In this document: positions 1-35,932 of the stretch, in pieces
Numbering within the stretch: the first letter of the stretch is position 1
How the letters are laid out: each line of letters starts with the position of its first letter
NCBI GenBank assembly: GCA_021810375.1
Contig: JAJZJB010000006.1
Span: 1 to 35,932, forward strand
Direction: 5' to 3'
DNA length: 35,932 nucleotides
Origin: Microcaldota archaeon
GTDB lineage: Archaea > Micrarchaeota > Micrarchaeia > Micrarchaeales > CABMGC01
The notes under the pieces: generated by a model
Database searches by the model: none
Told to the model about the DNA's origin: nothing
The model's input: the letters and a program-made list of their open reading frames with translations, nothing else
Made by a program: the position numbers and the translations under genes

Positions 1-228
1 AGACCGCTCATAGGGTTCGATAAACAGGAGATCATATCAGTTGCAAAACGCATAGGCACATACGATGAGTCCATAAAACCGTACAAAGACGTATGCTCTA
101 TAAACTCAAAGAATCCTGTTACAAGGACCGATCCGGGATTGATGTCAGAGCTGATCAAGGAGTTCAAGATTGCAGCATTGGTAAAGAAATCCCTAAATCT
201 CTCAAAGGATGTGGTCCATAGCAGATAA
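1..228 (+). CDS. thiI: tRNA 4-thiouridine synthase ThiI, C-terminal fragment (truncated by window edge)
   Basis: Frame 1 reads RPLIGFDKQEIISVAKRIGTYDESIKPYKDVCSINSKNPVTRT...VVHSR*, which resembles the ThiI C-terminal PP-loop region. Confidence 0.8.
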   Translation, partial: RPLIGFDKQEIISVAKRIGTYDESIKPYKDVCSINSKNPVTRTDPGLMSELIKEFKIAALVKKSLNLSKDVVHSR

Positions 229-333
229 TTGCATGGGCATCGGCACGACTGTGTCCTCAAGTCTGTTAAAATCAAGGAAATGCAATTGCGTATTGGGCGC
301 TATGCCGCAAGCCCGAACCCTGGCAAACAGGGC

Positions 334-507
334 TTAGGCACTAGCAACCTGCGATGAAGCTATTTCCTTCCTGCTGGGTTTCTTCCTGTAGAGCTCGCTG
401 TACTTATAGCATCTATCTGAACAATAATAGCGTATGGCCCCATTCCTCTTTACGTATATGAGCCCTGTGCCCCTTTCTATCTCGCCAGTGCAGTATGAGC
501 ATTTCAT
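334..507 (-). CDS. rpl24e: Ribosomal protein eL24 (L24e)
   Basis: MKCSYCTGEIERGTGLIYVKRNGAIRYYCSDRCYKY: zinc-ribbon CxxC...CxxxC L24e signature; internal Met of the track ORF used as start. Confidence 0.9.
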   Translation of the reverse strand: MKCSYCTGEIERGTGLIYVKRNGAIRYYCSDRCYKYSELYRKKPSRKEIASSQVASA

Positions 508-508
508 G

Positions 509-733
509 TTATCTCGCCCGTATTGGCTTGTCCTCCCTGCTTGTATCTCCAAGCCTTATCAGGTCTCCTACCCTGACTTTTCCTGCAATATTCTTCCTTA
601 TTACCCTGCCCTTGTCCGGGCCTTCCAGGATCTTGCCGAGGATCTGCTTGATCTCCCCATATATCCCTGTCCTCCTAGGGGCTACTTCGACTACTTCAGC
701 GAGCCAACCCTCTAGCTTCTTCTCCTCGGCCAT
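509..733 (-). CDS. rps28e: Ribosomal protein eS28 (S28e)
   Basis: EVVEVAPRRTGIYGEIKQ...IRKNIAGKVRVGDLIRLGDTSRE; sits between L7Ae and L24e as in other archaea. Confidence 0.92.
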   Translation of the reverse strand: MAEEKKLEGWLAEVVEVAPRRTGIYGEIKQILGKILEGPDKGRVIRKNIAGKVRVGDLIRLGDTSREDKPIRAR

Positions 734-746
734 TCAAAACACCTTG

Positions 747-1223
747 TTACGCTTGGGCTGCAGGAGCAGCAGGCTTTGACTGCGGCTTGGGAGCGCTTGC
801 CGGCTTTGGCGTTGCTGCGGGCTTTGCAGCCTGTGCAGGCTTCGCCTCTGCAGATCCGGTGCTCTTTCCTGTAATCTTTGCTATAACATCTTTCATCGTG
901 CGTTCTGACTCTCCAGGCTTCTCTATTGACGCTGCAGCGCACGGTACATTGATTCCTATTGCCTTTCCTAGGTCAAGCTTCGTGGGAAGATAGCCGAATG
1001 GTATCTTCTTCTGCTCGCAGAGTGTAGGTATGTGCATTACCACTTCCTCGGGGTCAACGTCTTCAGCGATCACGACAAAGTTTGCAAGGCCTCTCTCGAC
1101 GCTCTTGGTTACTTCATTCGCGCCTTTCCTTATTGTTCCGCTCTGCTTCGCAAGCCGCAATGCCTCCGCTATCTTTCCAGCCACATCTTTCGATACCTCG
1201 AATTTCACATAGGATTTTGCCAT
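747..1223 (-). CDS. rpl7ae: Ribosomal protein L7Ae with Ala/Lys/Pro-rich C-terminal tail
   Basis: TIRKGANEVTKSVERGLANFVVIAEDVDPEEVVMHIPTLCEQKKIPFGYLPTK is the L7Ae core; tail of about 40 aa rich in A/K/P. Confidence 0.95.
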   Translation of the reverse strand: MAKSYVKFEVSKDVAGKIAEALRLAKQSGTIRKGANEVTKSVERGLANFVVIAEDVDPEEVVMHIPTLCEQKKIPFGYLPTKLDLGKAIGINVPCAAASIEKPGESERTMKDVIAKITGKSTGSAEAKPAQAAKPAATPKPASAPKPQSKPAAPAAQA

Positions 1224-1312
1224 TTCGACACCTCATGTCATTGGTGCAACAATTAGTTGCGCTAACCTAATGGTTAGTTACATATCATATGCAACGTATA
1301 ACCTTAAATACC
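1224..1312 (-). promoter_or_regulatory. L7Ae 5' leader and probable promoter with three small inverted repeats
   Basis: Minus-strand TATA-like GGTATTTAAGG, then CTAACC-ATTA-GGTTAG, GCAAC-TAATT-GTTGC and GACA-TGAGG-TGTC just before the ATG. Confidence 0.5.
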
Positions 1313-1545
1313 TTTCACGCTGCCTGCAGAGAAACCATTATAAGTGCCGTTCACACTAGGTTCCAGCAAGCCTGTCACGCCAGCTACTGTGACTGGCTTT
1401 CCTATTGAGGTCTCGTTCAGCGTAGCGTTTACTTCAAAGCCTTCAGATCCTATTTCCACCGGGATATTAGGGAGATGTTCAGTTGCATATTCTACTGGTC
1501 AGAGGGAAGTTACGCCTCTGGAGACAACCTGCAGTTATGCAATGG
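1304..1545 (-). pseudogene. Decayed fragment related to the 3110..5044 surface protein
   Basis: Minus strand reads GFEVNATLNETSIGKPVTVAGVTGLLEPSV, and LPSDQ*NMQLNIS in another frame; the intact gene has SDQYNIPLNLT...SGYNVTAVLNETAIGKPVTQAEITTLP. Frame change and in-frame stops. Confidence 0.7.
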
Positions 1546-1669
1546 CAGAAAAATCAGATGAAGATTATATAGTTACTGCATGCTTATAAGTGTTTCAATG
1601 CTCATCGGGCGGTGATGAATCCCCAACAAACATTTTATAAGGAGCAGATGCAGTAACTAATCCTAATGC

Positions 1670-2923
1670 TTGGTGCTGCAAGTGACTGCTATTATTGATG
1701 CCCCTACAGAGGCAAGTAAGAATTCGTACCGTATAGAGTCAAGATTCAAGCTTGACGATGCCAGTGTGGAAAAGGCAGTCTTGCAATACCAGAAATACGT
1801 TTCTGCTGCAAAGCAGGCAACAAAGGGCGATGCATCTCCTGGAGCATTATATCTCATGGCTGCAAGGACTGCCGCAGAAGCAGGACTTGTGGAGAGAAGC
1901 ACCAGCGAACAGGACATGGAGACCCTCGCATCTACGGAAAAGTCCGAGTCAAGAATATCATCTCAGCTTAATTATGCCTCGTCGCTGCGCGAACGCCTGC
2001 TTAGGGATCCTCCGCCATGGGCTAAGGGAGGAGAGGAAGTGCTCTCAAACGCCGAATACTCATCATACTTCGAAACAATAAATATTGCGTTTCAGGAGAA
2101 TGTGCCTACGGCAAAGATAATAGACCTTATAGGCATAATCGCGTCAAAATTGCCTGACAAGGACGAGGCATGCATTGCCGTAGAAGTCGCAAACATTGCA
2201 AAGCAGAAAAAGAGGCATATGTATCTCTATGAACTGGCTGTCCATTATAAGCTGGGAAACGATATTACTGAATATGCATATGCCAGAATAAGACGAATTA
2301 CGGTGACAAAAGACCTAGCGATGCCGAATGCCGAGCAGGCGTTTACTGCATTCAAAAATGCGGGTATGCATGGGGATGCCATATCCGTTGCAGCAGAATT
2401 CAATCTTAAGTCGAACGGCTCGCTGGGTGGCAAGGTCAGCCGCGCAGCGGCAATAATAAACGAGGTCAACGATCCAGCTATGAAAAAGAACCTCATACTG
2501 TTTGCCCAGGAAGCATACAAGGTAAGGGGAAACTACGAAGTTGCTTCAGAGCTTGCGCATGATTATAGAAACTGGCTGCTCAGTGAAGACGAGAAGGCCG
2601 CCCGCGCCGAGGAGCTGCTAGAAAGGAAGATGCGTGCGCCTGAGAGGAACAGGATACTCATGGCAATGCGAAGGGAAGACAAGAAAGTTCCAAAGTTGCC
2701 TCACCAGAAAACATTGCTGACCTTTACCGAGAAGGAAATACTTGACCTTCTCATCAGGGATTCCACGTCTGTACCGGCTCACTACGCAAAATGGCCTGCG
2801 GAGCTTAGGCCGAAGCCGCAGGAAGTGAGTATTGACATGAATGACTTCCGTGCAGACCTAAAAGCCCTATTAATTAGAGGAGACCTCCAGAAAACTGGAA
2901 ATAGGTACAGGTTGAGAGCTTAA
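1670..2923 (+). CDS. Hypothetical alpha-helical protein, possibly with a C-terminal winged helix
   Basis: 417-aa ORF with TTG or GTG start; helical-repeat character; C-terminus FTEKEILDLLIRD...ADLKALLIRGDLQKTGNRYRLRA looks wHTH-like. Confidence 0.75.
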   Translation: MVLQVTAIIDAPTEASKNSYRIESRFKLDDASVEKAVLQYQKYVSAAKQATKGDASPGALYLMAARTAAEAGLVERSTSEQDMETLASTEKSESRISSQLNYASSLRERLLRDPPPWAKGGEEVLSNAEYSSYFETINIAFQENVPTAKIIDLIGIIASKLPDKDEACIAVEVANIAKQKKRHMYLYELAVHYKLGNDITEYAYARIRRITVTKDLAMPNAEQAFTAFKNAGMHGDAISVAAEFNLKSNGSLGGKVSRAAAIINEVNDPAMKKNLILFAQEAYKVRGNYEVASELAHDYRNWLLSEDEKAARAEELLERKMRAPERNRILMAMRREDKKVPKLPHQKTLLTFTEKEILDLLIRDSTSVPAHYAKWPAELRPKPQEVSIDMNDFRADLKALLIRGDLQKTGNRYRLRA

Positions 2924-3109
2924 CCCAGCACCTAGTGCACTGAATATCTCGAGAGAAAGGTTATCGGAGCAGGAAAGGATCAATGGCCAAAACCATCTTG
3001 CGCGCGATTCATATAACTAAGCCAGCCTAATTAGCCATTAAAGCCCGGAGCTACTCACATTCATCAATTGCCTAGGAAACACGCAGCTCCACAACTTCAT
3101 TGCTCTGCT

Positions 3110-5044
3110 TCATGCATTAGAGAGGCTGCATCCGCCATTTCCATATGGTGTCCATGTAAGAACTGCAATGCCACCGTTTCCTCCGCCACCGCCGGCATGT
3201 GCTGTCCCTGCTGCGCCACCCTGCCCCGCGTTGCTTGTGCTTCCTGCAGATCCTCCAGGTCCGGCATAGTTCCCTATGGCAGATGAACCAGCACCGCCAT
3301 TAGATCCGCCATTGCCGCCACCATAGCCCTCATAGCCTGACGCACCGCCCCCTCCACTACCATAACCTCCGCCACCGCCGGCTCCAATGCTGATGGACAG
3401 GTTTCCTGCGCCTCCGTAGAAACCGATACCTCCGGATCCGCTATCATAGGTAGGGCCTCCACCGCCTCCTGCGTTAAGGCTCCCCTGCGAACCATATTCC
3501 TGACCATAATAGTTAAATCCACCCGCCCCTCCACTGCTGCCTGTTCCTCCCCCGCCGCCATATTGTGGATTGCTAACGGTTCCGGCACCAGCCCCTCCAT
3601 CAGAGGCAGCTACAAGTCTCCCTGATTCTAATATTGCTGTGCTTCCCCCGCCGCCTCCGGATCCTGCGAAGTCCTCGGATCCGGAACCTGCTCCACCTCC
3701 TCCGCCATAGTATCCTGCTCCGCCGCCCCCTCCTCCTCCAGATGCACCATACGCTCCTCCGCCTCCCCCGCCGCCAACATATACTGTTAAGTTGCTGCCT
3801 GCGCTGAAAGTGGCAGAGCCAGTCACTTTTAATGCACTGTCCCCAGAATAGCCCCCCGAATTATTATATTCGCTACCGCCCCCTCCGCCGCCATAAAGCA
3901 CATAATCGAATGTTACGGCATGTGGTATAATGCCAGAATAATATGTAGTGATAGTGCTATTGCAGACTGGGACCCCGCCCTCTGATGAGAGCTTTCCCTG
4001 CGGTACAGTGGTGGTTATCTGTGGCGCTACGGTTGTAGTACTTATAGAGGTTGTTTGCGTATAATTGTTTGTATATGCTGTAGTTACAGGGATTAGACCT
4101 GTGGTTACATTGCCTGGAAGTGTTGTTATTTCTGCCTGGGTTACTGGCTTGCCTATGGCAGTCTCATTTAGAACCGCAGTCACATTGTATCCGCTCTTCA
4201 GTTCACTTACATTCGCCTGGAAAGTTAGGTTAAGTGGTATATTGTATTGGTCTGAGAGGCACATGCCCACGGTGTAGTTGCCTGTAACATTGCCATTCCT
4301 AAGGTTCCCTGCCATCTTCACCCTTACGCATCCCATTCCATTATGCGTTGCGGGTCCAAGCACAGTTACTGTAGTGCTGTTTGCTGTTTTGTTCCTATTT
4401 AGGTCTGAAATAAATGTGTTTATTCCTGAGTCTAGTGTTGCTCCAGAGTAAGAAGGCTGGCATGTAATCCCTCTGGCAGAAGAATTACTAGAGCCAATTA
4501 AACCAAGAGCGAACGAGCTCTTGGAGCAAGAATATGCTGTGCCGTTTGCAAGGTAAACTTCTACTTCAGTCAAGTTGCCGATTATGGGTATGCCTGTTGC
4601 ATTGAAGTAAATACGCGAATCGTTACCGTACTTCTGGTAAGTAAGCCTGATAGGAAATTGAGTATCGAGGTTTCCTATGAGCGCGACTCCACTGAGTCGC
4701 AGGTCTATGCGACCTGAGTAACTCACGTTGAACTGGTTCGACGAGAGCAGTTTCTGCGTAGCGACGGTTACCACCCCTCCAACAGTCCTGTTTGACGAAG
4801 AGGCCAACTCTGCCTGCAGAGCGTTTGAGTTTCCTCCTCCATAGCCGAGCAAGAAATAAGCGGCAATGCCTATTATCACTAATACTATCACTATGCCTGC
4901 CACAACCGATGTACCTATGCCACTGCCTTTAGCTCTCGGGCGCGTAGCGCTTGACTCAGGAGCCTGTGGCTGTGGAGTGACGGTCGGCCGCGCCTGAGGT
5001 TTTGCAGGCTGCTGGTCATATGTGTTCCCATTATCCGAGGACAT
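3110..5044 (-). CDS. Predicted surface-anchored protein: N-terminal TM helix, N-glycosylation-sequon-rich ectodomain, Thr-rich linker, C-terminal glycine-rich domain
   Basis: GIGTSVVAGIVIVLVIIGIAAYFLLGYGG TM; many NxS/T; C-terminal GGGGGGGAYGASGGGGGGGAGYYGGGGG... Confidence 0.85.
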   Translation of the reverse strand: MSSDNGNTYDQQPAKPQARPTVTPQPQAPESSATRPRAKGSGIGTSVVAGIVIVLVIIGIAAYFLLGYGGGNSNALQAELASSSNRTVGGVVTVATQKLLSSNQFNVSYSGRIDLRLSGVALIGNLDTQFPIRLTYQKYGNDSRIYFNATGIPIIGNLTEVEVYLANGTAYSCSKSSFALGLIGSSNSSARGITCQPSYSGATLDSGINTFISDLNRNKTANSTTVTVLGPATHNGMGCVRVKMAGNLRNGNVTGNYTVGMCLSDQYNIPLNLTFQANVSELKSGYNVTAVLNETAIGKPVTQAEITTLPGNVTTGLIPVTTAYTNNYTQTTSISTTTVAPQITTTVPQGKLSSEGGVPVCNSTITTYYSGIIPHAVTFDYVLYGGGGGGSEYNNSGGYSGDSALKVTGSATFSAGSNLTVYVGGGGGGGAYGASGGGGGGGAGYYGGGGGAGSGSEDFAGSGGGGGSTAILESGRLVAASDGGAGAGTVSNPQYGGGGGTGSSGGAGGFNYYGQEYGSQGSLNAGGGGGPTYDSGSGGIGFYGGAGNLSISIGAGGGGGYGSGGGGASGYEGYGGGNGGSNGGAGSSAIGNYAGPGGSAGSTSNAGQGGAAGTAHAGGGGGNGGIAVLTWTPYGNGGCSLSNA

Positions 5045-5206
5045 GCCTTGCTATACTTTCTGAATATTTATATATCCTTGTATATATCGAGCATAGCATC
5101 ACTTGAATCCTAGGGAAAAGTGCAGTACCCTATAATCGCAGCGCCGTTGACACGTTCAAACTGCTGCAGCTAGTTGCCTGCGCAAAAAGCCGGGCCGTGA
5201 AAGGAA

Positions 5207-7399
5207 TCAGTCCATGAATTGGTCTGGCGTCGGAGGATTCTCAGGAACCCCTTTCCTCTTCCTTATCTCGCGAACAACCTTGTCCTGCAGCTCCTTGTTG
5301 AGCTTCTCATACCCTGCATATTCTGGGTACCAGATGGCCTTCCCCTGGGTAAGTCCCCTCATCTCGTTGGAGAATCCTTTTATGACTTCGGCAACAGGCA
5401 GCTTCGCTATTATCGTGACATTCTCATTCTCCTGCTGTATATCCATTACCTGCCCGCGCTTGCTCTGCAGGAATGAGATCACGTCCGAGAGATACTCCTG
5501 TCCTATATTTATCGTGAACTTCTGCTTCGGCTCCATGAGGACCACACCTGCAGTAAGCATGCCTGCATAGATGGGCCTTCTCATTGCAGGAATTATCTGT
5601 GCAGGGCCCCTGTGTACTGGGTCTTCGTGTATTGTTGCATCTGTTATGGAGACCTTTATCCCGGATACTTTCTCCCTTGCGAGAGGCCCGTCCTTGACCG
5701 CCTCCTCAAATCCCTCTATAAGCAGCTCCATTACCTCGTTGAGGTACTGTACGCCTTTTGTGGCATCTATGAGAACGCTCCTGTTTGATACGTCGACAAC
5801 ACCTCTGGCTTCCTCTCTGGTGAGACCGGCCTTTATCAGAGGCTCCCAGAACTGCCTCCCTTTAGGCTTGCCTTCCCGCAGCTCGCCGCTCTCTATCATG
5901 TCAATGACTCCTTGCGGCAGTGGTTCTACGTTGATGTAGAATCTGGTATGCCTGTTAGGCGACTTGCCCTCGACATTCTCAACGGATCTCTCAATCGTTT
6001 CCCTATATACAACTATCGGTTCGCTCGTTGTGATAGGCACTTTGAACTCGTCCCTGATCTTTGTCTCAATTACCTCCAGGTGAAGTTCTCCCATTCCGCT
6101 TACTAAGTGCTCTCCAGTCTCCTGGTTTAGTTCTACCAGTATTGTCTGGTCTCCCTTCGTGAGCTCCCTCAAGGCCTCTATGAGTTTTGCCATATCTCGC
6201 GTGTCCTTTGCCTCTATGGCCTTGGTTACAACAGGCTGCGAGTAGTGCTTTATCTGTTCGAACGGCTCAATATTGTTCTCGCTGACAGTGTCGCCTATTG
6301 AAGCATTCTTCAGCCCTATAAGCGCTGCTATGTTTCCCGCTGGCACCGCGTCTATCAGAACCCTGTCTGGTCCCATGTAGAGCCCCACCATCTGCACTTT
6401 CTGCGGGTCCGGCATCCCGGTAACATATACGTCTACCCCTTTTCTCACCGTGCCTGAGAAGATCCTGCCTATCGCCACCTCTCCTGCCTGCTTGTCATAA
6501 TTTATTCCGAATACTATGCAGCAGACAGGCCCGTCCTTATTCACTGCGAGCATGTCTTTTCCGTCCACAGTGGACAGGTCGCCATGCCAGAGGTGAGGGA
6601 TCCTGTACTTCTGTGCCTCTCCCGGGTCTGGCATATGCTCTATGATCATCGAGAGTACCGCCTCATCTATCGGCGCCACCTCCTGAAGCTTCTGCTCGTC
6701 ATTCTTGGCAGTGAGGTCCCATATGTCCTTAAATGTTACCTTGTACTTCTCCATGATCCTTTTCGAAATGGCCCACTTCTTGTAAGCGGAACCAAAGCAG
6801 ATGCTTCCTCCCTCGACGCTGACCTGCCACTTCTTGGCAAATTCCTCAGGTGCGAATCTGGTTATCAGCTTGTTGATATCATTTATTAGGTGAAGAAGCC
6901 TCTCGAACGCCTGTTCCGGTGTCAATTTCAGTTCATTGAGCAGCCTGTCTGTCTTGTTGACGAAAAGGACTGGCTTTGCCCTTTCCTGCAGCGCCTGCCT
7001 TAGCACAGTCTCAGTCTGCGGCATTATCCCCTCTACTGGATCCACTACAAGCACCACGCCGTCCACAGCCCTCATTGACCTTGTGACATGGCCGCCGAAA
7101 TCTACGTGGCCTGGGGTATCTATGAGGTTGATTATGTAATCCACGTCGCCGTAATTGAATCCGAGGGATATGTTTGCCGACTTGATCGTCATCCTCCTAT
7201 CCTTCTCTATGGCCTCGTAATTCGTGTAAAGTGCTTCGGCCGCAACAGTCTTTGATATTATGCCTGCGCGCGCAAGCAGCGAGTCCGTAAGCGTTGTCTT
7301 CCCGTGGTGTACATGCGCGATTATGGCAACGTTCCTTATCTGGCTGACATTGCCCATTATCTTTGCCACTTGCTCTACTACGAATTCTTTCCTTACCAA
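5207..7399 (-). CDS. fusA: Translation elongation factor aEF-2
   Basis: GKTTLTDSLLARAG, NLIDTPGHVDFGGHVTRSMRAVDG, NKTDRL, diphthamide-region HEDPVHRGPAQIIPA. Confidence 0.97.
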   Translation of the reverse strand: MVRKEFVVEQVAKIMGNVSQIRNVAIIAHVHHGKTTLTDSLLARAGIISKTVAAEALYTNYEAIEKDRRMTIKSANISLGFNYGDVDYIINLIDTPGHVDFGGHVTRSMRAVDGVVLVVDPVEGIMPQTETVLRQALQERAKPVLFVNKTDRLLNELKLTPEQAFERLLHLINDINKLITRFAPEEFAKKWQVSVEGGSICFGSAYKKWAISKRIMEKYKVTFKDIWDLTAKNDEQKLQEVAPIDEAVLSMIIEHMPDPGEAQKYRIPHLWHGDLSTVDGKDMLAVNKDGPVCCIVFGINYDKQAGEVAIGRIFSGTVRKGVDVYVTGMPDPQKVQMVGLYMGPDRVLIDAVPAGNIAALIGLKNASIGDTVSENNIEPFEQIKHYSQPVVTKAIEAKDTRDMAKLIEALRELTKGDQTILVELNQETGEHLVSGMGELHLEVIETKIRDEFKVPITTSEPIVVYRETIERSVENVEGKSPNRHTRFYINVEPLPQGVIDMIESGELREGKPKGRQFWEPLIKAGLTREEARGVVDVSNRSVLIDATKGVQYLNEVMELLIEGFEEAVKDGPLAREKVSGIKVSITDATIHEDPVHRGPAQIIPAMRRPIYAGMLTAGVVLMEPKQKFTINIGQEYLSDVISFLQSKRGQVMDIQQENENVTIIAKLPVAEVIKGFSNEMRGLTQGKAIWYPEYAGYEKLNKELQDKVVREIRKRKGVPENPPTPDQFMD

Positions 7400-7403
7400 A
7401 GGA

Positions 7404-8207
7404 TCACCTTGCCCTCTTCGCTATGCGCTCCCCTTCAACCCTCTTCTTGATAGCATAGCTCTCAGGGCTGTTGTTTGCAGCAAGGACCAGCTCGTTTGCA
7501 AGCGCCTCTGCCAGAGGCCGCCTGTTCCTGAATGCGCCTATAAGCGCAGCAAGTGCAATGTTCTTAAGTGCCACATTTATTCTCCTCTGCGCGCTTATGC
7601 CTACTGCTACATTGTAGCTTATCCCACCATACCTTACCCTTGTTGTATCTTCTATAGGTGCAGAGTTCTGCAGTGCGTCTATAAGCACCTGGAGCGGGTT
7701 CTTCCCTGTCTGCTTGTTTACTATGTCAAAGGACTTCTGCACTATGTGCATAACCTTGACCTTCTTCCCCTGGAGTCTTCCTTCCGTCCTTATGACCTTG
7801 CCCCCGACCTTCTTGCCTGTGCCTCCGCGCATCAGCTTGTTCACAAGCCTCTCCACAACGCTTATATGCGAGGCATAATAGGACTGGAACTTTCTCCTGC
7901 CATATATGTTCGGATAAACATAAGACTTCAAGTTCACGTACTGCTCAATGCTCCTGTCAGTTATCGCAACTTCGTTAGGGTTGTACTTTCCGAAGACAAG
8001 CACCCCAGAGTAATTGTCTTTCTTCTCCCCTGCCGGTTGTGCAACTTTCTTCTCCTGCGCCGCAGGAGCGCCCTCTGCCGATCGCTCCTCACCGACAGAT
8101 ACTTCTGTATCCTTCTTCGGCGCTGCTCTCCTCCTTCTCGGCTTGGCAGCTGCCCGCGTCTCTGTCGCATTCTGGTTTGTATCTGTAGTCTCAGCCATAA
8201 GAATCAT
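7404..8207 (-). CDS. rps7: Ribosomal protein uS7 with low-complexity N-terminal extension
   Basis: YPNIYGRRKFQSYYASHISVVERLVNKLMRGGTGKKVGGK...RRPLAEALANELVLAANN; ATGA overlap with the S12 stop. Confidence 0.95.
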   Translation of the reverse strand: MILMAETTDTNQNATETRAAAKPRRRRAAPKKDTEVSVGEERSAEGAPAAQEKKVAQPAGEKKDNYSGVLVFGKYNPNEVAITDRSIEQYVNLKSYVYPNIYGRRKFQSYYASHISVVERLVNKLMRGGTGKKVGGKVIRTEGRLQGKKVKVMHIVQKSFDIVNKQTGKNPLQVLIDALQNSAPIEDTTRVRYGGISYNVAVGISAQRRINVALKNIALAALIGAFRNRRPLAEALANELVLAANNSPESYAIKKRVEGERIAKRAR

Positions 8208-8632
8208 CTCTTGGGCTTTTCCTTCCTGCCCTTTACTACTTCAAAAAGGTCCGCTCCATTGACCGCGACGACCCTGAACCTTAGCCCAGGTATGGAACCC
8301 ATAGCCCCCCTCTGGGAGCCTCCCATACCCTGTATCGTCACTTCGTCGTGCTCTTCTATGAAGTTTATTGAGCCGTCGTATGGCACATAAGCTCCAACGA
8401 CCTTGCCATTCTTGACAACTTGTACACGGACGCATTTTATTAGGCCTGAGTGGGGTTGCTTCTGCTGGAGAACGAATTTCTGCAGCACCAGCGCCTTTGC
8501 CATCGGCACTGTGCCAACCGGGTCGTATCGTTTCTTGATCTTGAAGTACTTTCTCTTCCACCACTTGTTGAGCATCCTGTGCTTCTTCCTTTTCTTCACA
8601 AGTTCTCTTGCTGCAAATTCTCCTTTTGGCAT
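8204..8632 (-). CDS. rps12: Ribosomal protein uS12
   Basis: DPVGTVPMAKALVLQKFVLQQKQPHSGLIKCVRVQVVKNGKVVGAYVPYDGSINFIEEHDEV. Confidence 0.96.
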   Translation of the reverse strand: MPKGEFAARELVKKRKKHRMLNKWWKRKYFKIKKRYDPVGTVPMAKALVLQKFVLQQKQPHSGLIKCVRVQVVKNGKVVGAYVPYDGSINFIEEHDEVTIQGMGGSQRGAMGSIPGLRFRVVAVNGADLFEVVKGRKEKPKR

Positions 8633-8644
8633 ATATTCCACTGA

Positions 8645-8947
8645 TTAAGCGTATTCCTCATTAAGTATCTTTGAGTTTCCAGCCTCTACTATTGCAAGGC
8701 TGTTGACTGAGTAAGGCCTTCCGCACGCAGCGCCAAGCTCCAGGGAGTTGCCCTTGAACTTAATGAGCTTTATGCCCGCTATATTGCAGAGATGCATTAT
8801 GTCATCCACTACTCCTTTCTTGCCTCCTGAAGCAATGACTATTGCCCTGGCGCTGTTTGAGCTTATGGTCCTGAATACACTTCTGTGGCCGAAGCTAACG
8901 TTGCCCGTGTCAATAGCCAATCTAAGGTCATTGGTTAAGTCACTCAT
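8645..8947 (-). CDS. rpl30e: Ribosomal protein eL30 (L30e)
   Basis: MSDLTNDLRLAIDTGNVSFGHRSVFRTISSNSARAIVIASGG; L7Ae/L30e family, upstream of S12. Confidence 0.88.
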   Translation of the reverse strand: MSDLTNDLRLAIDTGNVSFGHRSVFRTISSNSARAIVIASGGKKGVVDDIMHLCNIAGIKLIKFKGNSLELGAACGRPYSVNSLAIVEAGNSKILNEEYA

Positions 8948-9141
8948 GGTAGTCAATTAAGGCTGGCTTAAGAAAGAATGCGGAGCATTCGCGTTACAAA
9001 AAGCCTATGCTTATCATATCTTTGAAAAGGTATATAAATCTTGATAACAGCACCGGCAAGGAACTTGACATTTACATTTCATTACCTAGTCAAACCCAAA
9101 CCTTCACATTCTGTATCGCATAAAGTATGCAATCACACAGG

Positions 9142-9157
9142 AAAATACGCGTATTTT
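9142..9157. repeat. Perfect 16-bp palindrome AAAATACGCGTATTTT
   Basis: Read directly; intergenic between L30e and the pilin-like gene. Confidence 0.9.
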
Positions 9158-9305
9158 GACTTTTTTGAGGTTTTGTAGAAATCTTAGAAACATTGATACA
9201 AAGCAGCTGAGGTACCGATGGATATTGTAAACAACATCAACAACTTCCATCTACATTATCTGCATCTTCAAGAGCATGCATAGCAAGCGATCCTAGTGAA
9301 GCGTT

Positions 9306-10856
9306 TTACTGTACGGCACCGAAGCTGACGCCAGGCATGACTCCGTTGGGCGGGTAGGCACGCATATAGAACCACACTACGTTTATAGGATTCCCTATTA
9401 CTGATGTGGATGTATAATACGAAGCCGAAATGCCAACATAGCCATTCGTAGCACCCTTGTCGTTAGCAGCAGTGTAACTTGTTGCAGCTAAAGTTGTTAA
9501 TGAAGTTGCAGTTTCTCCGTATCCAGCATATAAAGTACCACTCCACGTTCCGGCAGCGTCGGTTATGCTCATAGTATAAGGTGTAGAAACTGCACCTTGA
9601 TATTCACTATTTACAACCCACGACACCAAATCATTCAGGAAAGAAATAAATCCTGCGCCATTAGAAGCTTGTTGCTCAATAAACCTATAACCAAGCGTAT
9701 CTATAGCATTTGGGGTAGCTACTGCTATTATTCCTACCCTTGCATTTGCTTCTCCAGTGTAATTGAAAGCCATACTTAATATATAATTTCCATTTGCAGG
9801 GTAGCTTGTACTTTCAATTAAAGCTGCCGGGCCTCCATTATAACTGCCAGTTGTAGCCGTTTGCTGCAAGTAGCCGTTTGCAGTTGTCCACGTTCCACCA
9901 ACAAAAGTAAATGATGTCCAGCTTTTTCCGCCATATTGTGTAAACACACTCTCTCCATCGTCATACTGGGCATAGGTGCTAGAGAGCTGGGGCGCCTCTC
10001 CTATTCCGTTTGCGCCTGTGCTCGATAGCAGGTTCGTGGTTGGACTTGCAAAACCAAGGTAAACGGTTATAGAGTTAGACGCAGGTATGCCGTTCGCCAG
10101 GTTGAGCCATGCCGTGATGGTGCCGCTGCTGTTGCTCTCTATCCATGCAGGTATAACAGATCCGCCTTCAGTAAAGAATTCAAAATTTGCGGTATTGCCG
10201 CTGTAATTTATGTAGTTAGAATAGCCTGGTCCGGAGAACTGCACCATCTGCTGGAAAGGCGCAGGCGTGGCGGATGTCTGCGAATTTGTAAGTGTAATCG
10301 GCACATAAGCAACTATGCCTGAAGGCACGGCAGAAGGTTTAGGCTGCAGGATAGCACTGGAACTTGAAGCGGCTTTCACAGACAATGCAGCTATCTCTAC
10401 AGTCTGTGTTCCTCCGGATCCTGTATAACTGATATACACGTGGCCAGTAAGTAGCGTGCCTAACGCATAGGATGATGGATACGGTAAGCCCGTAGGAAGT
10501 TGAATGCTAACAGTTGCAACCTGTCCAGGTTGCAACGTTCCCACGCTTGCACTTGCGGCAACGCCCAATGACCCGCCGCTTGGAACGAAATAAACGTTTA
10601 CATTGCTAAGGGATACCGCAGTTGCCTGGCCAATATTTAAACTGAGAATGCCGCCTGTCGAGAGAGTTGCGTCTTGGCAGTAGTATCCTGCAACGGCTAC
10701 ACAGCTTGTTCCCAGAGAAGATGCCCCGTTAAAGACTCCTAGGTAATACAAGACCCCCAGGACTATTGCGATGATGAGGATTGCCCATCCGTATGTCATC
10801 AGGTATTCCGTGGCGCTTTGCACTTTTCTGTTCTTTTGTGTAGATCTGCCATGCAT
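9306..10856 (-). CDS. Large type IV pilin-like protein (class III signal peptide) with DUF2341-like domain
   Basis: N-terminus KNRKVQSATEYLMTYGWAILIIAIVLGVLYYLGVF; mid-region NYSGNTANFEFFTEGGSVIPAWIESNSSGTITAWLNLANGIPASNSITVYLGFASP. Confidence 0.85.
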   Translation of the reverse strand: MHGRSTQKNRKVQSATEYLMTYGWAILIIAIVLGVLYYLGVFNGASSLGTSCVAVAGYYCQDATLSTGGILSLNIGQATAVSLSNVNVYFVPSGGSLGVAASASVGTLQPGQVATVSIQLPTGLPYPSSYALGTLLTGHVYISYTGSGGTQTVEIAALSVKAASSSSAILQPKPSAVPSGIVAYVPITLTNSQTSATPAPFQQMVQFSGPGYSNYINYSGNTANFEFFTEGGSVIPAWIESNSSGTITAWLNLANGIPASNSITVYLGFASPTTNLLSSTGANGIGEAPQLSSTYAQYDDGESVFTQYGGKSWTSFTFVGGTWTTANGYLQQTATTGSYNGGPAALIESTSYPANGNYILSMAFNYTGEANARVGIIAVATPNAIDTLGYRFIEQQASNGAGFISFLNDLVSWVVNSEYQGAVSTPYTMSITDAAGTWSGTLYAGYGETATSLTTLAATSYTAANDKGATNGYVGISASYYTSTSVIGNPINVVWFYMRAYPPNGVMPGVSFGAVQ

Positions 10857-11070
10857 ACTCTCACGGATACTATCAAGAAAAACAATAAATACCTTCCATG
10901 AATCCGTTCAGATAATATCCCGGCATACACATAAAACCAATACATGCGTGTCGGGTGATGAACTCATAAAACGATCTTCATTACGGAAATGATTTTAGAA
11001 GACCCACATACATGGGATAAAGCCAGGCCGTTTAAGTTCAAATGCCAAGTTCCTAACCGGCCCTGAAATG

Positions 11071-12456
11071 CTATCTGCCTGCCATGCGCCTGGGGTCAAG
11101 TATTTTCCTTAATTGCTCCTTGCCGAGCACCTTCATCTCAAGGCAAACTTGCATGACTGTCTTGTTTTCCTTATATGCCTTTTTTGCTATCTCTGCCGCC
11201 TTGCTGTATCCTATATAAGGGTTTAGTGCAGTGGCTATGGAGAGGTCTTCATTTACCTGCCTGGACATCTCCTTCCTGGAAGCCACGACCCCCCTCACGC
11301 ATCTCTCCGAGAATGCATTTACCGCATTGGAAAGTATGCTTATGCCGAATATAATATTATACGCAATTATCGGCGTGAATACGTTGAGCTCCAGCTGTGC
11401 GTCCTCTGCGGCATTTGTCACAGTCCTGTCTACGCCCATTATCTGCAGGCAGACCATGCCCAGCATTTCAGGTATACTCGGGTTGACCTTCCCAGGCATT
11501 ATTGAGGATCCTGGCATGATCGATGGCAGTATGAGTTCGTGCATGCCTGCCCTGGGTCCCGAAGCGAGGAGCCTGAAATCGCTTGATATCTTCATGAGCA
11601 CCACCGCAACTTCCTTGATTGCGTCGTTGAGAGCAAGTATCTCAACCCTGTTCTGGGTGGTAGCAAACCTGTTCGTGCTAGCTATAAACCTTTCTCCTGT
11701 TATCCTGTTGAGCTCAATGATTGCATATTTCGAGTATTCCCGCCCCGCGTTCAGGCCTGTTCCTACTGCAGTGCCTCCCAGAGGCAATTCAAGCAGCTCA
11801 TCTGCTGCGCGCTCCAGCATCTTAGTAACCCGCTCTATTTCCCCAGCATATCCGGAGAATTCTTCGCCCAACGTCATCGGCACCGCATCCTGAAGATGCG
11901 TCCTGCCTATCTTGACTATGTCTGCAAATTCCCTTGATTTTGCATACATGAGTATCTGCAGGTGCCGCAGCTGCGGCATCAGCCTCTTCTCTACGGAGAG
12001 CCTCGCCGCTATGTTCAGTGCAGATGGATATGTATCATTTGTCGACTGTGACATATTAACGTGGTCGTTGGGGTGTACTATTGAGTAGTCGCCTTTCTTT
12101 CCTCCCAGGATGCCTATCGCCATGTTTGCGATAACCTCGTTTACATTCATGTTTGTGCTGGTGCCTGCGCCAGCCTGGAAGATGTCTATAGGAAATTGGT
12201 CATCACCCCTCCTCTTGAGAAGCGACTTGCAGGCCCTTGCAATCGCTGTGCCCCTCCTCCTGTCCAGCTTCCCTGCCTTCATGTTTGCCAGGACCGCGGC
12301 TTCCTTAAGCATTAAATATGCGTCTATCAGCTCCGCCGGCACGCGTATCCCAGATATCCGGAAATTCTCCAGTGTCCTTGCTGTGTCTGAGCCGTAGTAT
12401 GCATTCCCCGGAACCTTAACATTGCCCAGTGCGTCCTTTTCTATCCTATACCTCAT
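11071..12456 (-). CDS. fumC: Class II fumarate hydratase (aspartase/fumarase superfamily)
   Basis: AGAGTSTNMNVNEVIAN, GSSIMPGKVNPSIPEM, TALNPYIGYSKAAEIAKKAYKE; next to succinate dehydrogenase genes. Aspartase not fully excluded. Confidence 0.88.
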   Translation of the reverse strand: MRYRIEKDALGNVKVPGNAYYGSDTARTLENFRISGIRVPAELIDAYLMLKEAAVLANMKAGKLDRRRGTAIARACKSLLKRRGDDQFPIDIFQAGAGTSTNMNVNEVIANMAIGILGGKKGDYSIVHPNDHVNMSQSTNDTYPSALNIAARLSVEKRLMPQLRHLQILMYAKSREFADIVKIGRTHLQDAVPMTLGEEFSGYAGEIERVTKMLERAADELLELPLGGTAVGTGLNAGREYSKYAIIELNRITGERFIASTNRFATTQNRVEILALNDAIKEVAVVLMKISSDFRLLASGPRAGMHELILPSIMPGSSIMPGKVNPSIPEMLGMVCLQIMGVDRTVTNAAEDAQLELNVFTPIIAYNIIFGISILSNAVNAFSERCVRGVVASRKEMSRQVNEDLSIATALNPYIGYSKAAEIAKKAYKENKTVMQVCLEMKVLGKEQLRKILDPRRMAGR

Positions 12457-12460
12457 GCAA

Positions 12461-13456
12461 TCATCCCTCCTCTTTTTTTGCCATATCCTTCATCAATTCT
12501 CCTTTCAGGAGCTGTATTGCTCCGGCCGGGTCAACTCCTTTCGGGCACACCTTCGAGCAGGCCCCGGCGAATTCGCATCCCCACACTCCGTCCAGCGTGT
12601 CAACTTCAAGCAGCCTCTTTACCCCCTTCTGATCTGCTTTATCTGCATGGTATCTATATACCTGCGAAAGTGCCTGTGGGCCTATGAACTCCGGATTGGA
12701 ATTGACTACGGGGCACGCGTCGAGGCAGAGCCCGCACATTATGCAGTACGAGTAAGGCAAGAACTTGTCGATATCTTCGCGACTGAGCTTGAACGGCTCC
12801 TTGGCTCCGTATTTCTCGCGCTTGTCATGCCTGTACAGCCCCGGATCTACGGACATGTGCCTCTCGAAGAAATCATCGAAGTCGGTAACGAGGTCCTTAA
12901 GCAGAGGATGCCCATACATGGGCTCTACCGTTATCTCATGGTCTGCCATCTTGTCGAATACGTTGGTCTCGCATGCCAGCGAAGGCTTGCCGTTTATCAC
13001 CATGCCACACGAGCCGCATATACCCATCCTGCAGCTGTATCTTACCGCAAGGGTCGGATCCTGCTTGCTCCGTATGTCCAGCAAAGCAGAGAGGACAGTG
13101 GTGTTCTTGTCCGCCTCGACCTTATACACCTCGTTTCGCATTGCCTTATTCTCATTATCGAACCTGTTGACCACAATGTCTATCATCTTTGTCCCGCTGC
13201 CGGTCCTTTCCTGCACCTGCCGGCCTATCTGCATGCGTAAAGGCATAGCCACCTCCTCCGCAACGTGGCGTTTGTGTATATACACCTCAGCAAATCCTAT
13301 AACCCCGAAGACTATCAGGCCAAGTGATGCTAGCGCAAGCAGTACCGTGCTAACAAGGTACATGCCATAGAATGTGCTTATTATCCTCAGGTAGAGGAGT
13401 ATTGGCACGCCCACTAGCGATGCATAAAGCAGTATCATGAACCTAGATGCCCTCAT
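12461..13456 (-). CDS. sdhB: Succinate dehydrogenase/fumarate reductase iron-sulfur subunit with N-terminal two-TM domain
   Basis: YSCRMGICGSCGMVINGKPSLAC [2Fe-2S], CIMCGLCLDACPVV [4Fe-4S], CEFAGACSKVCPKG [3Fe-4S]; start ATG overlaps upstream stop as ATGA. Confidence 0.92.
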   Translation of the reverse strand: MRASRFMILLYASLVGVPILLYLRIISTFYGMYLVSTVLLALASLGLIVFGVIGFAEVYIHKRHVAEEVAMPLRMQIGRQVQERTGSGTKMIDIVVNRFDNENKAMRNEVYKVEADKNTTVLSALLDIRSKQDPTLAVRYSCRMGICGSCGMVINGKPSLACETNVFDKMADHEITVEPMYGHPLLKDLVTDFDDFFERHMSVDPGLYRHDKREKYGAKEPFKLSREDIDKFLPYSYCIMCGLCLDACPVVNSNPEFIGPQALSQVYRYHADKADQKGVKRLLEVDTLDGVWGCEFAGACSKVCPKGVDPAGAIQLLKGELMKDMAKKEEG

Positions 13457-13878
13457 ACCAACCACATTGCAGATATTATTATGAATCCCAGCACCCACAC
13501 TGCAAGGATGCCGTATGGAAATGCCCGGTATGCAGCCAGGGCCGACTTATTCTTGACAGCAAAGTTAACGAATGACTGGTTTACGTCAGGCGAGGAAAGC
13601 CCCCTGCTGGCTATCAGCGCAAAGGCTTTCGCAGTCTCGTAGACATGCGGCGTTATAAGTGCCCAGACTACCAGCACCATCACCTCTATGTATCCTGTGT
13701 TTATGTATTGCGGTGCAAAAATCATTGTGCCAAGTATAGCAATTCCTATTATTACCGACGCGAAGATCAGGATCCTATACGCCGCCATGTGCACAAAGCC
13801 CTCTATGTCGAATCCGAGAAGCCTCAGTATATTCCTCTGCCTTCCCCTAGTGTCGTAAGTCTCTTTCATTAGCATCAC
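13453..13878 (-). CDS. Putative succinate dehydrogenase membrane anchor (three predicted TM helices)
   Basis: Hydrophobic 141-aa ORF between sdhA and sdhB; internal ITPHVYETAKAF. Confidence 0.75.
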   Translation of the reverse strand: MMLMKETYDTRGRQRNILRLLGFDIEGFVHMAAYRILIFASVIIGIAILGTMIFAPQYINTGYIEVMVLVVWALITPHVYETAKAFALIASRGLSSPDVNQSFVNFAVKNKSALAAYRAFPYGILAVWVLGFIIISAMWLV

Positions 13879-15621
13879 TCAATAAACCCTCGGCTGCGGC
13901 TTCCATTTCGTTATGCTTACTGGCATATAGCTTATCCTGCAGCCTGCAATGCCCTTCTGTATTATTGTGTGCTTAAGCCAGTGCTTATCGTCACGCTCTG
14001 GATATTCCCTTACCGCATGTGCGCCTCTACTCTCTCTCCTACGCAACGCGCACTCAGCTACCAGCAGCCCCAGTTCCACCATGCTTCCTATTTCCAGGGC
14101 ATCCCGTAGGTTCGCGTTATACGTCCTCCTCTTGTCCTTTATGTATATGTCTGCAAAACGCGATCTTATGCGCGAGAGATCCTTTCTTGCGCGTGCCATT
14201 CCCTTCGTGTTCCTATATACGTAAAGGTGCTTGCTCATTGTGTTCTGCAACTCAGTGTACAAGGCATAAGGATCCTCGCTGCCCTTTCCTGAGAGCATCT
14301 CCTCTATCCGTCTTTCCTCCTGCCACGCCTTGTCCTCTGCAATCTTGCTCTTTCCAGCCTTATTGTGTGCCACATGCCTTGCAACTGCAATTCCAACTAT
14401 CCTGCCCCACACGGAGCACTGGCTCAGTGAGTTGCTGCCCAGCCTGTTTGAGCCGTGCACGCTAACGCATGCGCATTCACCAACAGCCCAGAGTCCTTCG
14501 GCATGCCCGGATCCAGCGCCAAGCATTATGTTCCCGGCCGTGTTTGTGTGTATTCCACCCATCGTGAAATGCGCAGCAGGCCGCACAGGCAAAGGCTCGG
14601 TTGCCGGATCCAGTCCCAGCATCTTTCTGGATATATCCCGTATCATCGGCAATCTTTCGTCTATAAGCTTCTGATCAAGGTGCCTCAAGTCAAGATGCAC
14701 ATACCCTAGCCCGGAGAGCCTGTCGGAGAAACCCCTGCCCTTCTCTATTTCCGTTACTATGGCCCTAGAGACTATGTCCCTTGGGGCAAGCTCCATCTTG
14801 GATTTTGCATATGTCTCCATGAAGCGTTTGCCCTCTGCGTTTATGAGGTATGCCCCCTCCCCGCGTGCAGCCTCGGTTATGAGAATGCCGCTTGGCACAA
14901 GTGCCGTTGGATGAAACTGCACAAATTCAATATCCTTCAGAGGAAGGCCAGCTCTGTATGCCAGCGCGATTCCATCTCCTGTGCTCGAATATGAGGTGGT
15001 AGTGAAATCATATATGCGTGAAAACCCCCCTGTAGCAATGACGCATGCGCCTGATCTTATGAACGTTGATTCTCCGGTTGCTATATCAATCATATGCAGG
15101 CCCAGGAACTTCCCCTTCTCAACAATCAGCGAGGTCACCATGTGCTCATGGAAGATCTCTATCCCCTTGTGCGATGTCAATTCGTCATAGAGCGCGCGCA
15201 TCATGAAGAATCCTGTCTTGTCTGCCGCGAAGGCCGTCCTGTTAACGCTCATGCCTCCGAAGGCTCGCTCGTTTATGTGTCCATCACGGTTCCGGTTCCA
15301 CGGCACCCCCAGATGCTCAAAGAACTTGATCTCTTTCGGCGCGTTCTTTACGAGGATCTCTACCGCATCTTGGTCTGCGAGATAGTCGGATCCCTTTATC
15401 GTATCGTATGCATGAAGGTGCTCAGAATCCTTGTTCTCGACAGGATACAGCACCCCGGATATCCCTCCTTCCGCAGCAACGGAGTGGCTGCGCATAGCGT
15501 GTATCTTTGATATCAGTGCAATACTGAGCTTCTCAGACGATTCAAGCTCCGCATGCAACGCGGTGGTCATGCCGGCTATGCCACTTCCAATCACCACCAC
15601 ATCGAAATCCCTGGTTTGCAT
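13879..15621 (-). CDS. sdhA: Succinate dehydrogenase/fumarate reductase flavoprotein subunit
   Basis: DFDVVVIGSGIAGMTTALHAE, MRSHSVAAEGGI flavin-attachment region, RPAAHFTMGGIHTN; internal Met used as start. Confidence 0.96.
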   Translation of the reverse strand: MQTRDFDVVVIGSGIAGMTTALHAELESSEKLSIALISKIHAMRSHSVAAEGGISGVLYPVENKDSEHLHAYDTIKGSDYLADQDAVEILVKNAPKEIKFFEHLGVPWNRNRDGHINERAFGGMSVNRTAFAADKTGFFMMRALYDELTSHKGIEIFHEHMVTSLIVEKGKFLGLHMIDIATGESTFIRSGACVIATGGFSRIYDFTTTSYSSTGDGIALAYRAGLPLKDIEFVQFHPTALVPSGILITEAARGEGAYLINAEGKRFMETYAKSKMELAPRDIVSRAIVTEIEKGRGFSDRLSGLGYVHLDLRHLDQKLIDERLPMIRDISRKMLGLDPATEPLPVRPAAHFTMGGIHTNTAGNIMLGAGSGHAEGLWAVGECACVSVHGSNRLGSNSLSQCSVWGRIVGIAVARHVAHNKAGKSKIAEDKAWQEERRIEEMLSGKGSEDPYALYTELQNTMSKHLYVYRNTKGMARARKDLSRIRSRFADIYIKDKRRTYNANLRDALEIGSMVELGLLVAECALRRRESRGAHAVREYPERDDKHWLKHTIIQKGIAGCRISYMPVSITKWKPQPRVY

Positions 15622-15802
15622 GCTACCAATTACTATCCTAAAATATAAAAGTATAAAATAGAAACGTAGCGGCACATGTACCGAATTTATCATTCATTGT
15701 GCGCATTCCCCAATGGTGATGCCCAAGTCTCCGCTTAGGCAATCATACGCATTTAAAGTATCTTTTTAAACCTTGCTTCATTAGTATTATCGGGATATTG
15801 GC

Positions 15803-17122
15803 ATGCCAATGAAGGAAGATGAGTTTTACGACTTGGAATTCAGCGTATTCACTGCACTCGAGGGCAAGCTCGCAAATGTCAATTCCGAAAAAGAGATAGA
15901 CAGCTACATAGAGCGCATAACCAAGTCAATACATCCAACATCTACTGGCGATGAGATCGCCCGGGTAATAAGGGATGCAAAGACCTTCGGCACAATAGAC
16001 CCTTACATAAACGACGACAACATCGAAGACGTGATGATAAACAACACATCCAACATATTCGTATACAAGAGCGATGCCGGAGAAGTCAAGGTGCCAGAGA
16101 AGGTTGACAGCAAAAGAAGCCTTGCCCTCATGGTCGCAAGGATGAAAATGTATAACACGCATTCGGCTGCAAATAGGAACATCTTCGATGTTCACCTGCC
16201 AAACGGATCTCGTGCAAACATAGTAGAGACACCTCTTGGCCCTGACATAACCATAAGGAACTTCAAGAACAGGGCGCTTAGCATAATAGACTTGGTGAAT
16301 GCTGGCGAGTTCAGTTGGAATATGGCTGCAAGGATGTGGCTCTATGCGGATGGACTGAGCATAAGGCCTGCAAACGTGCTTCTGGGCGGCATGCCTGCCG
16401 CAGGGAAGACCACGCTGCTCAATTCGCTTTTCAGTTTTTTCAGGCCCGAAGCCAGGATAGCGGTCATAGAAGATACCTACGAACTGAACACCGAGACCCA
16501 GGAGAACTGCGTTAGGCTTGAGACAAATATAGACATGACTATGGAAGAGCTGGTGAAGAACACATTGAGGATGAGGCCCGACATAATAATCATAGGCGAG
16601 GTAAGGGGCGCGGAGGCAGTTGATATGATGACAGCAATGAACATCGGGAAGGTATGCATAAGCACGATACATGCAAGCACTACGCGCGATATAGTCACTA
16701 GGCTGGAGCATGATCCGATGAATGTCAGCAAGGAAATTATACCACTCATAGACGCGCTTGTAGTCATATCAAGAATAAGGGAGAACAAGAGGTATGCCAG
16801 GAAGATAACGCAGGTATCGGAAATATCCGGACTTGAGACCCAGGTTCTCCTCTCCGACCTATACACATACGATTACAAGACCCGCAAGGGCTCTGACATA
16901 CTTCCAAGCATAACATACAGGGACACCCTCTCGAAGCTGACCGGATTTCCCCCAACGGAGATAATACTTGAGGAGACAAGGAGGGCAAAGGTGCTTGAGA
17001 AGCTCAACTCAATGGGCATAAGGGATCTCTCTGCGATAAACGAGTTCTGCAAGGAGTACTACGATGACCAGGGCAAGGCGCTTGCAAAGATAGGCCTGCA
17101 GGACCTTGGTACCCTTGAATAA
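15803..17122 (+). CDS. Type II/IV secretion system (VirB11/FlaI/TadA-like) ATPase
   Basis: LLGGMPAAGKTTLLNSLFSFF Walker A; ALEDTYEL-like IAVIEDTYELN; LRMRPDIIIIGEVRGAEAVDMMTAMNIG; STIHAST. Confidence 0.92.
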   Translation: MPMKEDEFYDLEFSVFTALEGKLANVNSEKEIDSYIERITKSIHPTSTGDEIARVIRDAKTFGTIDPYINDDNIEDVMINNTSNIFVYKSDAGEVKVPEKVDSKRSLALMVARMKMYNTHSAANRNIFDVHLPNGSRANIVETPLGPDITIRNFKNRALSIIDLVNAGEFSWNMAARMWLYADGLSIRPANVLLGGMPAAGKTTLLNSLFSFFRPEARIAVIEDTYELNTETQENCVRLETNIDMTMEELVKNTLRMRPDIIIIGEVRGAEAVDMMTAMNIGKVCISTIHASTTRDIVTRLEHDPMNVSKEIIPLIDALVVISRIRENKRYARKITQVSEISGLETQVLLSDLYTYDYKTRKGSDILPSITYRDTLSKLTGFPPTEIILEETRRAKVLEKLNSMGIRDLSAINEFCKEYYDDQGKALAKIGLQDLGTLE

Positions 17123-17160
17123 GCGCGAGATATGCACATGCGCGCCGCCAGTACGCTTGC

Positions 17161-17709
17161 CTAAGCAAGCCTGCCCTTCATGTACCTCTTCAGTTTCAGC
17201 ACCGCTTTCATCCTGTGCGAGATCCTGTTCTTTTCATACTCTCCCATTTCTGCGAAAGTCTTTGACTGGCCGCGCGGAATAAAGATGGAATCAAATCCAA
17301 ATCCATTCCTGCCTCGCACCGTATAGGACATGTACCCGTCTACCCTTCCCGAGAAGTGCTTCAGCACCTTCCCATCATAAAAAACGATGCATGCCTCGGC
17401 CGTTGCCTCTCTGTCCGTATATGGCCTCAACATCCTGCAAATGCCTGTGCATCCGACTGTTAGCACCATGAACTTGATTAATGCACCCGGAAAGCCCTTG
17501 AGCGCATTGATATACAAGGCCGTATCCTCGACTATGACTGGCTTTCTTGTTATTGCGTATGCACGTTTTGCCTTGTCTATTGCTACTGTTGCCGCGTCTA
17601 TTCCCTGGATCTCGTCAAGCTCTATGCTCCTGCTTTTTATATTCATGTCAAGGATCTTTCTTACTTCCTCAAGCTTGTGCCTGTTTGACGTTATGAAATA
17701 TACTTCCAT
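17161..17709 (-). CDS. rdgB: XTP/dITP pyrophosphatase (HAM1/RdgB family)
   Basis: ITSNRHKLEEVRKIL; VEDTALYINALKGFPGALIKF; GRNGFGFDSIFIPRG; ISHRMKA. Confidence 0.92.
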   Translation of the reverse strand: MEVYFITSNRHKLEEVRKILDMNIKSRSIELDEIQGIDAATVAIDKAKRAYAITRKPVIVEDTALYINALKGFPGALIKFMVLTVGCTGICRMLRPYTDREATAEACIVFYDGKVLKHFSGRVDGYMSYTVRGRNGFGFDSIFIPRGQSKTFAEMGEYEKNRISHRMKAVLKLKRYMKGRLA

Positions 17710-17714
17710 TGGAA

Positions 17715-19049
17715 TCAGTTGTTCGGTACCAAGCTGTCGAGTATGAATTCCGGCCTGTAAGACATTATCGCATCGTATGCTTCTCCTGTGCCGAAGAAGA
17801 GCACAGGCACATTCGTCTCACTGAGTATAGAAAGCGTGTTACCTCCCTTCGCATCCGCATCTAGCTTGGTGAGTATTATTCCATCAAGCTTAACGGCCTC
17901 GTCGAACTCCCTGACCTGGTTCAGAAGGGCATTGCCTGTTATGCTCTCTCCGACGAATATCTTCATGTCGGGCTTTGCAACCCTGACCATCTTCTTTATT
18001 TCCTCCATAAGGCTCTTGTTTGTTTCCTGCCTTCCCGCGCTGTCTATAAGGACTACATCAATTCTGTGTGCCTTTGCATAAGCTATCGCATCGAATGAAA
18101 CGCTCGCAGGGTCTGCGCCATAAATGCCTTTTATTACCGGAACTCCAAGCTTGCTGGCATGATATGCCGTCTGCTCTATTGCGGCTGCCCTGAAAGTGTC
18201 ACTTGCCGAGAGCACACATGTGAATCCATTGTCCATGAGCATTTTAGTAAGCTTTGCCATCGCAGTTGTCTTTCCTGCGCCATTAGGCCCTATGAAGAGT
18301 ATCCGGAAGGGATCGCCGCTGCCCTTCTTTGACCTAGCCCTTGCAATCATGTCTACATCGCTGCCCTTGCTAAGCACCGACAGTATCGAATCCCTTATTA
18401 CCAATGTTATATTGCGCTGCAGGTTCTTTGACTCTATCGGCTTTGAGGTCAACTCCTGTTCCATCCTGTTGAGTATCTTCTCGGTCACTTCATAATTCAC
18501 GTCTGACTGGAGGAGAGAGATCCTGAGCTGTTCCATGAATGGTTCTACATCCTGATGGCTGACCTTGACCTCCTTGAATACAATGCCCTTCAGTCTGGTG
18601 CCTAGCGTTACCTTCTGCTCCGGCTGCCTTGCTGCGGGTCTGGGAACCGCTCGTTCCACAGGTTCTTTATACTCGTGTGCCTGCCTTCCCGCAGTATCTT
18701 CTTTCCTGATCTCTGCCTGACGCGATCCCTCACCATGCTCCTGAAAAGCCATGCGCGTATCTTTAACCTGCCCAGCATGTGGATCCTGCCTGGCCTCTAC
18801 CTGCCTTTCCTCTTCCCTGCGCTCTTTCTGCTCATGCACCTTAACCGCATCAGGCGCTGGTTTTACCAGCGGTTCTGCTCCATGCTCCCGCTCCGCCTCC
18901 TGCATCGTGGCATGCTTCTCCATAATAGCTGCGCTTTCCTTCTCGTGTCCAGCATCGTCCTTTTTCTCTTCCTGCCTTATCTCCTCCTCTTCCTTCTTGG
19001 CTATAGAATCTATAAAATTAGAGAACTTCTTCTTCAGGCCTTCAAACAT
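17715..19049 (-). CDS. ftsY: Signal recognition particle receptor FtsY
   Basis: FIGPNGAGKTTAMAKLTKML; SASDTFRAAAIEQ; LIDSAGRQETN; TKLDADAKGGNTLSI; charged N-terminal A-domain. Confidence 0.95.
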   Translation of the reverse strand: MFEGLKKKFSNFIDSIAKKEEEEIRQEEKKDDAGHEKESAAIMEKHATMQEAEREHGAEPLVKPAPDAVKVHEQKERREEERQVEARQDPHAGQVKDTRMAFQEHGEGSRQAEIRKEDTAGRQAHEYKEPVERAVPRPAARQPEQKVTLGTRLKGIVFKEVKVSHQDVEPFMEQLRISLLQSDVNYEVTEKILNRMEQELTSKPIESKNLQRNITLVIRDSILSVLSKGSDVDMIARARSKKGSGDPFRILFIGPNGAGKTTAMAKLTKMLMDNGFTCVLSASDTFRAAAIEQTAYHASKLGVPVIKGIYGADPASVSFDAIAYAKAHRIDVVLIDSAGRQETNKSLMEEIKKMVRVAKPDMKIFVGESITGNALLNQVREFDEAVKLDGIILTKLDADAKGGNTLSILSETNVPVLFFGTGEAYDAIMSYRPEFILDSLVPNN

Positions 19050-19090
19050 CAGTGTCTCCCTCTCTACCAGTAGAATAATGCCTCAAAACA

Positions 19091-19522
19091 TTAGCCCTGC
19101 CTTAGTGCAGCCATCCTATATGATATATCAAATAGCTCCTTCTCAACTTTCTGCCTCTCTCCGATCAGCCTAGACGCTGAGGTCTCGCTGTTCTTCATCG
19201 CAGTCTCAAGGAACTCCTTCGCCTCAGCGACCGTCTTCTCGACAAGGTAGCCTGCACCCACATATGTCATCATTTTGTCGATCTTGCTAACCGTTGCCCC
19301 TATATACGTGCCTCCCTCAGTGTTAAGGAGCACGTGCGAGTTCTCCAATGACTTCGCATTGTCTATTATCTCTATGCTCCTCGCCACAGCTTCCCTGGCG
19401 AGATTGTATGTCGCTATCTGCTCATTTAGCATGTCATATTGCTGAGTATAAACGTTCTGCAGGTACTGCAGCTGTGCCATAGCCTCCTGTACATCCTGCT
19501 GTGATATCTCCTCGTCTGCCAT
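19091..19522 (-). CDS. pfdA: Prefoldin subunit alpha
   Basis: Coiled-coil MADEEISQQDVQEAMAQLQYLQNVYTQQYDMLNEQI; TEGGTYIGATVSKIDKMMTYVGAGYLVEKTVAEA; located next to ftsY and eif6. Confidence 0.88.
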   Translation of the reverse strand: MADEEISQQDVQEAMAQLQYLQNVYTQQYDMLNEQIATYNLAREAVARSIEIIDNAKSLENSHVLLNTEGGTYIGATVSKIDKMMTYVGAGYLVEKTVAEAKEFLETAMKNSETSASRLIGERQKVEKELFDISYRMAALRQG

Positions 19523-19579
19523 AAATAGCACCAATCATCATTGCCGTGCAATGCATATAAGCATTTCCAAGTTCCAGGG

Positions 19580-20245
19580 TCAGAGCCCTAACCCTTCTGC
19601 AATCCTCGCCATCTCGAATCCTGTCGTGTCCTCTCCTACAATCAGTCCGTTAGAGTTTGATATGGTGGAGAGGCGTATGCTGAGCGAGCCCAGATTTGCA
19701 GTAGACTGAGAATAGTTCTTGACAAAAGGCCTTATGGCATCAATGTCGTCATCTGCGGTGCGGTTGTTGAACACTATGCCTTTGTTAGTGAGTATATTGT
19801 TGGCACCTACCGTGTGGAAGCCACCCGCATTGAGCTTTATCGCTTCAACTCCAAGTGCCTTCTCTATCTGCCTTATCTCCGAGGTCTCATATTCTGAATT
19901 TACAATGGCTATCCTGTCGTTCGCCAGGATGTTGTTTCCCAGCGCATTGAGGTCTGTCTTGATCCTGTGCACTTCTATTCCTGGAAGCGCCTTCTTTATG
20001 CAGGCAACGTCTGCCTCGGTGGATATCTCGGGAAGCAGTATGGATCTCGAATTCGCCACTGCATATATGCCTATCAGGTCAGACCCGTCTATTGATATCT
20101 TAGCAGAGTCTACGCCAAGATTCTTCTTTATGATATCTGCGTGTTTCTCTCCTGCTGAGTTGCCTACCAACGCGAAAGAATCTGTTGCCAAGGCGAACGC
20201 GCCTATAAAGGAATTGCCGCCTATGCTCAGCTTTGCCACTCCCAT
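19580..20245 (-). CDS. eif6: Translation initiation factor aIF6
   Basis: GGNSFIGAFALATDSFALVG; five-fold pseudo-repeat with GNNILANDRIAIV and GANNILTNKGIVF. Confidence 0.94.
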   Translation of the reverse strand: MGVAKLSIGGNSFIGAFALATDSFALVGNSAGEKHADIIKKNLGVDSAKISIDGSDLIGIYAVANSRSILLPEISTEADVACIKKALPGIEVHRIKTDLNALGNNILANDRIAIVNSEYETSEIRQIEKALGVEAIKLNAGGFHTVGANNILTNKGIVFNNRTADDDIDAIRPFVKNYSQSTANLGSLSIRLSTISNSNGLIVGEDTTGFEMARIAEGLGL

Positions 20246-20259
20246 CTGAAATACCCGAA

Positions 20260-20775
20260 TCAGGCCTGGGTCCCGCCTGCAGGCACTTCGGCCTTTGGCT
20301 TTTCGTCCTGGATCTTCTTCGAAGGCTGTTTCTCTTCCTTCCTTTCTGCGGTCCCTTGCCCCGCCTCCTTTTTCTGTCCAACCTTCTTGCCTATGTCATT
20401 CGCAACTTCTTTCTGCACTTCCGCAGCGGCCTTCGTAGTCGTTGCAGCAGTCACGGCCTTCTTCTCCTCGGCTTTCTTTTCTATTACCTTCGCCGCTTTC
20501 TGCTCACCCGGCAGCGAGGCCTCGACAACACCTTCTGACTTGCTAATGCTTATCGTAATCGGCTTGAACTTATTCTTGTTATTGGCTTCCATATACTCGT
20601 TGAGCCTTTGGCTTATCTTTATCGATTCAGGAGACGACTTGAAGTGCCTTGCGATATGGTCCTTCAGGTAGCCTATGGCCTTCCTGTGCCTCCTGCTCTC
20701 GTGTATCTTTACAAGCTTGTTTCTGAGCTTTATCGTTATTGTTGATGTCGTAACCTTGGGTGTTGTGGTTGCCAT
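20260..20775 (-). CDS. rpl31e: Ribosomal protein eL31 (L31e) with long charged C-terminal tail
   Basis: STITIKLRNKLVKIHESRRHRKAIGYLKDHIARHFKSSPESIKISQRLNEYM core, followed by K/E/A-rich tail. Confidence 0.9.
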   Translation of the reverse strand: MATTTPKVTTSTITIKLRNKLVKIHESRRHRKAIGYLKDHIARHFKSSPESIKISQRLNEYMEANNKNKFKPITISISKSEGVVEASLPGEQKAAKVIEKKAEEKKAVTAATTTKAAAEVQKEVANDIGKKVGQKKEAGQGTAERKEEKQPSKKIQDEKPKAEVPAGGTQA

Positions 20776-20776
20776 T

Positions 20777-20935
20777 CTATCCCTTTATTCTGAGCTTGCT
20801 TCTCCTCCAATTCCTCTGTTTCTGGTTGTACTGTATGTTGCGGTGCGTCCTGACCATTGCCAGGATGGGCATCCTTCTGTTCATCTTTAACTTTTTACCT
20901 AGTCTGCGTTTCTTGTTGGCGCTTTTCTTTCCCAT
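20777..20935 (-). CDS. rpl39e: Ribosomal protein eL39 (L39e); absent from the supplied ORF track
   Basis: Manual translation MGKKSANKKRRLGKKLKMNRRMPILAMVRTHRNIQYNQKQRNWRRSKLRIKG* (52 aa); L39e NxxxRNWRRxKL signature; between PDCD5 and L31e. Confidence 0.95.
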   Translation of the reverse strand: MGKKSANKKRRLGKKLKMNRRMPILAMVRTHRNIQYNQKQRNWRRSKLRIKG

Positions 20936-20940
20936 TTAAT

Positions 20941-21264
20941 TCACTTGTGCTTGAATTCAATCTTTGTCTCTGGCCTGTATGTCAGTTTTGCAAGTATGCT
21001 CTTCAGTTGCTCTTCCGTTATCCTGCCTGTTGCCCGACCGCTCTGCGCCAGCGAGATCACGAGATCTATCAGCTGTGAATAGACCTCCCCGTTGGCCATC
21101 CTTACATTCATAAGCCGCTCATAGGCCTCCGGAGTGAGGACCTTGCGCGCCAGTTCCCTTTTCTGCTGCTCTACCTGCATCTGCCTGATACGCTTTGCGT
21201 ACGCCCTCCTTAACTTTTCCTGCTCTTCGTTTCCCTGCTGTTCTTCAGCTGCCACTTCCAGCAC
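20941..21264 (-). CDS. DNA-binding protein of the PDCD5/TFAR19 family
   Basis: RQMQVEQQKRELARKVLTPEAYERLMNVRMANGEVYSQLIDLVISLAQSGRATGRITEEQLKSIL. Confidence 0.93.
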   Translation of the reverse strand: MLEVAAEEQQGNEEQEKLRRAYAKRIRQMQVEQQKRELARKVLTPEAYERLMNVRMANGEVYSQLIDLVISLAQSGRATGRITEEQLKSILAKLTYRPETKIEFKHK

Positions 21265-21673
21265 CCTTGGCTATCTCGTTGGATATCTTGTCAACGAACG
21301 ACTTTCCTGTTGGGGTGATTACACGGCCCTGCCCTGTCTTCTTTACATAGCCTAGCGTCTCAAGCGCATCGAATGCGTCCTTGATGAGGCTGCCTCCAGC
21401 CCTGAAATGGTGGTGGCTGTGTACCAGGTGCCTCTTCCTGTTGCCATACCTTGTCCTCAAAGCGGAAACTCCCAGAGGGCCATTCAAATAAACCTGCCTC
21501 AGTATTGATGCGCATCTTACATACCAGAAATCCTGGTCTGCAGGCGGGCGCTCCTTCCCCGCCCCGCTCTTCACAAATTCTACATATCTCGGCTTCTTGA
21601 CATTGCTGGCCTTGAGCTTTCCGGCAGCTCTGCCTATGAACTCACTTGCGTCAACCTCCAATACATTTGCCAT
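21245..21673 (-). CDS. rps19e: Ribosomal protein eS19 (S19e)
   Basis: PPADQDFWYVRCASILRQVYLNGPLGVSALRTRYGNRKR...HHHFRAGGSLIKDAFDALETLGYVKKT. Confidence 0.95.
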   Translation of the reverse strand: MANVLEVDASEFIGRAAGKLKASNVKKPRYVEFVKSGAGKERPPADQDFWYVRCASILRQVYLNGPLGVSALRTRYGNRKRHLVHSHHHFRAGGSLIKDAFDALETLGYVKKTGQGRVITPTGKSFVDKISNEIAKGAGSGS

Positions 21674-21816
21674 GAAATAGCACCTGAATTGCTTCCTGAA
21701 TAAATAGCCTAAAACAGACTAGATTCAGCAGCTTTTATATGGGTACATCAGGTATTTATTAGTTGCTGTATTAATATCTATCGCATATCCTTGCAGATAT
21801 ATACAACGGTGAATTG

Positions 21817-22083
21817 ATGAAGCTAAACCTTATAGAAGACGAGAAAGAGAGCCTTGTGATAGAGTTCGAGGGAGTCGACAGGGGCATACCTGACCTGATA
21901 AAGAGCAAGCTTCTGGACAACAAGGACGTCAACTTCGCCAGTGTGGTCAAGGAGCACTTCGAAGTGAGCAAACCGCGCCTTGTGGTCAAGTCCGAAAAGA
22001 ACGCGAAGACCCTCGTGCTCAAGGCGATAGAGGATCTTGAGGACGAGTTGAAGGAACTGCAGTCTCAGGTCCCGAAGAAGTAA
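21817..22083 (+). CDS. rpoL: DNA-directed RNA polymerase subunit L (Rpo11)
   Basis: MKLNLIEDEKESLVIEFEGVDRGIPDLIKSKLLDNKDVNFASVVKEHFEVSKPRLVVKS. Confidence 0.88.
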   Translation: MKLNLIEDEKESLVIEFEGVDRGIPDLIKSKLLDNKDVNFASVVKEHFEVSKPRLVVKSEKNAKTLVLKAIEDLEDELKELQSQVPKK

Positions 22084-22088
22084 TAGTC

Positions 22089-22634
22089 ATGAAGCGAGGT
22101 ATCAGGGTGCTATCCCTGGACTGCTTCCCATTCTCATTCTCGGATAAGAGGACCAAGATGGTGGGAATAGTTGGGAGGCTTGGAGTTATAGAGGGGATCC
22201 TCTCATTCAGCGTAAGTGTTGACGGAGACGATTCAACAGAAAGTATAATAGATGCGGTCAAGCGGTCGAGGTTTTCTGGCCAGATACGTGTCCTTGCACT
22301 CAACGGTACAGTGACTGCAGGGCTTAATGCAATGGACTTGACACGACTTAAGAAAGATCTCAACGTGCAGCCCCTGGCTATCACGCGAAAGAGACCAAGG
22401 CACAAGCTCCTTGAATCTGTTGCAAGGAAAAGACTGGGCCGCAAGAGATCAAGCCTGATAAGCAAGTTAAACAACAGCTTAGAGACTGCGAAGATATCTG
22501 GATATTATGTTCAGCGCCTTAAAGGTTCGGTGAAGCCATCTGAAGAACTCGTGGAGCTCTGCGTTTCCCTTCTGCGCCTATCCCATCTTATTGCAAGTGG
22601 GGTGGCCAAAGGCGAATCTACGGGCAGGCTCTGA
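22089..22634 (+). CDS. DUF99 family protein (endonuclease dU-like)
   Basis: GIRVLSLDCFPFSF...VGIVGRLGVIEGILSFSVSVDGDDSTESIIDAVKRSRFSGQIRVLALNGTVTAGLNAMDL...ITRKRPRH. Confidence 0.82.
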   Translation: MKRGIRVLSLDCFPFSFSDKRTKMVGIVGRLGVIEGILSFSVSVDGDDSTESIIDAVKRSRFSGQIRVLALNGTVTAGLNAMDLTRLKKDLNVQPLAITRKRPRHKLLESVARKRLGRKRSSLISKLNNSLETAKISGYYVQRLKGSVKPSEELVELCVSLLRLSHLIASGVAKGESTGRL

Positions 22635-22677
22635 GAAAGTGCACAGATCTATCTATCCCCTCTCTTGCATGGGATAT

Positions 22678-22698
22678 TTATTGCTACTGTGGCAATAA
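22678..22698 (+). promoter_or_regulatory. 7-bp stem-loop TTATTGC-TACTGTG-GCAATAA in the agmatinase promoter/leader
   Basis: Perfect inverted repeat about 20 nt upstream of the GTG start; overlaps AT-rich TATA-like stretch. Confidence 0.5.
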
Positions 22699-22718
22699 CA
22701 AACATAAGGTCATAATCG

Positions 22719-23606
22719 GTGACTTCCGTGAAGATACTGAATGCAATGCCTCCGTATACGCTGTTCGGGGTCGAGAACGACTACAAAAACGCTAAGGTAG
22801 TAGTGCTTCCGATACCGTATGACTCTACCACTACGTACAAATCCGGGGCAAGGGACGGACCACATGCGATTATAGATGCGAGCAGGAACATGGAATTCTA
22901 CAGCGAAGAGCTCGATGGCGATGTAACCGAATTGGGAATATGCACGCTTGACGAGCTCTTTCCAAGCGTAAATTCCCCTGAGGAGACGGTTAATATGATC
23001 GAGAAGGAAGTGAGCCAGATACTTGACGACGGGAAGATACCCCTGTGCATAGGTGGCGATCACACTATTGCCGTTGGCCCAATCAGGGCAGTTGCAAAGA
23101 GAAACAAGGACTTCAGCGTAATACACTTCGATGCGCATTCGGATGCAAGGGATACATATGCGGGGAGCAAATACTGCCATGCATGCATAATGGCAAGGGC
23201 AAGGGAGGTTTGCGGCAGCTGCATAAGCGTTGGCGTCAGGAGCATAGACGCAGATAGCGCAAAGAAAGTCGGCAAGGAGATCATATACAGGAAGGATATG
23301 CATGACATGACATTAAAGCAAGTAATCGATGATATAGTAAAGAGAACAAGGGAAAAGGTCTACATAACAATTGATGTTGATGTTCTAGATCCTAGCGAAA
23401 TGCCAAGCACCGGCACTCCAGAGCCCGATGGGCTGAGATACTACGAACTTACCTCAATACTAAAAGGCATACTCTCTAAGAAGAAATTGCTGGGGTTAGA
23501 CTTCACGGAGCTCTCTCCCCCTGTAGGTAACAACCTCACTGCTCCAAACTTCCTTGTAGCCAAGCTAATATACACGGTGCTGGGCTATGCGTATTATAAC
23601 AAATAG
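22719..23606 (+). CDS. speB: Agmatinase/arginase (ureohydrolase) family protein
   Basis: GGDHTIAVGPIRAV, HFDAHSDARD, ITIDVDVLDPSEMPSTGTPEPDG; GTG start. Confidence 0.92.
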   Translation: MTSVKILNAMPPYTLFGVENDYKNAKVVVLPIPYDSTTTYKSGARDGPHAIIDASRNMEFYSEELDGDVTELGICTLDELFPSVNSPEETVNMIEKEVSQILDDGKIPLCIGGDHTIAVGPIRAVAKRNKDFSVIHFDAHSDARDTYAGSKYCHACIMARAREVCGSCISVGVRSIDADSAKKVGKEIIYRKDMHDMTLKQVIDDIVKRTREKVYITIDVDVLDPSEMPSTGTPEPDGLRYYELTSILKGILSKKKLLGLDFTELSPPVGNNLTAPNFLVAKLIYTVLGYAYYNK

Positions 23607-23634
23607 CAGAAGCCATATCCTGACGCTTTCCTGT

Positions 23635-23910
23635 TCAGAACGGATTTATCCCATACGAAGGAAGCACAGAGACTACGAAATCCCTCATCTCACTGAATTT
23701 CATTGCATAAAGGCTGCGGTACTCCCTCGGTTTTACCTCAAATGCATCTACATACTGCCATACATACCAGTAAAGATACTTCTCCTCGCTCTCACTGAGC
23801 TCAAGCCCTTCCCTGAACTTTCCAATAACGTGCTGCATAATTCCGGTGCTGTCGCTTGTATAATGGAAAGGGGCTTTCCATGTCCTGTTTGACTTTATCT
23901 GGATCTGCAT
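23635..23910 (-). CDS. Hypothetical protein, 91 aa
   Basis: ORF MQIQIKSNRTWKAPFHYTSDSTGIMQHVIG...PSYGINPF; own AT-rich upstream region; no family recognised. Confidence 0.6.
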   Translation of the reverse strand: MQIQIKSNRTWKAPFHYTSDSTGIMQHVIGKFREGLELSESEEKYLYWYVWQYVDAFEVKPREYRSLYAMKFSEMRDFVVSVLPSYGINPF

Positions 23911-23921
23911 ATTACCATCAA

Positions 23922-24031
23922 TTAATTGTGTGGTGAAGTATGCAGTGGGAAATTATGCTCTGGTTGGGTTTGTGGGATTTGGGTTCCTTCTATCAGAAAG
24001 AGTCCCACCAATGCATACTTCACTGTATAAT
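23922..24031. repeat. Long imperfect inverted repeat (possible structured RNA or leader hairpin)
   Basis: Arms GTGAAGTATGCA-GTGGGA (23933-23950) and TCCCAC-CAA-TGCATACTTCAC (24003-24023). Confidence 0.75.
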
Positions 24032-24078
24032 ATTATGGTTAACCATGTATAAATAGGCATTTAGGGCCATATTATGTT

Positions 24079-24203
24079 TACCCACATACAACCTGCAGAC
24101 AAATGCAATCCAAACTACTAAATATCATATACCCACAGATAATGCAGATTAGATGCTATAATAATTATACCCATATATAATACTGGGGAGCCAGAGTTAC
24201 CCA
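24079..24203. promoter_or_regulatory. Four direct copies of TACCCA[CT]A in the intergenic region
   Basis: TACCCA at 24079, 24130, 24168 and 24198; two copies share TACCCA-N4-TAATRC and the fourth reads TACCCATAATACC. Confidence 0.45.
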
Positions 24204-24213
24204 TAATACCTGT

Positions 24214-24981
24214 TCAGAGCTCCTTTACCATTCTGCTGGTTATTATCCTCTCAAGCTTATTCGCCAGGCTCTCCTTGCGCTTCTCGAACCTGACGATCTT
24301 CAGCTCTCTTTCCGAGAGTCTAACGGCTAACTTATCGCCCGGCTTCAGCTCCGCTATCCTCATCCCATCATAATCGAGTATGCCGTTGTACTTTGACAAT
24401 TCTATCTCTATTACCTTGCTTGCGTCTACCACTATCGGATTCCTGTACGGGCCATCAACATTGAGGAAGGTCAGGCAAAATACATCGGGGCTCAGTATCA
24501 GCGGCCCGCCTGCAGACCTATTGTATGCAGTCGACCCCGTCACTCCCGTTATCAGGATTCCGTCGCCGCCCATTATGTACGGATAAATCTCTTCCCGCGA
24601 GCCCTTGCTGACCTGGTAGACCTTGAAGTTGACCTCTCTGTGTATGTTCCTCAGCGTGGCCTCATTCACTGCGTAATACTTCCTGCCTTTGTGCGTTATC
24701 TCTATCTTGTTCTCAAGTTTCTCTATCAGGTACTTCCTGGCCTTGAGATTCTCTACCACAAAGTCTATGTCGTCTAGAGAAAGGTCAGAGTAGAAGCCGC
24801 TGCTGAGCGCCCTTCTGCTCCTTATCGGCAATATCGGCCCATCAAATTCCCGTGCGGCTCTAACAAATGCCCCATCGCCTCCTAACGCCACGCATATCTC
24901 GGCTTTTCCCGACACTTCAAATTCGTTCTTGAGCCTCTCTATCTCGGGGAAGTCTTCAGTAGCAACAATCTTTATTCTCAA
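24214..24981 (-). CDS. nadK: NAD kinase
   Basis: VALGGDGAFVRAAR; AVNEATLRN; GGDGILITGVTGSTAYNRSAGGPLILSP. Confidence 0.92.
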   Translation of the reverse strand: MRIKIVATEDFPEIERLKNEFEVSGKAEICVALGGDGAFVRAAREFDGPILPIRSRRALSSGFYSDLSLDDIDFVVENLKARKYLIEKLENKIEITHKGRKYYAVNEATLRNIHREVNFKVYQVSKGSREEIYPYIMGGDGILITGVTGSTAYNRSAGGPLILSPDVFCLTFLNVDGPYRNPIVVDASKVIEIELSKYNGILDYDGMRIAELKPGDKLAVRLSERELKIVRFEKRKESLANKLERIITSRMVKEL

Positions 24982-24985
24982 GCAC

Positions 24986-26359
24986 TCACCGAATAGATTT
25001 TTTCCCGTAGAAGAAATGTATTGGGGCTCCCAATGCGGCTTCCGCTGCCTCCTGCACCGCCTCTGAGAAAGTAGGGTGCGGGTGTATGGTATCCGCTATG
25101 TCCTCAACCGTGGCACCCATCTCTATAGCTAGTGCAGCCTCGCTTATCAGTGCATTCGCGTCCTCCCCGACGATCTCGATACCTCTGACAACGTTATCGC
25201 TGTCGTAAGCTATCTTGACGAATCCGGAAGTCTTGCCAAGAGAGATCGCCCGGCCTATCGCTGTCATGGGGAATTTCGTAATCGATATGCCTTCCCCCTC
25301 TATCGTTCCTGCTATTGCGACTTCAGGGTCGGAGAATATCACTGCTGGTATTACGAGGTTATCGAAGCCCGAGTTCCTCCCTGCAGCTACCTCTGCAGCT
25401 ACCACTCCCTGCCTTATGGCCTTGTGCGCCAACATGGGTTCGCCAGCAACATCCCCTATGGCCAGTATGTTTGGGTCGCTGGTCCTCATACCTGTGTCAA
25501 CCGTGATGAATCCTTTTGCGTCAAGCTTCACCTTCGTCGTCTCGAGGCTAAGCCCTTCGGTATACGGGGTCAGTCCTATCGCTACAACTATGACATCCGC
25601 AGCAACCTCCTCGCCATTGCTCAGCTTAACAGAGTTGCCTGTATGCGATACTGCTTCGGCTCCGGCATGGACCGTTATCCCAAGCTCCTCCATTCTCTTC
25701 TTTATCTCAGCCACGGCGTCCTTGTCGAAGCGCGAGAGTACGTCAGACCTTGCTATTATGTGTACCTTGGTTCCCATCTTCGCATACATGGTTCCTATCT
25801 CTACAGAAACATATCCCGCACCAAGTATTGCCATGGTAACCGGTATGCTGTCTAGCATTAGCGCCTGCTTGTAGTCGATCACATTGCCGCCCAGCTCAAA
25901 TCCCTTCATCTTCGCCGGTACGGATCCTGTTGCTATTATGGCCTTCTTGAAATCTAAGGACGTTCCGTTTGTAAGCTGCACGCTACTTGAAGAAAGGAAT
26001 GTCGCCGCGCCTTTAACCACCTCTATGCCGTTGGACTTACAGAGGAAATTCACTCCGTCCTCAAGCTTCTTCGAGACACCCATGCGCCATCCGTACATCG
26101 TCTTGGCATCAAGCGCTATGCCTGTGACGTTTATCCCCATCTTCTGCGCATTCTGGGCTTCATGGAAAAGATCCGCGATGTGTATAAGCGTTTTGGACGG
26201 TATGCAGGCATAGTTCAGGCAATGGCCCCCCATCTTATCCTTCTCGACAATGGTTACGCTAAGTCCTAGCTCCGCAGCCCTTATTGCAGCAACGTATCCG
26301 CCAACGCCTCCGCCTATCACTGCCAGGTCTACCTCTTCAGGAAGGGATCCCATAACCAT
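24986..26359 (-). CDS. lpdA: Dihydrolipoamide dehydrogenase (E3)
   Basis: GGGVGGYVAAIRAAELG; GGHCLNYACIPSKTLI redox-active disulfide; HPHPTFSEAVQEAA. Confidence 0.96.
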   Translation of the reverse strand: MVMGSLPEEVDLAVIGGGVGGYVAAIRAAELGLSVTIVEKDKMGGHCLNYACIPSKTLIHIADLFHEAQNAQKMGINVTGIALDAKTMYGWRMGVSKKLEDGVNFLCKSNGIEVVKGAATFLSSSSVQLTNGTSLDFKKAIIATGSVPAKMKGFELGGNVIDYKQALMLDSIPVTMAILGAGYVSVEIGTMYAKMGTKVHIIARSDVLSRFDKDAVAEIKKRMEELGITVHAGAEAVSHTGNSVKLSNGEEVAADVIVVAIGLTPYTEGLSLETTKVKLDAKGFITVDTGMRTSDPNILAIGDVAGEPMLAHKAIRQGVVAAEVAAGRNSGFDNLVIPAVIFSDPEVAIAGTIEGEGISITKFPMTAIGRAISLGKTSGFVKIAYDSDNVVRGIEIVGEDANALISEAALAIEMGATVEDIADTIHPHPTFSEAVQEAAEAALGAPIHFFYGKKSIR

Positions 26360-26363
26360 CTCA

Positions 26364-27605
26364 TCAGCCCAGCATCTCCAGGAATTCTGGATCCTCGAGA
26401 TACTTTATCAGCGTATTGCCAAACCTTACTGCATCGGCTCCATCAACAACCCTATGGTCGAACACTAGAGAGAAAGGCAACTGCTTGCCTATCTTGACCT
26501 GATTGCCCTCAACCATCGGCGTGTCCCGTATCAGGTGGACTCCTAGTATGGCAACTTCAGGAGGGTTTATTATTGGCACAGAGAGATACCCGCCGCCCAG
26601 GCTTCCTATATTTGTTATGGTGAAAGTGCTATCTCTCATCTCATCTATCGTTATGGCCTGTTTGTTGAGCTTGTCGCGTAGTTCCGCAAGCTCCTTGGCA
26701 ATCTGAACTATGCTCTTCTTATCCGCATCCCTTATCACCACCACCTTCAGCCCGTCATCGGCCTCCGCAGCGATGCCTATGTTGTAATACTTCTTCAGTA
26801 TCACCTCCTGTTTCTCATGGTCATAGCTGGCGTTGAACCTTGGATTCTCCTTAAGCGCAGCTATAGTCGCCTTTATGATGAAAGGCAGGAATGTTAGTTT
26901 GATACCCAGCCTCTCGGCATTGGGCTTCTCCCTCTTCAATATGCCGTACAGGTGGGTTGCGTTTATCAGGTCCATATGCGCTGCGCTAGGTATCGAAAGG
27001 GCAATCTCCATGTTCCTTGCTATGGCCTTGCGTGTCATGGAGAGCGGAACGCGTTCTACATCACCTCCATGTTTCTCCTCAAGGACCTCGGAGAATTTCG
27101 GTGCCGCTTTCTGTTGCTGCACCTGCTGCTTCTTTGCCATGTAGCTCCTGACGTCGTTTTCAAGTATCCTGCCGTTTGGTCCTGTGCCGGTTACCTGAGA
27201 AAGGTCAATCCCCAGCTCCCTTGCCAGATGCCTTACAGAAGGCGTGGCAAATGCCTCCCCCTGCTGTGGAACTGCAACGCGCTGCGATGTCACTGGCGCT
27301 TGCATTGATGATTCCCTATTCTCCTGCTGCTGCACCTGCTGTGCAGGCTGCATTGAAGTATTCTGTAATTCGGAGAGCTCGCCTACGTATGCTAATATAT
27401 CGCCGACCTTTACTATCGAGTCTTCCTTTGCAACCAGCTTTGCAACCCCGCTTATTGGCGCGGGTATATTGACAACTGCTTTATCAGTCTCTATCTGCAC
27501 CAGTGGCTGGTCCTCGTTCACCTGCTGCCCATCTTTGACAAGCCATTTCCTGAGATGCCCCTCTGTTATGCCCTCTCCAACGTCTACGAATTTGAGCGTT
27601 TTCAT
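26364..27605 (-). CDS. pdhC: 2-oxoacid dehydrogenase E2, dihydrolipoamide acyltransferase
   Basis: Lipoyl domain ETDKAVVNIPAPISG; peripheral-subunit-binding domain TPSVRHLARELGIDLSQVTGTGPNGRILENDV; catalytic DHRVVDGADAVRF. Confidence 0.96.
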   Translation of the reverse strand: MKTLKFVDVGEGITEGHLRKWLVKDGQQVNEDQPLVQIETDKAVVNIPAPISGVAKLVAKEDSIVKVGDILAYVGELSELQNTSMQPAQQVQQQENRESSMQAPVTSQRVAVPQQGEAFATPSVRHLARELGIDLSQVTGTGPNGRILENDVRSYMAKKQQVQQQKAAPKFSEVLEEKHGGDVERVPLSMTRKAIARNMEIALSIPSAAHMDLINATHLYGILKREKPNAERLGIKLTFLPFIIKATIAALKENPRFNASYDHEKQEVILKKYYNIGIAAEADDGLKVVVIRDADKKSIVQIAKELAELRDKLNKQAITIDEMRDSTFTITNIGSLGGGYLSVPIINPPEVAILGVHLIRDTPMVEGNQVKIGKQLPFSLVFDHRVVDGADAVRFGNTLIKYLEDPEFLEMLG

Positions 27606-27607
27606 GT

Positions 27608-28576
27608 TTATGCCTCCATTACCTTGTCTATCGCCTGCGATACCTTCAGCGCATTCGGCACATAGAATTTCTCGTATCCGGGGAACGGGTACGGCATGCT
27701 CGGAGATCCGACCCTGACTATGGGCGCATCGAGCTCAAAGATCGCCTTCTCCGCGATCCTTGCAGAAATCTCTGCTCCTACGCCGAAGCTCAGCGAGGCC
27801 TCGTGCGCTATTACTACCCTTCCTGTCTTCTTCACGCTTGCAAGTATTGCATCCTCATCAAGAGGATTTATGGTCCTAAGGTCTATTATCTCCGCATCAA
27901 GATTCTTCTTGGCAACGACATCTTTAACTACGGGAACCATTGTGCCGTATGTTACTATTGTAAGGGCGCTTCCTTCCCTCACTACGCTTGCCTTTCCTAT
28001 AGGCACTTCATATGCCTCGTCCGGCACCTCCTGTTTGAAGAGCCGGTAAAGCTTCGTAGGCTCTAGGAATATCACCGGGTCGTTCATGCGAAGCGCCTTT
28101 ATCATAAGTCCCTTCGCATCGTATGGCGTTGACGGTTCAACAACAATCAAGCCGCCCATGTGTGCATAATACGTCTCCGGGCTCTCCGAATGGTGCTCCA
28201 AAGTCCTTACGCCTCCGCTTACCGGGGTCCTGACCACCATGGGGAGCTGTATCGTCGACCGTGACCTGCTTCTATACCGAGCTGCGTGGTTGACGAGTTG
28301 AGAGAAACCGAGGAACATGAATCCCGCAAATTGTGCTTCGGGTACCGGGTGCAGCCCTCCTATTGCCATTCCTATTGCAGTGCCCATTATGCCAGACTCT
28401 GCAAGCGGCGTATCGATAACCCTCTTTTCCCCAAACTTGTCCATGAGCCCGTCCGTGACCCTGAAGACTCCGCCGTCCCTGCCTATATCCTCCCCTAGGA
28501 GCACAACATTCTCATTCTCACGCATTCCCAGTTCTAAGGCGCTATTAAGCGCCGTTACCATATTGATTTGCATCAT
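27608..28576 (-). CDS. pdhB: 2-oxoacid dehydrogenase E1 beta subunit
   Basis: VVLLGEDIGRDGGVFRVTDGLMDKFGEKRVIDTPLAESGIMGTAIGMA; FPGYEKFYVP. Confidence 0.96.
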   Translation of the reverse strand: MMQINMVTALNSALELGMRENENVVLLGEDIGRDGGVFRVTDGLMDKFGEKRVIDTPLAESGIMGTAIGMAIGGLHPVPEAQFAGFMFLGFSQLVNHAARYRSRSRSTIQLPMVVRTPVSGGVRTLEHHSESPETYYAHMGGLIVVEPSTPYDAKGLMIKALRMNDPVIFLEPTKLYRLFKQEVPDEAYEVPIGKASVVREGSALTIVTYGTMVPVVKDVVAKKNLDAEIIDLRTINPLDEDAILASVKKTGRVVIAHEASLSFGVGAEISARIAEKAIFELDAPIVRVGSPSMPYPFPGYEKFYVPNALKVSQAIDKVMEA

Positions 28577-29673
28577 TCCCCACCCTCTTCTCCCTGCCAG
28601 AAGTTATTCTTCAATGCGTCGTCAAGTTCGTTCTGCAAGACCTGCGGCACAAAGCTATATACGTGTTTGAACATGACTGTCGGATCTTCCTTGAATTGCT
28701 CTGCCTTCTCAACCGCAGCGTCTATTGCTTTTGCATGCTCATCCAGTGTCTTCTTATCGAGCTCATCATTCCATAATCCCTTCGCCTCCAGATACTTCCT
28801 TATGCGCAGTATGGGATCCCTGGCCTTCCATATCTCAACATCTGCATCAGGTCTATATTTTGTCGGATCGTCAGCCGTTGTATGTATGCCCATCCTGTAC
28901 GTCATGCACTCGATTACTGTGGGCCCGTACTTTGCGTTCTCTATTGCCTCTTTTGTAGCCTTATAGACTGCAACAACGTCATTCCCGTCTACCTGTACGC
29001 ACGGTATTCCTGCAGCGAATGCCTTCTGGGCAAGGGTCTGCGATGCAGTCTGGTTCTTCCTTGGCACTGATATGGCCCATTCATTGTTCTCTATTATAAT
29101 AACGAGCGGAGCCCTCCATACTCCTGCAAAATTCATGGCCTCGTAGAAATCGCCCTCTGAGGTTCCCCCATCTCCTACATAAGCTACAACAACGGCATCC
29201 TTGCCTGCATACCTCTGTGCGAATGCGAGCCCTGCAGCATGCGGCATCTGCGTGGCAACCGGTACAGCTATCGGAGTGCCGCCTACATTCTTGGGATAGG
29301 CATTTCCTTCCTCGTATCCTCTCCAGTATATGAACATGTACTCAAGAGGTATGCCCCTCACAATGTACACGCCGTGCTGCCTGAATGCGGGAACAAAAAG
29401 GTCATCCTTTCTCATTGCGCTTGCGCTTCCTATCTGTGTTGCCTCCTCCCCCAGCAGCGGGGCATACGTTACTGCCCTGCCCTGCCTCTGCAGGCTCAGC
29501 ACCTTTGCATCAAATGCCCTGGCGTAGAGCATGTTCTTGTACATCTCCGCTATCTTTGCATCATCTATGTCATTTGGGAAACGTGCAGGGTCTGCATTCC
29601 CATTCTCATCTATTACCTGCAGATACTTTACCTCTCCGCTGAATACGCTGGTTTCCAGAATAAACACCTGCAA
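28573..29673 (-). CDS. pdhA: 2-oxoacid dehydrogenase E1 alpha subunit
   Basis: TPP motif VGDGGTSEGDFYEAMNFAGVWRAPLVIIIENN; non-ATG start (TTG or GTG). Confidence 0.95.
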   Translation of the reverse strand: MQVFILETSVFSGEVKYLQVIDENGNADPARFPNDIDDAKIAEMYKNMLYARAFDAKVLSLQRQGRAVTYAPLLGEEATQIGSASAMRKDDLFVPAFRQHGVYIVRGIPLEYMFIYWRGYEEGNAYPKNVGGTPIAVPVATQMPHAAGLAFAQRYAGKDAVVVAYVGDGGTSEGDFYEAMNFAGVWRAPLVIIIENNEWAISVPRKNQTASQTLAQKAFAAGIPCVQVDGNDVVAVYKATKEAIENAKYGPTVIECMTYRMGIHTTADDPTKYRPDADVEIWKARDPILRIRKYLEAKGLWNDELDKKTLDEHAKAIDAAVEKAEQFKEDPTVMFKHVYSFVPQVLQNELDDALKNNFWQGEEGGE

Positions 29674-29701
29674 CTAAACATAAATCAAAAGAATTATTAT
29701 A

Positions 29702-30397
29702 CTAAGTACTATCTGCATTTATTCCGAGCACGCTGAGTTTCTTCACGCCTTGCTCTCTGTCTGGCATTTCGCTGCCCCGTCTTACAACTCCTGTCGCTAC
29801 AAGCAGGTCGTTGATCATGCTTCTGCTAGCCCTAACCCCGACCATGTTTGCCCCGAAAAGATCGGTCCCGTAGAGTTTCGCACCACGGATGTCAGCTCCT
29901 TTGAGGTCCGCACCCCTAATGTATGCCCCCCTAAGGTCCGCAAGCCTCAAGTCTGCGCCACGCAAGAAAGCGCCCCACATATACGCATCTGTAGCAACAG
30001 CCCTGAACAGTTTCGCATAGCCCAGGTAAGCGCCGCTCAAGTTGGCGCCTTTTAGGTCCGCATTTCTGATGTCTGCGTAACCCAGGTTCGCGCCGCCAAG
30101 GTTGGCAGTCTCAAGGTCTGCGTGCGCAAGCCTCGCATAGCCCAGGTCTGCTCCTCCCATGTTCACACCCCTTAAGTATGCCTTTTCCATTGTGCATTCC
30201 CCAAGGTCTGCCCCTCCCAGGTTTGCCCCCTTCATCCTTATGCCATTAAGGTTTGCATGCCTGAGCCTGGCCCCTCCCATGGCTGATCCGCCAAGGTCAT
30301 ATGCTATACTCTTGAGGTCCTTCCTAAGCGCCATCATGCCCCTGCCTGTTGCGTATGTACCTGCCATAATATTCTTGACAACGTCATTCTTGTCCAT
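29702..30397 (-). CDS. Pentapeptide-repeat protein
   Basis: Tandem A(D/N)LxG: GANLGGADLGECTMEKAYLRGVNMGGADLGYARLAHADLETANLGGANLGYADIRNADLKGANLSGA. Confidence 0.95.
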   Translation of the reverse strand: MDKNDVVKNIMAGTYATGRGMMALRKDLKSIAYDLGGSAMGGARLRHANLNGIRMKGANLGGADLGECTMEKAYLRGVNMGGADLGYARLAHADLETANLGGANLGYADIRNADLKGANLSGAYLGYAKLFRAVATDAYMWGAFLRGADLRLADLRGAYIRGADLKGADIRGAKLYGTDLFGANMVGVRASRSMINDLLVATGVVRRGSEMPDREQGVKKLSVLGINADST

Positions 30398-30428
30398 GCA
30401 ATTCCAAGGAAAGCCGAAGCACCCAACA

Positions 30429-30458
30429 CTATTTAAATAACCCGGATGTTATAAATAG
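30429..30458. promoter_or_regulatory. Divergent promoter with mirrored TATA-like elements (CTATTTA...TAAATAG)
   Basis: ACTATTTAAATAACCCGGATGTTATAAATAGC between divergent genes starting at 30397 (-) and 30495 (+). Confidence 0.55.
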
Positions 30459-30494
30459 CTAATTCTACAGGAAGGCAGCAGGTCAGATGTATAA

Positions 30495-31229
30495 ATGGAC
30501 GCTTTGATATTGTGTGGAGGATTTGCAACCAGGCTTGAGCCGATAACGCTATTCGTGCCAAAGCCCCTGCTCCCCATACGCGGCAGGCCGATACTTGACT
30601 ATATCCTCGAGAATGTGGCAAGAAACGGGGTAAACCGCATAGTCGTTTCTACCAACAGGAAGTTTGCCGATCAATTCACATACTGGAAGACGCACAGGGA
30701 GAACAACGGGTTAAACCGCCAGATAGAAATGGTGATAGAGCCATCAATGCACAACGGCGAGAAGTTCGGCGCAATTCGCGGCATACAATACGCAATAGAA
30801 AAGTCAAGGTTTAGCGATGCTCTGATAGTGATAGCCGGGGACAACTTCTACGATTTCGACCTTTCCGCCCTCATCGCCCGGTTCGAAGAGACAAAGAAGC
30901 CAACAATAGCCGTATTCGACATCGGCTCTATCGAAGAGGCAAAGAGGTTCGGCGTTGTAAGCATGAAGGGAAACAGGATTGTCGACTTCCAGGAAAAGCC
31001 CGAATCGCCTAAGTCCACCCTGATAAGCACTGGAATATACGTATTTCCCGGCAAGACGCTTGCCAAGTACAAGGAGTACCTGGCCGACAAGAACAATCCG
31101 GATGCGCCGGGCTATTTCCTGCAGTGGCTGATCAAAAGAACAGAGCTCGAAGCAGTAGTCTACAAGGGCAAGTGGTTTGACGTAGGTACTATAGAGACTT
31201 ACAAGAAGGTCTTCGACATGCATCTCTGA
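30495..31229 (+). CDS. NDP-sugar pyrophosphorylase (sugar nucleotidyltransferase)
   Basis: MDALILCGGFATRLEPITLFVPKPLLPIRGRPILDYILENV; GDNFYDFDL; KWFDVGTIETY. Confidence 0.93.
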   Translation: MDALILCGGFATRLEPITLFVPKPLLPIRGRPILDYILENVARNGVNRIVVSTNRKFADQFTYWKTHRENNGLNRQIEMVIEPSMHNGEKFGAIRGIQYAIEKSRFSDALIVIAGDNFYDFDLSALIARFEETKKPTIAVFDIGSIEEAKRFGVVSMKGNRIVDFQEKPESPKSTLISTGIYVFPGKTLAKYKEYLADKNNPDAPGYFLQWLIKRTELEAVVYKGKWFDVGTIETYKKVFDMHL

Positions 31230-31273
31230 TCCTAGAATAAATAAATAAATAGCACTGCATTAAAGCTATATTG

Positions 31274-31546
31274 ATGTCGTTTACATTTGCCTCAAGGCAG
31301 CGAACCGGTGAGCAAAAGGCAATGCTCGCTGCAGCTGAGAAGCTAAGCCCAGAGCTGTACAAGCTGCCTGGCGTAATGACTGTTGGGGTCCTGATGTCTG
31401 ATAACCCCTGCAAGCTCATAGTAAGGATAAAGCATGTATGGAAGAACCCCGAGGTGCTGGAAAAGATCAGGGAAACACTAAAGCAAACCGGTCTGCCTTA
31501 CGTGATACAGGACGTGAGCAAAATAGACGCGAAGAAAAGGATCTAG
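31274..31546 (+). CDS. Hypothetical small protein, 90 aa
   Basis: ORF MSFTFASRQRTGEQKAMLAAAEKLSPELYKLPGVMTVGVLMSDNPCKLIVRIK...; coding-like composition, upstream TATA-like sequence. Confidence 0.6.
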   Translation: MSFTFASRQRTGEQKAMLAAAEKLSPELYKLPGVMTVGVLMSDNPCKLIVRIKHVWKNPEVLEKIRETLKQTGLPYVIQDVSKIDAKKRI

Positions 31547-32682
31547 TGTACCTCTCTCATAAGCGCAGTGTATAATCGTGCCAGTTTGCCTAGACTCTTC
31601 CTAGAAACCCATTCGTTCTGCGCATGTATATTTCCACCTGCAGGACCTATGGTAACGATTGGCAGTTTTAGTGAATTGAAAAGCACGTTGTCATCAGCAA
31701 CCGAGCTGCCATAATTCAGCCTGGGCTCCCCTACCGTGCTTTTAACCACCTTAAGTATCTTTCTTATGGTCTTGTTCTTGGTGTCGTTAAGATATGGCTC
31801 TATGTACGGCGTCTCCCTCTTCTTCACGTATACCATTACGCGGGTAAGTTCATGGAGCCTACCCCTAGCATGCATATCCGCTACAAGCATCTCAACTCTC
31901 CTCTTCGCGTCGGCAACAGTGCTTGGTGGCACAAGTTGTATGTCAAACTCCATGTGAGCCGAGTCTGGAACCGATAGACTTGTTGCTTTGCCCTCAAGCC
32001 TGCTGACGAATATGCCTTCCCTTCCTAGTCTCCTGTTGTATAAAAGCCTGAATTTTTTTACCGACTCGGCTATCTTGGCAGCTTCATCTATGGCATTTAT
32101 GCCCCTTTGCGCATTTGCCCCATGTGACGCAAGTCCCCGGATATCCAATGCTATCACTGTCCTCCCCCTCCTACCCATAGTGACTACGTTAGCGCCTCCT
32201 GTGTAGTGCTTAGAATCTCCGGGTTCGCATGATAAAGCAAAGAGTATATTCCTGAACCAGTTTTGTTTCTCAATAACTGCTTTCCATACCCCTTCTGATA
32301 TATTCTCCTCTCCTACACAGAAAAGAAGTTTTATCTTTCTGTCAGTATCTAAAGTTATTGCATTTAGTATCGCCGAGATTCCTCCTTTCATGTCACAACT
32401 TCCAAGCCCGTAAAGTCTGTCGTTGTCCCTTGTAAGTTCAAAAGGATCGTTTCTCCAGTTTCCATACCTGGGGACTGTGTCCATGTGCCCATAAAACATT
32501 ATCGGCTTAGACTTGTTTCCGCGCTCTGCTAAAATATTAAATCTGTTCCTTGACAGATATTGGCGCTGGGTTGTAAAACCGTACTCCTCCAAGTATGATT
32601 CTATGAACTGCCCTATCCTTCCTTCGTTAGGGAAAGCAGAATCTATTCTAACAAGGCGCTTCAATATTTGTTCTATCTGCAT
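31543..32682 (-). CDS. M20 family metallopeptidase/deacylase (ArgE/DapE/CPG2 type)
   Basis: FYGHMDTVPRYGNW; GLGSCDMKGGISA; VGEENISEGVW; GNIHAQNEWV. Confidence 0.92.
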   Translation of the reverse strand: MQIEQILKRLVRIDSAFPNEGRIGQFIESYLEEYGFTTQRQYLSRNRFNILAERGNKSKPIMFYGHMDTVPRYGNWRNDPFELTRDNDRLYGLGSCDMKGGISAILNAITLDTDRKIKLLFCVGEENISEGVWKAVIEKQNWFRNILFALSCEPGDSKHYTGGANVVTMGRRGRTVIALDIRGLASHGANAQRGINAIDEAAKIAESVKKFRLLYNRRLGREGIFVSRLEGKATSLSVPDSAHMEFDIQLVPPSTVADAKRRVEMLVADMHARGRLHELTRVMVYVKKRETPYIEPYLNDTKNKTIRKILKVVKSTVGEPRLNYGSSVADDNVLFNSLKLPIVTIGPAGGNIHAQNEWVSRKSLGKLARLYTALMREVH

Positions 32683-32698
32683 AATTTCACGTCAAAGG

Positions 32699-33745
32699 CT
32701 AGTCTCTTAAGGCAACGCGTATAACGTCAAGGTCCTGCCTTGTTAGATAATTTACAACTAGCGTCTCGTAGTTTTCGTCTACCTTTGCATGGTAAGGCAG
32801 CATCCCAAACGGAACTCCGGTCCTTCCGTTCACGTCAAACACACTGAGATCGAAGTGTCTTCCTTGCGTTGCAGCTACATTAAGCGTCGGTGCCGTTATC
32901 ACAGTCTCGGCGTAGACTACGTTGAGGCCCATTGCCCTGTGATTCTCGCTTATGTGCCTGAGAAGCTCCGAAGAAACTGCAGAATAAACCCCGTTATTCT
33001 GGAACTGTTCCAGCACAGTGCTATCTGTTATCTCAAGTATCCTAAGAGCTTGCCCTGTATCAAGATTTATCGTTGCCACTTCGCCTACGGTTATTCCTGC
33101 CGGCTGCCCGTTTTTATACGCAGCAACTACTATATTGGCTTCGTTCTCAACAATCCGCAGCACCGCTTCTGGGGTCTTATACCCATGATTGCCTAGCAGC
33201 GCCACAAATGACTCTGGGTTGGCTTCCACATCCTCGCGTGTGATCCTCCCAGTAGTGACATCTTCAGCCCTTTTACGCAGGGCCATCGGGTTGAAGCTCT
33301 TCTCCTTCGCCTTGTTTATCACATCGAAATAATCCATTACTTTGTCTCTGGGTGGTAGTCCCTGCCCTCCTCCATTCCTTCCTGACTTATTGTGTCCCTG
33401 GTAGATTATGGAGAAACCAGAAAGCCCATCTCCCTGAAGAGGTATTCTAGCCTCGACGTGCCTGAGCTCATGTATCAAATCGTCCCTAACCACTGCTCTT
33501 ATGCTTAACCTAGTATAAGCCTCACTATCATTAACTGCACGCATTCCCTCAAAGAAAAGCCTGTCCAAATCGCAGGTCCTTTCCGGGCTATCTACTACCT
33601 CAGGTATGAAGCCCTTCAGCCTCTCTGCCGGTGTAGGTGATATCTGCCCTATCGGCCCTTGGCTTGTCCTGATCATCTCGTTCACAAAGTAGTCATTGAA
33701 CGTGCCTAACCTTGCAATCCGTGGTCTAATAGTGTTCATTTTCAT
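32699..33745 (-). CDS. Hypothetical protein with HExxH motif and GNAT-like C-terminal half
   Basis: DDLIHELRHVEARIPL; LRILEITDSTVLEQFQNNGVYSAVSSELLRHISENHRAMGLNVVYAETVITAPTLNVAATQGRHF. Confidence 0.75.
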   Translation of the reverse strand: MKMNTIRPRIARLGTFNDYFVNEMIRTSQGPIGQISPTPAERLKGFIPEVVDSPERTCDLDRLFFEGMRAVNDSEAYTRLSIRAVVRDDLIHELRHVEARIPLQGDGLSGFSIIYQGHNKSGRNGGGQGLPPRDKVMDYFDVINKAKEKSFNPMALRKRAEDVTTGRITREDVEANPESFVALLGNHGYKTPEAVLRIVENEANIVVAAYKNGQPAGITVGEVATINLDTGQALRILEITDSTVLEQFQNNGVYSAVSSELLRHISENHRAMGLNVVYAETVITAPTLNVAATQGRHFDLSVFDVNGRTGVPFGMLPYHAKVDENYETLVVNYLTRQDLDVIRVALRD

Positions 33746-33862
33746 CCGCTTGCCAGTGCTGCTATAACAATGAATTCCCTGATATATATAAACTATGTTA
33801 CTGCAATAACAAAAGTGTTATAAGTCTGTGGGTGGTATATATAACAGAGAGGTGAGGCTTTT

Positions 33863-34525
33863 TTGGTAACAGTGTCACATGTTGTAACAAGGATTCTTGA
33901 GGACATGCCCTTCCTTGAGGAAGCTCTTGTCCGCGATATAATAAACTACGCATATCTTGCCGAGATGATCAAGCCGCAGGTGGAGCAGGAGATGAGGAAG
34001 CATGTCAAGCGCGCAGCGATAGTCATGGCCATACGGCGGTTCAGGGAGACGCTCAGGAGCGGCTCTGTAGAGGCGCTTCACGTGGATTTCAAGGAGAGCG
34101 ACATCACCGTAAGATCAGGCATATTCGAGATAACTGTTGTAAAGGACAGAAATACTATAGAGCATATGCAGAAGCTATACGACATGGTTGATGTGCAGAA
34201 AGGTGATCTTCTTACAATAACCCAGGGCCTTTATGAGATAACGATCCTTTCCAACTCGAAGTACAAGCCCGAGATCCAGAAGCTCTTCGCAAAAGATCAA
34301 ACGCTCCGGGTTATCGACGGACTCTCATCGCTGATGGTAAAGGTTTCTATCGAAGCTGCCGACGCCGTGGGCCTGCTCTACATGCTTGTCAAGGCGCTGA
34401 GCTGGAATAACATAAACATAGTAGAGGTTGTCTCGACCCTTACAGAAGAAATCTTTATCATAAAAGAGGATGACACGGCAGTTGCATTCAATGCGGTCAA
34501 AGGCCTTGTTAAAGAGAGCAGGTAA
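33863..34525 (+). CDS. ACT-domain-like regulatory protein (aspartokinase-type ACT)
   Basis: KVSIEAADAVGLLYMLVKALSWNNINIVEVVSTLTEEIFIIKEDDTAVAFNAVKGL; TTG start preceded by GAGAGGTGAGG. Confidence 0.75.
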   Translation: MVTVSHVVTRILEDMPFLEEALVRDIINYAYLAEMIKPQVEQEMRKHVKRAAIVMAIRRFRETLRSGSVEALHVDFKESDITVRSGIFEITVVKDRNTIEHMQKLYDMVDVQKGDLLTITQGLYEITILSNSKYKPEIQKLFAKDQTLRVIDGLSSLMVKVSIEAADAVGLLYMLVKALSWNNINIVEVVSTLTEEIFIIKEDDTAVAFNAVKGLVKESR

Positions 34526-34978
34526 CTACTCCATATCTTTTTCATTCCATGTCTTTGCGTTTCCCTTCCTTCTTTTTGGAATGTAAGTATATTCGTGACC
34601 CCAGGGGTCCTTTGTCTTGACCTTGGTCGGCCTTACCTTCGTATACTTGGATAGCGAGAATTCGTCCTTGGCCGGTTCTTCAGTTAGCATAGGTCCCTGC
34701 CGCGTAGCATACTTTGGTTCCTTGTCTGCTTTCTCTATTGTTATGCAAGATACGGGGCATTCCTCCTGGCAGATCATGCAGCCTATGCACTTTGCAACCT
34801 GGATTGGATACTCGGTCATCGAGAGTTGCAGGGGTTCCTCTGACTTATCATCTTCAGGATTGGCATGCCTTGGCCTTGTAAAGTCAAGCGTGTTGACAGG
34901 GCACACATCCCCGCATATTCCGCAGGATATGCAGATATTGTTCTTGAATGTAAATTGGAATGGAACAGACTCACCCAG
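34526..34978 (-). CDS. Two-cluster [4Fe-4S] ferredoxin / NuoI-like protein; non-canonical start proposed (CTG at 34978)
   Basis: NNICISCGICGDVCPVNT (extends upstream of the track ORF) and CIGCMICQEECPVSCITIEK. Confidence 0.75.
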   Translation of the reverse strand: MGESVPFQFTFKNNICISCGICGDVCPVNTLDFTRPRHANPEDDKSEEPLQLSMTEYPIQVAKCIGCMICQEECPVSCITIEKADKEPKYATRQGPMLTEEPAKDEFSLSKYTKVRPTKVKTKDPWGHEYTYIPKRRKGNAKTWNEKDME

Positions 34979-35762
34979 GTTTCTGCTGGCCCTGCTGCGG
35001 TTGCTGCGGAGGCTGCACCTCCTTGACTACCGGCTGCGGCTTAGGCTCTATGAATCTGTTGAATATGCCTCCCTTGAAGGATGACAATATTGCAATCAGG
35101 CCCATCAGCATAAGCAATCCAAAGCATATGTAAAAACTGTATATTGATAGCGCTGGATTTGCCTGGGAATTAAATGTTGCATAGAAATATCCCCATATAT
35201 TGCTTGTAGCGGTAGAGACTGTAGGCGGCAGCTTTGCTAGTTGTACTGCAGACTCGGTTACAAAGACAACTCCGACTATGTATAGCACTGACCCTATTAC
35301 AACAGCTATGGTCACAATACTATTCCAGAATGCCTCCTCATCGGTGTCCTTAATCAGCATGATAAGCAGTGCTAATGCAAAGAAGTCTATTGCAAGAGGT
35401 GCAAAGGGCACTGCTATTGGGAAATCCTGGTAGATGCCCGGCCAGAATAGCATAACGCCAAGGAATACAACAAGGAAGATGCTTGCATCGCGCAGGATTA
35501 TGAAGATAAGCCACCACACATCGGCAGCGACTCTAAGCGTGAACTTCTTGAGTATCCTCAGGAAATAGGTCCTTGCGATCTGAATGGAGATGGCCAAGAC
35601 AGTGAGCATCGTCAGCAATACTTCAATTGTATTCTCGGTATACGTGGCTGCTGTTGTAACTGCCTGGCTTGAGTTCAGTGCTTGGACAGTGACAACGGAC
35701 TGCTGTAAAATTACGCTATCTGCCCCAAATAACATTCCTATACCCGAATATGTAAACAGCAT
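34971..35762 (-). CDS. Multi-pass membrane protein of unknown function with Pro/Gln-rich C-tail
   Basis: Several hydrophobic segments (NTIEVLLTMLTVLAISIQIA, DASIFLVVFLGVMLFWPGIY, LAIDFFALALLIMLI, IVTIAVVIGSVLYIVGVVFV, YSFYICFGLLMLMGLIAIL); tail QPPQQPQQGQQKPG. Confidence 0.75.
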   Translation of the reverse strand: MLFTYSGIGMLFGADSVILQQSVVTVQALNSSQAVTTAATYTENTIEVLLTMLTVLAISIQIARTYFLRILKKFTLRVAADVWWLIFIILRDASIFLVVFLGVMLFWPGIYQDFPIAVPFAPLAIDFFALALLIMLIKDTDEEAFWNSIVTIAVVIGSVLYIVGVVFVTESAVQLAKLPPTVSTATSNIWGYFYATFNSQANPALSIYSFYICFGLLMLMGLIAILSSFKGGIFNRFIEPKPQPVVKEVQPPQQPQQGQQKPG

Positions 35763-35801
35763 AAAGGTTATTAAGTTATCACGGCAGGTGGCTTGATTCA
35801 G

Positions 35802-35932
35802 TTAAATATATCCTTTAGACCTTAACAACTCCGCATTGAGCAAGGCTGCCCCAGCAGCTCCCCTGACAAGGTTATGCCCGAGCACCGTGAACTTGTAATC
35901 AAGGACATTGCACTTCCTTAGCCTTCCAACAC
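35802..35932 (-). CDS. asd: Aspartate-semialdehyde dehydrogenase, C-terminal fragment (truncated by window edge)
   Basis: Minus strand VGRLRKCNVLDYKFTVLGHNLVRGAAGAALLNAELLRSKGYI*; Asd C-terminal HNLVRGAAGAALLNAE signature. Confidence 0.85.
   Translation of the reverse strand, partial: VGRLRKCNVLDYKFTVLGHNLVRGAAGAALLNAELLRSKGYI

Follow-up and report, generated by a model that had tools for sequence, protein, structure and literature searches.

A two-helix membrane anchor fused to the iron-sulfur subunit SdhB in a probable complex II from one order of Micrarchaeota

One order of Micrarchaeota probably has a complex II, either a succinate:quinone oxidoreductase or a quinol:fumarate reductase, that is built from three polypeptides with a haem-free 3+2 anchor and in which the two-helix anchor subunit SdhD is joined to the iron-sulfur subunit SdhB. 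The fusion itself is genuine and has been retained in about 50 genomes of these acid-loving tiny archaea. The gene structure, its conservation, a single fusion as the simplest history, the intact clusters and active site, and the lack of a conserved membrane His were all computed directly. No prior report of such a fusion was found in the open-access literature.

The analyzed window is a stretch of 35,932 nt, contig C5 of a 601-kb, 33-contig Micrarchaeota draft that is 64% complete. Its minus strand carries, in tight order, sdhA, sdhC, the sdhD-sdhB fusion, and a fumarase/aspartase-type lyase. The flavoprotein subunit SdhA (580 aa, 13879..15621; a longer ATG form starts at 15693) matches FAD_binding_2 and Succ_DH_flav_C and scores 724 bits against TIGR01812, above the cut-off; in the alignment its FAD-linking His and catalytic residues are conserved across the family. 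The sdhC-like anchor gene (13453..13869, minus strand) was assigned by alignment and AlphaFold2. The earlier note on this DNA had described it as a 141-aa ORF with three hydrophobic segments; three helices are indeed modelled, and the product has 141 aa from a GTG and 138 aa from an ATG. This gene overlaps the fusion ORF (331 aa, ATG start, 12461..13456, minus strand) by ATGA (-4 nt), again as described earlier. Directly downstream of the fusion lies the lyase of the class II fumarase/aspartase superfamily (11071..12456, minus strand), assigned by its PRK12273 and TIGR00979 scores. Thus, both anchor parts, sdhC and the hairpin, are encoded together with sdhA and sdhB in a conserved tight order. 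Elsewhere in the window, neighboring genes at 24986-29673 resemble, by eye from their translations, a 2-oxoacid dehydrogenase complex (E1 alpha, E1 beta, E2, E3), and a 516-aa protein at 9306-10856 has, also by eye, a pilin-like class III signal at its N-terminus (QSATEYLMTYGWAI).

In the fusion protein, a membrane hairpin precedes a complete SdhB domain. Membrane helix 4 (residues 7-29, 13370..13438, minus strand) contains the invariant Y11 and P18, and helix 5 (residues 33-59, 13280..13360, minus strand) ends in an [E/D]57-x-[Y/F/W] motif; both were delimited by AlphaFold2 and by the alignments of fused and split forms. Their pLDDT is mostly 90-95, falling toward the end of helix 5. The following linker of about 29 aa (residues 60-88, 13193..13279, minus strand) is variable and predicted to be disordered, with a pLDDT of about 40 over residues 61-80; according to the model, it is a flexible tether between hairpin and SdhB. 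The full-length model is of moderate quality (mean pLDDT 72, pTM 0.50), so the placing of the hairpin relative to SdhB is not fixed by it. The SdhB domain (residues 89-331, 12464..13192, minus strand), delimited by profile matches and Foldseek, scores 217 bits with TIGR00384 and also matches PRK05950, both above the curated cut-offs, as well as Pfam Fer2_3 and Fer4_8; Foldseek matches it to the E. coli FrdB chain 6awf_F (E 4.8e-19). The [2Fe-2S] ligands C142, C147, C150, and C162 (12971..13033, minus strand), aligned to E. coli FrdB and SdhB, are conserved in 67 of 67 rows, and so are C238, C241, and C244 of the [4Fe-4S] cluster and C248 of the [3Fe-4S] cluster (12713..12745, minus strand). 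C294 and C300 ([3Fe-4S]) and C304 ([4Fe-4S]) (12545..12577, minus strand) are conserved in 66 of 67, with a gap in one row. The AlphaFold2 model, profiles, and cysteine alignment thus confirm the 331-aa SdhB with two N-terminal hydrophobic segments and all Fe-S motifs that had been noticed initially.

After removal of duplicates, the homologue set comprises 69 distinct loci: 52 fused, 16 split, and one fragment. The occurrence of the same fusion in relatives, a point raised by the earlier note, is therefore established for 52 of 69 homologues as a single ORF in about 50 genomes, and continuous homologues running from residue 1 to about residue 325 are present in dozens of genomes at 48-92% identity. 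The homologues sit in genomes titled Candidatus Micrarchaeota, all phylum-wide matches fall in one order, and none was found outside this order among 295 genomes of the phylum. The fusion also occurs in two records titled Marsarchaeota (L036, L069), which group with Micrarchaeota, L036 being nearly identical to L037; these are probably mislabelled or mixed bins. Two fused copies that differ from each other were present in a single draft (L088 and L089, genome G013; G111), possibly reflecting contamination or a duplicate.

The 16 split relatives, from genera g29, g31, and g34 and one family-f1 genome (G015), encode the hairpin as a separate gene, sdhD, of 62-70 residues between sdhC and sdhB. 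The split SdhD keeps the fused-form invariants Y11 and P18 and a terminal E-V-F. Hence, a 3+2 anchor also occurs in unfused form, and relatives with separate six-helix anchors, which the earlier note had named as evidence against its reading, were not found among these unfused loci. In split loci, sdhB begins within the terminal part of sdhD, in most cases 8 nt ahead of the sdhD end, and is read in a different frame. In these loci (L076-L085, L108-L113), the EVF codons hold GAGGT or a close variant, a likely sdhB Shine-Dalgarno sequence. Such an overlap could become a fusion through one frame change. In the SdhA+SdhB tree, the fused proteins form one side of a single branch (SH-aLRT 92), and the fusion state changes once, compared with a mean of 19 changes after shuffling and with none of 500 shuffles as low. 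The tree was rooted on the second SDH type of the order, an outgroup at a very large distance, and it does not resolve the split rows close to the root; a fusion, as opposed to a fission, is therefore the most economical history without being proven. The fusion probably arose once, and it appears that a small two-helix SdhD became joined to SdhB, apparently with no five-helix gene being cut.

Selection acts on the hairpin as on a coding sequence. In close pairs, its dN/dS is about 0.12-0.4, corresponding to purifying selection, and that of SdhB is about 0.03-0.08 where dS could be estimated; the dN/dS of the linker is above that of the hairpin, with a relaxed yet coding-like substitution pattern in most pairs. 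Together with the continuous homologues, these values show that the hairpin and SdhB are translated as one reading frame and that selection acts on the hairpin within it. A fragmented, incomplete draft may raise the suspicion that an assembly error or a frameshift joined two genes. However, the same in-frame fusion recurs in dozens of separate drafts over the whole range of identities given above, the hairpin is under purifying selection, and the tree needs only one event, so this explanation was rejected, its probability being negligible; the read-level indel that the earlier note had named as contrary evidence was not found, the ORF being intact in dozens of genomes. Another scenario is that the ORF gives two products, the fused form and a soluble, working SdhB from an internal start at M71. 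In the window, AGGAGGT (13251-13257) precedes the ATG of M71 by 4 nt (13244-13246; the element spans 13244..13257, minus strand), in the nearest relative an ATG at a nearby position is preceded by AGGAG, and in split relatives the Shine-Dalgarno sequence of sdhB lies in the 3' end of sdhD. However, the 7-nt match is present in one of 52 linkers, 33 of the 52 lack any Shine-Dalgarno match of at least 4 nt before a start-like codon, and many have no ATG, GTG, or TTG at all. Single matches are themselves unremarkable, since 123 of 637 in-frame start-like codons inside SdhB are preceded by a match of at least 4 nt. A conserved internal start with a Shine-Dalgarno sequence was not found among the 52 linkers, and we consider two products as the general rule improbable; a minor soluble SdhB product in the window is possible.

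The remainder of the anchor is provided by SdhC, modelled with helices at residues 22-51, 59-87, and 108-137 (mean pLDDT 93). In a 59-row alignment, its invariant residues are H27 and R32, where helix 1 begins on the cytoplasmic side, and W125, within helix 3. The charge distribution obeys the positive-inside rule. In the fusion, Lys and Arg occur at the N-terminus and after helix 5 and are nearly absent from the loop that joins the two helices; in SdhC, the pattern orients the N-terminus and the second loop to the inside and the C-terminus to the outside. This distribution would place SdhB on the cytoplasmic side with SdhA. A natural consequence is that a two-helix SdhD permits fusion, because both hairpin ends would be cytoplasmic, whereas the C-terminus of a three-helix SdhD would face outside.

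The His to which the earlier note had drawn attention lies within ITPHVYETAKAF and is H75 in the 138-aa SdhC, but this position is Gln in about 83% of relatives and thus is no conserved haem ligand. H27 is the only invariant His of SdhC, no axial His was found in SdhC helix 2 or in SdhD, and the alignments contain no conserved membrane-embedded His in the helices of either protein; the His that follows E-V-Y, present in 32 of 50 sequences, is at the end of helix 5 or past it. The anchor therefore probably carries no haem, which argues against a type-B dihaem anchor; haem binding through non-His ligands, possible in principle, counts against this reading. Located toward the cytoplasmic face of the membrane, most of the invariant anchor residues (H27 and R32 of SdhC, Y11 and E/D57 of SdhD) point to a quinone site next to the [3Fe-4S] cluster. 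In the fused proteins, E/D57 is retained while its codon varies and the Shine-Dalgarno role is no longer needed, which argues for a role at the protein level. The equivalents of E. coli SdhB Trp164 and His207 are absent, being Ser/Thr and Glu here, and the predicted quinone site thus differs from that of class C. The acid-x-aromatic end of the hairpin on the cytoplasmic side may recall Asp82-Tyr83 of E. coli SdhD.

Neither anchor protein could be linked to known anchors. SdhC has no Pfam match above the cut-off and no sequence match in the PDB, and profiles of SdhC and SdhD gave nothing significant against the Pfam anchor families, PDB chains, or E. coli SdhC, SdhD, FrdC, and FrdD. The top Foldseek matches of the SdhC fold include E. 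coli SdhD and SdhC, at non-significant values (E about 2, TM-scores 0.35-0.47).

Complex II enzymes are sorted by their membrane anchor into six classes, A-F, of which class B has a one-polypeptide anchor with two haems (PMC10238741). The complex studied here has an SdhA/FrdA with the FAD-linking His, an SdhB/FrdB with ligands for three clusters, and a co-encoded membrane anchor. Judged by these sequences, it belongs to the superfamily, and its anchor departs from every class in at least one tested feature. In class B, exemplified by the Wolinella-type quinol:fumarate reductase, the five helices form a single anchor with conserved His for two haems b; here the same total is divided between two polypeptides, three helices on SdhC and two on SdhB, and the conserved membrane His is absent. 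In classes A and C, conserved His residues bind one or two haems b in a pair of anchors with three helices each, unlike the 3+2 anchor here, in which no membrane-embedded His is conserved. The class C enzymes, E. coli SdhABCD and mitochondrial complex II, share the catalytic residues and cluster order with the complex of the window, and differ in having an axial His, the Trp164/His207 pair, more helices, and no fusion. The class E anchor consists of Cys-rich, amphipathic, non-spanning SdhC and SdhD, whereas SdhC of the window has three long hydrophobic helices and no Cys. Neither a single six-helix anchor nor a Rieske-type cluster, the features of class F, is found here. Class D, represented by E. 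coli FrdABCD, is similar in its flavoprotein, FrdB-like subunit, and two anchor parts; it has no haem ligands, and no conserved ones were found here. In contrast, FrdABCD has two three-helix anchors without sequence similarity to the 3+2 anchor and a soluble FrdB. To our knowledge, SdhB is soluble in all classes A-F; the unusual topology proposed at the outset, an SdhB that carries anchor helices, is thus supported. That the complex represents a further class, with a haem-free five-helix anchor of independent or unrecognizable origin, a three-helix SdhC, a two-helix SdhD, and an SdhB made an integral membrane protein by fusion, is plausible, at somewhat less than an even chance.

The earlier note explained the 3+2 arrangement as a five-helix type-B anchor cut so that its last two helices moved onto SdhB. 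The 3+2 division, with the last two helices on SdhB, stands, and five helices in total are as in type B. The cut is not supported: 16 relatives have unfused 3+2 genes including a separate sdhD, the conserved membrane His for haem is absent, the anchors lack sequence similarity to known ones, and the PDB chain closest to SdhB is E. coli FrdB of class D (226 bits), not Wolinella FrdB (132 bits). This scenario is disfavoured and very improbable. A different origin would be a haem-free quinol:fumarate reductase like E. coli Frd (class D) whose three-helix FrdD had lost helix VI by the time of the fusion and which would obtain its fumarate from aspartate via the downstream lyase. SdhB is 39% identical to E. 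coli FrdB vs 30% to E. coli SdhB, SdhA has the Glu of FrdA at a site where E. coli SdhA has Gln, and the absence of a conserved membrane His fits class D. The lyase, whose homologue is directly downstream in 50 of the 52 fused loci, scores 587 bits with PRK12273 (aspartate ammonia-lyase subfamily), above the cut-off. However, the anchor sequences fail to align with FrdC or FrdD, SdhA is about equally near E. coli FrdA (41%) and SdhA (40%), the FrdA-type Glu is common to the other archaeal SDH type of the order, and most Micrarchaeota are reported to have a near-complete citric acid cycle whose complex II supplies the respiratory chain (PMC5864196). We regard an Frd-like origin and function as possible, though less likely than not.

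The lyase was expected to be a fumarase; its TIGR00979 (fumC) score of 544 bits is below the cut-off of that family, and together with the PRK12273 match above the cut-off this leaves either a fumarase or an aspartase. Its product may act as a fumarate hydratase of the citric acid cycle or release fumarate from aspartate; in the aspartase case, it would supply fumarate to the adjacent complex II. The 64%-complete draft of the window (genome G000) yielded no cytochrome bd subunit I, which about a third of the order has; given this incompleteness and patchy presence, the result does not decide the direction of catalysis. Succinate oxidation is only slightly favoured.

Other genera of the same order have a second SDH, encoded as sdhA-sdhB-sdhC-small ORF. 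Its SdhB is soluble, unfused, and about 30% identical to the SdhB described here; its sdhC product has about 220-245 aa and several hydrophobic segments. Many of its loci end in a tiny membrane ORF: downstream of L090-L107 there is often an ORF of 53-60 aa that contains a YRYPxFF motif and one or two hydrophobic segments, another possible tiny anchor. The SdhA of other Micrarchaeota was placed in a Thermoplasmatales-like group, which fits this second SDH, and the SdhA sequences of ARMAN-2 and Family 1 Micrarchaeota were reported to be closest to that of Caldisphaera lagunensis (PMC5864196).

For the three-polypeptide complex as a whole, we infer its assembly, the absence of haem, the quinone site, and the direction of catalysis. 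SdhA would handle succinate and fumarate, and the [2Fe-2S], [4Fe-4S], and [3Fe-4S] clusters of SdhB would carry electrons between SdhA and a quinone whose binding site is at the junction of SdhB with the cytoplasmic ends of the five membrane helices. Three of these helices would come from SdhC and two from SdhD, the latter covalently tied to the N-terminus of SdhB by the flexible linker. H27 and R32 of SdhC and Y11 and E/D57 of SdhD would probably shape the quinone site.

In summary, this clade provides a minimal five-helix, apparently haem-free anchor together with a membrane-spanning SdhB, and both the fused and the unfused states occur in sister lineages. It thereby opens questions about the need for haem in complex II, the fewest helices that can make a quinone site, and the role of a tether in assembly, the last of these in very small cells living in acid.
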